Below, piece by piece: positions 1 through 64,000 of a stretch of DNA of 64,000 nt. Below the pieces are notes generated by a model. That model saw only the letters and a list, made by a program, of their open reading frames with translations, was not told where the DNA came from and searched no databases. This stretch comes from Caballeronia sp. TF1N1. GTDB lineage: Bacteria > Pseudomonadota > Gammaproteobacteria > Burkholderiales > Burkholderiaceae. The stretch is taken from assembly GCF_022878925.1 (NCBI RefSeq), contig NZ_CP084628.1, positions 620,001 to 684,000 on the forward strand, in the 5' to 3' direction. A program made the translations under genes and the position numbers. How positions within the stretch are numbered: the first letter of the stretch is position 1; each line of letters begins with the position of its first letter.

Positions 1-1
1 C

Positions 2-727
2 GCCCAGTTCGATTCAGTGGAGAAGCGCATCGGTACGCTCGTCGTCGAACTGGAGGCCACGGCGAGCCGGCAGAACCGCGATATCGCGGAACTGGATCAG
101 ATGTACGCGGACAACTACGAAACGTTCCGCCAGTTCGAAGCGGCCAAGGCGCATGGCGAGGCTTCGCTCGAGTCGTACCGCGTGGCGCTTGCGCAAGAGC
201 CTCAAGCCGGCGACGCGTTCGCCGCGCAACGCATGATGGACACGCGTCGCCGCGCAAACGCACTGGCGCAAAAAATCGACGACTTGAGCCGCGCCATGCT
301 GATGGCCGAACAACTCGCGCCGCAGATCCGCATGGAGCAGGATCACAAGCGAACGCTCATCTCCAAGTTCGGCACGGCGAAAACCGTGTTGATTCCCGCG
401 TGGACCAACGCGTTCTCGCTCTACATCAAGCAACTGAGTTCGAAGAAGGCGGCCGACCTAGCCAACGCCACGTTCGATGCCGCCGACATGGCGCTACGCG
501 CGCAGGCCGACCAACTGCATGCCAACGCCGGCGCGGTGACGAGACTGGCGGAGCGTCCCGTCATCGCGACCGAAACCTTCGAATACACGCAGCAGAAGTT
601 GTTCGCCGCGCTCGATGAAATGGCAAAGATCATCGACGAAGGCCAACGCAAACGCAAAGCCGACGAACCGCGGCTGCGCAAGCTCGAGCAGGATCTCATC
701 GCCCGGTTCAACGACCGTAACCACTAA
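2..727 (+). CDS. telA: Toxic anion resistance protein, TelA family (5' truncated)
   Basis: The reading frame is open from the window edge, so the N-terminus lies outside. About 241 residues are visible, ending at a TAA. The segment is almost entirely charged alpha-helix with heptad-like leucines, and the central stretch with PAWTNAFSLYIKQL matches the conserved core of the TelA/KlaA family. TelA proteins are cytoplasmic helical proteins of unknown biochemistry linked to tellurite and other oxyanion or membrane stress. The gene is followed after 14 bp by a VWA protein and then DUF475 and TerD genes, the usual ter neighbourhood. Family assignment is from sequence resemblance and context; the role in this strain is inferred. 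Confidence 0.85.
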   Translation, partial: AQFDSVEKRIGTLVVELEATASRQNRDIAELDQMYADNYETFRQFEAAKAHGEASLESYRVALAQEPQAGDAFAAQRMMDTRRRANALAQKIDDLSRAMLMAEQLAPQIRMEQDHKRTLISKFGTAKTVLIPAWTNAFSLYIKQLSSKKAADLANATFDAADMALRAQADQLHANAGAVTRLAERPVIATETFEYTQQKLFAALDEMAKIIDEGQRKRKADEPRLRKLEQDLIARFNDRNH

Positions 728-741
728 AAGAAAAATCTCGC

Positions 742-1503
742 ATGTCCATCATCAACCTCAAGAAACCGGCCCTCGCTGCGCGCGCCGACAGCGTTTCGAT
801 CATCCTGAGCAAGCGTAGCCTGCCGCGTCCGCCCGTCGTGCGAGTAGCGGCGGCGCTGGACATCTCGGGTTCAGCGAAGGGTCTGTACGAATCCGGGATC
901 ATCCAGGAAACGCATGACCGCATGCTTGGCATCGCCATGAAGTTCGATGACAACGGCGAAATCGATACCTGGACCTTCACTGACACCTTCGACCGCCTGC
1001 CAACGGCGACGCCCGAAAACTATGGCGCCTATATCACCGAAGAGGTGATGAAGAATGCGTCGGTGCGCAAGTGGGGCGCGACGGAATACGCGCCCGTGAT
1101 GACGGATATCGTCAATTTCTTCTTCGCGGCGGCAGCGCCCGATGCGAACGACAAGCCTGGCTTTTTCCGCCGGCTTTTCGGCGCGCCGCAGAACGACGTC
1201 ACCGTCGCCAATGCCGCACCCGCCAACAACATGCCCGTGTGGGTCCTGTTCGTGACGGATGGACAGAACCCTGCTTTCGACCGCGCGCGCGTCTGGAAGC
1301 TGCTGCGCGAGACGCAGAAGTTCCCGATCTACTGGTCGCTCATCGGCGTGGGTAATCCCGACGAATTCGCCTTCCTCGAAGAAGTCGCCGAGCAATTGCC
1401 GAATGCAGGCTTCCTGCATCTCGAATCGCTCGACATCTCCGATCAGGCGATCTACGAGCAACTCATTACCGAGGAATTCTGTGACTGGGTGCGCGGTAAG
1501 TAA
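742..1503 (+). CDS. VWA-domain protein of the ter cluster (TerF-like)
   Basis: 253 residues. A von Willebrand factor A domain is recognisable: the MIDAS motif DISGS near residue 38, a threonine around residue 115 (KWGATEYAP) and a TDG acidic loop near residue 172, so the metal-binding site looks intact. The C-terminal half with PIYWSLIGVGNPDEFAFL matches the TerF-type VWA. The first residues, MSIINLKK, resemble the start of the TerD-family protein encoded downstream, suggesting a vestigial or short TerD-like N-terminal strand. Such VWA proteins are thought to scaffold metal-dependent complexes with TerD-type calcium-binding proteins. It lies between telA and the DUF475 gene in one probable operon. 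Confidence 0.88.
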   Translation: MSIINLKKPALAARADSVSIILSKRSLPRPPVVRVAAALDISGSAKGLYESGIIQETHDRMLGIAMKFDDNGEIDTWTFTDTFDRLPTATPENYGAYITEEVMKNASVRKWGATEYAPVMTDIVNFFFAAAAPDANDKPGFFRRLFGAPQNDVTVANAAPANNMPVWVLFVTDGQNPAFDRARVWKLLRETQKFPIYWSLIGVGNPDEFAFLEEVAEQLPNAGFLHLESLDISDQAIYEQLITEEFCDWVRGK

Positions 1504-1541
1504 GCGATTCATCCCGGCCATTTTTTTCTCTCGAGCAATAC

Positions 1542-2567
1542 ATGATCAAGCAATTCAAAATCCCGTTCGCGTTGACGTTCATCGCGCTCATGCTCGCATT
1601 CCTGATCGGCGGCGTGAAGGACATGATCCTCGTGGCCGTGCTGTGCGTGCTCGAAATCTCCCTCTCACTCGATAACGCCGTGGCCAACGCGGCCGTCCTG
1701 CGCAACTGGTCGGACAAGTGGCGCGACCGTTTCATGACGTTCGGCCTGCCGGTCGCCGTGATCGGCATGCGGCTGCTGTTTCCGCTGCTGATCGTCGCGG
1801 TGGCGGGCGGCATTGGCTTGTGGCAGGCCGCCAGGCTCGCGCTCGAAGCGCCGGATCAGTACGCCGCCATTCTGACTTCGGCGCATCACGAAGTCTCGGC
1901 ATTCGGCGGCGCGTTTCTCTTGATGGTGTTCTTCGGCTTCATGTTCAACGCCGACAAGGAAGAACATTGGATCGAGGTCATCGAGAAGCCCTTCGCGCGA
2001 CTGGGCCGCCTCTCCGCGATTGAAGTGGCGTTGACGCTCGGCATCATCGCGCTCGTTTCCACCCAGTTGCCGGACGGCGAGCGTGCATCGTTCCTGCTGG
2101 CGGGCGGCGGCGGCGTCATCGCCTTCATCGTCGCGCATGGCGTCGGCGATCTGGTCGGCGGCGACGCGACCGGCGAACGGATCGTGCGCGAAGGCGTCGC
2201 GGGTTTCATGTACCTCGAAGTACTCGATTCGTCGTTCAGCTTCGACGGCGTGATCGGCGCATTCGCCCTGACCAACAACATCTTCCTGATTGCGCTCGGA
2301 CTCGGCGTGGGCGCGGCTTATATCCGTCAGATGACGCTGATCCTGCTCAAGAAAGGAACGCTTGCGCAATATCGCTTTTTGGAACACGGCGCGTTCTGGG
2401 CGATCGGCGCGCTTGCGGCAATCATGCTGTGCGTCAACGTCGACGTTCCGGAAGTAGTCACGGGGCTAATCGGCGCATGCACGATCGGCGTTGCGGTCGT
2501 CAGTTCGATCATCGTGCAACGTCGCGAAGTCACGCGCGACGCGACTTCCGACAACCCTGCTTCCTGA
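1542..2567 (+). CDS. DUF475 integral membrane protein (TerC-like)
   Basis: 341 residues with about nine hydrophobic membrane segments. Conserved acidic, TerC-like membrane motifs are visible: EISLSLDNAVANA near residue 40 and EVLDSSFSFDGVIGAFALT near residue 225; paired Asp/Asn residues of this kind are proposed to bind a metal ion within the membrane in the TerC/LysE-type superfamily. TerC-like proteins are the membrane component of tellurite-resistance systems and some have been implicated in metal efflux. The gene is 38 bp after the VWA gene and 61 bp before terD, consistent with co-transcription. The transported substrate cannot be read from sequence. Confidence 0.9.
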   Translation: MIKQFKIPFALTFIALMLAFLIGGVKDMILVAVLCVLEISLSLDNAVANAAVLRNWSDKWRDRFMTFGLPVAVIGMRLLFPLLIVAVAGGIGLWQAARLALEAPDQYAAILTSAHHEVSAFGGAFLLMVFFGFMFNADKEEHWIEVIEKPFARLGRLSAIEVALTLGIIALVSTQLPDGERASFLLAGGGGVIAFIVAHGVGDLVGGDATGERIVREGVAGFMYLEVLDSSFSFDGVIGAFALTNNIFLIALGLGVGAAYIRQMTLILLKKGTLAQYRFLEHGAFWAIGALAAIMLCVNVDVPEVVTGLIGACTIGVAVVSSIIVQRREVTRDATSDNPAS

Positions 2568-2628
2568 TCCGGACGCGCCGCCCAGAGTCGCGGCGCGATC
2601 CAAACCTTCAAACGAGAGCAAGTAATCC

Positions 2629-3300
2629 ATGTCAATGATCAATCTGTCCAAAGGCGGCCGGATCAATCTGTCGAAAGAAGCGCCGCACGCAAGCAAGTTC
2701 CGCATCGGCCTGGGGTGGGATGCCAATGCCACCGATACCGGCGACAACTTCGACCTCGACGTCTCCGTGTTCCTGTGCAAATACGACGAACAGAGCAATC
2801 CGAAGCTCTTGTCGCAGAAGCACTTCATCTTCTACAACACGGAAATTCGCACGCTCGACCGCGAAACCACGTTTTTCCAGCCCGGCGACGAATGGCCACG
2901 AAAGGGCATGTCGTCGTCCGAGTGTCTCGGCGTCGTGCATAGCGGCGACAATCAAACCGGTAGCGGCGGTGGCGACGACGAAGTCATCTTCATCGACAGC
3001 AAAAAACTCGACGCTGCGGTAGACGAAATTTCGGTCGTCGTGACGATCGATCGCGCAGCGGAGCGCAAGCAGAACTTCGGACAGGTTCGCAACAGCTACA
3101 TCGAAATCTCCGAGGAAGATACCGGCAAGGTGCTCGCCCGTTATCCGCTCGAAGAAGATTTCTCGCTGGAAACCGCCGTGCAGGTGGGAAGCTTCTATCG
3201 TCGCGACGGACAGTTCATGTTCAAGGCGGTCGGCATGGGCTACAACCGTGGGCTCGCGGATTTCGTCGCCGCTTATGGCGGCCGCGTCGACCGCGCCTGA
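2629..3300 (+). CDS. terD: TerD family tellurite-resistance/stress protein
   Basis: 223 residues. The TerD beta-sandwich signature is clear: N-terminal MSMINLSKGGRINLSK, then IGLGWDANATDTGDNFDLDV, where the Asp-rich loop is the family calcium-binding site, and RNSYIEISEEDTG later. Somewhat longer than canonical TerD (about 190 residues), so it may correspond to TerZ or another paralogue. It is a cytoplasmic calcium-binding protein expected to act with the TerC-like and VWA partners upstream. A second in-frame ATG lies two codons in, at 2635. Family is certain, paralogue name is not. Confidence 0.93.
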   Translation: MSMINLSKGGRINLSKEAPHASKFRIGLGWDANATDTGDNFDLDVSVFLCKYDEQSNPKLLSQKHFIFYNTEIRTLDRETTFFQPGDEWPRKGMSSSECLGVVHSGDNQTGSGGGDDEVIFIDSKKLDAAVDEISVVVTIDRAAERKQNFGQVRNSYIEISEEDTGKVLARYPLEEDFSLETAVQVGSFYRRDGQFMFKAVGMGYNRGLADFVAAYGGRVDRA

Positions 3301-3314
3301 AACGGAGATTTGTC

Positions 3315-3356
3315 ATGGCGTGGCGTTACCGGCAAGAGTATGCGAATGTCCAGTGA
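3315..3356 (+). CDS. Possible 13-codon leader ORF
   Basis: The best ribosome binding site after terD, a GGAG at 3304-3307 seven bases ahead of ATG 3315, drives a 13-codon frame that stops at 3354-3356, just inside the following gene, which is in another frame (starting about 3346). Stop and start overlap closely, as in translational coupling. It may be a leader peptide, or the remnant of a start separated from the main frame by a one-base indel. No homology is recognisable at this length. Confidence 0.25.
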   Translation: MAWRYRQEYANVQ

Positions 3357-4215
3357 ACCCGGACCGCTGAGCTTCCCGGACACACCGGGCACGTTGCAAG
3401 TCGACGATTCCCGAGCCGACCGCAGTTCCAATGCGCGCAGCAACGTCGTCCGTGAGCCATCCGTGCGCCCGCTTTTTGTGTCGCGCGAGGAACGCGCCGC
3501 GAGCGCACCGCAAAGCTTGGGCGAGCCGGGAAAGACGCCCTTCGGAGACGCTGGCCATCCGTTGCTGAACCAGTGTTTCGAGTGCGCGCGCCAACAGTTT
3601 CCCGGCCTGTATCCTCGACAGCAGGCACGCATCGAACGCGCGATTCGCCGGCTCGTACCGCCACGGCTCGAACACATCGTCGTCATGGCCGAAGCGCCGT
3701 TGCATGCATGCGGCGAGGCTGTCAAAACGTTCACCCGCATGATGCGCGACTTCGCTGAACTGGATGGCGCCGGCCTGATGCGCGACCTGCTCGAACGTGC
3801 TGCACATAAACCTGGTCTGATCGACCGCCTAACAGGCCGATACCTGGGCACGGAAACGCCGGAACTGGATTTTCGCGGCCTCCTGACCACGCTCAAGACT
3901 TCGTTGCACTCGTTTCCGGCGCGCGTGGTGTCGTCGCGGCAACACATCGCGGAAGCGCACGACGGTCTGGCTATCGGTCTTGCCGCCTTGAGCGCCGTCG
4001 CCGATTTGCCGGAGCCCTCGGACAACGCGAGCGCCGCGCGCGCATTGCTCGATCGCCGCGCGATGGTGCGTCAGGCATTTCAGCAACTCGAACTGTTGTC
4101 CCTGCAAGTCGATGCGTTCGAAACCGATGTTGTCGATCTGCTTTCGCGCGCCGATCAACTGATGAACGTGACCCTCCCCGCCGCCCTGGCTGCGCGGTCG
4201 CAGCCCAAGCGTTGA
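3346..4215 (+). CDS. Hypothetical helical protein of the ter cluster
   Basis: About 289 residues from ATG 3346; ATG 3340 and TTG 3310 are alternative starts. I do not recognise a named family. The N-terminal ~70 residues are polar and probably disordered; from about residue 85 the protein is predicted to be mostly amphipathic helix, ending in LLSRADQLMNVTLPAALAARSQPKR, reminiscent of the helical style of TelA but without its motifs. It has no signal peptide or membrane segment. It follows terD by about 45 bp in the same direction, so it is probably a cytoplasmic accessory of the ter operon. The start region is unusual because the strongest ribosome binding site addresses another frame. Confidence 0.7.
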   Translation: MSSEPGPLSFPDTPGTLQVDDSRADRSSNARSNVVREPSVRPLFVSREERAASAPQSLGEPGKTPFGDAGHPLLNQCFECARQQFPGLYPRQQARIERAIRRLVPPRLEHIVVMAEAPLHACGEAVKTFTRMMRDFAELDGAGLMRDLLERAAHKPGLIDRLTGRYLGTETPELDFRGLLTTLKTSLHSFPARVVSSRQHIAEAHDGLAIGLAALSAVADLPEPSDNASAARALLDRRAMVRQAFQQLELLSLQVDAFETDVVDLLSRADQLMNVTLPAALAARSQPKR

Positions 4216-4243
4216 GAAACGAGCGTTTTACATGGAGCCTTCG

Positions 4244-4888
4244 ATGTCCAAGCAACACCGCACCGTCGCCGCATTCGATTTCGACGGCACCATTACCACC
4301 GGCGACAGCCTCAAGGCTTTCGTGCTGCACACCGTCGGGCCGATTCGTTTCGCCACATCGGCCATATGGGCGGCGCCGGCGCTGACAGGCATGGCACTAG
4401 GCCGATGCGACCGCGGAACCGCGAAGGCCGAATATTTGAAATACGCTCTGAAACACGTCTCGCGCGATGCGCTACAACTCGCTGCCCAAAGCTTCTGTGC
4501 CACGCGCCTGCCGGCCATGATCCGGCCGGAGATGATCGAACGCGTGCGGCAACATCAGGCGCTTGGGCACGAGGTGGTGATCGTGAGCGCGTCGCCTTCT
4601 CTGTATCTTCGTCTCTGGGCGCAGACCATCGGAATCGGCACGGTGCTGTCGACTGAACTGGAATTGACGGAATCGGGATACGCGGGCCGGTTCATCGGCG
4701 CCAATTGCTGGGGGCCGGAGAAAGTCGAGCGTCTGAAGGCATGGTGGGGCGCATATCGCCCAATGACCTTGTATGCCTATGGCGACAGCGCGGGCGACAC
4801 GGAGATGGCCGAAGCCGCCGACGTTCCATGGATTCGCGGATGCGGCGCCTTGCCGACCTTGCCAGCCCTGAGCGATACTCATTATTAA
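4244..4888 (+). CDS. HAD-superfamily subfamily IB phosphatase (SerB-like)
   Basis: 214 residues from ATG 4244, which has a GGAG six bases upstream; an in-frame ATG at 4232 lacks a ribosome binding site. All HAD motifs are present: FDFDGT (nucleophile and acid Asp, near residue 11), VIVSAS (motif II Ser, near residue 112), a Lys around WGPEKVERLKAW, and GDSAGDTEMAE (motif IV). The helical cap after motif I is the IB type seen in SerB and related phosphatases. It should dephosphorylate a small phosphomonoester; some relatives act on lysophosphatidic or glycerol phosphates. It follows the ter cluster by 28 bp, so read-through is possible. Confidence 0.88.
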   Translation: MSKQHRTVAAFDFDGTITTGDSLKAFVLHTVGPIRFATSAIWAAPALTGMALGRCDRGTAKAEYLKYALKHVSRDALQLAAQSFCATRLPAMIRPEMIERVRQHQALGHEVVIVSASPSLYLRLWAQTIGIGTVLSTELELTESGYAGRFIGANCWGPEKVERLKAWWGAYRPMTLYAYGDSAGDTEMAEAADVPWIRGCGALPTLPALSDTHY

Positions 4889-4941
4889 GACAGCGCGGGA
4901 GTCGGCAGGCGATCTCCGACCGCTATACTTCGTCCCGCTTA

Positions 4942-5006
4942 TTCGTTCCGCTTTTTCGTTCCGCTTTTTCGTTCCGCTTTTTCGTTCCGCTTTTTCGTTC
5001 CGCTTT
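4942..5006 (+). repeat. Five perfect 13-bp tandem repeats
   Basis: Unit TTCGTTCCGCTTT occurs five times head to tail without a mismatch (starts 4942, 4955, 4968, 4981, 4994), flanked by degenerate half copies on each side (4934-4941 and 5007-5020). It lies in the 162-bp gap between the phosphatase and yjdM, 45 bp before the yjdM start, therefore probably in its promoter or leader. On the RNA it would be a pyrimidine-rich tract. Such perfect short tandems are prone to slippage and copy-number change. Confidence 0.97.
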
Positions 5007-5050
5007 TTCGCCCTGCTTCCGCACCACCTCCTCGCATCGAAGGACCCCGC

Positions 5051-5392
5051 ATGACCGCCCTGCCCCCGTGCCCCCAATGCCATTCCGAATTCACCTACGA
5101 AGACGGCAAGCTCTTCATTTGCCCCGAATGCGCGCATGAATGGTCGGCCGATGAATCTCCCGCCGCCGAAGCCGAAACGAAGGTTTATCGCGATTCGGCG
5201 GGCAACATTCTGCAAGACGGCGACACCGTCACCATCATCAAGGATCTCAAGCTGAAGGGCTCGTCCGGCGTACTCAAGATGGGTACGAAGGTCAAGAACA
5301 TCCGCCTTGTCGATAGCGATCACGATATCGATTGCAAAATCGACGGCTTCGGCGCCATGAGTCTCAAGTCCGAATTCGTCAAGAAGATCTGA
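5051..5392 (+). CDS. yjdM: YjdM/PhnA-like zinc-ribbon protein
   Basis: 113 residues, the usual family length. The N-terminus carries a zinc ribbon, [21 protein letters not shown] (four Cys), followed by the PhnA domain with [23 protein letters not shown] and a C-terminal [21 protein letters not shown]. The family was named after the phosphonate (phn) locus but its function is not established; it is not the phosphonoacetate hydrolase. Start ATG 5051 has AAGGA six bases upstream. It is a single gene, preceded by the 13-bp tandem repeat and converging on the PAP2 gene. Confidence 0.95.
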
Positions 5393-5405
5393 GCGCGCAC
5401 GTCGT

Positions 5406-5430
5406 GGACGAGGTGCGCCTTACCTCGTCC
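5406..5430. terminator. Hairpin between convergent genes
   Basis: Perfect 9-bp inverted repeat (GGACGAGGT ... ACCTCGTCC) with a 7-nt loop, 13 bp after the yjdM stop and overlapping the stop codon of the convergent PAP2 gene. There is no following T-run, so it is a structure-only terminator candidate or a stabilising 3' hairpin. Confidence 0.5.
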
Positions 5431-6202
5431 GCATGCCGCTAGCCGGCACGCGGCGCGCCAACTCCGCCAGGCCGATACAAAACGCGAGCCACGCGCCGCC
5501 CGAGGCGAATCCGCCCGCGACATCCGTCAGAAAATGCACGCCGATCACCACGCGGCTCGTGCCGATCAGCAGCACTAGAAGACAGGTCGAAGCGACGATG
5601 AGCGCATCGCCGCCGCGCGAGGCGACGCGCATCAACACATAGGCGCACATGCCGTAGCAGACCATCGATCCGAACGAATGGCCGCTCGGAAACGAATAGC
5701 TCTCGGGCAGCGGCACGAGCGCGCCGATGGGCCGCTCGCGATGCATCGACAGCTTGAGCACGCGATTGAGCAGACCGCCCAGGCTCGTCGTCGCGATCAG
5801 AAAGAGCGCCAGTCCGAAGTGCCGCTTCCACGCCAGCGCCACGCAGACGAGCGCGCACAACAACGCCAGGAACAGCGGATCGCCAAGATGCGTCAAGCGC
5901 GCGAAGCTTTGCGCGGCCAGCGGCGGCACGCCTTTGCGGATGCTATCGAGCAGAAGCTGATCGGCGCTCGAAAACGCCTCGCCGCGCTCGACGCGCGTGG
6001 CGATTGCTGCGAACACCATCACGCCGCACGCAAGCGGAACCAGCGCCGCGAACACGACGAGCGTCCTCTGCGTGGGCGGTTCGCGCGTGTCGAGCAAGCG
6101 CACGAACGCGCTCCAGGCGAGCGCCGCGCCAAGCGGCGCCGCCACGAGCACGAACGCGATGACCCACAACGCGTGAGCTTCTGCTAAGCCTGCATAGTCC
6201 AT
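5420..6202 (-). CDS. PAP2-family membrane phosphatase
   Basis: 260 residues, with about six membrane segments. The three phosphatase motifs are present in order: KLSMHRERP (motif 1, near residue 150), FPSGHS (motif 2, near residue 172, catalytic acid His) and SRVVIGVHFLTD (motif 3, near residue 215, nucleophile His). Family members dephosphorylate lipid phosphates such as undecaprenyl pyrophosphate or phosphatidic acid at the outer face of the inner membrane. Start ATG 6202 has a GGAGG ten bases upstream. It is transcribed alone, convergent with yjdM and divergent from fae. Confidence 0.92.
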   Translation of the reverse strand: MDYAGLAEAHALWVIAFVLVAAPLGAALAWSAFVRLLDTREPPTQRTLVVFAALVPLACGVMVFAAIATRVERGEAFSSADQLLLDSIRKGVPPLAAQSFARLTHLGDPLFLALLCALVCVALAWKRHFGLALFLIATTSLGGLLNRVLKLSMHRERPIGALVPLPESYSFPSGHSFGSMVCYGMCAYVLMRVASRGGDALIVASTCLLVLLIGTSRVVIGVHFLTDVAGGFASGGAWLAFCIGLAELARRVPASGMRTR

Positions 6203-6422
6203 CGATCGACAACCTCCGTTTGATTCGACTTGGCTAGACGTTCTACCATGCCCGCCGCCGATGGAAATTAGGACGGACTAAGTCGAGCTTCGGATTCGCC
6301 CTACGGGTACTCCCGGAGTTGATTGAATCTCACACCCACGCTGACAAATCGTCGATTCCTCATCGCGCAACGCCCGCCGCAAAATCGCTTCATCCTCAAC
6401 GTAACGCAAAGGATTGGAGTCC

Positions 6423-6935
6423 ATGCGAAAGAATCTGTATATCGGCGAAGGCTTCGAGGGACCGGGCGTGAATCTCGCCCATATCAACGTGCTGGTCGGT
6501 CCGCGCGACGGTCCCGCCGGTCAGGCCTTCGCCACCGCGCTCGCGACGCCATCGGCCGGGCACGCGCCCTTCGTCGTGATCGCACGGCCCGGCGTGCCGA
6601 CCAAGCCGCTCACGCTCTACGTGAACAAGGCGCCGATCGACGGCGACTTCCACGGCAACGCGACCTGGGGCGCATCGCAGGCCGGCATAGCGAAAGCCGT
6701 GGCCGAAGCGCTCGAACAAGGCACGCTGCCGCCCGAGGCGGAGAACGAGTGGGTGGTCGTATCGGCGAACTGGGTGAATCCCAAGACCGACGATCTCGAC
6801 GCCGTCTTCGAGAACAACTATCGCGCGTGCAGGAACGCAATCGTCGCGGCCATGGAAGGCTTGCCGTATCGACATGCCGTGTTCGAGGCGGCACGCGATG
6901 TCTCGAACCCGTTCTACACGCCGAAGAAGCGCTGA
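6423..6935 (+). CDS. fae: Formaldehyde-activating enzyme (Fae)
   Basis: 170 residues, exactly the usual length for Fae. The hallmark start IGEGFEGPGVNLAHINVLVG contains the His that acts as acid catalyst in characterised Fae, and ANWVNPKTDDLDAVFENNY follows near the C-terminus. Fae condenses formaldehyde with tetrahydromethanopterin to methylene-H4MPT. ATG 6423 is chosen because a GGAG lies just upstream; the frame could also open at TTG 6414. No other H4MPT-pathway gene is in the window; instead it is 10 bp ahead of an aldo/keto reductase gene. Either the pathway genes are elsewhere, or this is a Fae homologue with another aldehyde or pterin partner. Confidence 0.95.
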   Translation: MRKNLYIGEGFEGPGVNLAHINVLVGPRDGPAGQAFATALATPSAGHAPFVVIARPGVPTKPLTLYVNKAPIDGDFHGNATWGASQAGIAKAVAEALEQGTLPPEAENEWVVVSANWVNPKTDDLDAVFENNYRACRNAIVAAMEGLPYRHAVFEAARDVSNPFYTPKKR

Positions 6936-6945
6936 GGAGACGACC

Positions 6946-7983
6946 ATGGAATACGTACGTCTCGGCCAGTCCGGACTCAAGGTTTCGCGCCTGTGTCTCG
7001 GCACCATGAACATGGGCACGCCGCAATGGAAGCCCTGGATTTTCGATGAAGCGCAAAGCGAGCCGATCGTGCGCCATGCGCTCGATGCGGGCGTGAACTT
7101 CATCGATCTCGCCGATTTTTATTCGACCGGCGTCGGCGAGGAAGTGGTCGGCCGCATCCTGAAGCGGCTCGTGCGGCGCGAGGATATCGTCGTCACCACG
7201 AAGGTCGGTTACGACATGGCGAGCACGCCGAACGCGGGCGGCCATTCGCGCAAGCACGTGATGGACGGCATCGACGCGTCGCTCAAGCGTCTCGACATGG
7301 ACTACGTCGACATTTACATGCTGCATTTTTTCGACGTGAACACGCCCGTCGAAGAAACCCTGGCCGCGCTCGACGATATCGTGCGCGCGGGCAAGGCGCG
7401 CTATATCGGCGTCTCGACGATGTACACCTGGCAGTTCGCCAAGATCGTGCAGGCGTGCGAACGCCACGGCTGGCACAAGCCGATCAACATGCAATTGCAG
7501 TTGAACGCCGCGTATCGCGAGGAAGAGCGCGAGATGATTCCGTATTGCATCGATCAGGGCGTCGGCGTGTCGGTGTTCAGTCCGCTCGCGCGCGGCCTGC
7601 TGACGAACGACGCCGGCTCGAATCGCAATCAGACGGACTTCTTCACCGCGCAAATGTATGGCGATGCCGCTTCGCGCAGCGTCGCGGCATCCGTGGCGCG
7701 AGTGGCGGCGCGACGCGGCGTGACATCCGCGCAGATTGCGCAGGCATGGGTGCTGAACCGTCCGGGTGTGTCGAGCATGCTGGTTGGCGCGGATTCGGCC
7801 GCGCAGTTCGACAGCGCGCTCGCCGCGCTCGACACGCATCTCAGCGACGACGAAATGCACGAACTCGACCGCAACTACACACCGTGCGATCTCATCAACG
7901 ATTACACGGCGGGACGGCGTATCGCCCGCGAAGCGCGTGAGGCGCGCGGCGCATTCGACGAACTCATGGAGCGCGCGGCATGA
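6946..7983 (+). CDS. Aldo/keto reductase
   Basis: 345 residues. It has the AKR barrel with the catalytic tetrad visible: Asp and Tyr in FIDLADFYS (near residue 50), Lys in VVTTKVGYD (near 87) and His in IYMLHFFD (near 125). It should reduce an aldehyde or ketone, or oxidise an alcohol, with NADP(H). The ribosome binding site GAGGAG precedes ATG 6946. Its stop overlaps the start of the following aldehyde dehydrogenase by 4 bp (ATGA), so the two are translationally coupled, and it lies 10 bp after fae. Together they look like an aldehyde-handling operon; the substrate is not evident. Confidence 0.93.
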   Translation: MEYVRLGQSGLKVSRLCLGTMNMGTPQWKPWIFDEAQSEPIVRHALDAGVNFIDLADFYSTGVGEEVVGRILKRLVRREDIVVTTKVGYDMASTPNAGGHSRKHVMDGIDASLKRLDMDYVDIYMLHFFDVNTPVEETLAALDDIVRAGKARYIGVSTMYTWQFAKIVQACERHGWHKPINMQLQLNAAYREEEREMIPYCIDQGVGVSVFSPLARGLLTNDAGSNRNQTDFFTAQMYGDAASRSVAASVARVAARRGVTSAQIAQAWVLNRPGVSSMLVGADSAAQFDSALAALDTHLSDDEMHELDRNYTPCDLINDYTAGRRIAREAREARGAFDELMERAA

Positions 7984-9419
7984 GCGACCTTTTACGATCC
8001 GGCCATTACATCGACGGCGCGTGGCGCGAAAGCGCAAGCACGTATGCCGTGCGCAATCCAGCGACGGGCGAAGTCATCGCGAACGTGGCGCGCGGCGGCA
8101 GCGCGGAGACATCGCTTGCAATCGATGCCGCGAGCAACGCGCTGCCCGCGTGGCGCGCGCTCACGGCGAAGGAACGCGCCGCCCGCGTCAAGCGTTGGGG
8201 CGAACTCATGCTCGCCAACCGCGACGCGCTCGCCGCCCTGCTCACGCGCGAGCAAGGCAAACCGCTTGCCGAAGCGCTCGGCGAAGTGGCCTACGCCGCG
8301 AGCTTCCTCGAATGGTTCGCGGAAGAAGCGAAGCGCAGCTACGGCGACGTGATCCCGAGCCCGAAGCCGCATTCGCGGATCATCGTCACGCGCGAGCCAG
8401 TCGGCGTGGTCGCGGCCATCACGCCGTGGAACTTCCCGCTCGCGATGATCACGCGCAAAGCCGGCCCCGCGATTGCGGTCGGTTGCACGATGGTGCTGAA
8501 GCCATCGGAGGAGACGCCGTTATCGGCCTTCGCGCTGGCGGTGCTGGCGGAAGAGGCGGGTATTCCGGCCGGCGTGTTCAACATCGTATCGGGCGATGCG
8601 GTGGCTATCGGCGAGACGCTCACGGCGTCGCCGCACGTGCGCAAGCTCTCGTTCACCGGCTCGACGCGCGTCGGCAAACTGCTCGCGAAGCAATCCGCGG
8701 ATACGCTCAAGAAGCTTTCGCTGGAACTCGGCGGCAACGCGCCCTTCATCGTGTTCGACGACGCCGATATCGACGCCGCCGTGCAAGGCGCGATGGCATC
8801 GAAGTTCCGCAACACGGGACAGACGTGCGTGTGCGTGAATCGTTTCTACGTGCAGGACGGCGTCTACGATGCCTTCACGCAAGCCCTGACGCGCGCCGTG
8901 CACGCCTTGCGAGCGGGCAACGGTCTCGAAGGCGCGTTCGATCAAGGTCCGCTCATCAACGAGGCGGCGCTCGATAAAGTGAAGACCCATGTCGCGGATG
9001 CCGTGCAAAAAGGCGCCAAGGTGCTGACAGGCGGCAAAGCGCATGCATTGGGCGGCACGTTCTACGAGCCGACCGTGCTCGCCGATGCCATACCTTCGAT
9101 GCTGATCGCCGAGGAGGAAACCTTCGGCCCGGTCGCGGCGTGTTTCCGCTTCGCGACCGAGGAAGAAGTCGTCGCGCTCGCGAACGACACGCCCTACGGC
9201 CTGTCGGCCTACTTCTACACGCGCGATCTGGGCCGCGCGTGGCGTGTCGCTCAGGCGCTGGAAAGCGGCATGGTCGGCATCAACGAGGGAATCATCTCGA
9301 CGGAAGTCGCGCCGTTCGGCGGCGTGAAGCAGTCGGGGCTCGGCCGTGAAGGTTCGAAGTACGGGCTCGATGAATACGTCGAACTCAAATACATGATGAT
9401 GGCGGGGCTTGGCCGCTGA
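7980..9419 (+). CDS. gabD: NAD(P)-dependent aldehyde dehydrogenase (succinate-semialdehyde type)
   Basis: 479 residues. Classical ALDH: PWNFPLAM near residue 155, general base Glu in LELGGNAPFI near residue 253 and nucleophile Cys in GQTCVCVNRFYV near residue 287. The N-terminus (YIDGAWRES, NPATGEVIANV) and the C-terminal EVAPFGGVKQSGLGREGS are typical of GabD-like succinate-semialdehyde dehydrogenases. Start overlaps the aldo/keto reductase stop. In the fae-AKR-ALDH-MFS context a different semialdehyde or short aldehyde may be the true substrate, so the symbol marks resemblance only. Confidence 0.9.
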   Translation: MSDLLRSGHYIDGAWRESASTYAVRNPATGEVIANVARGGSAETSLAIDAASNALPAWRALTAKERAARVKRWGELMLANRDALAALLTREQGKPLAEALGEVAYAASFLEWFAEEAKRSYGDVIPSPKPHSRIIVTREPVGVVAAITPWNFPLAMITRKAGPAIAVGCTMVLKPSEETPLSAFALAVLAEEAGIPAGVFNIVSGDAVAIGETLTASPHVRKLSFTGSTRVGKLLAKQSADTLKKLSLELGGNAPFIVFDDADIDAAVQGAMASKFRNTGQTCVCVNRFYVQDGVYDAFTQALTRAVHALRAGNGLEGAFDQGPLINEAALDKVKTHVADAVQKGAKVLTGGKAHALGGTFYEPTVLADAIPSMLIAEEETFGPVAACFRFATEEEVVALANDTPYGLSAYFYTRDLGRAWRVAQALESGMVGINEGIISTEVAPFGGVKQSGLGREGSKYGLDEYVELKYMMMAGLGR

Positions 9420-9507
9420 GTCATCTTCTGTCGGCGCCGCGCGCACGCCATAACCACAAGCACGCACCAGCACGCGCGCGGCAATTCATGCAGTGGAGGA
9501 GACACCC

Positions 9508-10878
9508 TTGGATACTCGAATCGTCATTCCCGATGCGCTCGATGCGCATCTCGCCCCGTCGCCTGGCGCCGGCCGCGTCACGCTCGACGACGTTCCGCTC
9601 AACCGCTTTCATATCAAGATCGCGGGGCTGACTTTCGGCGCGCATTTCACGGAAGGTTATGCGCTTGGCACCATCGGTTACGCGCTGGCGTCGATGAACC
9701 GGCAGATTCCGCTCGATGCGTTCTGGATGGGCATGCTCGGCTCGTCAGCGCTGATCGGCATCTTCTTCGGCAGCCTCGTATTCGGCTGGCTGTCCGACCG
9801 GCTCGGACGGCAGAAGATTTTTCTGCTGAGTTTCATCATCATCACGGCGGCGGCGTTCGCGCAGTTCTATGCGACCACGCCCGCGATGCTCGTTGCGTTG
9901 CGCGTGTTGATCGGCTTCGGCATGGGCGGCGACTTCGCGGTCGGTCATGCGATTCTCGCGGAGTTTTCGCCGCGCAAGCATCGCGGCACCCTGCTCGGCT
10001 CGTTCAGCGTGATCTGGACGATCGGCTACGTGATTGCGAACGTGCTCGGCATGCATTACGCCAATGCCTCGCCGGACGCCTGGCGCTGGCTGCTCGCCTC
10101 GGCCGGCATTCCGGCGTTTCTCGTACTCGTGTTGCGTATCGGCACGCCGGAGTCGCCGCGCTGGCTGCTCGGCCGCGGTCGTGGCGATGAAGCGCGGCGT
10201 ATCGTGCGCAAGCACTTCGGCCCGAACGTGACGCTCGACGCCGACGCCGGCGAACACTTCGCTCCGCCCGGCGGCTTCGCGCGGCTCTTCAAGCCGGATC
10301 TGATCCGCCGCACCATCTTCAATTGCGCATTCTTCGTGTGCCTCGTGATCCCGTATTTCGCGATCTACACGTTCCTGCCGAGCATTCTCAAGGCGATCGA
10401 TCTGAACGAAGGCTCGGGCGCGGATCTGCTGCTCAACGGCGTGCTCGTGATAGGCGCGTTGCTCGGCATCTGGCTGACGATCAAGCTATCGCGGCGCGCG
10501 TTCCTGATCGGCTCGTTCGCGGTGACGTGCGTGTCGCTGCTGGCGCTTGCGGTGCTGCCATCGTCGGCGTCGCTCTGGATGATCGCGGCGTTCGCGCTTT
10601 TCACACTGACCATGTCCGCGTTTTCAAACCTGGTCGGCGTGTTTCCGCCCGAGTGCTTTCCGACCGAGGCGCGCGCGTGCGGCGTCGGACTGGCGATTGC
10701 ATGCAGCCGCCTTGGCTCGGCTATCGGCACGTTTCTGTTGCCACTGGGCATTGCGGGCGTCGGCGTCAAGGTAACGATGCTCGCGCTCGCCGCAGTGCTG
10801 TTCATCGGGATGCTGGTTTCGATTGCATGGGCGCCGGAAACGAAGCATCTGACGTTGAACGAGGCGAGTGGCAACTGA
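9508..10878 (+). CDS. MFS metabolite:H+ symporter
   Basis: 456 residues from TTG 9508, with a strong GGAGGA seven bases upstream; GTG 9493 is the longer option. It has twelve membrane segments, the MFS signature WLSDRLGRQKIF between TM2 and TM3, and GDFAVGHAILAEFSPRKHRG after TM4, typical of aromatic-acid or sugar:H+ symporters. It probably imports the substrate of the preceding fae-AKR-ALDH genes (gap 88 bp). It converges on a LysR gene only 6 bp away. Confidence 0.9.
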   Translation: MDTRIVIPDALDAHLAPSPGAGRVTLDDVPLNRFHIKIAGLTFGAHFTEGYALGTIGYALASMNRQIPLDAFWMGMLGSSALIGIFFGSLVFGWLSDRLGRQKIFLLSFIIITAAAFAQFYATTPAMLVALRVLIGFGMGGDFAVGHAILAEFSPRKHRGTLLGSFSVIWTIGYVIANVLGMHYANASPDAWRWLLASAGIPAFLVLVLRIGTPESPRWLLGRGRGDEARRIVRKHFGPNVTLDADAGEHFAPPGGFARLFKPDLIRRTIFNCAFFVCLVIPYFAIYTFLPSILKAIDLNEGSGADLLLNGVLVIGALLGIWLTIKLSRRAFLIGSFAVTCVSLLALAVLPSSASLWMIAAFALFTLTMSAFSNLVGVFPPECFPTEARACGVGLAIACSRLGSAIGTFLLPLGIAGVGVKVTMLALAAVLFIGMLVSIAWAPETKHLTLNEASGN

Positions 10879-10884
10879 ACTGCT

Positions 10885-11775
10885 TCAAGGCTGCGCTGCG
10901 TTCGCGTTTGTCACCCCTTCGCCACGCAGCCACTCCGCGAACGCCTGCACATGATCCTGCGCGGCAGCCGACGGCCCGATGTCCAGCCAGTATCCATAAG
11001 GCCCCGTGGATTCCACCGGCGACAGTTGCGCAAGCGTGCCGTCGTGCAACTCGTCCGCGATCATGTTGCGGTCCACCACCGCGAGGCCGGTTCCGGCTAG
11101 CGCGGCGCGAATCGCCTGATCGAGCGTCGAGAACTCGATGCCGTTTTCCGCGAAACCGCGCGACAGGCTCGCGGCATCGAGCCAGTTTGGCCAAAGCGTG
11201 AGGCGCGCGTCGTTGTGCAGAACGTGCAGCGTGGGCAGGCGTTCCAGCAGCGCCACGACGTCCTGGCCCGCATACTTCGACGCGCCGACGAGCACATGCC
11301 GCTCGATGAACAGCAACGCCGACCGATGATCCGCCCGTGCCTCGTGCCCGAAGCGGATCGTGCATTGAAACTCGCCCGTGGCGTCGGTGCGCACCGAGAG
11401 GTCGATGTCGGGCACCGCGTCCATCAGCGAACCGAGACGTGGCGACAGCCAGCGCGATGCGAACGTCGGCGGCGCGCTCACCGTGAGCCGCTTGCGTTCG
11501 CTCTTCGGAGAAATCGAGAGCTTGCGGGTCGTGCGTTCAATGGAATCGAACGCCTCGGAGACGCACGCGAGCAACTCCGTCCCTTGCGCGGTCAGGCGTA
11601 TGCCTTTGTGATCGCGGTCAAAAAGCCGCGCGCCGAGCGCGTCTTCGAGCAGACGAATCTGGCGGCTGACCGCGCCTGGCGTCACGCACAACGCGGCGGC
11701 GGATTTGTTGAAGCTCATGTGGCGCGCGCTTTCTTCGAAGAAGCGTAGCGCGGTGAGTGAGGGCAGGCGGCGCAT
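10885..11775 (-). CDS. LysR-family regulator, GcvA-type
   Basis: 296 residues. N-terminal winged HTH (LTALRFFEESARHMSFNKSAAALCVTPGAVSRQIRLLED), then the GcvA-type linker PPTFASRWLSPRLG and a substrate-binding domain ending about residue 290. It is encoded convergently with the MFS gene. Because LysR genes usually sit divergent to their targets, the target is not obvious; the fae-AKR-ALDH-MFS operon is a candidate by proximity only. An unrelated second GcvA-type gene lies 311 bp upstream in the same orientation. Confidence 0.93.
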   Translation of the reverse strand: MRRLPSLTALRFFEESARHMSFNKSAAALCVTPGAVSRQIRLLEDALGARLFDRDHKGIRLTAQGTELLACVSEAFDSIERTTRKLSISPKSERKRLTVSAPPTFASRWLSPRLGSLMDAVPDIDLSVRTDATGEFQCTIRFGHEARADHRSALLFIERHVLVGASKYAGQDVVALLERLPTLHVLHNDARLTLWPNWLDAASLSRGFAENGIEFSTLDQAIRAALAGTGLAVVDRNMIADELHDGTLAQLSPVESTGPYGYWLDIGPSAAAQDHVQAFAEWLRGEGVTNANAAQP

Positions 11776-12086
11776 GGTGTCTCGCTAGATTGGTTTTTTT
11801 CCTATGGTAACGAGTCGACAGGCGGTTGCGTCCGGCCTTCGCGGCTCAAACCTCAAGGTCGCCGCAGCTTGAGCGCTACAAGAATCCCGCATGAGCCTGT
11901 TTTGTAGCCTTCAGGCCGCGAATCGTGTGCAACGCCGACCGCCACCCGAAGAACATCGCGCTGTTCTGGTTCACATTCGGCGATGCGGCAATCACGCCCG
12001 CCTAAGACATCTGACGATGCAGGCTTACAACCCGCCGGGGTTATCCGTGGACGGACGCAAGAGCTCGGCGCCCGGCAACTCGTGAC
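11776..12086. other. 311-bp intergenic stretch between two LysR genes
   Basis: It holds the promoter of the 10885-11775 LysR gene. I see no convincing gene. A short plus-strand frame at about 11928-12004 reads NADRHPKNIALFWFTFGDAA before a stop, which looks protein-like and could be the tail of a decayed transporter or hydrolase gene, but no start or family can be assigned. Confidence 0.4.
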
Positions 12087-13016
12087 TCATCTTGCCGCCC
12101 GCATCCGCGCAAAGCATCGCTGCTGCTCGTCGACCTGTCCGCGCAGCCACTCGCGAAACATCGCGACATGCGGCGCATCGTCCTGTCCCGCGCGCGTCAC
12201 GAGCCAGTACGACTGATGCCCGTCCACTTCGACATCCAGTAGCGGCACGAGCGCGCCGCGCGCAAGCTCCGGCGCGATCATGTGACGATCCGCGATGGTG
12301 ACGCCAATGCCATCCACCGCCGCATGGATCGAATGATCGAGCAGGTCGAATTCGTAGCCGTCGTGGGTATCGACATCGTCGATGCCCGCCGCGTTCAGCC
12401 AGTGTTGCCAGGTGAGATAGCGCTGATCGTTGCTTGCAAGCACATGCAGCAAGGTGAACGCATTCAGGTCCACCGAGGTCGTCGCGCGCTCGCCCAGCAA
12501 TTCGGGCGAGCACACGGCAATATGCCGCTCGTTCATCAGCAATTGATTGTCGAGCCCGGCCCATTCGCCGTTGCCGAAGCGAATGGCGCAATCGAGCGCG
12601 CCGGATTCGACGAGCTCGTCGGTGCGGCGCGTGGTCAGGGTGACTTCGACTTCAGGCGCGGCGGCACGAAGGGATGGCAGGCGCGGCATGAGCCAGCGGC
12701 TCGCGAAGGTCGGCGGCACGTTGATGCGCAAGCGCTTGAGATGCGTCTTCTCCTGAATGCTGCGCACCGTCAGCTCGATGCGATCGAACGACATCTTGAG
12801 CGCCTGCAGCAGCAAGCGCCCCGTGGCCGACAACTCCAGATGATGATGACGGCGCAGCAGCAAGGCTTCGCCGAGTTGCGTTTCGAGTTGGCGGACCTGA
12901 CGGCTCACCGCGCTTTGCGTGACGTGCAGCACTTCCGCCGCACGCGTGAAACTGCCGGTGTGGCCAGCCACTTCGAAAGCCCTGAGCGCGTTCAGGGCGG
13001 GCATCTTCCGCTTCAA
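12087..13016 (-). CDS. LysR-family regulator, GcvA-type
   Basis: About 309 residues from TTG 13016, which has a GGAG six bases upstream; ATG 13004 is an alternative. HTH at residues 6-65 (PALNALRAFEVAGHTGSFTRAAEVLHVTQSAVSRQ), then PPTFASRWLMPRLPSL and a type-2 periplasmic-binding-like effector domain. It is in the same direction as the dehydrogenase/dehydratase operon at 13161-18896, 144 bp downstream of its last gene, so it is a plausible local regulator of that operon. Confidence 0.93.
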   Translation of the reverse strand: MKRKMPALNALRAFEVAGHTGSFTRAAEVLHVTQSAVSRQVRQLETQLGEALLLRRHHHLELSATGRLLLQALKMSFDRIELTVRSIQEKTHLKRLRINVPPTFASRWLMPRLPSLRAAAPEVEVTLTTRRTDELVESGALDCAIRFGNGEWAGLDNQLLMNERHIAVCSPELLGERATTSVDLNAFTLLHVLASNDQRYLTWQHWLNAAGIDDVDTHDGYEFDLLDHSIHAAVDGIGVTIADRHMIAPELARGALVPLLDVEVDGHQSYWLVTRAGQDDAPHVAMFREWLRGQVDEQQRCFARMRAAR

Positions 13017-13160
13017 AACTGTCTCCTGTCTCGTCTGACGTGCGCGCATTTAACATGCGCTTCACGCCAGTCGTGCCGCTCTTTGGCAGCATTTTACGAA
13101 TCGAGTCAAATTATGCCGGTTATCCGACCGGCGGCGGCGCGCAATCTAGACCCGCTTCGT

Positions 13161-14819
13161 TCATGCGGCGACGGGAAGTTCGAGCGGCTTCAACGCCTCG
13201 ACCACCCCACGACGCGAATCTTCGAGAATCATGTCCGCGCCCTTCTCGGCGACCATCATCGTCGGCGCGTTGAGGTTGCCGGAGGTGATGTTCGGGAACA
13301 CCGATGCATCGACGATGCGCAAACCATCGATGCCATGCACGCGCAGACGCTCGTCGACCACGGAGGTGCGCGCGTCCGGACCCATCGCGCAGGAACCGCA
13401 CAGGTGATAGATCGAGCCGGACTGGTCGCGAAAATACGCGAGCATGTCTTCGTCGCTCTTCACGCCCGGTCCCGGCGAGATTTCCTCGGCCGTGACCTGG
13501 CGCAGCGCCTTCGTGCCCATGATGCGGCGAATGAGCTTGCTGCCCTGAATGACTTCGCGGATATCCTTCGCCGTCGTCAGCGCGTTGATGCGGATCTTCG
13601 CCGCATCCTCGACCTTCGCCGACGCAATTTCCACCGAACCGCGGCTCGTCGGGCGACACGGATTGAAGCACAGCAAAAAGCCCGAGTACGGTTCCGGTTC
13701 GAGTTGCGCCTTGCTGCTCTTCGGAATGCGGTACGACAGCGGGTTGAAGTAGAGTTGCAGGTTTGGCTCCAGCTCGTCGTCGGCGCCCTTGAAGAAGCCG
13801 CCCGCCTGGTTCACGCTCATGGCGAGCGGTCCCTTGCGCGTCATCAGATATTGCAGCGCCACCTTCGCCTTGCCGATGAGCGAACCCAACTGGTCGTTCA
13901 GCGTCTTTACCGTCGCGCGATAGTAGAAGCTCACGCACAGATGGTCCTGCAGATTCTTGCCGACCGCCGGCAGCTCATGCACGAGCGTCACGCCATGCTT
14001 CGCGAGCAACTCCGCTTCGCCGATACCGGAGAGTTGCATGAGCTTCGGTGTATCGACGGCACCCGCCGAGAGAATCACTTCGCGCTTCGCCCGGAACTGC
14101 AAGTCCTGGCCATTACGCGAGGCGAGCACGCCCATGGCGCGCGCGCCGTCGAACAACACGCGGCGCACCGTCACGTTGCGCTCGATCCTGAGATTGCCGC
14201 GTTCCATCACCGGATGCAGATACTCGAAGCTGCTCGACGAACGCTGACCGTCGCGCGTGTTGACATCGTAGATGCCCGCGCCTTCGTACTTCGGGCCGTT
14301 GAAGTCGTCGGTGCGCGGAAAGCCCGCTTCTTCCGCGGCTTGCAGAAAGTCCTGGCAGATCGGATGCGCGTCGTCCTTCATCGGCGAAACGCGGATCTTG
14401 CCGTTCGCGCCGTGATACTCCGTGTTGCCAAGCGGATGCGATTCCACGCGACGGAAATACGGCAGCACGTCCTTGAAGCTCCAGCCGCGATTGCCCGCTT
14501 TCGCCCAGTCGTCGAAATCGTGCGGCTGGCCGCGCACGTAGATCATCGCGTTGATGGAGCCGGAGCCGCCCTGCACCTTGCCGCGCGGGCAATACAGCTT
14601 GCGGTCGTTCAGCTGCGCTTCCGGCTCGCTGTAGTACATCCAGTTGTATTCGGGGTTGTAGTAGGTCTTGGTGAAGCCGACCGGGACCTTGAACCAGAAC
14701 GACGCGTCCTCGCCGCCCGCTTCGAGCAGCAGGACCGAATACTGTCCCGACTCCGTCAGACGGTTGGCGAGAATGCAGCCCGCCGAACCCGCGCCCACGA
14801 TGATGTAATCGAATTCCAT
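13161..14819 (-). CDS. GMC-family FAD oxidoreductase (alcohol/choline dehydrogenase-like)
   Basis: 552 residues. The FAD-binding GAGSAGCILANRL lies at residues 9-21. GMC signature 1 is visible around GGSGSINAMIYVRG, the active-site His in SIYHLCGSCAMGPDA near residue 475, and the C-terminal NITSGNLNAPTMMVAEKGAD. Relatives oxidise choline, alcohols or sugar alcohols and pass electrons to the respiratory chain. It is the last gene of the minus-strand operon beginning at 18896, 21 bp after the enolase-superfamily gene, suggesting it oxidises an alcohol or polyol intermediate. Confidence 0.92.
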   Translation of the reverse strand: MEFDYIIVGAGSAGCILANRLTESGQYSVLLLEAGGEDASFWFKVPVGFTKTYYNPEYNWMYYSEPEAQLNDRKLYCPRGKVQGGSGSINAMIYVRGQPHDFDDWAKAGNRGWSFKDVLPYFRRVESHPLGNTEYHGANGKIRVSPMKDDAHPICQDFLQAAEEAGFPRTDDFNGPKYEGAGIYDVNTRDGQRSSSSFEYLHPVMERGNLRIERNVTVRRVLFDGARAMGVLASRNGQDLQFRAKREVILSAGAVDTPKLMQLSGIGEAELLAKHGVTLVHELPAVGKNLQDHLCVSFYYRATVKTLNDQLGSLIGKAKVALQYLMTRKGPLAMSVNQAGGFFKGADDELEPNLQLYFNPLSYRIPKSSKAQLEPEPYSGFLLCFNPCRPTSRGSVEIASAKVEDAAKIRINALTTAKDIREVIQGSKLIRRIMGTKALRQVTAEEISPGPGVKSDEDMLAYFRDQSGSIYHLCGSCAMGPDARTSVVDERLRVHGIDGLRIVDASVFPNITSGNLNAPTMMVAEKGADMILEDSRRGVVEALKPLELPVAA

Positions 14820-14840
14820 GCTTGAGTATTCCGGTGAGTG

Positions 14841-16058
14841 TCAGCCTTTGGCAGGCGCGAGGTCTTTCACGTCGAAAGGCCGGGGCGTCATCTGCAGATG
14901 CAGACGGTCGCCGGTATAAGGCGTATGCGCGCGCACCACGTCCATGTTCAGTTCGACGCCAAGACCCGGCTCGTTCGACGGAATGATGTAGCCGTCTTCC
15001 CAGCGAATCGGCGTCTTCAGCACTTCGGCGTGAAAACCGTCCCACGTGCCGATGCTTTCCTGAATCAGGAAGTTCGGCGAGCACGCCGCGATCTGCACGC
15101 TGGCCGCCGCGCCGACAGGCCCGTTGTACAGATGCGGCGCGATCTGCGCGTAATGCACTTCGGCGAGACTCGCGATTTTTTTCGCTTCGAGTAGCCCGCC
15201 CACGCGTCCGACGTTGAATTGCAAAATCGATGCGGCGCGCGCTTCGAGCAGCTTGAAGAACTCGTACTTCGTGGTCAGACGCTCGCCCGCCGCAATCGGA
15301 ATGCTCGTCTTCGCGGCGACTTGCGCCATCGCGTCTTCCTGTCCCGGCGGAACGGGCTCCTCGAACCACAGCGGATCGAACTTTTCGAGGCGTTGCGCGA
15401 GGCGGATCGCCGACGATGGCACCATCTGTCCGTGCGTGCCGAACAGCAGATCCGCCTTGCTGCCAACCGCTTCACGCACCTTGCGGCAGAAGGTTTCGCA
15501 GCGGTCCATGACTTCGAGCGAAATCTGGTGGCCGGAATACGCCGTGTACGGGCCTGCCGGATCGAACTTCACCGCCGTGAAACCGAGTTCGACGTTGTGC
15601 GCGGCACATTCCGCCGCGAGGTCCGGGTCGTCGTAGTCGTATTCGCCACGACTGTTCTTCGGATAAAGATACGTGTAGGAACGCAGACGCTCGTGCACGC
15701 GGCCGCCGAGCAGTTCGTACACCGGTTTGCCCGCCGCCTTGCCGATGATGTCCCAGCACGCCATTTCGAGGCCGCTTACGACGCCCATCATGGTGAGGTC
15801 GGGGCGTTGCGTGAAGCCGCTCGAAAAGGCTTCGCGATAGAAGCGCTCGACATGATGCGGATCGTGGCCGAGCAGATAGCGTTCGAATACATCTTCGATG
15901 ATCGGCGTCATCGCCTTCGGATGAAACGTGGCCGAGTAAATCTCGCCGACGCCCTCGATGCCGCAATCCGTGCGCAGCTTCACGAAGATCCAGTACATGC
16001 CACCGACATGCGGCGGCGGCACGGCGACGATATGAGTTTCCAGTGCGGCGATTTTCAT
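14841..16058 (-). CDS. Mandelate racemase/muconate lactonizing (enolase) superfamily dehydratase
   Basis: 405 residues. N-terminal capping domain (KIAALETHIVAVPP) and a barrel with the acidic metal-ligand strands FEEP (near residue 228) and AGERLT (near 254), and catalytic HLYNGP (near 305). It resembles galactonate-dehydratase-type acid-sugar dehydratases. Where many such enzymes have Asp-x-His at the end of barrel strand 3, I read FGTHGQM, so the His is kept but the usual Asp ligand is not obvious. Its ATG overlaps the stop of the MFS gene by 4 bp. The acid-sugar substrate is unknown. Confidence 0.88.
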   Translation of the reverse strand: MKIAALETHIVAVPPPHVGGMYWIFVKLRTDCGIEGVGEIYSATFHPKAMTPIIEDVFERYLLGHDPHHVERFYREAFSSGFTQRPDLTMMGVVSGLEMACWDIIGKAAGKPVYELLGGRVHERLRSYTYLYPKNSRGEYDYDDPDLAAECAAHNVELGFTAVKFDPAGPYTAYSGHQISLEVMDRCETFCRKVREAVGSKADLLFGTHGQMVPSSAIRLAQRLEKFDPLWFEEPVPPGQEDAMAQVAAKTSIPIAAGERLTTKYEFFKLLEARAASILQFNVGRVGGLLEAKKIASLAEVHYAQIAPHLYNGPVGAAASVQIAACSPNFLIQESIGTWDGFHAEVLKTPIRWEDGYIIPSNEPGLGVELNMDVVRAHTPYTGDRLHLQMTPRPFDVKDLAPAKG

Positions 16059-17363
16059 TGCTGCGATTCCTTGCGTTCCATGCGTTTGAGCCGATGCTTG
16101 AAGACAAGCGCGGCGACACCGCCGAGCGCGGCCATCACGGCGACATAGCCGAAGTACATTTGATAGCCGAGCACGCCGGGATAGTTCTGCGTCAGATGCC
16201 CGTTGACGAGCGGCAGGAATGCGTCCGGCGAGTAGCCAATCACCGAGATGAGGCCGATAGCGAGGCCGCTCGTCTCGGCCGGCACCTTGCAGTCGTCGAG
16301 CAGGGACCAGTAGAGACCGCGGATGGCATAGGTCATCACGCCGATGAACAGCACGACCACGGCGATCAGCACGTGACTCGAAATGCCCGGCGCGACGATC
16401 AGCACGACGAGCGAGAGCGCGGCTGCGAAGAGGGCGAACACGAGCACGGAAGACTTCGAGAAGCGGTCGCCGAAAGCCGCCGCCGATGCCGCCGATAGGA
16501 CGCATCCACAGCTTGAGCGTGGTGATGAAACCCGCCGCGACCACGGAAAGGCCGATCTCCTTCTCATGCAGATACGCCGAGAAGCTGTACGTCGCCCAGA
16601 ACACCTGATAGCCGCAGAACACGATGGCCGCGAGCAGCCACAACTGCGGATTCTTCAGCAGCACGGCGAGGTCGCGCAGCACGTTGCTCTTGCGCTTCGC
16701 CACGGCGGTGGCGCCCGCGTCGGGATCGCGAACCAGCCCGAGCACCACGCCAAGCAGGATGCACAGAAACGCGTACATATAGACCACGAGCTTGAAACCC
16801 GCCGCGGTGGAGTCGCCGCGCGTGTGCGTCACGTAGGCGAAGACCGAAATCGCGATGGTTGCGAGCAGCGCTTCGATCAAGCCGCGACCGCCATCGAGAA
16901 AGCCGAAGAAGCGGCCTTGCTCGTCGGCGGCGGCGATCATCTGCACGCGCTTGATGATGGCGGCCCAGAACGTGAGGCCGGTCGTTAAACCCCAGCAGCC
17001 GAAGATCACGATCAGCGAGGCGAACGAAGGCGCCGTCGAATACCACAGCCCGAGCGCGCCGGTCGCGATCAGCGAAAAACAGATGAGCACGCGCGGCGCG
17101 ACGCGGTCCGCAAGCCAGCCGCTTGGCAAATAGCAGATCAGGAAGATCGTGCCGAGCGCGGAGTAGAGATAGCCGAGTTGCTCTTCGGTGATGCGGAATA
17201 CTTCGAGCATCGTCGGCTGATAGACCTGCCGCAGATACAGAATCGGATAGATCGCGCCGGCGGCGACCACGAGCAGCGCGAGTTGCAGATAGCGGTCGGC
17301 GCGCGCGCTTTTGAGCGGCAGCGCAGCCGCGCCCTGGCTGGTTTGAGCAGGATTCGATGACAC
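16055..17363 (-). pseudogene. MFS transporter interrupted by a frameshift
   Basis: It begins at GTG 17363 behind GAGGAG. The first ~295 codons encode TM1-7 of an MFS symporter (LPSGWLADRVAP after TM2; LKNPQLWLLAAIVFCGYQVFWATYSFSAYL in the second half). Near 16473-16492, at a GGC-rich stretch followed by TTTCGG, the frame shifts: the correct continuation, FGDRFSKSSVLVFALF to the end KRMERKESQQ, is in the neighbouring frame down to the stop at 16055. Removing one T restores an intact ~435-residue transporter. Without correction the first frame runs on without a stop into the enolase gene. This is either a sequencing error or a recent inactivating mutation; neighbours look intact. Confidence 0.75.
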
Positions 17364-17471
17364 GGGAGGCTCCTCGATGAACCGCGGGCGCAAAGCCCGC
17401 AGCCTTCGTATATTTTTGTGTGAGTTGGAAAAGGAAAACGGCGGCGTCCTCGCGAGAAGACACGGCCTGGG

Positions 17472-18896
17472 TCAGTACTTCATGACGACGAGACGCGTCT
17501 GCGTGAATTCCAGCATGCCGTGCTTGCCGTCGTCACCGCCGATGCCGGAGCGTTTCCAGCCCGCGTGGAAGCCTTGATACGGATCGGCCGGCGTGCGGTT
17601 GATATAAAGCTCGCCCGCTTCGATGGAGTTGGCGACCTTCATCGCCGTGCGATAGTTTTCGGTGTAAAGCACGGACGAAAGACCGAATTGATGATCGTTC
17701 GCCATCGCGATGGCTTCATCGAGCGTGCCGTAGCGCACGACGGCGAGCACCGGCCCGAAGGTTTCTTCCTGCACGATCTCCATGTCCTGACGGCAGTTGG
17801 ACAAAAGCGTCGGCGGATAGAAAAAGCCCTTGCGCTTCGGCACTTCGCCGCCGGTTTCGAGCACAGCGCCTGCCTCGACCGCGCGCATCACCATGGCGTG
17901 AATGCCTTTGCGCGATGCCTCGTTGACGAGCGGCCCCATGAAGCTCGCGTCTTCGAAACGGTCGCCGATCTGCTTGGCCAGCATCTGCTCCTTGAGCAGG
18001 CGAACGAATTCATCGTGGATGCTCGCGTGCGCATAAACGCGCTCGATGGCCGTGCAAAGCTGACCGCCATGCGTGAGCTTCGAGGCGACGAGTTCGCGGG
18101 CGGCCTTCTGCAAGTCGGCATCCGGCTCGATGATCGCGGGCGTCTTGCCGCCCAGTTCCAGCGAAGGCTTCGCAATATTCGCCTTGCAGTATTCGAGCAC
18201 CTTGCGGCCCGCGGAAACGCTGCCCGTCAGCGTGATCATGCCGACGGCCGGATGCGTGCAGACGGCTTCGGCGGTGGCGTGATCCATCGCCAGGATATTG
18301 ACGACGCCCGGCGGCAATGCAGCGCGTTCGACGGCGCGCGCCAATTCGAACGCGGACAGCGGCGTGTTGTTGCTCGGGCGCACGACCACCGTATTGCCCG
18401 CGATCAACGCCGGCGCAACCTTGCGCAGCAGCGTGTAGATGGGGAAATTGAAGGGAATCAGGCAGGCGACGACGCCTATCGGCTCGCGATGCAGCACGAG
18501 GTTTTCGTCGGGCGTATCGCTCGGAATGACTTCGCCTTCGATGCGCCGCGCCCATTCGCTGTGATAGCGCGTGATCTGCGCGGCGTAGATGGCTTCGTTG
18601 GTGGCGTCCGTCAGGCTCTTGCCCGACTCGGAGGCGAGCGCCGCGCCGATATCGGCGGAGGCTTCGACGATGGCGTCCGCGAGACGCTGCATGTGCACCG
18701 CGCGCTCGGCGGCGGGCATCACGCGCCAGCGCTTTTGCGCGGCGGCGGCGAATTCAACGGCTTGCAGCGCCTCTTCGCGCGTTGCGTTGTGCACGTGGCC
18801 GAGCACTTCTTCGGTAGCCGGATTGACGACGGCGGTGCGTTGATCGCTTGCGGGCGCGATGAAACATCCGTTCACGAAATTGCGTTCTGACTTCAT
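17472..18896 (-). CDS. aldA: NAD-dependent aldehyde dehydrogenase, lactaldehyde/glycolaldehyde type (AldA-like)
   Basis: 474 residues. Catalytic Glu in LELGGKTPAII (near 247) and Cys in HGGQLCTAIERVY (near 281). The C-terminus, YQGFHAGWKRSGIGGDDGKH, is nearly that of E. coli AldA, which oxidises L-lactaldehyde and glycolaldehyde. ATG 18896 is chosen over upstream in-frame codons because homology begins there (FVNGCFIAPASDQRTAVVNPATEE). It is the first gene of the minus-strand operon with the MFS, dehydratase and GMC genes, and is divergent from a porin. The combination suggests catabolism of a sugar acid or deoxysugar via a short aldehyde. Confidence 0.9.
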   Translation of the reverse strand: MKSERNFVNGCFIAPASDQRTAVVNPATEEVLGHVHNATREEALQAVEFAAAAQKRWRVMPAAERAVHMQRLADAIVEASADIGAALASESGKSLTDATNEAIYAAQITRYHSEWARRIEGEVIPSDTPDENLVLHREPIGVVACLIPFNFPIYTLLRKVAPALIAGNTVVVRPSNNTPLSAFELARAVERAALPPGVVNILAMDHATAEAVCTHPAVGMITLTGSVSAGRKVLEYCKANIAKPSLELGGKTPAIIEPDADLQKAARELVASKLTHGGQLCTAIERVYAHASIHDEFVRLLKEQMLAKQIGDRFEDASFMGPLVNEASRKGIHAMVMRAVEAGAVLETGGEVPKRKGFFYPPTLLSNCRQDMEIVQEETFGPVLAVVRYGTLDEAIAMANDHQFGLSSVLYTENYRTAMKVANSIEAGELYINRTPADPYQGFHAGWKRSGIGGDDGKHGMLEFTQTRLVVMKY

Positions 18897-19197
18897 GTTT
18901 CTCGATGATTCCTGGTTCGATGACGGGCGACGGCGGCCGCAGCGGAAAAACCAGCGCCGCTGATGTCGCGGCTGCCTCTTACGACTTTCGGCCCATTTTT
19001 CCGCGCTTCGCGCTGCAGCGACAAGCGAAGAATTTGCTGGCAGAACATTCAAAAAACTCACGTTCGATGTTCGGCGAAATCCCTTTGCAAGCGCGCGTCG
19101 ATCACGCACAATCCGTCGCTCATCGTTAGCCATCCTTGGCGTTTTCGCGTGAGCGATGCCGACGTCATCGGATAAAACAAGAAAACTTGAGACTTTC
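18897..19197. other. Divergent promoter region, aldA-like operon / porin
   Basis: 301 bp without a gene. The porin-side half is AT-richer. An imperfectly spaced inverted repeat GAACAT-N18-ATGTTC lies at 19043-19072. I cannot assign -10/-35 boxes with confidence. Confidence 0.35.
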
Positions 19198-20343
19198 ATG
19201 AGAATTAAAGCCATTCTGTTCGCAGCGGTCTGCTGCCTGTCTTCCTCCGTCTTTGCAGCGAGCAGCGTCACGCTATACGGCGTGCTCGACGAAGGCCTCG
19301 ACTACACGAGCAACGTCGGCGGAAATCACGCCTATGAATTGACGAGCGGTTATGCGTCGGGCAGCCGCTGGGGCTTGCGCGGGGTCGAAGATCTCGGCGG
19401 CGCGACTCAGGCCGTGTATCAACTGGAAAGCGGTTTGAACCTGAGCAACGGCGCGGCGGGTCAGGGTGGCCGCATGTTCGGCCGTCAGGCTTTCGTGGGC
19501 GTGCAGAACGAACGCTTCGGTTCGGTGACGCTTGGGCGTCAGTACGATTCCGTCGTCGATTACCTTGCGCCGACCACCGCCAACGGCAACTTCGCGGGCT
19601 ATCTGTTCGCGCATCCGTTCGACAACGACAACACGGACAACTCGTTTCGCGTGAACAACGCGGTGAAGTATGCGAGTCCGTCTTTCGGCGGCTTCAAGTT
19701 CGGCGGCTTGTATGGCTTCAGCAACAGCACGGGTTTCACGGACAACCGCTTGTATAGCGTCGGCGCTTCGTATGCGAATGGCGGCTTGCTGGCCGGCGCG
19801 GCATATATGCGCGCGGACGGCGTCGGCGCGGGTGGCATCGGCGCCATCGCGGCCAACGATGCGAGCTTCGTCGCGCGACGCATGCAGGTCTACGGCGCGG
19901 GCGTGAACTACTCGTTCGGCCCCGCAACGGCAGGCTTCGCCTATACGAATTCGAGTTATCGCGATCCGTCGACCAATGGCTATATAGGCGGCACGCTCGT
20001 GGCAGCAGGCAACACGCTCAACGCCGTCAAGTATCAGAACTTCGAAGTGAACGGCAAGTACCAGTTCACGCCGGCGTTCTTCATCGGCGCGCAGTATGTG
20101 TATTCCATCGAGACGTACGACGCGGCTTCAGGCACGGTCAAGCCGAAGATTCACTCGTTCGGCTTGATGGCGGATTACTTCCTGTCCAAGCGCACGGACG
20201 TCTATGTGCAAGGCGCATATCAGAAAATCCACGGGCCTTCGACGGATTCGGTGCTGGACAACGCGTATATTCCGGGCGCGCAGCAAGTGTCGTCGAATTC
20301 GAATCAGTTCGTCGCGCGAGTGGCTTTGCGGCACGCGTTCTGA
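19198..20343 (+). CDS. Gram-negative general porin (Burkholderia OmpC/Opc type)
   Basis: 381 residues. Signal peptide to about residue 20 (AAVCCLSSSVFA), mature start ASSVTLYGVLDEGLDYTSN, conserved GLRGVEDLGGATQAVYQLESG and the terminal aromatic of outer-membrane barrels (VARVALRHAF). It is predicted to be a 16-stranded trimeric diffusion channel in the outer membrane. It lies divergent to the sugar-acid-type operon, so it may serve uptake of that substrate. A rho-independent terminator follows. Confidence 0.95.
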   Translation: MRIKAILFAAVCCLSSSVFAASSVTLYGVLDEGLDYTSNVGGNHAYELTSGYASGSRWGLRGVEDLGGATQAVYQLESGLNLSNGAAGQGGRMFGRQAFVGVQNERFGSVTLGRQYDSVVDYLAPTTANGNFAGYLFAHPFDNDNTDNSFRVNNAVKYASPSFGGFKFGGLYGFSNSTGFTDNRLYSVGASYANGGLLAGAAYMRADGVGAGGIGAIAANDASFVARRMQVYGAGVNYSFGPATAGFAYTNSSYRDPSTNGYIGGTLVAAGNTLNAVKYQNFEVNGKYQFTPAFFIGAQYVYSIETYDAASGTVKPKIHSFGLMADYFLSKRTDVYVQGAYQKIHGPSTDSVLDNAYIPGAQQVSSNSNQFVARVALRHAF

Positions 20344-20371
20344 TCTAGCTGACATTGAGTTCGTGGTGCGG

Positions 20372-20398
20372 AAGGCCGGACGCTCGTTCGGCCTTTTT
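20372..20398 (+). terminator. Rho-independent terminator of the porin gene
   Basis: Hairpin AAGGCCG ... CGGCCTT with loop, followed by five T, 29 bp after the porin stop. Confidence 0.85.
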
Positions 20399-20412
20399 CT
20401 TGGGCGTGAAAC

Positions 20413-22206
20413 TCAACTCCCGATCACCACCGAAATCTCCCCCAACGGCGCCTTCGAGCCATTCGGCACGACTGCCCTGAGCGGGAACCCGAGCGTTCCC
20501 CTGAACGTGACGAAGCGGCTCATCTGAAAACGCACACCGCCGCCGATGCTCGCAAGCGATGCATTGTTGACCTCGCCCGCTTCGGGGATGCGGTTCCACA
20601 CGTGCCCTGCATCGAAAAACACAAACGGCTGCATCGCCGCGAAGCCGAACGTGATGGCCGGCGAGCGCAACTCCGTCTGCACGTTCCAGCCGCGATCGCC
20701 TTGCGCCGCGTACGGGTCGTAGCCGCGCACGGTCGAGTCGCCGCCAATCCCGAGTTCCTCGCTCGGCAAAAGCGTGTTGTTGGTCCACTGCACGAGCCCG
20801 CGCGCAGATACCGAAAAGCCCGTCGCACCCAGCGGCGTATCGCGTTGCGCGGACAGTTGCAGATACTGATAGCGCGGTTTCGCGCCGAGACGCGCGGTAT
20901 CGAAGGCGTCGCTGTTGTTGCTGCCGTCGAGATAGCCGGGGCTCGCGTAGAGCGATGCATTCAGATGCGTGTCGCCGGATGCGTCGCTCTTCGTCAAATC
21001 GTAGGCAAGCACGAACTGATGGACGTGCGTATTGGCATTGAACACCTGAAATCCGCCGAATTCGAGGTCGTTGTTCGAGCGCTTGAAGTCGTAGCCGAGT
21101 TGCAGTTGCTGCTGCCACGCACCCGCCTTTTCGAGCGGCGGAAGGCGCCAGTCGTAGCGAAAACTGAGCTGCGCGCTCGTCCCCGTCTGTCCGTAACTGT
21201 CCGGCAAGCGTGGCGTACTTTGCGCATACACCCCGAACAGTTCGATACGGTCGAGCCACGGCAGCGGCGCAATCAGGTTGAACGAATGCGCGATGAAGCG
21301 CGCCCGGTTAGGCCGCCCTTCGATATCCGGATTACCCGAAATGAGGTCGTTGCTCGCCGTCGCCTGATAGCCGATGCGCGCATCCGTGCCGAACAGATTG
21401 CCATAGTCGAAACCCGCAAGCAGGCGGTCGCGGCCCAGGTCCGGCACGCCGTCGTTGTTGTAGCCGCCATAGACGCGCAACGGCAGCCGGTCCTCGGTCT
21501 GCAGGACGACATCGGTGGTATTCGCGGCGGCGCCCGGCGCATAGATCACGTCGACACGGCGATACGGGTTCGAATTCAGGAGCGCGAGGCCCGCGGCGAC
21601 ATCGGCTTCGCGGATCGGCTCGCCGGTGGGCAGAGGCATCTCGCGGGCGAGGAGTGCATCGGAGAAATAGCGATTGCCTTGAGGGAGCACGCGCCCCGCG
21701 CGAAACTCGGCAATCGCAATGCGCACCACGCCGTCGCTCACGTCCTGCTCGGGCACGTAGACATCGACGAGCGGCAGGCCCGCCTCGCGATAACGCTGCA
21801 CGACGGCGCGGCGAATTTCGGCCAGACGCGCGAAGGTGAGAGGATGGGCGAGATCGGCCGCGAAGGTATCGAGGAAGTTGGAATCGAGCAGCGGCGCGCC
21901 ACTGGCCGTGATCGCAGCGCTCTGCGTGCCTTGCGTGCTGGCGGAACCGGCCGCGCCGTCCGAGCGCACGAAAGCGATGCCGCGTAAATCCGCGATCGCT
22001 ACGGCCTGCGACGCATCGCCGGATTCGGCGGGCGGCTGCGGTGCACGCGGACGCTCGGCGGCGGGCGGGACAATCGGCGCGACGTCTTTATATGATTGCG
22101 CGTGCGCTGCATCGGTATAAGCGGCGGCATAAACAGCGGCATGAGCGGCGGCAATGCAGCACGCGAGCCGCGTGAACCGCACGCTCCCCTTCGATGCCCG
22201 CGTCAT
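20413..22206 (-). CDS. Two-partner secretion pore, ShlB/FhaC/HecB family (orphan TpsB)
   Basis: 597 residues. Signal peptide (to about residue 36, AAHAQS), a proline-rich linker, POTRA domains at about 105-235 (LAEIRRAVVQRYREAGLPLVDVYVPEQ; GLALLNSNPYRRVDVIYAPG), then an Omp85-type barrel starting at RVYGGYNNDG. The family-defining lid-loop motif VRGY is present near residue 495. Such proteins export a large TpsA exoprotein through the outer membrane. No TpsA gene is adjacent: neighbours are a porin and an MFS gene. The C-terminal residue is Ser (VVIGS), not the usual aromatic. Confidence 0.88.
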   Translation of the reverse strand: MTRASKGSVRFTRLACCIAAAHAAVYAAAYTDAAHAQSYKDVAPIVPPAAERPRAPQPPAESGDASQAVAIADLRGIAFVRSDGAAGSASTQGTQSAAITASGAPLLDSNFLDTFAADLAHPLTFARLAEIRRAVVQRYREAGLPLVDVYVPEQDVSDGVVRIAIAEFRAGRVLPQGNRYFSDALLAREMPLPTGEPIREADVAAGLALLNSNPYRRVDVIYAPGAAANTTDVVLQTEDRLPLRVYGGYNNDGVPDLGRDRLLAGFDYGNLFGTDARIGYQATASNDLISGNPDIEGRPNRARFIAHSFNLIAPLPWLDRIELFGVYAQSTPRLPDSYGQTGTSAQLSFRYDWRLPPLEKAGAWQQQLQLGYDFKRSNNDLEFGGFQVFNANTHVHQFVLAYDLTKSDASGDTHLNASLYASPGYLDGSNNSDAFDTARLGAKPRYQYLQLSAQRDTPLGATGFSVSARGLVQWTNNTLLPSEELGIGGDSTVRGYDPYAAQGDRGWNVQTELRSPAITFGFAAMQPFVFFDAGHVWNRIPEAGEVNNASLASIGGGVRFQMSRFVTFRGTLGFPLRAVVPNGSKAPLGEISVVIGS

Positions 22207-22485
22207 GCGCTACCGGCGCGCCGATGCGCGGGCCAACCACGGCGAATATCGAACGTCTGTCGCAAAGGCGCTCCTCGTCTCAATGTCCGCATTGTCACGC
22301 GGCGGCCTGACATCGTACTCGCTAATGGCCTGACCGTGAGCGCGCGAGGCGAAGCTCGAAAGCGCCACGATGTCGGTGTCGATCACGAATTGGTCGCACA
22401 CGTGCTCAGGCGCCGTTCCGGTTTCAGGTAGCATCGGGTGCGAACGCACCTCGACCAAGGGCCGTTCCGAACGCAAACGAGTGTC

Positions 22486-23844
22486 ATGACAAAAATAGCA
22501 GACGAAACGCCGCAGTTTTCCGATCAGACACAGAGCGAGACAACGCCGGAGTCCTCATCCATCGCACGGACCGGACCGCTCACCGAAGCCAAGCTCTTCG
22601 GCCGTCAGACACCGCCTTCGGGCGGCGACCCGCTTCCGCCGCCACCGCCCGGCGGCGCGGGCAGCAGTTATCGCGCGCTCGCGGGCCTGTTGTGCGGCTA
22701 TGCGCTGCTCGTCGCGGGAAACGGACTCTTCCAGACGCTGATACCGCTGCGCATCCTGCAGGCGGGGTATCCGACGCTCGTGATCGGCCTCATTCAGTCG
22801 TGCTATTACCTGGGCTTCATTCTCGGCGCGGTGGTGAACCGGCGGCTCATCGACCGGATCGGGCAGCATCGGACATTCGTGGCTTTTTCAGCGGCCGCGT
22901 CGATTCTCGCGCTGGCGTTCGGCGCGAGCGAGTCGCCGTGGCTCCTCGCGCTCGTGCGTATTCTGACGGGCGTCGCGTTCATGGGGCTTTATACGTCCAT
23001 CGAGAGCTGGCTCAACGGCACGGTGGAGAACGAGCGGCGCGGCCAGGTCTTCGGCTCGTATGCAGCCATCAACTATCTCGCGGTCGGCACCGGGCAGTTC
23101 TTGCTGAATGTCGGCGCGGGCACGGGTGCGCAGCAATTCTCCATCGCCGCCGCGCTGTTCGCCGCCGCCGTGCTGCCCGTGACCTTGCTGGAAGGCTGGC
23201 CCGTCAAGGTCGCCGATGAAAACCTCGACCGCGTGCCCGCCCGAACCTGGCGCGAGAGCCTGCGCGAGATGATGGCCGCGACGCCGCTCGCGGTTCCGGG
23301 CTGCATTCTCGCGGGCTTTCTCTACAGCGCGTTCTATTCGATGACGCCGGTCTATCTTCAACGCTCCGGCTTTTCGACGAGCGAACTCGCGACCTTCATG
23401 GGCGTGGCGCTAATCGGCGCACTCCTGCCGCAATGGCCGATGGGCCGTCTCTCCGACAAAGTGGACAGACGGCGTCTCGTGTTCTACACGGCATCGATTT
23501 CGGCGACCTTGAGCTTCGTGCTGCTGTGCTTCGATTTTCGCGCGGTGGTGTGGTGCGGCACGCTGGCGTATGTCGCGGTGACGTTCACGCAATACGGGCT
23601 CATCGTTTCGCACGTGCATGACAGAACGGAGGCGCATTTGCGCGTCGCAATCTCGGCGACCTTGCTCGTGCTGTTCTCACTCGGCGGCATGACCGGTCCG
23701 GCGCTGGCTTCGCTATTGATGACCGTCTTTGGTCCGCGCGGACTCTTTCTCTTCAACGGGCTGTCGTGCGTGTTGCTCGCGCTCTGCGCACGTCGGGCCC
23801 TTCATGCCGGTTCCGGCAGCGTCGCCGCGAGAACGGCTGGCTGA
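22486..23844 (+). CDS. MFS transporter, YcaD-like
   Basis: 452 residues from ATG 22486. An unusually long polar N-terminal tail of about 60 residues containing a proline run (DPLPPPPPGG) precedes the first membrane segment (LAGLLCGYALLVAGNGLFQTL). Twelve segments follow, with MFS motif A as VVNRRLIDRIGQHR and again as GRLSDKVDRRRL in the second half. This YcaD/proteobacterial type is of unknown substrate. It ends 9 bp before the convergent DUF4105 gene. Confidence 0.88.
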   Translation: MTKIADETPQFSDQTQSETTPESSSIARTGPLTEAKLFGRQTPPSGGDPLPPPPPGGAGSSYRALAGLLCGYALLVAGNGLFQTLIPLRILQAGYPTLVIGLIQSCYYLGFILGAVVNRRLIDRIGQHRTFVAFSAAASILALAFGASESPWLLALVRILTGVAFMGLYTSIESWLNGTVENERRGQVFGSYAAINYLAVGTGQFLLNVGAGTGAQQFSIAAALFAAAVLPVTLLEGWPVKVADENLDRVPARTWRESLREMMAATPLAVPGCILAGFLYSAFYSMTPVYLQRSGFSTSELATFMGVALIGALLPQWPMGRLSDKVDRRRLVFYTASISATLSFVLLCFDFRAVVWCGTLAYVAVTFTQYGLIVSHVHDRTEAHLRVAISATLLVLFSLGGMTGPALASLLMTVFGPRGLFLFNGLSCVLLALCARRALHAGSGSVAARTAG

Positions 23845-23853
23845 CCCAAGCAC

Positions 23854-24681
23854 TCAATGAGCGCGCCGGATCGCCGCCGAAAAGTCTTCGTCGATCAGCG
23901 CGCCTTCCGGCCGCACGATGAGACTGCGCCGCTTGAGTTCATCGAACGTCGAGGTGTTGTCGAGCAGGCCCATGCGATAGGTGTAGTCGTCGGCGTGGCC
24001 GCTTAGCAGCACCTTCCAGCTATAACGAAGATGCGGCGCGACCGTTCGCGCGTGATGCAGGATATTGCTCGTGCAGTTGTTGAAGAGCGTGTGATAGAAC
24101 TCGGGGCGTTCGTTCAGGTCGTTCACGCGTCGCATGTAGTCTTTGAACAGCGCGCGCACGGTGGCGGCCGTGACCTGCGCGCGATACAGCGACACGCGTT
24201 CGCGCCGTATATCGGTACGCACGCCGATCAGATCGCGCTCGTCGGCCACGACATAGATCAGATCGTAATGCTTGAAGAAGCCGCGCCACGTCGAATAATG
24301 CTGCCCTTGCCGACGGCGCGTTTCGATTGAGATGGAGAGATAACGGCCATCGTCGAAACCGAAGCTGACGAACACATGTGCAATGGATTCATGCGTCCAG
24401 CGCGACACCACGAGATCGACCGTCTGTAGTCGCGAGATGTCATAGATGGCGTCGAAATAGGCGGGCGTGGCTTCGTCCCGCGTTCGGTAGACAAAGTTGC
24501 GGACATTGCGAATACGCACTTGGTCGCCGCACCACATGGCGGACGCGGTCCGTGCATATTCCTCCACCCAAGGCGCGCTCTTTTCCGTGCCGGATTTCAC
24601 GGTCGGACTCCATGAAAGGCTCGTGAACAACTGCCACTGTACCGCGAGACTTCGTGCGACTCGAAGCGCGGAACGATTCAT
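23854..24681 (-). CDS. DUF4105 domain protein
   Basis: About 275 residues from ATG 24681 (a TTG at 24735 is longer). The DUF4105 core is clear: GDQVRIRNVRNFVYRTRDE, SIAHVFVSFGFDDGRYLSISIETRR, ADERDLIGVRT and the NNCTSNILHHART catalytic-looking Asn-Cys region, reminiscent of NlpC/P60-like enzymes. The function is unknown. Most relatives I know of carry two or three N-terminal membrane segments ahead of this domain; here the sequence before it is short and not clearly hydrophobic, and I find no membrane segment in the other frames upstream. The gene may be N-terminally eroded or a soluble variant. Confidence 0.82.
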   Translation of the reverse strand: MNRSALRVARSLAVQWQLFTSLSWSPTVKSGTEKSAPWVEEYARTASAMWCGDQVRIRNVRNFVYRTRDEATPAYFDAIYDISRLQTVDLVVSRWTHESIAHVFVSFGFDDGRYLSISIETRRRQGQHYSTWRGFFKHYDLIYVVADERDLIGVRTDIRRERVSLYRAQVTAATVRALFKDYMRRVNDLNERPEFYHTLFNNCTSNILHHARTVAPHLRYSWKVLLSGHADDYTYRMGLLDNTSTFDELKRRSLIVRPEGALIDEDFSAAIRRAH

Positions 24682-24998
24682 GCGAAAGCGCCGGTATGCC
24701 CGAATATCCGCATGAACGCGCCGGTCTGAAAACAAGGATTGCGATGCCCGCTTACAATTGCTTCATCAGCCAGGATGCGCCGCCCGGAGTAGAAATGACC
24801 GGCCGTGCCGCATCGACATGCAGAAAAAAATCCGGCTCAAAGACCGGCGTGCGAACCGTAAATCGTCTTCGACCATCGTGTCAGGGCCGCACGAAGCCCG
24901 CGACCCGATCGTCGTCTTAATGCGTCTGCTGCCTGGAAGCTTGCGGCCATTGGACAAACCGGCGCGCCTTTGCGCCGCCGAAACGCCTTCTCGAGACA

Positions 24999-27389
24999 AT
25001 GACGGACAACTCCTCCACCGCACACAGCAGTGAGTTCAATGCGCCCGATGCATCGGCGTATGCCGAATGCGCGCGCGAGCCCATTCACGTTCCCGGCGGC
25101 ATCCAGCCGCACGGTCTTCTTTTGAGCATCGACGCACAAGGCGCGATCTTGCAAGTGAGTGGCAATGTCGCGCAACTCACGTCGATCGCGCCCGAGCGTT
25201 GCCTCGGCGAGCCGCTGTCGTTCGTCATCGGCGATGAAGCCAGCCGCCGCGCCGTCGCCGAATTGGGAAGGCTTACGCGCGATGGCGCGACGATCCACAC
25301 GGGCAATGTCGTCATCGATCATTGGAGCCAAAGCGGCCCGTTCGCGCTCGTCGTGCATCGGCATGAAGGCTTGCTTTTCGTTGAACTGGAACCCGCGCAA
25401 CATACCGCCGAAGTGTTTTCGAGCATGTATCCGCTCGTGCGCTCCTTCGTCACCGAAGTGCAGTCCATGCGCACGGTCGAGCAGCTTTGCCAGTTCGCGG
25501 CGACGGAGATTGCGCGCATTACCGGTTTCGGGCGCACGCTCGTCTATCAATTCGACGATGCCGGCAACGGCCACGTGCTCGCCGAAGCCATCGAGCCGGG
25601 CTATCAGTCATACCTGAACCAGTATTTCCCCGCGTCCGATATTCCCGCCCAGGCGCGCGAACTCTACAAGCGCAATCGCATCCGCCTGATTTCGAACGCC
25701 GATTACGAAGCCGCGCCGCTCGTGCCCGCGCTGCATCCGCAGACTGGCCGGCCGACCGATCTCACCTACGCGTCCTTGCGCAGCGTTTCGCCCGTGCATC
25801 TGCAATATATGCGCAACATGGGCACGCTTGCCTCGATGTCGATGTCCATCGTCGTCGACGACACGCTCTGGGGATTGATCTCCTGTCATCACGCGACGCC
25901 GCGCCTGCCGCCCTTCGAAGTACGCACGGCTTGCGAGCATGTCGCGCAGATCGTCTCGCTGCAGATCGAGGCGCGTGAAACACAAAACGAAGCGCATTAC
26001 CGGCTCGAACTGCGCCGCATGCTTTCGAAGCTGCTTTCGTCGATGGCCAATACCGACAGCTTCGTCGAAGCCCTGGTCAACGACTCGAACGACCTGCTCG
26101 GCTTGACGCGGGCATCGGGCGCGGCGGTGATCTTCGAGGGGCGCACGTCGCTCATCGGCGTGACGCCGAGCGAGCACGACGTGACAGCGCTTGTCGACTG
26201 GCTCGATCAGCAAAGCGAGGACGTGGTGCTGTCGGATCGCGCATCGGCGGATTGTCCCGTGCTGCCAGATTCGCCGAATGTCGCGGGTTTTCTCGCGGTA
26301 TCGATCTCGAAGATCTATCGCAATTACGTGATCTGGTTTCGCCGCGAGGTGGTGCAGACCATCGAATGGGCAGGCGATCCGCGCGCGAAGCTAACGGGGC
26401 TTTCTTCTTCGCTCTCGCCGCGCGTGAGCTTCGAAACGTGGACCGACGAGGTGCGCAATCGCTCCTTGCCGTGGCGCACCGCCGAGCGCGAGATTGCGCT
26501 GGAGTTCCGCGCGGCCGTGCTCGGCATCGTGCTGCGGCGTGCGGAAGAGATCGCGCAACTGGCGACCGAACTCGGCCGCGCAAATCACGAACTGGAAGGC
26601 TTTTCGTACACGGTGTCGCACGATCTGCGAGCGCCGTTGCGGCATATCGTGGGCTTTGCGGATCTGCTCAAGCAGATGGACGGCCAGAAACTGTCGGAGC
26701 GTGGGCGCGGCTATCTGGAGCGTATCGTGACATCGGCACGCTTCGGCGGGCGTCTCGTCGACGACCTGCTTTCCTTCGCGCAACTCGGCCGCGCGGCGTT
26801 GCGGCCGCATAAGGTCGATATGCATGCGCTCGTGCATACGGTCATCCAGACCGACATCGACGAGGAAACGTCAGCGCGTGTGCACTGGAAGGTGGATGCG
26901 CTGCCGCCCACCGAAGCGGATCACGTCTTTTTGCATGTGGCGTTGAACAACATCATCGCCAATGCGGTCAAGTTCAGCGGCGCGCGCGAGCAACCGGTCA
27001 TCGAAATCGGCTCGCGGGAAGGCACGGGCGAACTCGCGGGCTACACGGTGTACTTCGTGCGCGACAACGGCGTGGGCTTCGACATGCGCTACGTGGACAA
27101 GCTCTTCGGCGTGTTCCAGCGGCTGCACGTCGATGAAAAATTCGATGGCACGGGAATCGGGCTTGCGAACGTGCGGCGGATCATCGAGCGTCATGGGGGC
27201 AAGGTCTGGGGCGAAGGCCAGCCGGATCACGGCGCGACGTTCTTCATTGCGTTGCCTAAGCAGTATCGGCCGGAAAGCGGCGTGCGGCGCGATACGGCGG
27301 CTTCGGCGCTGGCGCGGCTGGCAGCGGGAACGGGCGGCGCGGCGCAGGATTTCGAACAGCTCGTCAAGCGCTCGGAAGAGAAGAAATAA
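24999..27389 (+). CDS. bphP: Bacteriophytochrome histidine kinase
   Basis: 796 residues. Order: PAS (about 20-130), GAF (140-310), PHY (330-500), HisKA (530-595), HATPase (635-745). The bilin-attachment Cys is at residue 24 (ECAREPIHVPGGIQPHG), the GAF motif FPASDIPAQAREL and the PHY tongue SPRVSFETW are intact, so it should bind biliverdin and photoswitch between red and far-red forms. H-box SHDLRAPLRH (His about 541), N box NNIIANAVKFSG and G boxes DNGVGFD/GTGIGLANV are present, so kinase activity is likely. No response regulator or heme oxygenase is adjacent. Confidence 0.96.
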   Translation: MTDNSSTAHSSEFNAPDASAYAECAREPIHVPGGIQPHGLLLSIDAQGAILQVSGNVAQLTSIAPERCLGEPLSFVIGDEASRRAVAELGRLTRDGATIHTGNVVIDHWSQSGPFALVVHRHEGLLFVELEPAQHTAEVFSSMYPLVRSFVTEVQSMRTVEQLCQFAATEIARITGFGRTLVYQFDDAGNGHVLAEAIEPGYQSYLNQYFPASDIPAQARELYKRNRIRLISNADYEAAPLVPALHPQTGRPTDLTYASLRSVSPVHLQYMRNMGTLASMSMSIVVDDTLWGLISCHHATPRLPPFEVRTACEHVAQIVSLQIEARETQNEAHYRLELRRMLSKLLSSMANTDSFVEALVNDSNDLLGLTRASGAAVIFEGRTSLIGVTPSEHDVTALVDWLDQQSEDVVLSDRASADCPVLPDSPNVAGFLAVSISKIYRNYVIWFRREVVQTIEWAGDPRAKLTGLSSSLSPRVSFETWTDEVRNRSLPWRTAEREIALEFRAAVLGIVLRRAEEIAQLATELGRANHELEGFSYTVSHDLRAPLRHIVGFADLLKQMDGQKLSERGRGYLERIVTSARFGGRLVDDLLSFAQLGRAALRPHKVDMHALVHTVIQTDIDEETSARVHWKVDALPPTEADHVFLHVALNNIIANAVKFSGAREQPVIEIGSREGTGELAGYTVYFVRDNGVGFDMRYVDKLFGVFQRLHVDEKFDGTGIGLANVRRIIERHGGKVWGEGQPDHGATFFIALPKQYRPESGVRRDTAASALARLAAGTGGAAQDFEQLVKRSEEKK

Positions 27390-27407
27390 GCGCTTCGTTA
27401 TTTGAGC

Positions 27408-27445
27408 AAAAAGGGGCTGCGATCATGAGATCGCAGCCCCTTTTT
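27408..27445. terminator. Bidirectional rho-independent terminator
   Basis: Perfect 17-bp stem (AAAAAGGGGCTGCGATC and its complement) with a 4-nt loop, flanked by A- and T-runs, so it works on both strands. It lies 18 bp after bphP and 38 bp after the convergent porin gene. Confidence 0.95.
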
Positions 27446-27483
27446 TATCGCGTGATGCTAGGGCAACAACGAAGCACGCACGC

Positions 27484-28638
27484 TTAGAAGCGGTGACGCA
27501 AGCCGACCGCCGCCGCCACCTGATTCTGTGTCGTCGAAGGCGACAGCGTGTTGATCATCGCGACATTGGCGCCTGCATTGCCAAGCTCGCCCGAAGCATG
27601 CTGATACACGCCTTCGACGTACACATCCGTGCGACGCGAGAGCGAGTAATCCGCCTTGAGCGACACCGTATGCCACTTCGGATCGCCCGAGCCGTTTGCG
27701 CCGTCGATCTTGCCGTCGGTGTACGCGTAGGACGCGTCGAGATCGAGAGCTGGCGTCAACGCATAGCGGCCGTTCAGTTCGAAGTTGTTCATATGCAGGT
27801 TCGTGCCGCCCGGCAACGCGAACGTGGAGCCGCCTTGCGACGCCGCGATCAGGTTGTCGTAATGCGTATTCGTCCACACGAAGCCGACGGTCGCCGGGCC
27901 ATAAGCGTAATTCAAGCCTGCGCCGAAGGTGCGTTGCTGATCCGCGGTCAGATTGTTGTTGCTGCCTTGACCCGCCGCTACCGCGCCGCCCGTATTGCCC
28001 GTGCGCGAGTTATTGATTTGCAGGTAAGACGCCGCAAAGTTCAACGGACCCGTGCTGTACGAAGCACCCGCGCTCCATGCGCGGTTGTTCGAGAACTGGC
28101 CGGCGTCATTGCTAAAGCCATACAAGCCGCCGAACTTGAAGCCGCCATAGTTGGCGCTTTGATACTTCACTGCATTCTTGATCGAGAACGAGTTGTCGAG
28201 GTTGTCGTTATCGAACGGATGCGCCGTCAGGTTATTGCCATAGCCGCCGCCCGGCTCCGACAAGGGCGCGAGATAATCGACCATGGAGTCGTATTGGCGA
28301 CCGAGCGTGATCGTGCCGTACTGGTCATGTTGCAAGCCGACATACGCCTGACGACTGAACATGGAGTTGCTTTCGCTATAGCTGCCGTTGTTGAGGTTGA
28401 AGCCGCTTTCCAACTTGAAAAGCGCGCGCATTCCGCCACCCAGATCTTCAGACCCGCGCAAACCGAAATACGTGTCCGATACCGAACCACTGCCTTGCTG
28501 CCAGTTACTGTGTCCCGCGGAGTTGTTGGTGTAGACGAGGCCCGCGTCGAGCGTGCCGTACAAGGTGACGCTGCTTTGCGCCTGAGCCGTGGCGGCGAAT
28601 GTGCCAAGAACGCCTGCGATGAGAAGAGTTTTTTTCAT
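27484..28638 (-). CDS. Gram-negative general porin (Burkholderia type)
   Basis: 384 residues. Signal peptide MKKTLLIAGVLGTFAATAQA, mature start QSSVTLYGTLDAGLVYTN, then GLRGSEDLGGGMRALFKLESG and terminal Phe (VGLRHRF). It is a paralogue of the porin at 19198-20343, with the same layout including AHPFDNDNLDNSFSIKNAVKY. It is an outer-membrane diffusion channel. The 5' region is long, AT-rich and full of short repeats, suggesting regulated expression. It ends at the shared terminator with bphP. Confidence 0.96.
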   Translation of the reverse strand: MKKTLLIAGVLGTFAATAQAQSSVTLYGTLDAGLVYTNNSAGHSNWQQGSGSVSDTYFGLRGSEDLGGGMRALFKLESGFNLNNGSYSESNSMFSRQAYVGLQHDQYGTITLGRQYDSMVDYLAPLSEPGGGYGNNLTAHPFDNDNLDNSFSIKNAVKYQSANYGGFKFGGLYGFSNDAGQFSNNRAWSAGASYSTGPLNFAASYLQINNSRTGNTGGAVAAGQGSNNNLTADQQRTFGAGLNYAYGPATVGFVWTNTHYDNLIAASQGGSTFALPGGTNLHMNNFELNGRYALTPALDLDASYAYTDGKIDGANGSGDPKWHTVSLKADYSLSRRTDVYVEGVYQHASGELGNAGANVAMINTLSPSTTQNQVAAAVGLRHRF

Positions 28639-28841
28639 GGTTCTCTAAGTGCCCTGCTAAGTGTTCATGTTCAAGACCAGGCTTCTTCAAGATCAGGCTA
28701 CCGCGCAAGCAGAAGCTCGCTCCTCAAGAAACTTGAGGGACACTATATGTGAGCACTTCGCTTATTCCGCTGCGGTCGCCAGGAAACAATATTTTGCTAA
28801 AACCGCACTAAGCTAAGTGGACGCTTCATATCCCTTTAAGC

Positions 28842-28982
28842 TCAGACGCTTAGGTCTCTTGGCGAGTAATACAGACGAGGTTTCGTGTTGTGCATGAACG
28901 ACGGCATTCCGCCGATCCACGCAAGAGCCATTTGCGAGACATGCGGTTTGTTGTTGGCGATCGGGTTGTTACGCTTCGTCAT
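28842..28982 (-). CDS. Possible 46-residue small protein
   Basis: Starts MTKRNNPIANNKPHVSQMAL and ends NTKPRLYYSPRDLSV. It is basic and without hydrophobic stretches. A GGAG lies 11 bases and an AGGA only one base ahead of the ATG, so ribosome binding is uncertain. It lies upstream of the porin on the same strand. No family recognised; it may be chance. Confidence 0.25.
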   Translation of the reverse strand: MTKRNNPIANNKPHVSQMALAWIGGMPSFMHNTKPRLYYSPRDLSV

Positions 28983-29017
28983 GTCCTAAAGAACTCCGAA
29001 TTGCAGTCCAGGGACAG

Positions 29018-29048
29018 GGGCGACTTCGCGAGAGGAAGCCGCCCTTTT
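29018..29048 (+). terminator. Terminator-like hairpin with no obvious upstream gene
   Basis: GGGCG-A-CTTC ... GAAG-C-CGCCC, stem of nine pairs with one mismatch, 7-nt loop, followed by TTTT on the plus strand. All annotated neighbours are on the minus strand, so an unannotated plus-strand transcript may end here. Confidence 0.35.
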
Positions 29049-29153
29049 ACGCTTTGATTGCGCTTGATTGTCAAGCGTCGCTTAACGCGCTTTCATGACT
29101 TAAGGCCCTTAAGCCGCGCGCTTGGGAAATGCTAAGAAAACGCTAAAGAAAAC

Positions 29154-30950
29154 TTAAGAAGCGCGCTTGACGAATTGCGCGACGAACGTGCGCGTCGAGT
29201 CATCGGCGAAGCGGACGGCAACGCTTTCACCGCTCATCATTTCCACGGTGCCCACGCCATAGCGACGCACGCGAACACGATCGCCCGCTTCGAAAGTCTT
29301 TAGTTTGCCCAGCGGCTTCGACGCTTCATCGACGCGTGCGTGCTCACGTTCTTCACGCGCGCTTATGCTGATCTCCGGCGGATGCAGGCAATTATCGCAA
29401 GCGCCGCATGTCTTGCCGCCAAGCTCGTCCTCCGGCGATCGATAATTCATCTCCGCCTGACGCAGAAGCTCATGCGACTTTGCATCGTCGATATCGGCAG
29501 CGAAATAGTCGAGCACGATGCGCCAGCGGCATTGCGCGCTCTGCACGTACGTGATCATTCGTTCAAGCACCGCGCGGTCACGCTCCGCTCTCGCGGTGTA
29601 CGCGCCCGCTGCTTGATCGAGATGCGCGAAGGCCGCGCCATCGTCGATGAGTTTCATGCCGCCGCGCTGCGTGCGCCGCGTCATGCCGAGTTCGTTCAAC
29701 AATGTTGCCGCCACGCGCAATTTGTTCGCACCGATATTCGGCATCGCTTCCTGCAAGCGTTCAAGCGGCTTCTGCAGCGTGTGACCAGCGTCTTCCTTGG
29801 CGAGCTTGCATACGGTTTCGGCCACGAGTCGAATAGTCTCCGCACTCGGATAGCGGCCACCGAGAAAGAACTGCTGAACCTGCTTGTCCTTCATCTCGAA
29901 GAGCAGAATGCAATCCGCAGGTTCGCCATCACGGCCCGCGCGGCCTGCTTCCTGATAGTACGCATCGAGGCTGCCGGGCATCTGCGCATGCAGCACGAAG
30001 CGAATGTCCGGCTTGTCGATCCCCATGCCGAATGCATTGGTCGCCACCATCACGCGCACGCGATCTTCCATGAAAGCGTCCTGCGCTTCCGAACGTACAC
30101 TCGCCGCGAGCTTGCCGTGATAACGCTCGGCCTCCACGCCGGCATCGACGAGCGCGGCATGCAGCGCCTCGCACTCGGCCACCGTCGAGCAATACACAAT
30201 GCCGCTGCCTTGCATTGCGCTCACGCGTTCGATTGCACGCGCGCGTTTTTCCTCGGGATTCGTCAACTGCTCGACGGAGAAATGCAGGTTCTCGCGATAC
30301 ACGCCCGTATGAATCACGTTTGCATGGCGCATTTGCAATTCGCGCACGATGTCCGTGACGACCGCGGGCGTCGCGGTTGCCGTCAGCGCGAGCACGGGCG
30401 GTCGGCCCAGCGTCTTGACCGCATGAATGAGTTCGACGTACGCGGGACGGAAGTCGTGTCCCCACTGCGAGATGCAATGCGCTTCGTCGATCACCACGAG
30501 CGGAACTTCGGGCATGCCATCGGCAAGAAGTGTTGCGTTGAACTCGGCATCGACGAGACGCTCGGGCGTGACGAACAGTATGCGAACCGCATGATCGGCG
30601 ATGGCCTGCATGGCTTCGCGCGCTTCGCTTGCCTTGAGCGTGCTATTCAGAACCCTCGTCGCCACGCCCGCTTCCGCGAGCTTGGCAGCCTGATCGCGCA
30701 TCAACGAAATGAGCGGCGATACCACGATTGTCATGCCTTCGAATTGCAGCGCCGGCAGTTGATAGCAAAGCGATTTGCCGGCGCCTGTCGGCATGACGGC
30801 GAGCGTATCGGCGCCGTCGAGCACGCTTCGAATGACCTCTTCCTGACCCGGCCGCAGGTGCGGAAATCCGAATACCTTGAGTAGTGCCTTTTCCAGTTCG
30901 GCGTCGAGCGGTCGCGACGAACGGCTCTTGCGTGTGCGGCTATCGTTCAT
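29154..30950 (-). CDS. recQ: RecQ-family ATP-dependent DNA helicase
   Basis: 598 residues. Walker A MPTGAGKSLCYQLP (near 54), DEAH box VIDEAHCISQWGHDFRP (near 150), TATATPAV, and motif VI QEAGRAGRDGEPADC. The RecQ zinc-binding region follows (CRWRIVLDYF ... CGACDNC, near 495-525). In place of the HRDC domain the C-terminus has a small GDRVRVRRYGVGTVEMMSGESV module, as in the shorter RecQ paralogues of proteobacteria. It unwinds DNA 3'-5' in recombination and repair. The gene may be the second RecQ of the genome; that cannot be checked here. Possible co-transcription with the small exported protein gene downstream of its promoter is not indicated, since both start separately. Confidence 0.93.
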   Translation of the reverse strand: MNDSRTRKSRSSRPLDAELEKALLKVFGFPHLRPGQEEVIRSVLDGADTLAVMPTGAGKSLCYQLPALQFEGMTIVVSPLISLMRDQAAKLAEAGVATRVLNSTLKASEAREAMQAIADHAVRILFVTPERLVDAEFNATLLADGMPEVPLVVIDEAHCISQWGHDFRPAYVELIHAVKTLGRPPVLALTATATPAVVTDIVRELQMRHANVIHTGVYRENLHFSVEQLTNPEEKRARAIERVSAMQGSGIVYCSTVAECEALHAALVDAGVEAERYHGKLAASVRSEAQDAFMEDRVRVMVATNAFGMGIDKPDIRFVLHAQMPGSLDAYYQEAGRAGRDGEPADCILLFEMKDKQVQQFFLGGRYPSAETIRLVAETVCKLAKEDAGHTLQKPLERLQEAMPNIGANKLRVAATLLNELGMTRRTQRGGMKLIDDGAAFAHLDQAAGAYTARAERDRAVLERMITYVQSAQCRWRIVLDYFAADIDDAKSHELLRQAEMNYRSPEDELGGKTCGACDNCLHPPEISISAREEREHARVDEASKPLGKLKTFEAGDRVRVRRYGVGTVEMMSGESVAVRFADDSTRTFVAQFVKRAS

Positions 30951-30970
30951 GAGTCGAAGATGGCGAGGGC

Positions 30971-31258
30971 TTAGTCTTTCCAGTCTTTTCTTTTCGAATC
31001 GGCCTTGCCAGAGCCACTGCTCTTGGCGTTCTTCTGTTTCACGCGTTCCTCTTCGGTACGCGCGAGCGTCGTGGGATCGGTGCCTGCCTTGCCTGCGGCG
31101 CCCGCGCCGCCTGCGGTGCCAGCCGACTTGCCGGATGCGCCAGTGCCCGATTGCGTGTTGCCCGGCACGGTGCTCTCTTCAGCATGCGCCGCGATGGAGC
31201 CGATGAGTCCGGTCAACGCAACGGCGCAGCACAGGATGGAAGACGCTGTCTTTTTCAT
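30971..31258 (-). CDS. Small exported Gly/Ala/Lys-rich protein
   Basis: 95 residues from ATG 31258, with GAGGT eight bases upstream. Clear signal peptide (MKKTASSILCCAVALTGLIGSIAAHA); the mature ~65 residues are low-complexity, starting EESTVPGNTQSGTGASGKS and ending in a lysine-rich tail. It is periplasmic or surface, function unknown; such proteins are common and poorly conserved in Burkholderia. It precedes recQ by 20 bp in the same direction. Confidence 0.8.
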   Translation of the reverse strand: MKKTASSILCCAVALTGLIGSIAAHAEESTVPGNTQSGTGASGKSAGTAGGAGAAGKAGTDPTTLARTEEERVKQKNAKSSGSGKADSKRKDWKD

Positions 31259-31608
31259 TGTCGATACCTCGATGGAGGCTAGCGCGTACGCAGGAGTTGC
31301 CGCGCTGCCTTCGAACAGCATCAAAGCAATCAGCAGACCCAGCACCGCTTGCTTGAAGAAAGCGCCAAGGCAATGAAGAAATTTCCCGTTGATTCTCCCG
31401 TGCTTTGCATGCGTTCCACGCCTCGAACGGTCGTTCGGAGAAAGAATGAGGGAAAACCCGCTCGATGCCAAAAGGTGCGGAAACGAGACCAGATAAGCCT
31501 CACCGCAAGCTGGTTTTCAATTGGAAACAATTTCGAAGAAGGTAAAGCGAACCTTCGGAACGTCAATTGCTCAGATCTTTACTTTACGAATTGAGCAGGA
31601 AAAGGACT
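31259..31608. other. 350-bp divergent intergenic region
   Basis: Lies between the small exported protein (minus) and a hypothetical gene (plus). The plus-side 100 bp is AT-rich and probably holds the promoter. On the minus strand the exported-protein frame stays open upstream to 31471 and encodes a hydrophobic stretch (AVLGLLIALMLFEG), but the signal peptide and ribosome binding site place the start at 31258. Confidence 0.4.
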
Positions 31609-31923
31609 ATGAAGAAAGGCATCGATGCCGCCATCCCCGAGTTTCGACAGCGCCGAACCGCGCAACTCGCAGAAAGCGAACTCAGACATCTGGAATTGAT
31701 TCTCGCAAGCTATGCCGGGCCGCCCGACGTGGCGCCGGGACGCTTTCCGACCGGATATTGGGACAAACGCATCGCCCAGCTCGATGCCGACTACGATCTC
31801 GTCCCGTCGCAGTGCCATCGCGTCGCCTCGCTGCAACGCAAGCTTGCTCTTTTGGATAACGCGCTCGACTCCGCGTACCCCGAGTCGCATGAGGACGCTC
31901 AGAACCGGCGCGCAGCCGCCTGA
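31609..31923 (+). CDS. Hypothetical protein
   Basis: 104 residues from ATG 31609 with AGGAAAAGGA immediately upstream. It is a soluble, charged protein beginning MKKGIDAAIPEFRQRRTAQL, with a helical LAESELRHLELILASY and a C-terminal region rich in Arg and Leu. No family recognised, no membrane segment or cysteine cluster. It converges on the next gene with 25 bp between. Confidence 0.65.
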   Translation: MKKGIDAAIPEFRQRRTAQLAESELRHLELILASYAGPPDVAPGRFPTGYWDKRIAQLDADYDLVPSQCHRVASLQRKLALLDNALDSAYPESHEDAQNRRAAA

Positions 31924-31948
31924 GTTTGGTCCGTTCTAGGCCCACCGA

Positions 31949-32338
31949 CTACTTTGCTCGCCGGATGGCCATACGCGCCACATCCGCCGCGAGATCCGCG
32001 CAAAGCTCGGCCCACTTGCCGAGCAGCGATGAATCGTTAGTCAGGAAGTACGGCGAGCCGGCCCAGACCGGGCCGTTTTCATCGTCGTAAGCCACTTCGA
32101 AGATTCGCAGGTCTTCGTCATCGCCTTTGCCCATTGCGACGAGTTCGGCAAACGAGTGAACGTGTTTTAGCGCGACATCGTAGATGCCGATGCCGCGCAA
32201 GACCGCCATCACCGTCTTGCCGATTCGCCATGCCGCTTCGCGGCTGTCCGCCATGACGAAGGCCACGCCTTCTGCCGGCGTTTCAAGTGTGATCCGGAAA
32301 AGCCGGGTCCTGCATTCGTTGCTGAGTTGGGTATTCAT
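31949..32338 (-). CDS. Hypothetical protein
   Basis: 129 residues from ATG 32338 (in-frame upstream codons to 32437 are proline- and alanine-rich and unlikely). Soluble, starting MNTQLSNECRTRLFRITLET, with AEGVAFVMADSREAAWRIGK and a central acidic segment DDEDLRIFEVAYDDENGP. No family recognised. The DSREAAWRIGK stretch resembles small modules that bind nucleotides or ribosome-associated factors, but I cannot support a function. No strong ribosome binding site is visible. Confidence 0.65.
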   Translation of the reverse strand: MNTQLSNECRTRLFRITLETPAEGVAFVMADSREAAWRIGKTVMAVLRGIGIYDVALKHVHSFAELVAMGKGDDEDLRIFEVAYDDENGPVWAGSPYFLTNDSSLLGKWAELCADLAADVARMAIRRAK

Positions 32339-32633
32339 GGTCCGCAAGCTGGCGCGCCGCTTTGGCTCTACTCCAATCGAAGAAAGAGCCGCCGCGAGGC
32401 ACGCGTGTGTCGTGGACGCGATCGGCGCCTGAGGCACTGTCGCGTGTTTGTCGACCCCTTAGAGCCCCACAATAAGCCGTTGTTCCCGAGTGAAAGCCAT
32501 TCGTCTGCGCGTAGTGTGCACCACGCGCCGGGGGACCGCGTGAAGCGGTTTGTAATTGCGCCGGTGCGCGTCGTGGAAGCATCTAGAATGAGGAACGATC
32601 CATCCCGCGTGCCCACCGAAAAAGGCGCCATCC

Positions 32634-33650
32634 ATGACCGATCATCCCCACGCAGCCGACACACAGCGCCAGTTGCAAACCTGCATCTCGGTACGCGACA
32701 TCGGCAGCTTCTTCGTCGGCGGCGAGATGCTCACGCTAAGCGGCATGCCGCATCGCGACCGCGTCAGCACGAACCAGGGCGCGGTGCATCCTGTCGATCA
32801 GAATGGCGAGATCATCGCGGGACAGATGTACGTGCAATACATCAGGCTCGAGCGTCCCACCGGACGATGGCCGCTCTTGCTCTGGCATGGCGGCGGCATG
32901 AGCGGCGTCAACTGGGAGACCACGCCCGACGGCCGTCCCGGCTGGCAGATGTTCTTCCTGCGCTCGGGTCTGGATGTGTATGTCTCCGATGCGGTCGAAC
33001 GCGGACGCGCGTCGTGGGCGCCGTATCCCGAGGTATATGCCGAAGCGCCCTACTTTCGCACGGCGCGCGAGGCGTGGGAAGAAACCTTCCGCTTCGGCCC
33101 GGCGGGCTCGTGGCATCCGGATGAAGCGGCAAGACGCTCGCACGAAGGCGTGCGCTTTCCTGTCGGGCGGATGGAAACCTTCATGCATCAGTTCGTGCCG
33201 CGCTGGGCGACCAACAATGCCCGCACGCAACATGCTTATGACGCGCTCATCGCGAGCCTCGACACCAGCATCATCCTCACGCATAGTCAGGGCGGCAACT
33301 TCGGGCTGACGGCCGCGCTCAATGCGCCGGAACGCGTGAAGGCGGTGATCTCGCTGGAGCCATCCGGCGCGCCGTCCCCTGACGATCACGACGCCGCTCT
33401 TCTGCGCGATGTGCCGCATCTCTTCCTTTGGGGCGACTATCTCGATCAGCATTCGTTTTGGGTCGATTCGGTGCCGAACGTCCGGCACTGGCATGACGCG
33501 CTGGCCGCGGCGGGCACGGATGTCGAATGGATCGATCTGCCCGCGCGCGGCATTACCGGCAACTCTCACGCGCTCATGGCCGACGACAACAGCGACGCCA
33601 TCGCTGCGATTGTGCTCGAATGGCTGCGCAAGCACAGCCTCGCGGCCTGA
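32634..33650 (+). CDS. Alpha/beta-hydrolase (esterase)
   Basis: 338 residues, no signal peptide. Oxyanion-hole motif LLLWHGGGMSG near residue 83, nucleophile Ser in LTHSQGGNFG near residue 219, acid in LFLWGDYLDQ near 265 and catalytic His in ITGNSHALMADDN near 310, so the triad looks complete. It should hydrolyse an ester or similar bond; HGGGMSG with a large lid between TPDGRPGW and RMETFMHQF suggests a bulky substrate. It is a single gene converging on a small exported protein. Confidence 0.87.
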   Translation: MTDHPHAADTQRQLQTCISVRDIGSFFVGGEMLTLSGMPHRDRVSTNQGAVHPVDQNGEIIAGQMYVQYIRLERPTGRWPLLLWHGGGMSGVNWETTPDGRPGWQMFFLRSGLDVYVSDAVERGRASWAPYPEVYAEAPYFRTAREAWEETFRFGPAGSWHPDEAARRSHEGVRFPVGRMETFMHQFVPRWATNNARTQHAYDALIASLDTSIILTHSQGGNFGLTAALNAPERVKAVISLEPSGAPSPDDHDAALLRDVPHLFLWGDYLDQHSFWVDSVPNVRHWHDALAAAGTDVEWIDLPARGITGNSHALMADDNSDAIAAIVLEWLRKHSLAA

Positions 33651-33662
33651 GCATATGCGTCC

Positions 33663-33953
33663 TTACGATCCCGTTATGCCGTTCGCCGAATTCGCATGCC
33701 CCATGATCGCCGCGATATTGCCGATGGCCGGCTGCACATAAACGGGCGGCGGTGCATCGAGCGGCAGCGGCGCGGGGCCGGAGTACATTGCGTGCGGGTA
33801 GACCGGCAGCGGCGGCGCGCTCTGCGCATTGGAAGCCACGGGAAACACGGGCCCGCCCACGATACCCACGCCAATGAACGGATGTGCCTCTGCCGCCGTC
33901 ATGCAAGCGGCGCTCAAGGCCAGTGCCAGCGTGATGTTTTTGATCGTCTTCAT
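33663..33953 (-). CDS. Small exported proline-rich protein
   Basis: 96 residues from ATG 33953 with GGAG seven bases upstream. Signal peptide to about residue 23 (LALALSAACMTAAEAHP), then a Pro/Ala/Val-rich mature part with PPLPVYPHAMYSGPAPLP and PPPVYVQPAIG. No catalytic motif. The composition suggests an envelope-associated structural or wall-contact protein. Function unknown. Confidence 0.7.
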   Translation of the reverse strand: MKTIKNITLALALSAACMTAAEAHPFIGVGIVGGPVFPVASNAQSAPPLPVYPHAMYSGPAPLPLDAPPPVYVQPAIGNIAAIMGHANSANGITGS

Positions 33954-34035
33954 GTTCGTCTCCTGTTGTTTCCGGTTCGTCGATGAAGCCATTCTGCGAG
34001 CCGAAAATGAGAGAAGAATGAGGACGTAGTGCAAG

Positions 34036-34239
34036 TCAGAAGAGTTCGGTATCCATCGGCAGCAGGTTGATCCACTTGACGGCGGTGCGCCGCTCGACGC
34101 CATCGTCGTGAATGGAGCGAATCATGACGCGTTCGCCGCGAGCCTCTCCCAACACTTCGACGATACGGTTACGATAGCGCGCGAGCGTGCCTCTGAGTGG
34201 CTTGCGTCTCTTGCGCCTGCGGGTTAAAACAGCGTGCAT
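34036..34239 (-). CDS. Small basic hypothetical protein
   Basis: 67 residues. N-terminal Arg/Lys-rich stretch (RRRKRRKPLRG) and a C-terminal part, RNRIVEVLGEARGERVMIRS ... VKWINLLPMDTELF, that reads like a small beta-barrel fold rather than a random frame. No clear ribosome binding site ahead of ATG 34239. Nothing convincing is on the other strand. Confidence 0.5.
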   Translation of the reverse strand: MHAVLTRRRKRRKPLRGTLARYRNRIVEVLGEARGERVMIRSIHDDGVERRTAVKWINLLPMDTELF

Positions 34240-34350
34240 GGGCGTGACAGCGATTTATGACGGCATCATCATAACCATCGCCGCGCACAGGCTCAAACAA
34301 ATCTCCCGTCTTCGAGCGAATTCAAGCAAACCCAAGCGAGCCGCCACACC

Positions 34351-34821
34351 ATGCGACGAATCACAGTACGAACTTCTCCCGTCCATGGCCGGGGCGTTTT
34401 CGCCCTCGCCGATCTACCCACCGGCGCGCTGCTGCTCGAATACAAGGGGCAGCGGCTGACGTGGAAGCAGGCGCAACGCAGCCATGAACGCTCGACCGCC
34501 GAGGACGGTCACACCTTCTTCTTCGGTCTCGACGATGGCAGCGTGATCGACGGCGCACGCGGCGGCAACTCCGCACGCTGGCTCAATCACAGTTGCGCGC
34601 CGAACTGCGAAGCCGAGCAGGACGGCGAGCGCGTCTTCATCTTCGCCATCCAGCCCATTCGAAAGGGCGATGAGCTCTTCATCGATTACCGCCTGACGGT
34701 GGAAGGACGGCGCACGGCGGCAATGAAGCGGCTTTATGCATGCCGATGTCAGGCATCGGGCTGTCGGGGAACGATGTTGTCGGCGGGAAGGAAGTGCCTC
34801 GCCGACAACGTCGACGCTTAG
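34351..34821 (+). CDS. SET-domain protein-lysine methyltransferase-like protein
   Basis: 156 residues, almost only the SET domain. [24 protein letters not shown], then the pseudoknot strands [18 protein letters not shown] (near residue 72-90, SAM and active-site Asn-His) and [10 protein letters not shown] (catalytic Tyr). A post-SET zinc motif [10 protein letters not shown] is at residues 130-139. The fold transfers methyl groups from SAM to lysines. Eukaryote-like SET proteins are found scattered in bacteria; their targets are mostly unknown. Its stop overlaps the convergent SDR gene by 4 bp. Confidence 0.92.
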
Positions 34822-35579
34822 ATTTGCGCCATCCCTCCATCGACGAACAACTCGGCCCCGTTCACGAAGCTTGCGTCAGCGGATGCAAGAAACACCACCG
34901 CGCGTCCGATCTCACGCGGCTCGCCCAGTCGCGCGAGCGGCACCGACGAAGCCAGATGCGCATACAACCCTTCCTGCTGACCTTCGGGCACGATGCCCGC
35001 AAGCCCCGGCGTGCGCACCGGGCCCGGGCTCACCACGTTCACGCGAATGCCGCGATCCTTCAAATCCAGAATCCATGAGCGCGCGAAGTTACGCACCGCC
35101 GCCTTGCTCGCGCTGTAGACGCTGAAATTTTCCGTGCCTTGAATTCCAGTGGTCGAGGCCATCAGGACGACCGAGCCGCCATCCACGAGCAAGGGCAAGC
35201 TCTTTTGCACCGTGAACACGAGCCCCTTCACGTTGGTTCCGAAAATGCGGTCGAAGTGCTCCTCGTCGATCTGCGAAAGCGGCACCATGTCGCCACCGCC
35301 TGCGTTCGCCACGACGATATCGAGCCGCCCCGCACGCTCGCGAATCTCGCTGAAGACGCGGTCGAGATCGTCGAGCTTCGATACATCCGCGCGAATGCCC
35401 GTCGCGCCCGCGCCAATGGCCGCGACCGCCGCATCCAGTTCCGCCTGACGACGGCCTGTGATGAACACCGTCGCACCTTCCGCCGCCAGTTCCTGCGCCG
35501 ACGCGAGACCAATGCCGCTCGATCCGCCCGTCACCAGTGCAATCTTGTTTGCCAGCTTGCCTTGCGTTTCTTGAGTCAT
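34818..35579 (-). CDS. SDR-family oxidoreductase
   Basis: 253 residues. Cofactor motif TGGSSGIG near residue 17, NAG near 92, catalytic Ser in LMASTTG near 141 and Tyr-Lys in YSASK near 154-158; complete classical SDR triad. Likely NADP(H)-dependent because of GRR after the second strand ([12 protein letters not shown]). Divergent from the LysR gene at 35705 with a palindrome between, so probably its target. Substrate unknown. Confidence 0.93.
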
Positions 35580-35641
35580 GATGTTCTCCGATTCGATGAG
35601 TTAAGCCGGCGTCGTCGCCAGCGCATGAACGTCACTGTACA

Positions 35642-35655
35642 AACAATGGATTGTT
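35642..35655. promoter_or_regulatory. Palindrome in the SDR/LysR divergent promoter
   Basis: Perfect inverted repeat AACAAT-GG-ATTGTT, midway between the SDR (start 35579) and LysR (start 35705) genes. Position and symmetry fit an operator for the LysR protein. Confidence 0.5.
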
Positions 35656-35704
35656 GAATAAAGTCGTCGAACGCGATTACTTTATCCACCTGCGTAGATA
35701 ATCA

Positions 35705-36613
35705 ATGGACCAGATTCTTGCCATCCGGGTGTTCGCGCGCGTCGTCGAAACCGGATCGTTCACGCGCGCCGCCGGCTCGCTCGACATGCCGCTTGCAACC
35801 GTGAGCAAGCTCGTCGGTTCGCTCGAAAAGCATCTCGGCATGAAGCTGCTGCAGCGTACGACGCGTCAAGTCTCCGTTACGCCGGAAGGCAATGCGTACT
35901 ATGAACGCACCACGCGCCTTCTGCACGAACTCGAAGATATCGACGCGAGCTTCAGCGCCGCGCAGAAGCGGCCACGCGGACGGTTGCGGATCGACATCGG
36001 TTCGTCCACGGCGAGTTGCGTGCTCATTCCGGCGCTGCCCGAATTTACCGCGCAATATCCGGAGATCAACATCGGGCTCGGCGTGAGCGACCGTCAGGTC
36101 GACCTGATCGGCGACAACGTCGACTGCGTGATTCGCGGCGGCCGGGCAGACGAACCATCGCTCGTTGCCCGGCCGCTCGGACGCGCGCGCTTCGTCACGT
36201 GCGCCACGCCCGGCTACATCGAACGATACGGCAAGCCGCGGCATCCGTCCGATCTGGAGAAAGGGCATCGCGTGGTGAACTACATGTCGGCACGATCGGG
36301 CCGCGTCGTGCCCATGCGCTTCGAAAAGGGTGCGACGAAGGTCGTCGTGGACGGCGTGCAGAACCGCTACATGGGCGTGAACGAAAGTACGGCGCACTTC
36401 GCGGCGGGGCTGGCGGGACTCGGCGTCATTCAGACGTTCGCCTATGCGGCCAATGCCGCGATCGCGCGCGGCGAACTCGTGCCGCTGCTGCAAGGCTGGC
36501 AGCCGGCGCCTTATCCGTTCTTTCTCGTCTATCCGCCCGACCGGCATATGAGCCAGCGGTTGCGCGTGTTCATCGACTGGGCGATGGCGCGCTTTTCCGA
36601 GGCGTTCGAATAG
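35705..36613 (+). CDS. LysR-family regulator
   Basis: 302 residues. HTH at 1-60 (ILAIRVFARVVETGSFTRAAGSLDMPLATVSKLVGSLEKHLG), then an effector domain with GRLRIDIGSSTASCVLIPAL. It belongs to the subgroup (MDQxxAxRxF start) that usually regulates a divergent oxidoreductase gene, here the SDR at 34818-35579. Ends before the sigma-factor promoter at 36622. Confidence 0.93.
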   Translation: MDQILAIRVFARVVETGSFTRAAGSLDMPLATVSKLVGSLEKHLGMKLLQRTTRQVSVTPEGNAYYERTTRLLHELEDIDASFSAAQKRPRGRLRIDIGSSTASCVLIPALPEFTAQYPEINIGLGVSDRQVDLIGDNVDCVIRGGRADEPSLVARPLGRARFVTCATPGYIERYGKPRHPSDLEKGHRVVNYMSARSGRVVPMRFEKGATKVVVDGVQNRYMGVNESTAHFAAGLAGLGVIQTFAYAANAAIARGELVPLLQGWQPAPYPFFLVYPPDRHMSQRLRVFIDWAMARFSEAFE

Positions 36614-36621
36614 CCGCGGCT

Positions 36622-36649
36622 TGCATCCCGTGCGCGTTGTGATCCGTAT
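36622..36649 (+). promoter_or_regulatory. Putative ECF-sigma promoter, copy 1 (sigma/anti-sigma operon)
   Basis: TGCATCC at 36622-36628, a 15-bp spacer and CCGTAT at 36644-36649. The same elements at the same spacing stand before the DUF1295 operon and, with one change, before the FAD-oxidoreductase operon. The pattern resembles published SigK-type promoters (CCATCC ... CCGAAT). It would start transcription about 35 bp ahead of the sigma gene, i.e. autoregulation. Confidence 0.7.
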
Positions 36650-36690
36650 CTTCCCTGAGAATACGAACGGGATGCCGGAAGGACACGGAC

Positions 36691-37416
36691 ATGACGAGGC
36701 TTCTTTATAGCGCCCTGGCGACAGATTGCTTGCAGCGCGCCGGCACGGTGATATATTTCGGCAGGACCTCACCCCCGAGCGCGGCTCGACCCATTCTGCC
36801 CATGACGGACACTACCTCCGGCAGCACCGGCAATTACTCCGACCGAAACGACGGCAGCGACACCGACGCCGGCTTGTTGCGGCGCGAGCGCCTGAACGAC
36901 ATGCTCGTGCGCGTCGCGAAGGGAGACCAGAAAGCGTTCGCGGAGTTATACCGCGTGACCTCGTCGCGCGTCTTCGGCGTGATCTTGCGGATGATGCACG
37001 ACCGAGGCGAAGCCGAGGACATCCTGCAAGAGGTCTACGCCGCCGCCTGGCGTCGCGCCGATTCCTTCGATCCCGAACGCGGCAGCGCCATCACCTGGCT
37101 CATTACGCTCGGGCGCAATCGCACCATCGACCGCATGCGTCAGCGCCGCGAGGAATTGCTCGGCGACGACGAAACCCCCGAAATCGCCGACGATGCCCCG
37201 ACACCCGCCGCCGCGGCCGAATCGAGCGAAGAGCGGCGGCGGCTCGAACAATGTCTCGACCGTTTGGAGCCGCAGCAAGGCCGCGCGGTGCGCGAAGCGT
37301 TCTTCACGGGCGCGACGTATAACGAGCTGGCGCAACGTCTGGCAGTGCCGCTCGGCACCATGAAGAGCTGGATTCGCCGAAGCCTCATGCAACTCAGGAC
37401 GTGCCTCGAACAATGA
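36691..37416 (+). CDS. ECF RNA polymerase sigma factor (SigK-like)
   Basis: 241 residues from ATG 36691, which has AAGGA seven bases upstream; the shorter start ATG 36802 (204 residues) lacks a ribosome binding site but gives a more typical length. Sigma-2 region: FAELYRVTSSRVFGVILRMMHDRGEAEDILQEVYAAAWRRAD; sigma-4 region: TYNELAQRLAVPLGTMKSWIRRSLMQLRTCL. The stop overlaps the RskA-like gene by 4 bp, the classic sigma/anti-sigma pair. It probably directs RNA polymerase to the three TGCATCC-N15-(C/T)CGTAT motifs here. Confidence 0.93.
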   Translation: MTRLLYSALATDCLQRAGTVIYFGRTSPPSAARPILPMTDTTSGSTGNYSDRNDGSDTDAGLLRRERLNDMLVRVAKGDQKAFAELYRVTSSRVFGVILRMMHDRGEAEDILQEVYAAAWRRADSFDPERGSAITWLITLGRNRTIDRMRQRREELLGDDETPEIADDAPTPAAAAESSEERRRLEQCLDRLEPQQGRAVREAFFTGATYNELAQRLAVPLGTMKSWIRRSLMQLRTCLEQ

Positions 37417-38141
37417 ACACGCCCGCCCAAAACGAAGACGATCTGCGCTGCGCCGAGTACGCGCTCGGCGTGCTCGACCTGCAGGAGCGCCGCGCGCTGG
37501 AAACGGACGTGACGCGCAATCCCGGTCTGCAACGCACGCTGGATGACTGGCACGAGCGGCTCGCTCCGCTCGCGCAGGACATCGCGCCGGTGACACCGCC
37601 CGCACGCATCTGGACGCGAATCCAGCGCGATCTCGGTTTCCTGCCGGAAGGCTCGGTGGCCAAGAAGAGCGGCTGGTGGAACAGCCTCGATCTGTGGCGC
37701 TGGCTGGCCGTCGGCGCGAGCGCCGTCGCTCTGGTGCTGGTCGCGGTGAATCTCACGCGCGCGCCGCAAGCGCCGCCGCAGCCAACCGTCGCTCAGGCGC
37801 CGCAATACATGGTGGCGACCATCGCGCAGAAGGACGGCGTCGCGCACTGGACCGCAACCGTCGACGTCTCGCGTTCGCGCATGGTCGTCGTACCGGCGGT
37901 GCAATCGGTCATCGCGGCGGATCGTGCGACCGAGCTCTGGCTGATCCCGCCGGACGCGAAGCCGATCGCGCTAGGCGTATTCCCGTCGAACACGCCTGCG
38001 ACCATGAACCTTCCGCCCGAGATCATGGCGCTCCTGAGCAACAAGGCGGTGCTGGCGGTGTCGGTGGAACCGCCGGGCGGATCGCCGACCGGTGCGCCGA
38101 CGGGTCCCGTGATCGGCACGGGCGAGATTCGCGGCACGTAA
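37413..38141 (+). CDS. RskA-type anti-sigma factor
   Basis: 242 residues from ATG 37413, overlapping the sigma stop. The N-terminal ~75 residues (LRCAEYALGVLDLQERRALE) are the sigma-binding helical part; a single membrane span lies near 102-120 (WRWLAVGASAVALVLVAVNL); the C-terminal RskA domain (ELWLIPPDAKPIALGVF) is periplasmic. No HxxxCxxC zinc motif is visible, so it is not a ChrR-type sensor. It should hold the sigma factor at the membrane and release it on an envelope signal, perhaps by proteolysis as in other RskA systems. Confidence 0.93.
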   Translation: MNTPAQNEDDLRCAEYALGVLDLQERRALETDVTRNPGLQRTLDDWHERLAPLAQDIAPVTPPARIWTRIQRDLGFLPEGSVAKKSGWWNSLDLWRWLAVGASAVALVLVAVNLTRAPQAPPQPTVAQAPQYMVATIAQKDGVAHWTATVDVSRSRMVVVPAVQSVIAADRATELWLIPPDAKPIALGVFPSNTPATMNLPPEIMALLSNKAVLAVSVEPPGGSPTGAPTGPVIGTGEIRGT

Positions 38142-38158
38142 CGCGCTACGTTACATAG

Positions 38159-38190
38159 GCGGTGCGCTTGCATTCTTTGCAGCGCACCGC
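38159..38190 (+). terminator. Hairpin after the anti-sigma gene
   Basis: Perfect 10-bp inverted repeat GCGGTGCGCT ... AGCGCACCGC, 17 bp after the stop. Little T-run follows, so it may be a factor-assisted terminator or a stabilising 3' end. It separates the sigma operon from the next unit, which has its own promoter motif. Confidence 0.6.
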
Positions 38191-38313
38191 TTGGCTTCGC
38201 GATCGAAAGTAGTCGTCGCGCCGCCTGACGAGCCCGCTTCACCGATGATCCGACGAACCAACGCCCACGCCGACGTCGAGTTTTCGTTCGCCGTCAACAA
38301 GACGCGCTCTAAC

Positions 38314-38341
38314 TGCATCCATCCCAAACCGGCATCCGTAT
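38314..38341 (+). promoter_or_regulatory. Putative ECF-sigma promoter, copy 2 (DUF1295 operon)
   Basis: TGCATCC at 38314-38320, 15-bp spacer and CCGTAT at 38336-38341, identical in both boxes and spacing to the copy ahead of the sigma gene. The predicted start is about 25-30 bp before the ribosome binding site of the DUF1295 gene. Confidence 0.7.
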
Positions 38342-38374
38342 TGCTCTATCGAACGCATGTTCGTGGAGCTTCGC

Positions 38375-39163
38375 ATGCCCGTTGTCGTCTCCTTCCTGAT
38401 TGCCTTCGCCGGCCTCGTGCTAATCTTCAGCGCCGTATGGCTCTGGCAATTGCGCTCGAAAAACGCCGGCATGATCGATCCGATCTGGGCGGCATCGCTC
38501 GCACTCGTCGCGCTGTTTATCGCGGTGGCCGGGACTGGCGCGTCCATCAATCGTCTATGCGTTGCGGCTGGCGGATGCGTCTGGGGCGCGCGCCTTGCCT
38601 TGCATCTGTGGCGGCGCAATCACGGCAAACCCGAAGACCCGCGTTATCACGCGTTTCGTGAACGCTGGGGCGCGGCAGCGGCGCGCAACATGTTCTGGTT
38701 CTTCCAGTTGCAGGTGCTCATCTCCATCTTGCTCGCGCCCGCGTTCTTCGTGCCCGCATATTCGGTCGAGCCCGCGCATCCGGTGGCTATCGCGGCGGCG
38801 GTCGTGGTGTGGATCATCGCCGTGGCAGGCGAAGCGCTGGCCGACCGCCAGTTGAAGCGCTTTGCCGCCGACCCATCGCATCGCGGCAAGGTGTGCCGCG
38901 ACGGCCTCTGGCGTTACTCGCGTCATCCCAACTATTTCTTCGAGTGCGTGCACTGGGTTGCCTACGCGGTGCTGTCGATCGGCCTGCCGTGGAGCTGGCT
39001 CACCATCGCGCCGCCGCTGTTGATGGCGTGGCTCCTTATCAAGGTGTCGGGCATTCCGCTGCTCGAAGCGCGGCTCGCCGAAACGCGCGACGGTTATCGC
39101 GACTACATGCGCACGACCAGCGTGCTGGTGCCGTGGCCGCCGAAGCCGCCCGTGCATTCATAA
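38375..39163 (+). CDS. DUF1295 membrane protein (steroid-5-alpha-reductase/ICMT-like)
   Basis: 262 residues from ATG 38375, with GGAG six bases upstream (ATG 38357 is longer but lacks one). Six or seven membrane segments. The C-terminal CRDGLWRYSRHPNYFFECVHW is the signature of DUF1295/isoprenylcysteine-methyltransferase-like enzymes, with the RHPNYF motif at the cytosolic face. Relatives reduce double bonds or methylate lipids. It heads an operon with a CFA-like methyltransferase and a lipocalin, 16 bp from the next gene, and is preceded by the ECF motif. Confidence 0.9.
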   Translation: MPVVVSFLIAFAGLVLIFSAVWLWQLRSKNAGMIDPIWAASLALVALFIAVAGTGASINRLCVAAGGCVWGARLALHLWRRNHGKPEDPRYHAFRERWGAAAARNMFWFFQLQVLISILLAPAFFVPAYSVEPAHPVAIAAAVVVWIIAVAGEALADRQLKRFAADPSHRGKVCRDGLWRYSRHPNYFFECVHWVAYAVLSIGLPWSWLTIAPPLLMAWLLIKVSGIPLLEARLAETRDGYRDYMRTTSVLVPWPPKPPVHS

Positions 39164-39179
39164 CCCGAGGATTTCGCCG

Positions 39180-40322
39180 ATGAACGCATCGACACGACAA
39201 GCCAGCCCGCTCGACAATTCGAATCCCCCGTTGGACGAAAGCTGGATGATCCGCCTTTGCGAACGCGGCTGGCTTCCCGACACGCTGGTGCGCGCCGGCA
39301 TGCGCGCGTTCATCCGCCAGCGTCTGCGCGACGAACACGCGGGCGACGGCGAGCGCCGCACGCAAGCGCTCGATACGCTGCTGGCCGATTTGCGCACGAG
39401 CCCCATTGCCATCGAAACGCAAGCTGCCAACACGCAGCATTACGAGTTGCCGGGCGCGTTCTTCGAAGCTCATCTCGGGCCGCGCCTCAAATATTCGTGT
39501 GGCTATTTTCCGAGCGGCCAGGAAACGCTCGCACAAAGCGAGATTGCGATGCTCGAAAGCTATGCCGAACGCGCGCAACTCGCCGATGGCCAGCGCATTC
39601 TCGATCTCGGCTGCGGCTGGGGCTCGCTCGCGTTGTGGCTTGCCGAGCGTTACCCGAAGGCGCGCATCGTCGCGTTGTCGAATTCGCATGGACAGCGCGC
39701 GTTCATCGAGGCTCGCGCGGCCCAGCGCGGTCTCACGAACCTGCTGGTCACGACCGGCAATATCGTCGATTTCGACTTCCCCGCCGATGGCGACGCCGTC
39801 GCGTTCGACCGCATTGTGTCTGTCGAAATGTTCGAGCACATGAAGAATTACGGCCTGCTGCTCGAAAAGATTGCGCGCTGGCTCGCCGACGACGGCAAGC
39901 TCTTCGTGCATATTTTCGCGCATCGCACGCTCGCTTATCACTTCGCCTCGCGCGACAGTTCGGACTGGATGTCGCGCTATTTCTTCACCGGCGGAACCAT
40001 GCCGTCCGCCGCGCTGCTGCTCAACTTCCAGGACGATTTGTGCGTGACGCGCCAATGGTGGGTCAACGGCTCGCACTACGCGCGCACGGCCGATCTCTGG
40101 CTCGCCGCGCTCGACGCGGCGCGCGCTCGCGTCATGCCGATGCTTCAGAACACTTATGGCGACGACGCCGCACTCTGGCTGCAACGCTGGCGCATGTTTT
40201 ATATGGCAGTGTCCGAACTGTTCGGCTATGCGTCCGGTAGTGAGTGGGGCGTCGCGCACTACCTGTTCGAGAAGCGGCTGAACACTCGGCCGAACACTCT
40301 TCAGTCAAAGGTCATCTCATGA
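39180..40322 (+). CDS. CFA-like SAM-dependent methyltransferase
   Basis: 380 residues. The SAM site is clear (RILDLGCGWGSLALWLAE, near 140). N-terminal part (HYELPGAFFEAHLGPRLKYSCGYF) and EMFEHMKNYG near 222 match the CFA/coclaurine-type methyltransferases. In this divergent subgroup the substrate can be an unsaturated acyl chain. It is not a canonical cyclopropane synthase, which is encoded separately at 43145. Its stop overlaps the lipocalin start by 4 bp. Probably works on a membrane lipid together with the DUF1295 protein. Confidence 0.9.
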   Translation: MNASTRQASPLDNSNPPLDESWMIRLCERGWLPDTLVRAGMRAFIRQRLRDEHAGDGERRTQALDTLLADLRTSPIAIETQAANTQHYELPGAFFEAHLGPRLKYSCGYFPSGQETLAQSEIAMLESYAERAQLADGQRILDLGCGWGSLALWLAERYPKARIVALSNSHGQRAFIEARAAQRGLTNLLVTTGNIVDFDFPADGDAVAFDRIVSVEMFEHMKNYGLLLEKIARWLADDGKLFVHIFAHRTLAYHFASRDSSDWMSRYFFTGGTMPSAALLLNFQDDLCVTRQWWVNGSHYARTADLWLAALDAARARVMPMLQNTYGDDAALWLQRWRMFYMAVSELFGYASGSEWGVAHYLFEKRLNTRPNTLQSKVIS

Positions 40323-40918
40323 AACGCGCACTCATTGCCGCGCTCGCTGGCGCGGGCATCATCCTGCTGGTTGCAAGCTGCTCGAATGGTCCGCCGAATC
40401 CGAACCCGCGCGCCGAACAGCCTTTGCAAAGCGTGCCTGTCGATCTGCCGCGCTATATGGGACGCTGGTTCGTGATCGCGAATATCCCCTACTTCGCCGA
40501 ACGCGATTTCGTCGCGAGCCATGTCATGTGGACCTTGCGCGACGACGGCAAGATCGTCGACGAGTTCTTCGGCCGCAAGAAGGGCTTCGACGCGCCCGAA
40601 ACGCATCATCAGTTTCTCGACTCGGTGAAGCCCGGCAGCGGCGGCGGCGAATGGAGCGTGCGCATCTTCTGGCCGATCCACGTGACGCAGATGACGCTTT
40701 ATGTCGATCCGGATTATCGCTACACCATTCTCGGCTATCCCAACAAGAAGCTCGGCTGGATCTTCTCGCGCGAGCCGACCATGAACGACGAGACGTATCG
40801 CTCGCTCCTCGCGCGTCTGGACGCAATGGGATACGACACGACGCAGTTCCGGCGCGTGCCGCAAAGCCCCGAGCAGATCGGACAGCCAGGCTTTCAAAGT
40901 CCCGGACAGGGCGACTGA
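40319..40918 (+). CDS. Lipocalin-type lipoprotein (Blc-like)
   Basis: 199 residues. Lipoprotein signal with lipobox LVASC near residue 20, then the lipocalin motif RYMGRWFVIANIP and DYRYTILGYPNKKLGWIFSREP, as in bacterial Blc. It should be anchored in the outer or inner membrane and bind a fatty acid or lysophospholipid. Overlaps the upstream CFA-like gene by 4 bp. In related lipid-stress loci a lipocalin is often encoded with CFA-type enzymes, which points to transport of the modified lipid or its fragments. Confidence 0.92.
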   Translation: MKRALIAALAGAGIILLVASCSNGPPNPNPRAEQPLQSVPVDLPRYMGRWFVIANIPYFAERDFVASHVMWTLRDDGKIVDEFFGRKKGFDAPETHHQFLDSVKPGSGGGEWSVRIFWPIHVTQMTLYVDPDYRYTILGYPNKKLGWIFSREPTMNDETYRSLLARLDAMGYDTTQFRRVPQSPEQIGQPGFQSPGQGD

Positions 40919-40936
40919 AAACCTTTGCATGCCATT

Positions 40937-40964
40937 TGCATCCGGCGGGCGCGCCGCATCGTAT
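40937..40964 (+). promoter_or_regulatory. Putative ECF-sigma promoter, copy 3 (FAD-oxidoreductase operon)
   Basis: TGCATCC at 40937-40943, 15-bp spacer, TCGTAT at 40959-40964. The upstream box and the spacing are identical to copies 1 and 2; the downstream box differs in one base. The predicted start is about 60 bp before ATG 41031. Confidence 0.6.
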
Positions 40965-41030
40965 TGATTTGCGACGACACGTTTGACCGCTGCCCGCAAT
41001 GGCCCACTCGGCGCGAGGAGACCTCTCGAC

Positions 41031-42332
41031 ATGAACCGAAGAGCACCAGGACAAGGTCAGCGCATCGCCGTGGTCGGCGCGGGAATCGCCGGACTGGCGA
41101 GCGCGTGGCTACTCGCGCGCAAGCATCGCGTGACGTTGTTCGAATCCGCGGATTATCTCGGCGGCCATACCAACACCGTGGACGTGGAACTGGATGGTAA
41201 ACGGCATCCCGTGGATACCGGCTTTCTCGTCTTCAACGAGCGCACGTATCCGAACCTGATCGCGATGCTCGCCGAACTCGGCGTGGCGACGCATCAAAGC
41301 GACATGTCGTTTTCCGTGTCGCTCGATGGCGGGCGGCTCGAATGGGCAGGCACGAGTCTGAACACGGTCTTCGCGCAGCGGCGCAATCTGTTTTCGCCCG
41401 CGTTCATCGGCATGTTGCGCGACATTCTGCGCTTCAATGCAGCGGCGCAGCAGCATTTGGAGCGTGCAACGCTCAACCGGTGTTCGGTCGGCGAGTTGCT
41501 GCTCGAAGGCGGTTATGGCGCGCCGTTTCAGCGTCACTATCTTCTGCCGATGGCCGCCGCGATCTGGTCGAGCGCCGCCAGCGACATCTTGCGTTTTCCC
41601 GCCGCGACCTTTCTGCGCTTCTGTCTCAATCACGCGCTCTTGCAGGTCAACAATCGGCCGCGGTGGCGCACCGTGACGGGCGGCGGACGCGAGTATGTGC
41701 GGCGTATCGCGGCAACGCTCGACGATGTGCGCATCGGCACGCCCGTGCGCGGTATTCGTCGCGATGACGAAGGCGTCGTCGTCATGACCGATGACGCCGG
41801 ACCCGAGCGTTTCGATGCTCTCGTCCTCGCCACCCACGCGCCAACGAGCCTGCATCTGCTCGACGACGCTTCGGCCAGCGAGCGCACATTGCTTTCTGCC
41901 GTGCGCTATCAGCGCAATCTTGCCGTGCTGCATACGGATCGCGCGTTGCTGCCGCGCCGCCGCCGCGTGTGGTCGGCGTGGAACTATCTCGGCGCGCGCG
42001 CGTGGGCGGGCCACGGTGAGGCCGAACCGGTGTGCGTGAGCTATCTGCTCAATCAGCTTCAGCCGCTGCCGTTCGAAACACCGGTGATCGTGACGCTCAA
42101 TCCCGTCGATGAACCCGCGCCCGGCAGCGAACTCGGCCGCTACGAATACGAGCATCCGCTGCTCGATCTCGCCGCCGTGGATGCACAGCAGCGCCTGCCC
42201 GAGATTCAGGGCGTGCACAACACCTGGTTCGCGGGTGCGTGGACCGGATACGGCTTTCACGAGGACGGCCTGAAGTCGGCGTTGAGGATCGCGCGGGACT
42301 TCGGCGTGGAACCGGAATGGGCGCGCTTGTGA
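41031..42332 (+). CDS. FAD-dependent oxidoreductase (amine-oxidase/desaturase-like)
   Basis: 433 residues from ATG 41031 behind GGAG. The FAD site is RIAVVGAGIAGLASAWLLA at the N-terminus. GGHTNTVDVELDG and VDTGFLVFNERTYPNL are the signature of the NAD(P)/FAD-binding protein that always accompanies CFA-type genes, and the C-terminal FAGAWTGYGFHEDGLKSAL binds FAD. A desaturase- or oxidase-like role on acyl chains has been suggested for relatives; here that is inference. The stop overlaps the DUF1365 start by 16 bp. Confidence 0.92.
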   Translation: MNRRAPGQGQRIAVVGAGIAGLASAWLLARKHRVTLFESADYLGGHTNTVDVELDGKRHPVDTGFLVFNERTYPNLIAMLAELGVATHQSDMSFSVSLDGGRLEWAGTSLNTVFAQRRNLFSPAFIGMLRDILRFNAAAQQHLERATLNRCSVGELLLEGGYGAPFQRHYLLPMAAAIWSSAASDILRFPAATFLRFCLNHALLQVNNRPRWRTVTGGGREYVRRIAATLDDVRIGTPVRGIRRDDEGVVVMTDDAGPERFDALVLATHAPTSLHLLDDASASERTLLSAVRYQRNLAVLHTDRALLPRRRRVWSAWNYLGARAWAGHGEAEPVCVSYLLNQLQPLPFETPVIVTLNPVDEPAPGSELGRYEYEHPLLDLAAVDAQQRLPEIQGVHNTWFAGAWTGYGFHEDGLKSALRIARDFGVEPEWARL

Positions 42333-43126
42333 AGGTCGCGCGCGGCCACGGCGAGGCAGCACGTTTGCTCACGGGCCGCGTGATGCACGAGCGCCTGCGG
42401 CCGGTGCATCATCGCTTCGAGTATCCGGTTTGTTATGTCTCTTGCGACCTCGCGCGCCTTGGCGAAGTGAAGCGTGCGTGGTTCGGCATCGACCAGGTTC
42501 GGCCGTTCGCGTTTTTTCAGCGCGACTTCGGTCCGCGCGATGGCAGCGATCTGCAAACGTGGATGCGCGCCCGCCTCGCCGATGCCGCGATTCCCGCCGA
42601 TGGCGAAATCCGGCTGCTCTCCATTCCGCGCGTCTTCGGCCATGCGTTCAATCCCGTGAGCTTCTGGTTCTGCCATGACCGCGCGGGCAACTTGCGCGCG
42701 CTGTACGCGGACGTGCGCAACACCTTCGGCGAGCATCGCGGCTATCTCTTGAGCGCGCCCGACCACGCGCCTATCGTCGATGACACCGAGCTCGCCTGCC
42801 GCAAGACGCTGCACGTATCCCCTTTCTGCGACGTCGATGGCGACTATGCCTTTCGCGTGCGGCGGCATGGCGACCGGCTGTCGGTCGCCATCGACTATCG
42901 CGACCGCGACGGGCTATTGATTCGCACGGCAATCGGCCTGAAGGCGCGGCCGCTGACCGGCCCGCTTGCCTTGCGCACGCTATTGAGCCAGCCGCTGCTG
43001 ACTGTCGCCGTCGTCGCGCGTATTTACTGGCAGGCGTTTCGGCTCTGGATCAAGCGCGTGCCGTTCCACGGCAGACATCCGCCATCGGCCGAGGACCCGA
43101 ATGCGATGAAAGAACGGACCGAATAA
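42317..43126 (+). CDS. DUF1365 protein
   Basis: 269 residues from ATG 42317; GTG 42329 is an alternative closer to the upstream stop. The DUF1365 signature is visible: LRPVHHRFEYPVCYVSCDL, RLLSIPRVFGHAFNPVSFWFCHD and HVSPFCDVDGDYAFR. The biochemical function is unknown. DUF1365 genes are nearly always encoded with the FAD-binding and CFA genes, as here (18 bp to the CFA gene), so it is taken as an accessory of acyl-chain modification. Confidence 0.92.
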   Translation: MGALVKVARGHGEAARLLTGRVMHERLRPVHHRFEYPVCYVSCDLARLGEVKRAWFGIDQVRPFAFFQRDFGPRDGSDLQTWMRARLADAAIPADGEIRLLSIPRVFGHAFNPVSFWFCHDRAGNLRALYADVRNTFGEHRGYLLSAPDHAPIVDDTELACRKTLHVSPFCDVDGDYAFRVRRHGDRLSVAIDYRDRDGLLIRTAIGLKARPLTGPLALRTLLSQPLLTVAVVARIYWQAFRLWIKRVPFHGRHPPSAEDPNAMKERTE

Positions 43127-43144
43127 CAAAACACAAGGCTAGAC

Positions 43145-44347
43145 ATGAATCTTTTGCGGACGATTTCCGCGCAGGCGGGCATGCCGCTTTCGGCGCGGCT
43201 TTTCATGGGCCTCCTCAAACGCATACGCGTGGGTCATCTCGTGCTCGTCACGCCCGACGGCGACCGCTGTGTGTTCGGCGATGCCCTGCAGCAGCCCGCG
43301 GCTACGCTGCACCTGCACGACTGGCGCGCGTGCCGGGCCGTTCTCCGTTCAGGCGATATCGGCTTTGCGCAGGCGTATCGCGATCACTGGCTCGATACGC
43401 CCGACCCCGCGGCGGTATTGCGGCTCGCGATGCGCAATCAGAAGGTCGTCGAGCGCACCGTGAACGGTGGCTGGATCGCACAGTGCCTGCATAACGTCAG
43501 GCATCGGCTGCGGCCCAACACGCGCGCCGGCAGCCGTCGCAATATCCACGCGCATTACGACATCGGCAACGACTTTTACGCGCTCTGGCTCGACCCCACG
43601 TGGACCTATTCGAGCGCGTGGTTCGACGGCGACGCGAGCCTCTCGCTCGAAGCGGCGCAGGAACGCAAGTACCGGCGCATCGTCGAGACGCTCGGCTTGC
43701 GCGCGGGCATGCGCGTGCTCGAGATTGGCTGCGGCTGGGGCGGTTTCGCGCGGCATGCGGCGCGCGAGGGCATTCGCGTGCATGGCGTGACAATATCGGC
43801 GGCGCAGCATGCGTTCGCGCGCGAGCGCATGGAACGCGAGGGTTTGAGCGAACTCGTCGATATCGAGCTACGCGATTATCGCGATCTGCGTGAGCAATAT
43901 GACGCCATCGTGTCGATCGAAATGTTCGAGGCGGTTGGCGAGCGCTTTTGGGCCACGTACTTCCGCACGCTGCGCCGCTGTCTCGCGCCGGGCGCGCAGG
44001 CGCTGGTGCAGTCGATCACGATCGAGGATGCGCGTTTTCTGGCGTATCGCGCGTCGAGCGATTTCATCCGCGAGCAGATTTTCCCTGGCGGCATGTTGCC
44101 GAGCCCCGAGCGCTTCGTGCAGGCGGCGCAGAAAGCGGGGATGAACGCGGCGCCGTCGCTTGCGTTCGGCGCGGACTATGCGCGCACGCTGCATCACTGG
44201 CGCGCCGCTTTCGAAGCGCGGCTCGACGCAGTGCGCGCACTTGGTTTCGACGATGCGTTCATTCGCACGTGGCGGCTGTATCTGGCTTTTTGCGAGGCGG
44301 GCTTTGGTGAAGGGCGGATCGATGTGATGCATTTCGTGGTGCGGTAA
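43145..44347 (+). CDS. cfa: Cyclopropane-fatty-acyl-phospholipid synthase family
   Basis: 400 residues. The fold is canonical: NIHAHYDIGNDFYALWLDPT, then TYSSAWFDG, SAM motif RVLEIGCGWGGFARHAA (near 193) and SIEMFEAVGERFW with the conserved Glu. The C-terminal LYLAFCEAGFGEGRIDVMHF keeps the active-site Tyr region. Where E. coli Cfa has the bicarbonate-contacting His, I read LVQSITIEDA, a Gln. It would act on double bonds of membrane phospholipids using SAM. Last gene of the FAD-DUF1365-CFA operon. Confidence 0.92.
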   Translation: MNLLRTISAQAGMPLSARLFMGLLKRIRVGHLVLVTPDGDRCVFGDALQQPAATLHLHDWRACRAVLRSGDIGFAQAYRDHWLDTPDPAAVLRLAMRNQKVVERTVNGGWIAQCLHNVRHRLRPNTRAGSRRNIHAHYDIGNDFYALWLDPTWTYSSAWFDGDASLSLEAAQERKYRRIVETLGLRAGMRVLEIGCGWGGFARHAAREGIRVHGVTISAAQHAFARERMEREGLSELVDIELRDYRDLREQYDAIVSIEMFEAVGERFWATYFRTLRRCLAPGAQALVQSITIEDARFLAYRASSDFIREQIFPGGMLPSPERFVQAAQKAGMNAAPSLAFGADYARTLHHWRAAFEARLDAVRALGFDDAFIRTWRLYLAFCEAGFGEGRIDVMHFVVR

Positions 44348-44431
44348 GGCTCCGACAGGGCGGAACGAATGCGTTAAAGACGTGCGCTTAACGGCCGTAA
44401 ACACGCGCAACGAACCATTCCGACCGACACG

Positions 44432-45475
44432 ATGAGCCAAGACCCATTTGAAAGCCCGCTCAAGGCTGAATTCCTGCGCCACGAAGACACGCTCGCGCCA
44501 GCCGAACGCGCGCTCGGCGAAGACGATCACGCGGTCTATCGAACGCTGCTCGAATCGACCAAGGCGATTCCGTGGAAGATCGATTGGGCCACCATGCAGT
44601 TCGCGTATATCGGACCGCAGATCGAGGCGTTGCTGGGCTGGGCGCCATCGTCGTGGAAGGACGTCAACGACTGGGCCGCGCGCATGCATCCCGACGATCG
44701 CGAGGCGGTCGTGAACTTCTGCGTGGCGCAGTCGCAGGCGGGCACGGATCACGAAGCGGACTATCGCGCGTTGACCAAGGATGGCGGCTATGTCTGGCTG
44801 CGCGATGTCGTGCATGTGGTGCGCAACGAGGCAGGCGGCGTGGATTCGCTGATCGGCTTCATGTTCGACATCAGCGAACGCAAGCGCACCGAGGAAGAAC
44901 TCGCGCGCCTGCATAAGGAACTGGAACATCTGTCGCTGAGCGACGGCCTCACGGGCGTCGGCAATCGCCGCATGTTCGACAACGTGATGCAGCGCGAATG
45001 GCAGGCCGCGAAGGAGTCGGGCAAACCGTTGTCGCTCGTGATGGTGGATATCGACTTCTTCAAGTCCTTCAACGACTACTACGGCCATCTGCAAGGCGAC
45101 GAATGCCTGAAGCGCGTTGCCCGCGTGCTCGCCGAGGCGGCCGGGCCACGGCATTTTCTCGGCCGTTTCGGCGGTGAGGAGTTCGTGCTCGTGCTCGCGG
45201 ATACCGACGCCGAAGCGGTCATGCGTATTGCCGAGCGCTGCCGGGAATTGATCGCGGATGAAGACATCGCGCATCTGCGCTCGCCGCATAATCAGCGCGT
45301 GACGGCAAGTTTCGGCGTGGGCACCGTCGTGCCGACCGATGGCATCGATCCGACGACGTTCATCAATCTGACCGATGCGCAGCTTTATCAGGCGAAGGAA
45401 CACGGGCGCAATCGCATCGCGTCCGTGGATCGGGCGGGGATTCGTGGGGAGGCGTTCAGGTTGCAGTCGCGGTGA
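44432..45475 (+). CDS. PAS-GGDEF diguanylate cyclase
   Basis: 347 residues, soluble. A PAS domain at about 30-155 (DWAARMHPDDREAV; IGFMFDISERKRTEEEL is its exit helix), short coiled coil, then GGDEF from about 168. The catalytic motif is GGEEF near residue 250 and the Mg/GTP residues (DIDFFKSFNDYYGH) are intact, so it should make c-di-GMP. The inhibitory RxxD site that normally sits nine residues ahead is absent (GPRHFLGRF). The signal bound by the PAS domain is unknown. It lies 84 bp after the CFA operon. Confidence 0.93.
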   Translation: MSQDPFESPLKAEFLRHEDTLAPAERALGEDDHAVYRTLLESTKAIPWKIDWATMQFAYIGPQIEALLGWAPSSWKDVNDWAARMHPDDREAVVNFCVAQSQAGTDHEADYRALTKDGGYVWLRDVVHVVRNEAGGVDSLIGFMFDISERKRTEEELARLHKELEHLSLSDGLTGVGNRRMFDNVMQREWQAAKESGKPLSLVMVDIDFFKSFNDYYGHLQGDECLKRVARVLAEAAGPRHFLGRFGGEEFVLVLADTDAEAVMRIAERCRELIADEDIAHLRSPHNQRVTASFGVGTVVPTDGIDPTTFINLTDAQLYQAKEHGRNRIASVDRAGIRGEAFRLQSR

Positions 45476-45529
45476 GGTGAATCAGCCGCGCGGGGTTTCC
45501 GGCCCCGATGAACCACGCCAAGCCAACAC

Positions 45530-46228
45530 TCAAACCCGCCCCGCCACCGGAATCGCCGCGCCCGTGATCGAGCGCGCATCGTCCGACAAGAGAAACGCGA
45601 TCACCGCGCCGAGTTCCTCCGGCTGCACCCAGCGCGAGGAATCCGCCGATGGCATATCGGCGCGATTCTGTGCGGTATCGATAATCGAAGGCAGGATCGC
45701 GTTCACGGTAATGGCTCGATCCTTGAGCTCTTCGGCAAGCGCTTCGGTCAGACGCAGAAGCGCCGCCTTCGAAGCCGCATAAGCGCCCATCCCCGCTCCC
45801 GCTTTCAACGCCGCCAGCGCGCCCACGTTGACGATACGCCCGCCGCCCTCGCGCATGAGCCCGAGGGCCGCCTTCGATGCGTTGAGCGCCGTCTTCACGT
45901 TCACATCGAACATGAGGTTCCATGTGTCCACGCTGCCATCCGCGATGGTTTCCCAGCGAAACGCGCCCGCCACGTTCACCAGCGCCTGCACGCCGCCGAG
46001 CTTTTGCGCGATCGCGTCGAACGCGGCTTGCGCGGCTTTTGCATCCGACAAATCGGCGCCCGTGACGATGAACGCTTCCGCAAGCGGCGCGGGCAACGGG
46101 TCGTGCCGCGCGTCCCTGCCGATGAGCGCGATGCGTGCCCCGCGCTCGGCCAGCACGCGCGCGGTCGCAAGCCCCAGACTGCCGAAGCCGCCAGTGATGA
46201 CAACGGTTTTTCCTTCGAGTGTGTTCAT
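45530..46228 (-). CDS. SDR-family oxidoreductase with altered triad
   Basis: 232 residues from ATG 46228 behind AAGGAG. Cofactor motif TGGFGSLGLA near residue 13, Tyr-Lys in YAASK near 152. The catalytic Ser expected 13 residues before Tyr is replaced: I read VNVGALAALKAG, i.e. Ala. That may reduce or change activity, as in SDRs that use another residue. It is the last gene downstream of the TRAP operon (48 bp after the amidohydrolase) and could belong to it. Confidence 0.9.
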   Translation of the reverse strand: MNTLEGKTVVITGGFGSLGLATARVLAERGARIALIGRDARHDPLPAPLAEAFIVTGADLSDAKAAQAAFDAIAQKLGGVQALVNVAGAFRWETIADGSVDTWNLMFDVNVKTALNASKAALGLMREGGGRIVNVGALAALKAGAGMGAYAASKAALLRLTEALAEELKDRAITVNAILPSIIDTAQNRADMPSADSSRWVQPEELGAVIAFLLSDDARSITGAAIPVAGRV

Positions 46229-46276
46229 CGCGTGCTCCTTGAGCCGTGGCTGTTCAAGCATAGGATGGAACAGGCT

Positions 46277-47071
46277 TCAGAATTCGTAAAGCTCGGCGGG
46301 GTTATCGACGAGGATTTTGCCGCGCGTGGCTTCATCGGGCATGCAATGAGAAAACCAGTCGAGCAGGCTCGCGTTATCCGGAACCGGCTGCACGTTCGGA
46401 TGCGGCCAGTTCGACGCCCACACGCCGCGCTGCGGATAGCGCGCGGCCAGTGTGCGCACGATCGGTGCGATGTCGTCGTATTCCGGCGCACCGCTGCGTG
46501 AACTCTCGTAAGGCGCCGAGAGCTTGATCCAGCAGCGCGGTCCGTCGAGCAGGCGGCATAGGGACGCGAAGCCATCGCTTGCAGGCGTGACCGGCCCCTG
46601 AAACTTGCCGATATGATCGATCACGAGCTTCGACGGCAAACGCGCGAGCAGCGCCTCAAATTGCGGCAGCGTGTGTCCGTCGAGCTGAAGATCGATGTTC
46701 CAGCCAAGCGGCGCGATACGTGCCGACATCGCCTCGATGCTGTCCCACGCAAGCAGCCCGCCAGGAAACATCATGTAGCGCACGCCGCGTATGCCGGCTT
46801 CGTGCAGACGTTGCAATTCGGCATCGTCGACGTCGGGCGGAACGACCGCGATGCCGCGTGCGCCCTTGCCCAGTTGTTCGATGGCCGCGAGCGTGCAGCG
46901 ATTGTCGAAGCCGTAGCCGGTCGGCTGCACGACGATCGCACGCGACAAGCCCAACGCGCGCTGCACTTCGCGATAAGCCGATGCGGGCGCCGATGGCGGC
47001 CGGAACGTCGCGCTCGGTGCAAGCGGGTAAGCGTCGTCGTAGACGTGGAGGTGGCAATCGCAGGCGTTCAT
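46277..47071 (-). CDS. Amidohydrolase-superfamily lactonase-like protein
   Basis: 264 residues. The barrel starts with MNACDCHLHVYD (DxHxH-type metal motif on strand 1), followed by VIDHIGKFQGP (strand 5 region) and SNWPHPNV near the C-terminus. It resembles 2-pyrone-4,6-dicarboxylate lactonase (LigI) and sugar-lactone hydrolases of the same family. The start ATG overlaps the stop of the dehydrogenase gene by 4 bp, so the two enzymes act in one pathway, presumably opening a lactone made or used by the dehydrogenase. Confidence 0.88.
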   Translation of the reverse strand: MNACDCHLHVYDDAYPLAPSATFRPPSAPASAYREVQRALGLSRAIVVQPTGYGFDNRCTLAAIEQLGKGARGIAVVPPDVDDAELQRLHEAGIRGVRYMMFPGGLLAWDSIEAMSARIAPLGWNIDLQLDGHTLPQFEALLARLPSKLVIDHIGKFQGPVTPASDGFASLCRLLDGPRCWIKLSAPYESSRSGAPEYDDIAPIVRTLAARYPQRGVWASNWPHPNVQPVPDNASLLDWFSHCMPDEATRGKILVDNPAELYEF

Positions 47072-48093
47072 CGCGCGTCGCTCGAAATGGCGTCGACTTT
47101 CGGCGCTTCACGCTGCGCGAGCCTGAACGCATGCCGTGGATTGACCGCGCCCATCGGCATGCGCCCTTGAAACAGCGCTTCGGTTTGCGCGACGGTTTCC
47201 ATCGACTGATGCTCGATCGCAGCCGGCGTGAGGCCGCCGACATGCGGCGTTGCGATGACACGTTCGTGCGCGCAAAGCGCCGGCGAAGGCATCTGGTCCG
47301 GCGCACGCCCCACGTCGAGCGCCGCGCCCGCAAGACGGCCGCTTTGCAGCGCGGCCAGCAAGGCATTGTCGTCGACGAGTTCGCCGCGCGCCGCATTGAT
47401 GAAATACGCGTCCGGCTTCATCGTCGCGAAGGCTTGCGCGTTCATCAGATTGCGCGTCGCATCGTTCGCGGGCGCGAGGCACACCACGAAGTCGGCGGCG
47501 GCGAGCAAGGCCGGAAGATCGCTCTGACTCAGGCGAGCATCGTCGATCTTCGCGTGCGGATCGGACACGACCACGCGCATGCCGAACGCCAGCGCAAGCT
47601 CGCACAGATAGCGCGAGATCTGCCCGTAGCCGATCACTCCGAGCACGCTGCCGCGCAACTCGCGACCCATCTTCGGCGCCAGCATCTCTCCGCGATGGTA
47701 TGCCGACGCATAAGCCGTGGTGGCGCGGCCCAGATCGATCATCGCGCCGATTACCCATTCCGATACCGCCGGCACGAAGCCCGCGCTCGCCTGCGTGACG
47801 AGCACGCCATGATCGCTGGCGGCATCGACATCGATGGTACGGATATCCACCGCGCAGCGCACGAACGCGGCAAGCCGCGGCAAGGCTGCGAACAGTTCGC
47901 GTGGCGCGGGGGTCTGCCGGTAGCCGATGATCACGTCGGCATCGCGCGCGGCCGCGATGAGTTCGGCGGTCGTGAGTTCGCGGTCTTCCGTGTTGTAGGT
48001 CGCATCGGCGATGGCGTCGAGCGCCGCGCTCGCGCGTGCGCCGAAATAGTGTTCCAGCATGTGCCGGGGATGACTCACGAAAACCTTGTTCAT
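47068..48093 (-). CDS. 2-hydroxyacid dehydrogenase (NAD-binding)
   Basis: 341 residues. Rossmann motif GVIGYGQISRYL near residue 152, catalytic Arg in NAARGELVDDNALL near 235 and catalytic His in ATPHVGGLTPAAIE near 287. The segment LDVGRAPDQMPSPAL, where a Glu-Pro is usual, is the mark of a subgroup common in Burkholderia. It should interconvert a 2-hydroxyacid and 2-oxoacid. Third catabolic gene of the TRAP operon, 20 bp after LacI. Confidence 0.9.
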   Translation of the reverse strand: MNKVFVSHPRHMLEHYFGARASAALDAIADATYNTEDRELTTAELIAAARDADVIIGYRQTPAPRELFAALPRLAAFVRCAVDIRTIDVDAASDHGVLVTQASAGFVPAVSEWVIGAMIDLGRATTAYASAYHRGEMLAPKMGRELRGSVLGVIGYGQISRYLCELALAFGMRVVVSDPHAKIDDARLSQSDLPALLAAADFVVCLAPANDATRNLMNAQAFATMKPDAYFINAARGELVDDNALLAALQSGRLAGAALDVGRAPDQMPSPALCAHERVIATPHVGGLTPAAIEHQSMETVAQTEALFQGRMPMGAVNPRHAFRLAQREAPKVDAISSDAR

Positions 48094-48113
48094 GTCTCGG
48101 TCCTGAAGGGCTT

Positions 48114-49166
48114 CTACGTTGCTTTTGCGGCAGGCGGCGCCACGGATTCGCGCTCGACGAGCGTGATGTCGGTGAATAGCGCCTGCGCGGAATCGATTAC
48201 AGCGTCGTCTTGCTGACGCATCACGCGCTCGACCATGGCCGCGGCCATCGCAGGAACGGGCAGTTGCACGGTCGTGAGCGCGGGGTTCGAGATAGCGGCG
48301 AGAAAGTGCCCGTCCATGCCGACCACGGACATATCGTCCGGTACGCGCAAGCCCGATTCGCGCAGACCCGCCATCAGACCGAGCGCCATCAGGTCGTTGA
48401 CCGCGACGATTCCGGTCGGCCGCGCGGCGTCTTCCGAGAGTTGGCGTGCGAGCGCGCGACCGTTCTCCGCGATCATCGAGTCGCCGTATTCGTTCACCGG
48501 GCCGCTGTCGAGCACGCGCGCGCCGTGGCCGAGGCCCGCTTCCTCGGCGGCGGCGAGAAAGCCGCGAATCTTGTCGCGTCGGCTCAGCGTCATGCCGGCG
48601 AGCGTCGCATAACCGAGCCGTGTGTGACCATGCGCGATGAGATGCCGCGTCGCGAGCCGCGCCGCCTCGAAATTGTCCGGCGTGACGTGATCGATGCGCG
48701 TGGTCTCGCCTTCGGTCGCGCGCCGGTCGTAGCTCACGACGACCATGCCGCGCTCGGCCGCGGTTTCCAGATGGCGCTCATCCGCGAGCGATGAGATCAC
48801 GATCACGCGCCGCACGCCGTGCGAGAGCAAATCTTCGAAGAACGACGCTTCCTTCGCCGGGTCGCGATACGTATTGCCGATCAGCACGCGATAACCGTAG
48901 CGCTCCTGCGCGTAAGTCTCGACTTCGCGAGCGATATAGCCGTACATCGGATTGGCGATGGACGGCACGAGCAAGCCGACGAGCGGCGTCTGACCGGTCT
49001 TCAGCTGGCGCGCGAGCGTGCTCGGACGGTATTGCAACGCGGTCATCGCGGCCTGCACGCGCGCGAGCGTTTCCTGACGCATCTGGTCGGTGCGGCCGTT
49101 GAGCACGTTGGAAACCGTGCTCACGGATACACCAGCGTGGCGGGCTACGTCCTGAATGGTGCTCAT
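48114..49166 (-). CDS. LacI-family repressor
   Basis: 350 residues from ATG 49166. HTH and hinge at the start (MSTIQDVARHAGVSVSTVSN, LKTGQTPLVGLLVP), then a periplasmic-binding-protein-like sensor domain with DNFEAARLATRHLIAHGH and SVVGMDGHFLAA. It lies within the TRAP operon, between permease and dehydrogenase, and is the obvious candidate to bind the tandem TGTATCGATACA sites ahead of the operon. The ligand is presumably the transported acid. Confidence 0.94.
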   Translation of the reverse strand: MSTIQDVARHAGVSVSTVSNVLNGRTDQMRQETLARVQAAMTALQYRPSTLARQLKTGQTPLVGLLVPSIANPMYGYIAREVETYAQERYGYRVLIGNTYRDPAKEASFFEDLLSHGVRRVIVISSLADERHLETAAERGMVVVSYDRRATEGETTRIDHVTPDNFEAARLATRHLIAHGHTRLGYATLAGMTLSRRDKIRGFLAAAEEAGLGHGARVLDSGPVNEYGDSMIAENGRALARQLSEDAARPTGIVAVNDLMALGLMAGLRESGLRVPDDMSVVGMDGHFLAAISNPALTTVQLPVPAMAAAMVERVMRQQDDAVIDSAQALFTDITLVERESVAPPAAKAT

Positions 49167-49198
49167 GACAGTTCTTGTTTCGGACTTCGGACAACAGG

Positions 49199-51097
49199 CT
49201 ACAGGCCGAGCCGGGTCGGCAGCCACAGAGAAAACGATGGCACCAGAATGAGTACCACGAGCGCGGCGCACAGCACCACCAGATATTTGACCATCGGTTT
49301 CGCGACGGCCTTCATTTCCGTGCCGGTGATCGCGCAGGTCGCGAAAAGCCCCAAGCCGACGGGCGGCGCGAACAGACCGAGCCCCATCGCCACGACGATC
49401 ACCGTGCCGAAGTGCAGCGGGTTGATGCCGAGCTGCGTGGCGATCGGCGTGAGAAGCGGTCCAAAGATGATAAGCGCGGGTGCGCCTTCCAGCACCGCGC
49501 CGAATACGATCATGATGAGCACGGACAGCAGCAGGAACATCGTCGGCCCGTATTGATGCGCGAAGTTGATCATGGCATCGGAGACGAGCGCGGGAATCTG
49601 CTCGATGGTGAGCGCGAACGACACGCTCGACGCCGCCGCCACGATGAACAGGATGCTGCTTGCCATCGACGCCGAACGCACGAACACGCGCGCCACCTTG
49701 CGCGGCGTGAGTTCGCGAAACGCGAGCCAGCCGACCACGAGCGCATAGACCACGGCGAACGCCGACACTTCCGTCGATGTCGCGATACCGGAGGTCACGC
49801 CCTTGCCGATCATCGCGATCATCACGAGCGCGACGAACGCGCCGCCAATCAGCGGCAGAAACGCACGCGGGTTCTTGAGCGCATCGGCCACGTTGATACG
49901 ACGCCCGAAGATCACCGCGACGACGGCAAGCGCGAGCGCCAGCACCGCCGCCGGGACCACGCCCGCGAGAAACAGCCCCGCGATGGAAATGTTCGCGACG
50001 AAACCCATGATGATCATGTTCACGCACGGCGGAATGGTCTCGGCCATCACCGCGCTGCACGCGAGGAGCGCCGCCGCTTCGTTCGGATCCTGCTTGCTCT
50101 GACGCACGGCCGGCATGACCACGCCGCCGACCGCCGCGATATCCGCGAGCTTCGAGCCGGACACGCCTGAGAAGAACGCCGTCGCCATGATGGTGATGAG
50201 ACCGAGCCCGCCGCGCACGCGACCGAAAATACGCAGCAGGAGTTCGATCAGCCGCGACGACATGCCGTTGGTTTCCATCAGCAAGCCCGCAAGCACGAAG
50301 AACGGAATGGCAAGCAGCACGAAGTGGTCGGCGCCGGCCATCACCTGTTGCGAGTAGACGAGGATCGGCAGGGTCGGCTCGGCGAGAAAATACAGCAGCG
50401 CGGAGAACGCGAGCACGAAGCCGATGGGCACGCCGAGCACGAGTCCGCCGACAAAACCGGCCGCGAGCAGAATGCCCGGCTTGATCGCGTGATCGGGCAT
50501 GAGCGCGTTCCAGCCGAACAGCGCCGCCGCGACCACGACGCAACCGATGAGCGCGCCGAACACCGTTTTGCGCGGCCCGTTCAATGCATTGGCGAGCGCG
50601 AACACCGCCATGAACACACTGCCCGCGACGAGCGGATACACGTTGATCCACGCGGGCAGGCCGCTTGGCGTCATCTGGCCGTAGGAATCGACGAGCAAGA
50701 GGCACGACGAGAAGCACAGATTGGCCGCCACGGCCGCGATGATCCAGTGCCCGGCCTGAATCAGCGCCGGTTGCCAGCGTGCGGGCAGCGCCGCGCGAAA
50801 CAGATCGACGCCGACATGCTGACTGCGCGCAAGCACGGTCGCCGCGCCGAAGAAGACCAGCACGATCATCAACGCACGCGCGATCTCCTCGGCCCAATCG
50901 ACTGGATCGTGCAGAAAGTAGCGATAGATGACGGAGACGAACACCACGATCACATCGGCCGCGAGCACGGCGGCGCAAAGGTATTCGATCCAGCGCATGA
51001 CGACGGCGAGCGCGCGCGTGAGCGCGGTCTTCTGGCCAAAGCCGGGCGCGGCCGCAAGCTGCGCTTCGGGGCCGGGCGTCGCGGAGAAAGAGGTCAT
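49199..51097 (-). CDS. TRAP transporter fused small/large permease (DctQM)
   Basis: 632 residues from ATG 51097. The N-terminal ~190 residues are the DctQ-type four-helix subunit (DWAEEIARALMIVLVFFGAATVLARSQHVGVD), the rest is the DctM-type permease with about twelve spans (GGLVLGVPIGFVLA; FAPPVGLGLFATCAITG). Fusion of the two subunits is known in TRAP systems. It moves an organic acid with a sodium gradient using the binding protein encoded 5 bp upstream. Confidence 0.93.
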   Translation of the reverse strand: MTSFSATPGPEAQLAAAPGFGQKTALTRALAVVMRWIEYLCAAVLAADVIVVFVSVIYRYFLHDPVDWAEEIARALMIVLVFFGAATVLARSQHVGVDLFRAALPARWQPALIQAGHWIIAAVAANLCFSSCLLLVDSYGQMTPSGLPAWINVYPLVAGSVFMAVFALANALNGPRKTVFGALIGCVVVAAALFGWNALMPDHAIKPGILLAAGFVGGLVLGVPIGFVLAFSALLYFLAEPTLPILVYSQQVMAGADHFVLLAIPFFVLAGLLMETNGMSSRLIELLLRIFGRVRGGLGLITIMATAFFSGVSGSKLADIAAVGGVVMPAVRQSKQDPNEAAALLACSAVMAETIPPCVNMIIMGFVANISIAGLFLAGVVPAAVLALALAVVAVIFGRRINVADALKNPRAFLPLIGGAFVALVMIAMIGKGVTSGIATSTEVSAFAVVYALVVGWLAFRELTPRKVARVFVRSASMASSILFIVAAASSVSFALTIEQIPALVSDAMINFAHQYGPTMFLLLSVLIMIVFGAVLEGAPALIIFGPLLTPIATQLGINPLHFGTVIVVAMGLGLFAPPVGLGLFATCAITGTEMKAVAKPMVKYLVVLCAALVVLILVPSFSLWLPTRLGL

Positions 51098-51102
51098 GGC
51101 GT

Positions 51103-52134
51103 TCAGCCTCGTGCGGCGGCGATGGCCGGAAAAAGCGGCGCGGTCGCGGGATACTGTTTCGCGAAATTCGCGTACAACTGCGTCTGCATTTCGTGACGCG
51201 CGGTCTCGCGGTCCGCGGGCGACATCGGGAAGAAAGTCATGCCTCGCTGCTTCAGTTCCTGCTCGGCGCGCGCCGCCGTCTGCACGGCTACCGTACGCTG
51301 CTTCGCCGTCGCATCCTGCGCGGCCTTCTGGAAGGCCGGCCGAAGACTCGCGGGAATCTTGTCGAGCGAGCGGCGGCCCATCACGACGACGAGCGGGCTG
51401 AACACGTGCTGCGTCTGCCAGCACGACTTCACCACTTCGTCGTATTTGCTCGCGAGCACGGTCGCGCAGTCGTGCTCGAAGCCGTCGACCACACCGGTTT
51501 GCGCCGCCATGTACAACTCGCCGATGGGAATGGGCGTCGGCACCGCGCCCATCAGCTTGAACGTGTCCATGAAAGCGGGCGTGGGCAGCACGCGCAGTTT
51601 CACGCCCTTGATTTCCGCGAGCGAGTGCGCGGGCTTCTTCGTGAACACGTTGCGGCCGCCGAACGAATAGCCCCACGTGATGACCGAACAACCCGCGCGC
51701 TTTTGCAGCAGGCTGTCGAAGCTCTGGCCGACGCTGCCGTCCATCGCGCGGCCGACGTGATCGAAGTTATCGAAGACGTAACCCAGATCGAGCATGCCGA
51801 GTTCGGGCAGAACCGTTGCCCAGATGGACGAGCCCGTCACCATCATGTCGACCGCGCCGACCTTCACTTGCTGAACGACGTCGCTTTCCTTGCCGAGCTG
51901 ATTGTTCGGAAAATAGTCGATGCGAATCTGCTCGCCCACGCTCGCCTTCAGGTTTTCAGCCAGGTACTGATACCAGACGTAGTGCGCGGCGTTTTGATTC
52001 GCGGGCATCGACGACGAAAGCCGCAGCGCGACCGGCGCCTGCGCGCGTGCGAGCGACGGCAACGCGCCGCCCGCCACCGCGAGCGAGGCCGCCGAGGCGG
52101 TTTGAAGGAAGCGTCGCCGGGATGTCGATTGCAT
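51103..52134 (-). CDS. TRAP transporter substrate-binding protein (DctP family)
   Basis: 343 residues. Tat-type signal peptide TSRRRFLQTASAASLAVAGG with cleavage after LARAQA. The DctP core is visible: IRIDYFPNNQLGKESDVVQQVKVGAVDMM and GVKLRVLPTPAFMDTFKLMGAVPTPIPIGELYMAAQTGVVDG (Arg of the conserved carboxylate clamp in LRV). It binds an organic acid in the periplasm. First gene of the operon; its promoter carries the LacI-type operator. Confidence 0.95.
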   Translation of the reverse strand: MQSTSRRRFLQTASAASLAVAGGALPSLARAQAPVALRLSSSMPANQNAAHYVWYQYLAENLKASVGEQIRIDYFPNNQLGKESDVVQQVKVGAVDMMVTGSSIWATVLPELGMLDLGYVFDNFDHVGRAMDGSVGQSFDSLLQKRAGCSVITWGYSFGGRNVFTKKPAHSLAEIKGVKLRVLPTPAFMDTFKLMGAVPTPIPIGELYMAAQTGVVDGFEHDCATVLASKYDEVVKSCWQTQHVFSPLVVVMGRRSLDKIPASLRPAFQKAAQDATAKQRTVAVQTAARAEQELKQRGMTFFPMSPADRETARHEMQTQLYANFAKQYPATAPLFPAIAAARG

Positions 52135-52179
52135 GTCTTGTCTCCTGAGAGCCGCGGATCGCAGTGCGCCGGTTGCGGC

Positions 52180-52204
52180 TGTATCGATTTAGTGTATCGA
52201 TACA
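52180..52204 (-). promoter_or_regulatory. Tandem LacI-type operator of the TRAP operon
   Basis: Perfect 12-bp palindrome TGTATCGATACA at 52193-52204, and a second copy TGTATCGATTTA (8 of 12) at 52180-52191, centre to centre 13 bp, ahead of dctP (start 52134). Size and central CG symmetry are typical of LacI-family operators. The lacI gene is in the operon itself, so feedback control is likely. Confidence 0.75.
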
Positions 52205-52272
52205 GTAAACGGCGGGCGGATCTTCACCCATAGGGGTTATCCCGCTGATTCTTACGCGCACGGGATGGTTCT

Positions 52273-53817
52273 CTACGCGTCGACTCGCACAGCGCTAGCC
52301 CGCTCGCTGCGTCCGGCAAGCACCCACACCGCCGACGCCACGAGCAACGCACTCACGCCCGCCACACCTAACGCAGCCGCGAAGCCGCTCGCGAAACTCG
52401 CACGTGCGATCGCGATGACAGCCGCGTTGCCGCCCGCGCCCGCGTGTGCCAGATCGCCCGCAAGCACGCGCGAGAGGAAGGTTTCATCGAGCGCGTGCAT
52501 GAGGACAGGGAAACCGCTTGCATGCAGATCGAGCGCGCTTTTCGTGCGCGCCGCGAGCACCGCGCCGAGCACGCCCACCGACGTGACGATGGCCGTAAAG
52601 CGCGTCGTCGTGCTGATACCCGACGCCATGCCCGTGCGATGCGCCGGCACACACGCCATGATCGCTTTCTGCGTGTCGCCGTTGAGGATGCCCGCGCCGA
52701 GTCCGGTGACGATCATCGAGACCGCGATGAGCCCGTAATACGACATCGACGCGAACCACGCCGTCAGCAGATTGCCCACGCCGATGGTCGCAAGCCCGAG
52801 CGTGAGCAGCGCCATTGCAGGCACGCGCTTGCCGAGCGCCGCGCCTAGATGCGGCCCGGCGATCATCGCGAGCGCGAACGGCAACATGCCGACGCCCGCG
52901 CGCACCGCGGTCAAGCCGAACGCGTTTTGCAGATAAAGCGGCAGGAACGTCATCATGACTTGCGCGCAGGCCGCGTAGCCGAACATGGCGAGCACGGCGG
53001 CGACGAAGCGCGGTTCGCGAAACAGCGAGAGATCGATCATCGGATGCGCGCGCGAGCGTTGCACGCGCACGAACACGACCAGGAGCGCCGCGCACGCGGC
53101 AAGGCGCGCTTCGGTGCGCCAGCTCGTCCAGCCATCGGCCTGACCGCCGATCAGCGCCCAGATGCCGAGCGAAAGCGACGCGGCAAAGATCGCGCTGCCG
53201 AGCAGGTCGAGCGATCCCGCATGCGGATTACGCGACTCGCGCATGCCGCGCCACGCGCACCACGCGAGCAGCGCGCAGATCGGCAGGTTCATGAGGAAGA
53301 TCCAACGCCAGCCGAACCATTGCGTGATCGCGCCGCCGACGAGTGGCGCGACGGTCGTCGAAATACCCATGCAGGTGCCCCAGATCGCCCATGCACGAGC
53401 GCGCGCCGCGCCTTCGTGGAAGGTGTTGGCGATGATCGCGAGCGCGGACGTAAGCAGCATTGCCGCGCCGACGCCCTTCGCCGCGCGCGCCAGATTCAGC
53501 GCGAACGCGGAAGGCGCGAGGCCGCAGCCGAGCGAGGCCAGCGCGAACGCCGCGAGCCCGGCGATCAGCATCTTCTTTCTGCCGATGCGGTCGGCGAGCG
53601 CGCCCGCCGGCAGCAGACACGCGGCGAACGCGACCATGTAGGCGCTCACGACCCATTCGACATCGGCGAAACCGGCGTGGAAATCGCGCGCGATGGATGG
53701 CAGCGCCACGGCGACGACGTTGGTGTCGAGCGTGATCAGCGAGCAAGTCGCCGATGCGGTGAGAAGCACGAAGCGCGCGGCGGACTGGTTCGGCGAGACA
53801 TCGGCGGTGTCGGACAT
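52273..53817 (-). CDS. MFS drug exporter, DHA2 family (14 TM)
   Basis: 514 residues with about fourteen membrane segments. Motif A is GALADRIGRKKMLI, motif D1/C follow in TM1 and TM5 (LDTNVVAVALPSI; GISTTVAPLVGGAITQWFGWRWIF). The signature of EmrB/QacA-type exporters is clear. It ejects toxic compounds in exchange for protons. Divergent from the LysR gene 53931-54803, which probably regulates it. Confidence 0.92.
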   Translation of the reverse strand: MSDTADVSPNQSAARFVLLTASATCSLITLDTNVVAVALPSIARDFHAGFADVEWVVSAYMVAFAACLLPAGALADRIGRKKMLIAGLAAFALASLGCGLAPSAFALNLARAAKGVGAAMLLTSALAIIANTFHEGAARARAWAIWGTCMGISTTVAPLVGGAITQWFGWRWIFLMNLPICALLAWCAWRGMRESRNPHAGSLDLLGSAIFAASLSLGIWALIGGQADGWTSWRTEARLAACAALLVVFVRVQRSRAHPMIDLSLFREPRFVAAVLAMFGYAACAQVMMTFLPLYLQNAFGLTAVRAGVGMLPFALAMIAGPHLGAALGKRVPAMALLTLGLATIGVGNLLTAWFASMSYYGLIAVSMIVTGLGAGILNGDTQKAIMACVPAHRTGMASGISTTTRFTAIVTSVGVLGAVLAARTKSALDLHASGFPVLMHALDETFLSRVLAGDLAHAGAGGNAAVIAIARASFASGFAAALGVAGVSALLVASAVWVLAGRSERASAVRVDA

Positions 53818-53852
53818 GGCGGGCGAATGTTGACGATGAAACTATCGATGCT

Positions 53853-53881
53853 AGTGAGATCACTCTTGTCTGTCATTGACA
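53853..53881. promoter_or_regulatory. Palindromes in the MFS/LysR divergent promoter
   Basis: AGTGA-GA-TCACT (53853-53864) and TGTCA-T-TGACA (53871-53881), 36-64 bp upstream of the MFS start and 50-78 bp from the LysR start. Both are perfect inverted repeats, plausible LysR sites. A TTGACA at 53877-53882 could be the -35 box of the LysR gene. Confidence 0.45.
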
Positions 53882-53930
53882 TAGAATCTCCAAATAATTG
53901 ATGCATTCGACAATACGAAGCGAGGCTCTC

Positions 53931-54803
53931 ATGCCAGTGGAATTGCGCCATGTGCGCTGCTTTTTGAGCGTCGCGCGGCATCTGCATTTCACGCGTGCCG
54001 CCGATGAACTCGGCATTGCGCCGCCCGCGCTCACGCGACGAATTCAGGAAGCGGAGCGGCTCCTTGGCGTGCGGCTTTTTCAGCGCACGAAGCGCTCGGT
54101 GGCGCTGACCGCGGCGGGCGAGGCGTATCTCGTCGAGGCATCGAGCGCGCTCGATCATCTCGCGCGCGGGGCCGAGCGCGCGGCGCTGGCGGAGCGCGGC
54201 GAGCTGGGCAGGATCGTGATCGGCTACGTCGGTTCGGCGGTTTATTCGGGCGTGCTGCAGACACACGTGCGCGGCTTTCGTGCGCGCTATCCGCAGGTTG
54301 CCATCGGTATCCGCGAGATCGTCATGCGCGAGGCGGGCGCGCTGCTCATCGACGGTCATATCGATATCGCTTACGTGCGGCCGCCCGTGCCGTATCCGGA
54401 TGGCGTCGAGGTGCGCACGGTGCGTCGCGATGCGTTCATCGTCGCGCTGCCGGCCGATTCTCCGCTGACGGAAACGGAAACCATCACGCCCGCGCAACTG
54501 CGTGGTCAGTCGTTCGTGTTGCCGGAGCAGGAGTCCGGCACGCTCGAGGTTGGAAGACGCGGGCGCTTCGAGCCGCACATCGCCGGACAGCCGGGCACGC
54601 TGTCGGATGTGCTCGCGCATGTGTCGCTCGGCGGCGATGTGGCGGTCGTGCCACGATCGCTCGCGCAATGCGTGACGGTGCCGGGCGTTGAGTATCGCGA
54701 GATCGCGGGAAAGCCGGTGCCTTCGGAAGTCGCGGTGGTGTATCGGCGGTTCGAGAAAGGGGCGGCGGTAAAGGGGTTTTTGGAAATGGCTTCGAAGGCG
54801 TGA
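53931..54803 (+). CDS. LysR-family regulator
   Basis: 290 residues from ATG 53931 behind GAGG (an upstream in-frame ATG exists at 53898). HTH at 1-60 (ELRHVRCFLSVARHLHFTRAADELGIAPPALTRRIQEAERLLG), then an effector domain (IVIGYVGSAVYSGVLQTHV). This subgroup often controls divergent MFS exporters or aromatic catabolism. Divergent from the DHA2-type exporter. Confidence 0.92.
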   Translation: MPVELRHVRCFLSVARHLHFTRAADELGIAPPALTRRIQEAERLLGVRLFQRTKRSVALTAAGEAYLVEASSALDHLARGAERAALAERGELGRIVIGYVGSAVYSGVLQTHVRGFRARYPQVAIGIREIVMREAGALLIDGHIDIAYVRPPVPYPDGVEVRTVRRDAFIVALPADSPLTETETITPAQLRGQSFVLPEQESGTLEVGRRGRFEPHIAGQPGTLSDVLAHVSLGGDVAVVPRSLAQCVTVPGVEYREIAGKPVPSEVAVVYRRFEKGAAVKGFLEMASKA

Positions 54804-55006
54804 AGCGAATTTCCGGTTGCATTGTTGGCTTTGCTTGGATGATCGATACATATCAATTGGATTGGCCGATCGGGGTAGTTTTCTGATTGCGTCGGTTGGT
54901 GCACGATAAGACGCATGAGCAAAAACCTTTCCGCGCTTTGTTCGATTTCCTTTGACTTCAAGAACGCCGCCATGCAATCAACCGTTCCTTCGATCCGTCT
55001 GGTACA

Positions 55007-55022
55007 GTACACACGTATGTAC
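55007..55022. promoter_or_regulatory. Palindrome at the start of vapBC
   Basis: GTACACACGTATGTAC is an imperfect inverted repeat (14 of 16 positions symmetric), 16-31 bp upstream of the likely GTG start of vapB. VapBC complexes repress their own operon by binding such repeats. Confidence 0.5.
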
Positions 55023-55037
55023 ACACACGGTGCCAAC

Positions 55038-55274
55038 GTGGCTATTACCCGAATCTTTCGCAATGGCAACTCGCAGGCCATTCGCATTCCCGCCGATATC
55101 GCGTTTCCCGAAACGGAAACGGAAGTCGAGATTGAACGCGTGGGCGACGAATTGCGGATTCGCCGCCTGCGCCGCCCGCTTGCCGGCGCGCTCGACTGTT
55201 TCGGGCGTTTTGGCGCCGACTTCATGTCGGAGGGGCGTGGCGATCAGACGCAAGACAAACGGGACGCGCTCTGA
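55038..55274 (+). CDS. vapB: VapB-type antitoxin (AbrB-like)
   Basis: 78 residues from GTG 55038; ATG 55017 in the same frame would add seven residues and lies within the palindrome. AbrB/MazE swapped-hairpin domain: ITRIFRNGNSQAIRIPADI near the N-terminus, as in VapB; the acidic, flexible C-terminus would wrap VapC. Its stop overlaps the vapC start by one base (TGATG). Neutralises VapC and represses the operon together with it. Confidence 0.88.
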   Translation: MAITRIFRNGNSQAIRIPADIAFPETETEVEIERVGDELRIRRLRRPLAGALDCFGRFGADFMSEGRGDQTQDKRDAL

Positions 55275-55681
55275 TGCCCAAGTACTTGTTCGATACGAAT
55301 ATGTGTATCTACCTGATGAAAAATCAGCCCGAACAGGTGGCGCGGCGTTTCGCGCAGCTCTTTGTCGGCGACGTCGTCATGTCATCGATTACGTTCGCGG
55401 AGCTGGCATACGGCGCAAGCACGAGTGCGCGACCCAGGCGCGAGCGGAACAATCTCGCTGCGCTCGTGAAACTGATCGAAGTCGCGCCTTTCGACGAGGC
55501 AGCGGCAAGCGCTTATGGCCCGATCCGCGCGGCCACGCGAGAGCGCAAGCACGACGCACTCGACAAGCTGATCGCGGCCCATGCGGTTGCGCTCGGCGTA
55601 CCGGTCGTGACCAACAACGTGAGGGATTTCACTCACTATCCAGGCGTCAAGATCGAAAACTGGCTCGACGGTCCCGCTTGA
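55274..55681 (+). CDS. vapC: VapC-type PIN-domain ribonuclease toxin
   Basis: 135 residues. PIN acid residues are visible: Asp7 (KYLFDTNMCIYLM), Glu in SSITFAELAYG near 43, and DALDKLIAAHAVALGVPVVTNNVRDF near 95-120. It is close to the VapC type that cleaves tRNA-fMet. The fixed order antitoxin-toxin with a one-base overlap supports a functional type II module. Confidence 0.93.
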   Translation: MPKYLFDTNMCIYLMKNQPEQVARRFAQLFVGDVVMSSITFAELAYGASTSARPRRERNNLAALVKLIEVAPFDEAAASAYGPIRAATRERKHDALDKLIAAHAVALGVPVVTNNVRDFTHYPGVKIENWLDGPA

Positions 55682-55776
55682 GACGCGCGTCCTGACGCAA
55701 GAGCCTTGCGGCCTCACACTGTCCTAACTCTTCGCGCCCAGACTTCCCCTCACACGCTGCATGACAGGAGGGGAAA

Positions 55777-55947
55777 ATGAAGATCGAACCGACACCCATC
55801 GCAGGCGCATCGCTCGTCGACATCGACATCGGGCGCGACGCACCCGTGATCGATACCGCGCCCACCTTGCCCGACACGCAAGCGACGGCCATGTCTTACG
55901 AAGCGCTGCTGCCCTATCTGCTGTTGCCGATCGCAGGCGCTTACTAA
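55777..55947 (+). CDS. Small protein (56 residues) with very strong ribosome binding site
   Basis: AGGAGGGG four bases ahead of ATG 55777. The product begins MKIEPTPIAGASLVDID and ends ALLPYLLLPIAGAY, acidic in the middle (VDIDIGRDAPVIDTAP) and hydrophobic at the C-terminus, no Cys. No family recognised; it has no tRNA or transposon context. A leader-plus-hydrophobic-core design could suit a ribosomally made peptide, but no maturation gene is near, so that is only a possibility. Confidence 0.55.
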   Translation: MKIEPTPIAGASLVDIDIGRDAPVIDTAPTLPDTQATAMSYEALLPYLLLPIAGAY

Positions 55948-55958
55948 GCGAACAAGCC

Positions 55959-56024
55959 ATGTTCGAACGAGACGGCGCCACTTACGAGTTTCACCACATC
56001 TGCATTCCGATCGCATCGACATGA
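55959..56024 (+). pseudogene. Possible gene remnant (VOC-like N-terminus)
   Basis: A 21-codon frame, MFERDGATYEFHHICIPIAS, reads like the first strand of a glyoxalase/VOC protein (typically FHHIGIP) and then stops. No continuation is found in the other frames for 140 bp. It may be a degraded gene end or chance. Confidence 0.2.
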
Positions 56025-56168
56025 AGCCGTCGTAAAGACGCTGAACGAGGAAGACTCGGCGCGCCGCACGGTCGTGCATCGCGCTTGACCTGTGCTTTTT
56101 CAGCGCCTATACAGGACGTTCACCGCGCGCATCGCACGATGCCGCCTCGATCGAGACCGGAGTCCAGA

Positions 56169-56963
56169 GTGACGATAACCACAAGATTCAAGCCGCCAGT
56201 CCCGCTGACTTTCACATTGCCGCTCGCCCTGAGTCTCGCGCTCGCGGCCTGCGCAACCGACTCTTCCGCTCCGCCACCGCCCGGCACCGTCACGACGACG
56301 CTGCCATCGGGCGGCGTCTACAAAGGGACAATCGACAACAGTCAGGCCGATGCCACGCTGCTCGTGCTCTTCGATGGCTCGGCGTATCTCTTCTACGGCA
56401 CTCCGAACGACACGCGCGGCACGAACCTGTCGGGCGTCGCCATCGCCACGGGCGGCACGCAGACGAGCGACGGCAAGTTCGCGAGCACCTCGGCGTTCGA
56501 CTATCGCGTGGGCCGGGCGCCCGCCACCGCCGCCAACTTCAGCGCAAACTTCGCGCAAGCGCCGGCCGTAAGCGGCACGGTCGCAAGCAAAAACGGCGGC
56601 GCGAACCTCTCCTTCAACGTGCACGCCGCGCCGATGCTCGACACCGGACCGAGCCTCGCCAACGCGGGCGGTCTTTACAGCGGCCGCGGAATGTCGCTCG
56701 GAGGCGCGACGACCACGCGCATCACCGTCGCCGCCGATGGCTACGCCGCCGGCACGACGAGCGCCGGTTGCATCTTCAAGGGAACGGTGGCGCCGCGTCC
56801 CGGCGCGAACGCCTACGACGTCTCGGTGACGTTCGGCCCCGCGCCCTGCCCGCTGCCCGACGCGACCGTCAAGGGCGCCGCCGTGCTCGACGGCCCGCGC
56901 CTGCTGGTCGCGCTGCCGAGCCCCGACCGCGCCAACGTCTTTCTCTTCGATGGCAGGAAATAG
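56169..56963 (+). CDS. Lipoprotein of unknown function
   Basis: 264 residues from GTG 56169 with GGAG six bases upstream. A lipobox LALAAC lies near residue 25 after a basic-hydrophobic signal. The mature part is Gly/Thr/Ala-rich with repeated short beta-strand patterns, e.g. GVYKGTIDNSQADATLLVLF and GYAAGTTSAGCIFKGTVAPR, suggesting an 8-10-strand beta-barrel or sandwich. No enzyme motif. A pair of Cys at about 205 and 230 may form a disulphide. Neighbours do not hint at a role. Confidence 0.75.
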   Translation: MTITTRFKPPVPLTFTLPLALSLALAACATDSSAPPPPGTVTTTLPSGGVYKGTIDNSQADATLLVLFDGSAYLFYGTPNDTRGTNLSGVAIATGGTQTSDGKFASTSAFDYRVGRAPATAANFSANFAQAPAVSGTVASKNGGANLSFNVHAAPMLDTGPSLANAGGLYSGRGMSLGGATTTRITVAADGYAAGTTSAGCIFKGTVAPRPGANAYDVSVTFGPAPCPLPDATVKGAAVLDGPRLLVALPSPDRANVFLFDGRK

Positions 56964-57172
56964 CTGCCGACGCTTTTTATCAGCGCGTGAAAAAAGCCGG
57001 CTCGCTGCTTGCAGCGGGCGATTCGTATTCTAAGATTGTTGCTACCGTAGGCAGCGGCGTCGTAATACGCGTGCTTGGTCGAGGTTCGCGTGACGCCGTC
57101 TCCTTCGGCGAGAGTCATCAGTCGTGTTGTTCAGTGAGGTTCAATAAGCCGTAACAACAAGGAGACAACCAG

Positions 57173-58438
57173 ATGAACGCAACGCTCAAGCTTTTGCCGT
57201 TGGCGGTCGGCGCCATGCTCGCCTGCCTGCCGTATGCGAACGCCGCGCAAGACAATCTCAATTCGCTGTCCAACTTCAAGCAGACCGGCACGAGTCAGGC
57301 CGAAAAGGTGCCGCAAGGCGGCCAGACCGCCGACGCGCTGCGCGAAAATCTCAAGCAAATCAAACTGCCGCCAGGCTTCAAGATCGACCTGTATGCAATC
57401 GTGCCGGAAGCGCGGCACATGGCTATCGAGCCTTCGACGGGCGTGGTGTTCGTCGGCACGCGCAAGAATCGCGTATGGCAGGTGACGGATCGAACCAAAA
57501 GGCGCGTCGCGGATGACGTCGTTCAATTCGCCTCGTCGGTCACGTTCAAGGTGCCGAACGGCGTCTGCTTCTCGCCGGATGGCGTGCTTTACGTGGTCGA
57601 GCAGAATCGCGTGCTCGGTTTCCCGGCGGCGCAGTTCTTCGGCGACGGCGGGCCGGACGTGGCTGCGGCGGTCGTCGTGCCGCAAGGCAAGCTGATCCCG
57701 GCGACGTTCGAGAGCTTCAATCACGGCGCGCGCGCGTGCCGTATCGGGCCTGACAAGAAGCTATACATCGCGCTCGGCCAGCCGTGGAACGTGCCGCCGA
57801 AAGACAAACTCGCCGATATCGACAAGAACGGGCTCGCGGGCATCATCCGTCTGGATCAAGACGGCAAGAACCGCGAAACCTACGCGCACGGCGTGCGTAA
57901 TTCGGTCGGCCTCGACTTCAATCCGAAGGACAAGACGCTCTGGTTCACCGACAACCAGGTCGACGGCATGGGCGACGACATTCCTCCGGGCGAACTGAAC
58001 CGCGCGACCAAGGCGGGCGAGAACTTCGGCTTCCCGTGGTATGGCGGCGGCAAGGTGCGGACCGTCGACTACAAGGATCAGAATCCGCCGGCGAACCTGG
58101 TGTATCCGCAAGTCGAATTCGCGGCGCACGCGGCCGACCTCGGCATGTCGTTCTATAACGCGAAGACGTTCCCGGACAAGTACCAGGGCGGCATCTTCGT
58201 CGCGGAACACGGTTCGTGGAATCGCACGAAGCCGATCGGCGCACGCATCATGTACGTGCCCGTCAAGGACGACGGCACGGCGGGCGAACCGGAAGTCTTC
58301 GCGGATGGCTGGCTCACTTCGAGCGGCGAGTACATGGGACGCCCGGTCGATGTCCAGGTATTGCAGGACGGCTCGCTGCTGGTATCCGACGACTATGCCG
58401 GCGCCATCTATCGTATTTCGTATTCGGGGTCGAAGTGA
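57173..58438 (+). CDS. PQQ-type sugar dehydrogenase (sorbosone dehydrogenase family)
   Basis: 421 residues. Signal peptide to about residue 24 (PYANA), then a six-bladed beta-propeller: [63 protein letters not shown] and [17 protein letters not shown]. It resembles L-sorbosone and soluble glucose dehydrogenases that hold PQQ. Its stop overlaps the start of a cytochrome c gene (TGATG), the electron acceptor. Periplasmic sugar or aldehyde oxidation is likely. Confidence 0.92.
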
Positions 58439-58752
58439 TGCGGCCGGCGCAGACAGCCGTGGTGGCAAGCCTGATGCTGGCGGTATCCAGCGTCGCGCTC
58501 GCAGCGGGCGATATGAAGGCGGGGCGTGCGAAGGCGGCACAGTGTCAGGCGTGCCACGGGCTCGACGGCATGTCGAAGCTGCCGGAAGCGCCCAACCTCG
58601 CGGGGCAGACGGAGGAGTATCTCGTGAAGGCGCTGACCGACTTTCACACGGGCGCGCGCCAGAACGAAATGATGTCGATGGTCGCGAAACCCTTGTCCGA
58701 GGCGGATATCGCCAATCTCGCGGCGTACTACCACAGTCTCGGCAAGCAATGA
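58438..58752 (+). CDS. Class I cytochrome c
   Basis: 104 residues. Signal peptide to about residue 23 (VALAAG), heme motif CQACH near residue 37, and axial Met candidates in [12 protein letters not shown] near 80. It is a small periplasmic monoheme cytochrome. The coupling to the upstream PQQ-type dehydrogenase by a one-base overlap makes it the probable electron acceptor. Confidence 0.93.
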
Positions 58753-58810
58753 CCGAAGCAGACTTGCTTGACGATGCCCTTCCCCAGCGCAAATTTTTTT
58801 GGTTTGACGC

Positions 58811-58838
58811 TTGACTTGGATGGGTAAGGGTTTATACT
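58811..58838 (+). promoter_or_regulatory. Near-consensus sigma-70 promoter
   Basis: TTGACT (58811-58816) and TATACT (58833-58838) with a 16-bp spacer; each box differs from consensus at one position. Predicted start about 58845. Upstream is the cytochrome gene stop; no ORF follows before a terminator. Confidence 0.75.
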
Positions 58839-58844
58839 AAGCCT

Positions 58845-58906
58845 TGTCTCCTCCATGTCTCAACCGATATGGATTCAAGCCCGCTCAATGCAGCGGGCTT
58901 TTTTTT
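58845..58906 (+). ncRNA. Candidate ~60-nt small RNA with anti-Shine-Dalgarno stretch
   Basis: Predicted from a strong promoter, a single short transcript and a strong terminator. The 5' half contains CTCCTCC (58849-58855), complementary to the ribosome binding sites GGAGGAG found on many mRNAs here, for example at 9495-9501. No coding frame of use fits. It resembles known short trans-acting RNAs that pair with Shine-Dalgarno regions. No database check was possible. Confidence 0.65.
58878..58906 (+). terminator. Rho-independent terminator of the candidate small RNA
   Basis: Perfect 8-bp stem AGCCCGCT ... AGCGGGCT with a 6-nt loop followed by eight T. Confidence 0.93.
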
Positions 58907-59264
58907 CGCCCGCTTGCGGCGCTTACGCACGTCTCACCGCCGAAGCGCACCCCCGCGCGCCTCGTTCCCCGCATTGACTGTTGGTCTCCCCTGCGCTTTT
59001 CCGCGCGGTGAATTTACGTTCGTATCGAACCTCGAACCTGTTGGCCCCGCTCGCCTGGACGCCTTCGCGTCTCATTGTATGTGGTCTCCCCAGCGCTCCC
59101 CGTGCGCCGGTTGGGGTTTTCGTTTCCAGGGCGCCCCCGGCCCTGGTTGTCCACAGATCTTCTGCACAAGCCTGTGGATATCGTTATGGAAATCAATGCA
59201 ACGTGTTGATTCGAAACCGCTAACCGTGAGCGCCTTTGCATCGTGCGGCGCGCCTCGAATAGCG
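58907..59264. other. 358-bp intergenic region with hairpin and DnaA-box-like pair
   Basis: Contains the 10-mer TGGTCTCCCC twice, exactly 100 bp apart (58982 and 59082), a hairpin CCAGGGC ... GCCCTGG at 59126-59146, and directly after it TTGTCCACA (59147-59155) facing TGTGGATAT (59173-59181), i.e. an inverted pair of 8/9 matches to the DnaA box. I see no gene. The structure is unexplained. Confidence 0.5.
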
Positions 59265-59450
59265 TCAATCTACGTCTGACACGCACGACGCCAGCATCGT
59301 CGTCATGCGATTCAATTCGCTGCTGAAGAAAGTGTGCGGCGCGGTCGCTACGCTGAGTTCGTCGGCGGCCGAGCGCGGCATCGCAAATACGATCGTGCCC
59401 GTTGCCACGAGCGCGACGATCATCGATAAGAGCCAGGAGAAGACGTACAT
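59265..59450 (-). CDS. Small membrane protein (61 residues)
   Basis: The first 25 residues form one transmembrane segment (MYVFSWLLSMIVALVATGTI) and the rest is a short polar tail with one Cys. GAGG nine bases upstream of ATG 59450. The opposite-strand frame (59305-59556) has no such features. Function unknown. Confidence 0.5.
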   Translation of the reverse strand: MYVFSWLLSMIVALVATGTIVFAMPRSAADELSVATAPHTFFSSELNRMTTMLASCVSDVD

Positions 59451-59603
59451 CGCCAGTTACCTCGTCTGTCTGATTTGCGCTCGCAAACGTGAGCGCCTGA
59501 TGAGCAGATTAAGGTTCGATGGCGTTCCGCACAGCCCCGCGGATGGGGGGACGTGAAGGAGGGACGACGTGCGCCCGCGTTCACGCGTCGAGCCGGAAGG
59601 CTG

Positions 59604-60284
59604 CTAGCGCGAGCCGAACGGCCGCATATCCGGCGATGGATCGGGCGACACGCCCTGCGCGACAGCCGCGTCGCTTTGCGCGCGCATGGCTCGCTGGAAA
59701 CCATCGCGTTCGCGCAATCGGGACCAATAGCGCGCGATCGGCTCCGCGAAGCGTTCGTGCAAACCGATATGCTCCGCGAGCATCAACGCATAACCAACCG
59801 AGATATCCGCGGCCGTGAACCGCCCCGCGCATAAAAAAGCCTCGCGCTCCAGCAGCGGCACGAGCGTGCGCAGACGCGCATGAAACCACTTCGCGTAATC
59901 CTCGGCGACTTGCGGCTGCCGGCGCTCGGGCGGCTCCAGATGCGTGTAACGCAAGACGAGCGTCTGTGGAAACGTGAGCGTCGCCTCGCCGAAGTGCAGG
60001 AAGTTGAGATAGCGGCCGAAGTCCGCTTCGTGCGAACCGACATCAAGGGCGCCGGGCGAATAACGCGCCGCAAGATACTGACAAATCGCGGCCGATTCGG
60101 TCATGAAGAGCGCGTCGTCATTGAACGCCGGAATCGTACCGAGCGAGTTCACTTGCATGAACTCGCGCGCCACCACACGCGGCGGAAACGGCAGCATCTT
60201 CAGTTGGTACGGCACGCCGATTTCCTCGAGCGCCCAAAGCGGCCGGAACGACCGCGCGCTCACGCAATGATGCAGCGTGATCAT
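59604..60284 (-). CDS. Glutathione S-transferase family protein
   Basis: 226 residues. Thioredoxin-like N-terminal domain (MITLHHCVSARSFRPLWALEEIG; NSLGTIPAFNDDALFMTESAAICQYLA with the cis-Pro and Glu-Ser glutathione-binding pair) and an alpha-helical C-terminal domain (FLCAGRFTAADISVGYALMLAEHIG). Cytoplasmic. It follows the enoyl-CoA hydratase gene by 4 bp in the same operon. Substrate unknown. Confidence 0.92.
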   Translation of the reverse strand: MITLHHCVSARSFRPLWALEEIGVPYQLKMLPFPPRVVAREFMQVNSLGTIPAFNDDALFMTESAAICQYLAARYSPGALDVGSHEADFGRYLNFLHFGEATLTFPQTLVLRYTHLEPPERRQPQVAEDYAKWFHARLRTLVPLLEREAFLCAGRFTAADISVGYALMLAEHIGLHERFAEPIARYWSRLRERDGFQRAMRAQSDAAVAQGVSPDPSPDMRPFGSR

Positions 60285-60288
60285 CGCG

Positions 60289-61086
60289 TCACCCGAGCCA
60301 TGACGGCTTGCGCTTTTCGAGGAAGCTCTGCACGCCCTCGCGCCCTTCGTCCGATGCCCGAATGCGCGCGATGCGTTCGGCCGTATCGGAGATCAACGAA
60401 TCGTCGATGACCTTGCCCGCGAGTTCCGACACCAGCCGCTTGCACTCGCCCACGGCGTTCGGGCTGTTGGACGCGATGCCGTTCGCCATTGCATCGACGG
60501 TTCGGTCGAGCTCGCCGCTCGTCGTCAGTTGATGCACGAAGCCGATACGCAGCGCTTCCGTCGCATCGAAACGCTCGGCCGTCACGAAGTAGCGATGCGC
60601 GGCGCGCGCGCCCATCGCGCGAATGACGTAAGGCGCGATGGTCGCGGGCATGAGCCCGAGCTTCGCCTCCGATAGGCAGAAGTTCGCGCTGTCCACGCTC
60701 ACCGCGATATCGCACGCGGCGACGAGGCCCATGCCGCCCGCGTAGGCATCGCCCTGCACGCTGGCGATCACCGGCTTCGCGCTCGTGTAGATGGTGTTGA
60801 GCATGGTCGCAAGCCCGAGCGCGTCCGCGCGGTTTTCCGCCTCCGAATATCCGGCCATGCGCTTCATATAGTTGAGGTCGGCGCCCGCGCAAAAGGCCGG
60901 GCCGTTCGCCGCGAGCACGATGACGCGCACGCTCGTGTCGTCGTTGAGCGCGCGAAAGGCGGCAGTCAGTTCGACGATGGTCGCGTCGTCGAAGGCGTTG
61001 CGTACATCGGCGCGATCCAGCGTCACGCGGGCGACGTGTCCCGTCACCGAGAGCTCGATGCGTTGCAGATTCATGGCGTCGGACAT
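60289..61086 (-). CDS. Enoyl-CoA hydratase/isomerase family (methylglutaconyl-CoA hydratase-like)
   Basis: 265 residues from ATG 61086 behind AAGGAG. Crotonase fold: oxyanion-hole segments FCAGADLNYMKRM (near 65) and GDAYAGGMGLVAACDIAV (near 112); acid Glu in LSEAKLGLMPATIAPYV (near 138). FCAGADLNYM matches the LiuC/methylglutaconyl-CoA hydratase subgroup. The other leucine-degradation genes are not in the window, so the substrate is open. It shares a bidirectional promoter region with modA. Confidence 0.92.
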   Translation of the reverse strand: MSDAMNLQRIELSVTGHVARVTLDRADVRNAFDDATIVELTAAFRALNDDTSVRVIVLAANGPAFCAGADLNYMKRMAGYSEAENRADALGLATMLNTIYTSAKPVIASVQGDAYAGGMGLVAACDIAVSVDSANFCLSEAKLGLMPATIAPYVIRAMGARAAHRYFVTAERFDATEALRIGFVHQLTTSGELDRTVDAMANGIASNSPNAVGECKRLVSELAGKVIDDSLISDTAERIARIRASDEGREGVQSFLEKRKPSWLG

Positions 61087-61263
61087 GTCCTTGTCTCCTT
61101 ATGCTTGCCGCCGAAAGTTGAGCCGTGCTCAGTTCCAGGCGGATCATTTGCAAAGTTTCGGCGAACATCGCGGCGGCGGTCAATCGATTTTCATGAGTCT
61201 CACTCACACGAAATCATCCGAGGAGACCCATACTCGTCATGTGACGCAGCGAGCATGCCCGAA

Positions 61264-62134
<871 letters not shown>

Positions 62135-62143
62135 TTGTTCGCG

Positions 62144-62824
62144 ATGCCGCTCGATAGCGCCGATCTCCAGGCCATCACGCTGACGCTCGAACTGGCGTCG
62201 CTGGCGACGGCGCTTCTGCTCGTCATCGGCACGCCTGTCGCGTGGTGGCTATCGCGCACGCGCTCGCGGGCGAAGGGTGTCGTCGGCGCGGTGGTGGCGT
62301 TGCCGCTCGTGCTGCCGCCTACCGTCATCGGCTTTTATCTGCTCGTGCTGATGGGGCCGAACGGCTACGTCGGCAAGCTCACGCAGGCGTCGGGCATCGG
62401 CCTCTTGCCCTTCACGTTCGCGGGGCTCGTAATCGGCTCGGTCATCTATTCGATGCCGTTCGTCGTGCAGCCACTGCAGAACGCGTTTGAAGCCATCGGC
62501 AGCCGTCCGCTCGAAGCCGCCGCGACCTTGCGCGCGGGACCGTGGGACACGTTCTTCACTGTCGTGTTGCCGCTTGCGCGGCCGGGCATCGTCACGGCGA
62601 CGATCCTCGGTTTTGCGCACACGGTCGGCGAATTCGGCGTCGTGCTGATGATAGGCGGCAATATTCCCGGGCGCACGCGCGTGGTCTCCGTGCAGATCTT
62701 CGATCACGTCGAAGCGCTCGAATACGCGCAGGCGCACTGGCTCGCGGGCGGCATGGTGCTGTTCTCGTTCATCGTGCTGTTGCTGCTCTATTCGAGCCGT
62801 CGATCGGCGGCGGTGCATGCCTGA
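62144..62824 (+). CDS. modB: Molybdate ABC transporter permease
   Basis: 226 residues from ATG 62144 (TTG 62135 would add three). About five or six membrane segments; EAA loop [26 protein letters not shown] binds ModC. The end overlaps modC by 8 bp. It is the membrane channel of the molybdate importer. Confidence 0.96.
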
Positions 62825-63929
62825 AATCTCATCGACCGGTCAAGCCATCGAGGCGCGCTTTCTCGTCGAACAAGGCCGCTTCACGCTCGATGTCGATCTG
62901 CGCTTGCCGGGACGCGGCGTGACCGCGCTCTTCGGCCATTCGGGTTCCGGCAAGACCACGCTGCTGCGCTGTCTCGCGGGACTCGCACGGCCGCGCGCGG
63001 GAAGGCTCGTCGTCAATGGCGACGTGTGGCTCGATACCGACCGCAACGTTTTTCTGCCGACGCACAAGCGTCCGCTCGGCTACGTTTTTCAGGAAGCCAG
63101 TCTTTTCGCGCACTTGAGCGTGCGCAAGAATCTTCGCTATGGGCTCGATCGCGTGGCGGCAAGCGAGCGACGCGTCGACCTGGAACAGGCGGCGGAACTG
63201 CTTGGCATCGGGCATCTGCTGGAGCGCGATCCAGGCGGATTGTCGGGCGGCGAACGCCAGCGCGTGGGCATTGCGCGGGCGCTGTTGACGAGTCCGCGTC
63301 TCTTGCTTCTCGACGAACCGCTCGCCGCGCTCGATCAGAAACGCAAGCTCGAAATCCTGCCGTATCTCGAACGTCTGCACGACGAGCTCGATATCCCCGT
63401 GCTGTACGTGACCCACGCGCCCGAGGAAGTCGCGCGCCTCGCGGATCACCTCGTTCTGCTCGAAGCCGGCCGCGCGCTGGCGAGCGGCGCAATTGCCGAT
63501 ACGCTCGCGCGGCTCGATCTGCCGCTCGCGCTCGCCGACGATGCATCGGTGGTGCTGGAAGGCATCGTCGCCGATCACGATGCGCGTTATGGTTTGCTGT
63601 CGCTCGCGCTGCCGGGCGGGCGCGCCTCGCTCACCGTCGTGCATGCGCCAGTCGAACGAGGCCGCGCGATGCGTGTCGCCGTGAAAGCGCGCGACGTAAG
63701 CCTGATCGCCGGCAATGAACCGCACACGTCGAGCAGCGTTCTCAATCTGCTGCCCGCAGTCGTGTCCGACATCGCCGACGATGCCGACCCCGCGCAAGTC
63801 GTCGTGCGCCTCGACGTGGACGGCTCGCCGCTCCTCGCGCGCATCACGCGTTATTCGCTGGACCGGCTAGGGATTGTCGCGGGCGTGCGGGTCTGGGCGC
63901 AGGTAAAGGCCGTCTCGCTGCTCGCCTGA
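62817..63929 (+). CDS. modC: Molybdate ABC transporter ATP-binding protein with TOBE domain
   Basis: 370 residues. Walker [12 protein letters not shown] near residue 40, signature [16 protein letters not shown] near 143, Walker [13 protein letters not shown] near 165, H-loop YVTHAPEEV. The C-terminal TOBE domain ([43 protein letters not shown]) binds molybdate and gates transport. Its 3' end overlaps a convergent gene by 79 bp. Confidence 0.96.
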
Positions 63930-64000
63930 TCGCGGCGCTCTTTCAGCGCGGCGTATTGCAGCAGCATGATGGTCTTGCCGTCGGCGATTTCTCCGCTGTC
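63851..64000 (-). CDS. Probable NUDIX hydrolase, 3' part
   Basis: A minus-strand frame open from the window edge to a TAA at 63851-63853. The peptide [20 protein letters not shown] matches the C-terminal GEIxDGKT motif of ADP-ribose-pyrophosphatase-like NUDIX enzymes. It then continues about 30 residues in antisense to the modC end, a region that is probably not conserved. The upstream part lies outside the window. Confidence 0.5.

What the first reader, a model, noticed from the sequence alone, without database searches (positions are those of the whole stretch)
36622..40964. Three matching ECF-sigma promoter motifs define a local regulon
TGCATCC-N15-CCGTAT stands ahead of the sigma/anti-sigma operon (36622-36649) and of the DUF1295 operon (38314-38341) with both boxes and spacing identical; TGCATCC-N15-TCGTAT stands ahead of the FAD-oxidoreductase operon (40937-40964). 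They lie at promoter distance from each first gene, and the gaps contain no other such match that I could see. The pattern resembles the SigK type. It argues that one stress sigma factor controls itself and all lipid-modification genes of this island.
Basis: partly seen in the sequence, partly recalled or inferred. Interest (0 to 1): 0.85.

Follow-up and report, generated by a model that had tools for sequence, protein, structure and literature searches.

The report
SigK-like stress regulon for membrane lipids
In this soil bacterium one stress-activated sigma factor very probably switches on itself and a set of membrane-lipid-modifying enzymes through three matching promoters; relatives carry the same switch in front of the same kinds of genes, which suggests, but does not prove, that its unknown trigger is light- or oxygen-driven membrane damage.

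Summary
The genome (7.07 Mb, Caballeronia by kinship) has four exact matches, three within this 4.3 kb. The sigma's nearest solved structure is M. tuberculosis SigK; its partner has an RskA C-terminus. In Burkholderiaceae with this sigma the motif recurs before the sigma, DUF1295 and FAD operons, and is the strongest bipartite word found de novo upstream of them (46 of 62 regions; shuffles at most 8; coding control 20). Natural control: of 80 FAD-enzyme loci, all 8 with the sigma carry the motif, 70 of 72 without it do not; the two exceptions have the sigma elsewhere in their genomes. The regulon is not only local: an unlinked hydrolase gene has a near-match. SigK regulons are known, also in Yersinia. 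New is the content: it overlaps the singlet-oxygen regulon of Rhodobacter sphaeroides and includes, by domain and gene order, counterparts of furan-fatty-acid enzymes, so the unknown SigK signal becomes testable here. There are no expression data; signal and lipid product are inferred.

The parts
36622..36649 (+). Predicted SigK-type promoter 1 (TGCATCC 36622-36628, N15, CCGTAT 36644-36649), autoregulatory
   Evidence: PWM 21.4; equivalents in front of orthologous sigma genes
36691..37416 (+). ECF sigma factor, SigK-like
   Evidence: Pfam sigma regions 2 and 4; best solved relative 4nqw SigK 4.5e-36; below NCBIfam SigK cut-off
37413..38141 (+). Membrane anti-sigma factor with RskA C-terminal domain
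   Evidence: PF10099 7.4e-24, 85 bits against cut-off 29.4; NF052375 112.4 bits against cut-off 100
38314..38341 (+). Predicted SigK-type promoter 2 (TGCATCC 38314-38320, N15, CCGTAT 38336-38341)
   Evidence: PWM 19.6; loosest form in 18 of 21 DUF1295 upstream regions, window included
38375..39163 (+). DUF1295 membrane protein (ORF also open from ATG 38357); only PF06966 hit in the genome
   Evidence: PF06966 4.3e-65; single hit
39180..40322 (+). CMAS-family SAM methyltransferase 1 (possible FufM-like or UfaM-like lipid methylase)
   Evidence: PF02353 2.1e-38
40319..40918 (+). Lipocalin-like lipoprotein (Blc-like)
   Evidence: PF08212 8e-29
40937..40964 (+). Predicted SigK-type promoter 3 (TGCATCC 40937-40943, N15, TCGTAT 40959-40964)
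   Evidence: PWM 19.9; loosest form in 16 of 20 FAD upstream regions, window included
41031..42332 (+). FAD-dependent oxidoreductase, candidate UfaD-type acyl desaturase
   Evidence: PF01593 3.6e-23; gene order D-O-M as RPA2571-2570-2569 in PMC7380195; nearest solved chain is amine oxidase LkcE
42317..43126 (+). DUF1365 protein, candidate UfaO-type furan-forming oxygenase; only PF07103 hit in the genome
   Evidence: PF07103 8.3e-72; single hit; UfaO holds DUF1365
43145..44347 (+). CMAS-family SAM methyltransferase 2, candidate UfaM-type acyl methylase
   Evidence: PF02353 6.9e-85; best solved relatives are cyclopropane fatty acid synthases

Best explanation
The island is a SigK-RskA-like stress regulon. 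The membrane anti-sigma holds the ECF sigma; an extracytoplasmic or redox signal releases it; RNA polymerase with this sigma then starts at three GCATCC-N16-CGTAT promoters, raising the sigma/anti-sigma pair itself and two operons that modify phospholipid acyl chains (DUF1295-methylase-lipocalin and FAD oxidase-DUF1365-methylase), plus probably an unlinked gene, a secreted alpha/beta hydrolase at C4:286839. I think the second operon methylates, desaturates and oxygenates unsaturated acyl chains into furan fatty acids, and that the trigger is photo-oxidative or membrane-oxidative stress. Shown by sequence: sites, homologies, co-occurrence with the sigma gene. Inferred: that this sigma reads these sites (about 0.9), that the signal is singlet-oxygen-like (about 0.45), that the product is a furan fatty acid (about 0.5).
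For: Motif and placement. De novo dyad GCATC-N17-CGTAT in 46 of 62 upstream regions; best dyad in 20 shuffled sets 5-8; best dyad in the coding control 20. 6 of 13 fetched loci that hold all three genes carry YGCATCC-N15-HCGTAT at all three operons (L054, L056, L061, L063, L065, L066). 28 of 33 strong sigma hits (E below 1e-55, window included) have an exact match within 5 kb. Among 80 FAD loci: 8 of 8 with sigma, 2 of 72 without, Fisher 1.6e-9 (not corrected for relatedness); the genomes of the two exceptions, L088 and L090, encode the sigma elsewhere (63% and 59%). DUF1295 genes on another contig (L161) or 1.8 Mb away (L162) from the sigma carry the motif. Sigma nearest to SigK 4nqw, with Cys188 and Cys238 aligned to its redox pair, kept in 37 of 41 rows. 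Function.
Against: No expression or binding data. NCBIfam SigK cut-off not reached (174.6 against 226 bits). 5 of 33 strong sigma hits lack an exact match within 5 kb. Caballeronia cordobensis has the sigma (73%), yet its MerR-linked copy of the lipid operon (L117) lacks the motif. With the fully loose -10 (NCGTAT) a third locus without a nearby sigma, L108, has a match, and its genome holds only a 40% relative. Outside the family only 8 of 29 fetched sigma loci (of 58 hits) show the loose motif. This genome has no fasciclin hit, the usual SigK target. No direct alignment to UfaD, UfaO or UfaM was made. In M. tuberculosis oxidising conditions stabilise the SigK-RskA complex and reducing agent releases SigK (PMC7509140), which sits badly with a simple oxidative trigger.
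Confidence: 0.8

Rival explanations
1. The three sites are chance or compositional, since CATCC and CGTAT words are common in this GC-rich genome.
For: With two mismatches the genome has 254 matches against 88 of the reversed pattern, so the words are somewhat favoured; 18 of the 21 one-mismatch sites were called inside ORFs by my crude ORF caller.
Against: Exact matches are 4 against 0 and 116 against 5 over 150 family genomes; the sites recur at the same operons at 49-83% protein identity.
Confidence: 0.01
2. The motif is a promoter, but for another ECF sigma of the cell; the neighbouring sigma is not its reader.
For: A more distant sigma group (33-39% in these loci) also has the motif beside it, in front of ferritin-like genes (L043-L048), and genomes with only such distant relatives still have marked fasciclin and hydrolase genes (L167, L168, L172, L173), so the motif is read by more than one group.
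Against: This genome has only one sigma hit at E below 1e-30; motif and sigma gene co-occur across FAD loci.
Confidence: 0.07
3. The sites are operators of a DNA-binding regulator (MerR, TetR or LysR type) rather than sigma promoters.
For: Where no SigK-like sigma is in the fetched locus, relatives of the FAD operon have a TetR gene (36 of 72), a MerR gene (21 of 72) or both (1 of 72) in it.
Against: 70 of those 72 loci lack the motif, and only 1 of the 8 sigma loci has such a MerR gene and none a TetR; the two boxes have fixed spacing and mostly sit within about 110 nt of a start codon like -35/-10 elements.
Confidence: 0.04
4. The regulation is as described, but the lipid made is not a furan fatty acid: the FAD enzyme and methylases make methyl-branched (10-methyl) or cyclopropane acyl chains.
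For: CMAS2's nearest solved relatives are cyclopropane synthases; FAD plus methylase pairs make 10-methyl fatty acids in actinobacteria (recalled, not from a call).
Against: DUF1365 is the domain of UfaO, the furan-forming step, and the FAD-DUF1365-methylase order equals RPA2571-2570-2569, reported necessary and sufficient for furan fatty acids in R. palustris (PMC7380195).
Confidence: 0.35

Closest known systems
SigK-RskA regulon of Mycobacterium tuberculosis (PMC7509140: abstract, sections 3, 8, 11 and found passages seen)
   Same: ECF sigma with co-transcribed membrane RskA; autoregulation through Rv0449cp; redox cysteine pair; nearest solved sigma. From recall only: the locus Rv0449c-Rv0444c also encodes an FAD enzyme, DUF1365, the CMAS methylase UfaA1 and DUF1295.
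   Different: Here three separate promoters; extra lipocalin and second methylase; no fasciclin (MPT70/83 type) hit in this genome; -10 box CGTAT (the M. tuberculosis box is recalled as CGAAT).
mpt83-sigK-rskA cassette of Yersinia enterocolitica (PMC7509140)
   Same: Gram-negative SigK-RskA pair with a SigK site before an mpt83-like gene; in Burkholderiaceae relatives fasciclin genes carry the motif 44-47 nt upstream in 13 of 15 distinct loci.
   Different: Described there as a minimal cassette; the lipid operons are not mentioned in what I read.
RpoE-ChrR (ECF11) singlet-oxygen regulon of Rhodobacter sphaeroides (PMC7074977 Table 1 as passage; PMC7380195)
   Same: Targets include UfaD, UfaO, UfaM, a photolyase, a fasciclin and a GTP cyclohydrolase, kinds that also occur among motif-marked genes of this family (the cyclohydrolase in 2 of 15 loci and the photolyase in one doubtful case only).
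   Different: Different sigma and anti-sigma; the GTP cyclohydrolase there is FolE2, here family PF01227.
RpoE-ChrR of Rhodobacter capsulatus (PMC7074977: passages and first part of the Discussion)
   Same: The paper states that its sigma and anti-sigma are closer to SigK (34%) and RskA (25%) and that both genes are induced by singlet oxygen (log2 3.7 and 3.4).
   Different: No homologues of the UfaD and UfaO genes there.
MerR- or TetR-linked FAD-DUF1365-methylase operons of other Burkholderiales and relatives
   Same: Same three enzymes in the same order.
   Different: Different neighbouring regulator, no SigK-like sigma in the locus, no motif.

Membership tests
SigK (NCBIfam PRK09646 / ECF18-ECF19) | Scores above the curated NCBIfam SigK cut-off | tested here: not met
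   174.6 bits against 226; PRK12514 197.3 against 265 also not met. I therefore write SigK-like.
SigK (NCBIfam PRK09646 / ECF18-ECF19) | Closest characterised sigma is SigK | tested here: met
   Among PDB chains 4nqw SigK 4.5e-36, next 2q1z RpoE 1.2e-25; PDB sequences only, no tree made
SigK (NCBIfam PRK09646 / ECF18-ECF19) | Cysteine pair 133/183 (94% of ECF18, 56% of ECF19 per PMC7509140) | tested here: met
   Cys188 and Cys238 align with them (my numbering assumes a 17-residue tag on 4nqw)
RskA anti-sigma | RskA C-terminal domain above Pfam cut-off, gene directly behind the sigma gene | tested here: met
   85 bits against 29.4; start and stop overlap (ATGA at 37413)
SigK regulon | Sigma-dependent promoter before its own operon (autoregulation) | tested here: inconclusive
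   Matching site present; use not measured
SigK regulon | Fasciclin (mpt83-like) target | tested here: not met
   No PF02469 hit in this genome; met in relatives
Furan fatty acid pathway UfaM-UfaD-UfaO | DUF1365 protein with FAD enzyme and CMAS methylase in one operon, order D-O-M | tested here: met
   Domains; order as RPA2571-2569 in PMC7380195
Furan fatty acid pathway UfaM-UfaD-UfaO | Direct sequence similarity to the characterised UfaD, UfaO, UfaM | not tested
   Their sequences were not fetched
Furan fatty acid pathway UfaM-UfaD-UfaO | Furan acyl chains in phospholipid | not testable with these tools
   Needs GC-MS
ECF11 RpoE-ChrR | ChrR-type anti-sigma next to the sigma | tested here: not met
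   Anti-sigma matches RskA_C and two anti-sigma models, no ChrR model listed

The most novel reading that the evidence does not exclude
SigK-RskA-like systems of Burkholderiaceae are photo-oxidative (singlet-oxygen) stress switches that make furan fatty acids as membrane antioxidants: the same enzymatic output as the RpoE-ChrR system of Rhodobacter, wired to a different sigma, while sister lineages put the same enzymes beside MerR or TetR regulators. If so, the still unknown signal of the SigK family, mycobacteria included, is oxidative damage of membrane lipids.
Probability: 0.35. Interest if true: 0.72.

Novelty: new member of a known kind. Interest (0 to 1): 0.5.

Why it matters
The signal for SigK is called still unknown in a 2020 paper (PMC7509140, Discussion passages). 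The Burkholderiaceae version comes with a readable output (lipid enzymes), a sharp promoter motif and a target list that overlaps a known singlet-oxygen regulon, in organisms that are not tuberculosis agents. That makes the question testable with a reporter and GC-MS. It also gives a case of one lipid module found with different regulators (SigK-like sigma, MerR, TetR, and RpoE-ChrR in Rhodobacter).

Tried and rejected
Chance or composition: rejected. Fourth exact genome match (C3:569201) as a regulon member: left open; it scores 17.3 and precedes a GAF/PAS gene, a kind I did not meet as a target elsewhere. Spacing variants N14-N17: three more matches in the genome, all N16, all inside ORFs by my ORF caller, not used. 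One-mismatch sites (L008-L028, 21 sites): 18 were called inside ORFs; among these are L027 (hydrolase) and L022, which I think mis-called. L027 stands out because its family is also marked in relatives; L022 (Gly-rich secreted protein) is weak, its similarity to a marked protein of a relative being E 2e-4 over 31 residues. The 2-mismatch sites were not followed up apart from L029-L033. Photolyase as target: one locus only, 350 nt away (L064), not counted. GTP cyclohydrolase: marked in 2 of 15 distinct loci. Anti-sigma against PDB: no hit at E up to 1. A text search for a published promoter consensus found none usable. PMC6180224 held none of the terms asked. In the listings I saw no paper joining SigK with furan fatty acids, or describing a Burkholderia SigK-type regulon, except the R. 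capsulatus remark in PMC7074977; the ECF reclassification paper and one SigK paper were not held, so earlier description cannot be excluded.
Full report
WHAT IS THERE. The pattern TGCATCC-N15-YCGTAT is present at exactly the three places named, and nowhere else in the window. The genome of 7.07 Mb has four exact matches and none of the reversed pattern; three of the four lie within 4.3 kb. Each of the three stands just upstream of the first gene of a same-strand gene group: sigma/anti-sigma; DUF1295, CMAS methylase 1, lipocalin; FAD oxidoreductase, DUF1365, CMAS methylase 2.

IS IT MORE THAN CHANCE. In 150 genomes of the family the exact pattern occurs 116 times against 5 for the reversed control, in 66 genomes (recounted from its table and list). 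The reversed control is imperfect: with two mismatches the own genome shows 254 against 88, so composition favours these words about threefold. Position settles it. The sigma protein searched in the same 150 genomes gives 33 strong hits (E below 1e-55, window included); 28 of them have an exact match within 5 kb, 54 of the 116 matches lie within 20 kb of one, 7 more near a weaker hit, and 55 near none. A search without a prior pattern, counting pairs of 5-mers in 62 upstream regions (sigma, DUF1295 and FAD genes of 21 other loci that I chose because they carry the sigma with its operons, plus the window), ranks GCATC-N17-CGTAT first with 46; the best pair in 20 shuffled sets reached 5 to 8, in the coding control 20. 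The regions include close relatives, so the 46 are not independent. By class the loosest form is in 13 of 21 sigma, 18 of 21 DUF1295 and 16 of 20 FAD regions. Of 13 fetched loci that hold all three genes, 6 carry the site at all three. In L037, one of the misses, DUF1295 lies inside the FAD operon, and the site stands before that operon's first gene, a GTP cyclohydrolase.

THE NATURAL CONTROL. Eight contain the SigK-like sigma; all eight carry the motif. Seventy-two do not; two of these carry the motif, L088 (Pandoraea commovens) and L090 (Paraburkholderia phosphatilytica). Fisher gives 1.6e-9, uncorrected for relatedness; nine of the 80 loci are shorter than 12 kb. Relatedness alone does not explain it: nine Paraburkholderia loci with FAD proteins at 74-76% identity have neither, while L091 (73%) and L115 (66%) have both. 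I then searched the whole genomes of eight of the 72 loci. The genomes of L088 and L090 do encode the strong sigma elsewhere (E 1e-68 and 2e-78), so the exceptions fit action in trans. Five without motif by the rule used (L082, L093, L096, L107, L108) hold only distant relatives (35-42%). One result goes the other way: C. cordobensis (L117) has a strong sigma (73%) but its MerR-linked operon copy has no motif. With the -10 loosened to NCGTAT, L108 gains a match, before a hydrolase. In the 72 loci a TetR gene is found in 36, a MerR gene in 21, both in one, neither in 14, anywhere in the fetched DNA (Pfam of examples, one MerR, L139, with B12-binding domains); among the eight sigma loci one has a MerR gene.

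WHAT THE SIGMA IS. Its best solved relative is SigK of M. tuberculosis (4nqw, 4.5e-36), ahead of RpoE of the RpoE-ChrR pair (1.2e-25). It stays below NCBIfam's SigK cut-off, so I call it SigK-like. The anti-sigma passes the RskA_C cut-off and an NCBIfam anti-sigma model. The two cysteines that form the redox bond in SigK (PMC7509140, section 3) are present and kept in 37 of 41 rows of at least 48% identity, window and some strains met twice included.

THE REGULON BEYOND THE ISLAND. Most of the loci below were fetched for their sigma gene, L043-L048 and L053 also because of a motif match, so the counts are not from a blind sample. The motif (last box NCGTAT) fronts fasciclin-domain secreted proteins in 13 of 15 distinct loci, always 44-47 nt before the start (Pfam); secreted alpha/beta hydrolases in 6 of 18 distinct loci besides the own one, 8 of the 12 misses being loci without the sigma; an unnamed lipoprotein in 7 of 7 loci, 68-76 nt; GTP cyclohydrolase I in 2 of 15 (L037, L039); and, in the more distant sigma group, ferritin-like proteins in 6 of 8. 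Of the 55 exact matches near no listed sigma hit I fetched 19, picked by eye and not at random, plus one 13 kb from a sigma (L165); 9 of the 19, and L165, front a DUF1295, lipocalin, fasciclin or hydrolase gene (L161, L162, L164, L166, L167, L168, L172, L173, L174); the other ten do not show such a gene, and 36 were not looked at. In the own genome a one-mismatch site (TGCATCC-N15-GCGTAT, C4:286839-286866) lies 44 nt before such a hydrolase. Fasciclin has no hit in this genome. Outside the family, 8 of 29 fetched sigma loci (58 hits were listed besides the own one) show the loose motif, 6 of them with CGTAG, against one control hit; so the specificity fades with distance or the sites lie outside the roughly 3.5 kb held.

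WHAT IT PROBABLY DOES. UfaD, UfaO and UfaM make furan fatty acids; the furan acid disappears on exposure to singlet oxygen, which kills Rhodobacter cells that cannot make it. UfaO holds DUF1365, and in R. palustris the genes are numbered D-O-M (PMC7380195: passages and sections 8 and 9). The window's second operon has the same three domains in the same order. The RpoE regulon of R. sphaeroides contains these genes plus a photolyase, a fasciclin and a GTP cyclohydrolase (PMC7074977, Table 1 as a passage), and the sigma pair of R. capsulatus, closer to SigK/RskA than to RpoE/ChrR, is induced by singlet oxygen. The overlap with motif-marked genes here is the ground for the proposed signal. Against it: oxidising conditions stabilise the SigK-RskA complex of M. 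tuberculosis, the photolyase and cyclohydrolase overlaps rest on few loci, and the enzymes here were not aligned to the characterised ones.

WHAT IS KNOWN. SigK-RskA regulons with a conserved site, also in Gram-negative Yersinia, are known, and their signal is described as unknown (PMC7509140). The present locus is of that kind with a fuller lipid cassette and separate promoters. I did not see the functional reading in the listings; that library lacks most subscription journals.

Noticed in passing
L036:3050-3631, and L038, L039, L040, L041, L061, L067: An unnamed lipoprotein family (no Pfam match for the L036 member) carries the SigK-type motif 68-76 nt upstream in 7 of 7 loci.
   Followed up: partly
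L043-L048: A second sigma group (33-39% identity) with a partner similar to the anti-sigma is divergent from a ferritin-like gene that carries the same motif 87-98 nt upstream.
   Followed up: partly
L139:7888-8844: MerR regulator with B12-binding domains next to the FAD-DUF1365-methylase operon of Rhodocyclus purpureus, a possible light-sensor wiring of the same module.
   Followed up: partly
L027:1791-2768 (own genome C4): A ferritin-like (PF13668) gene is divergent from the motif-bearing hydrolase gene.
   Followed up: no
L022:1114-1422 (own genome C3:112361): Near-match TGCATCC-N15-ACGTAT about 80 nt before a small Gly-rich protein; marked Gly-rich proteins also occur in L170 and L171, similarity weak.
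   Followed up: partly
window 34351-34821: Small protein that reads like a SET-domain protein in a bacterium; judged from the translation only, no search made.
   Followed up: no
L117: Caballeronia cordobensis has a MerR-linked copy of the lipid cassette (64% identical FAD protein) without the motif, although its genome also encodes the strong sigma.
   Followed up: partly
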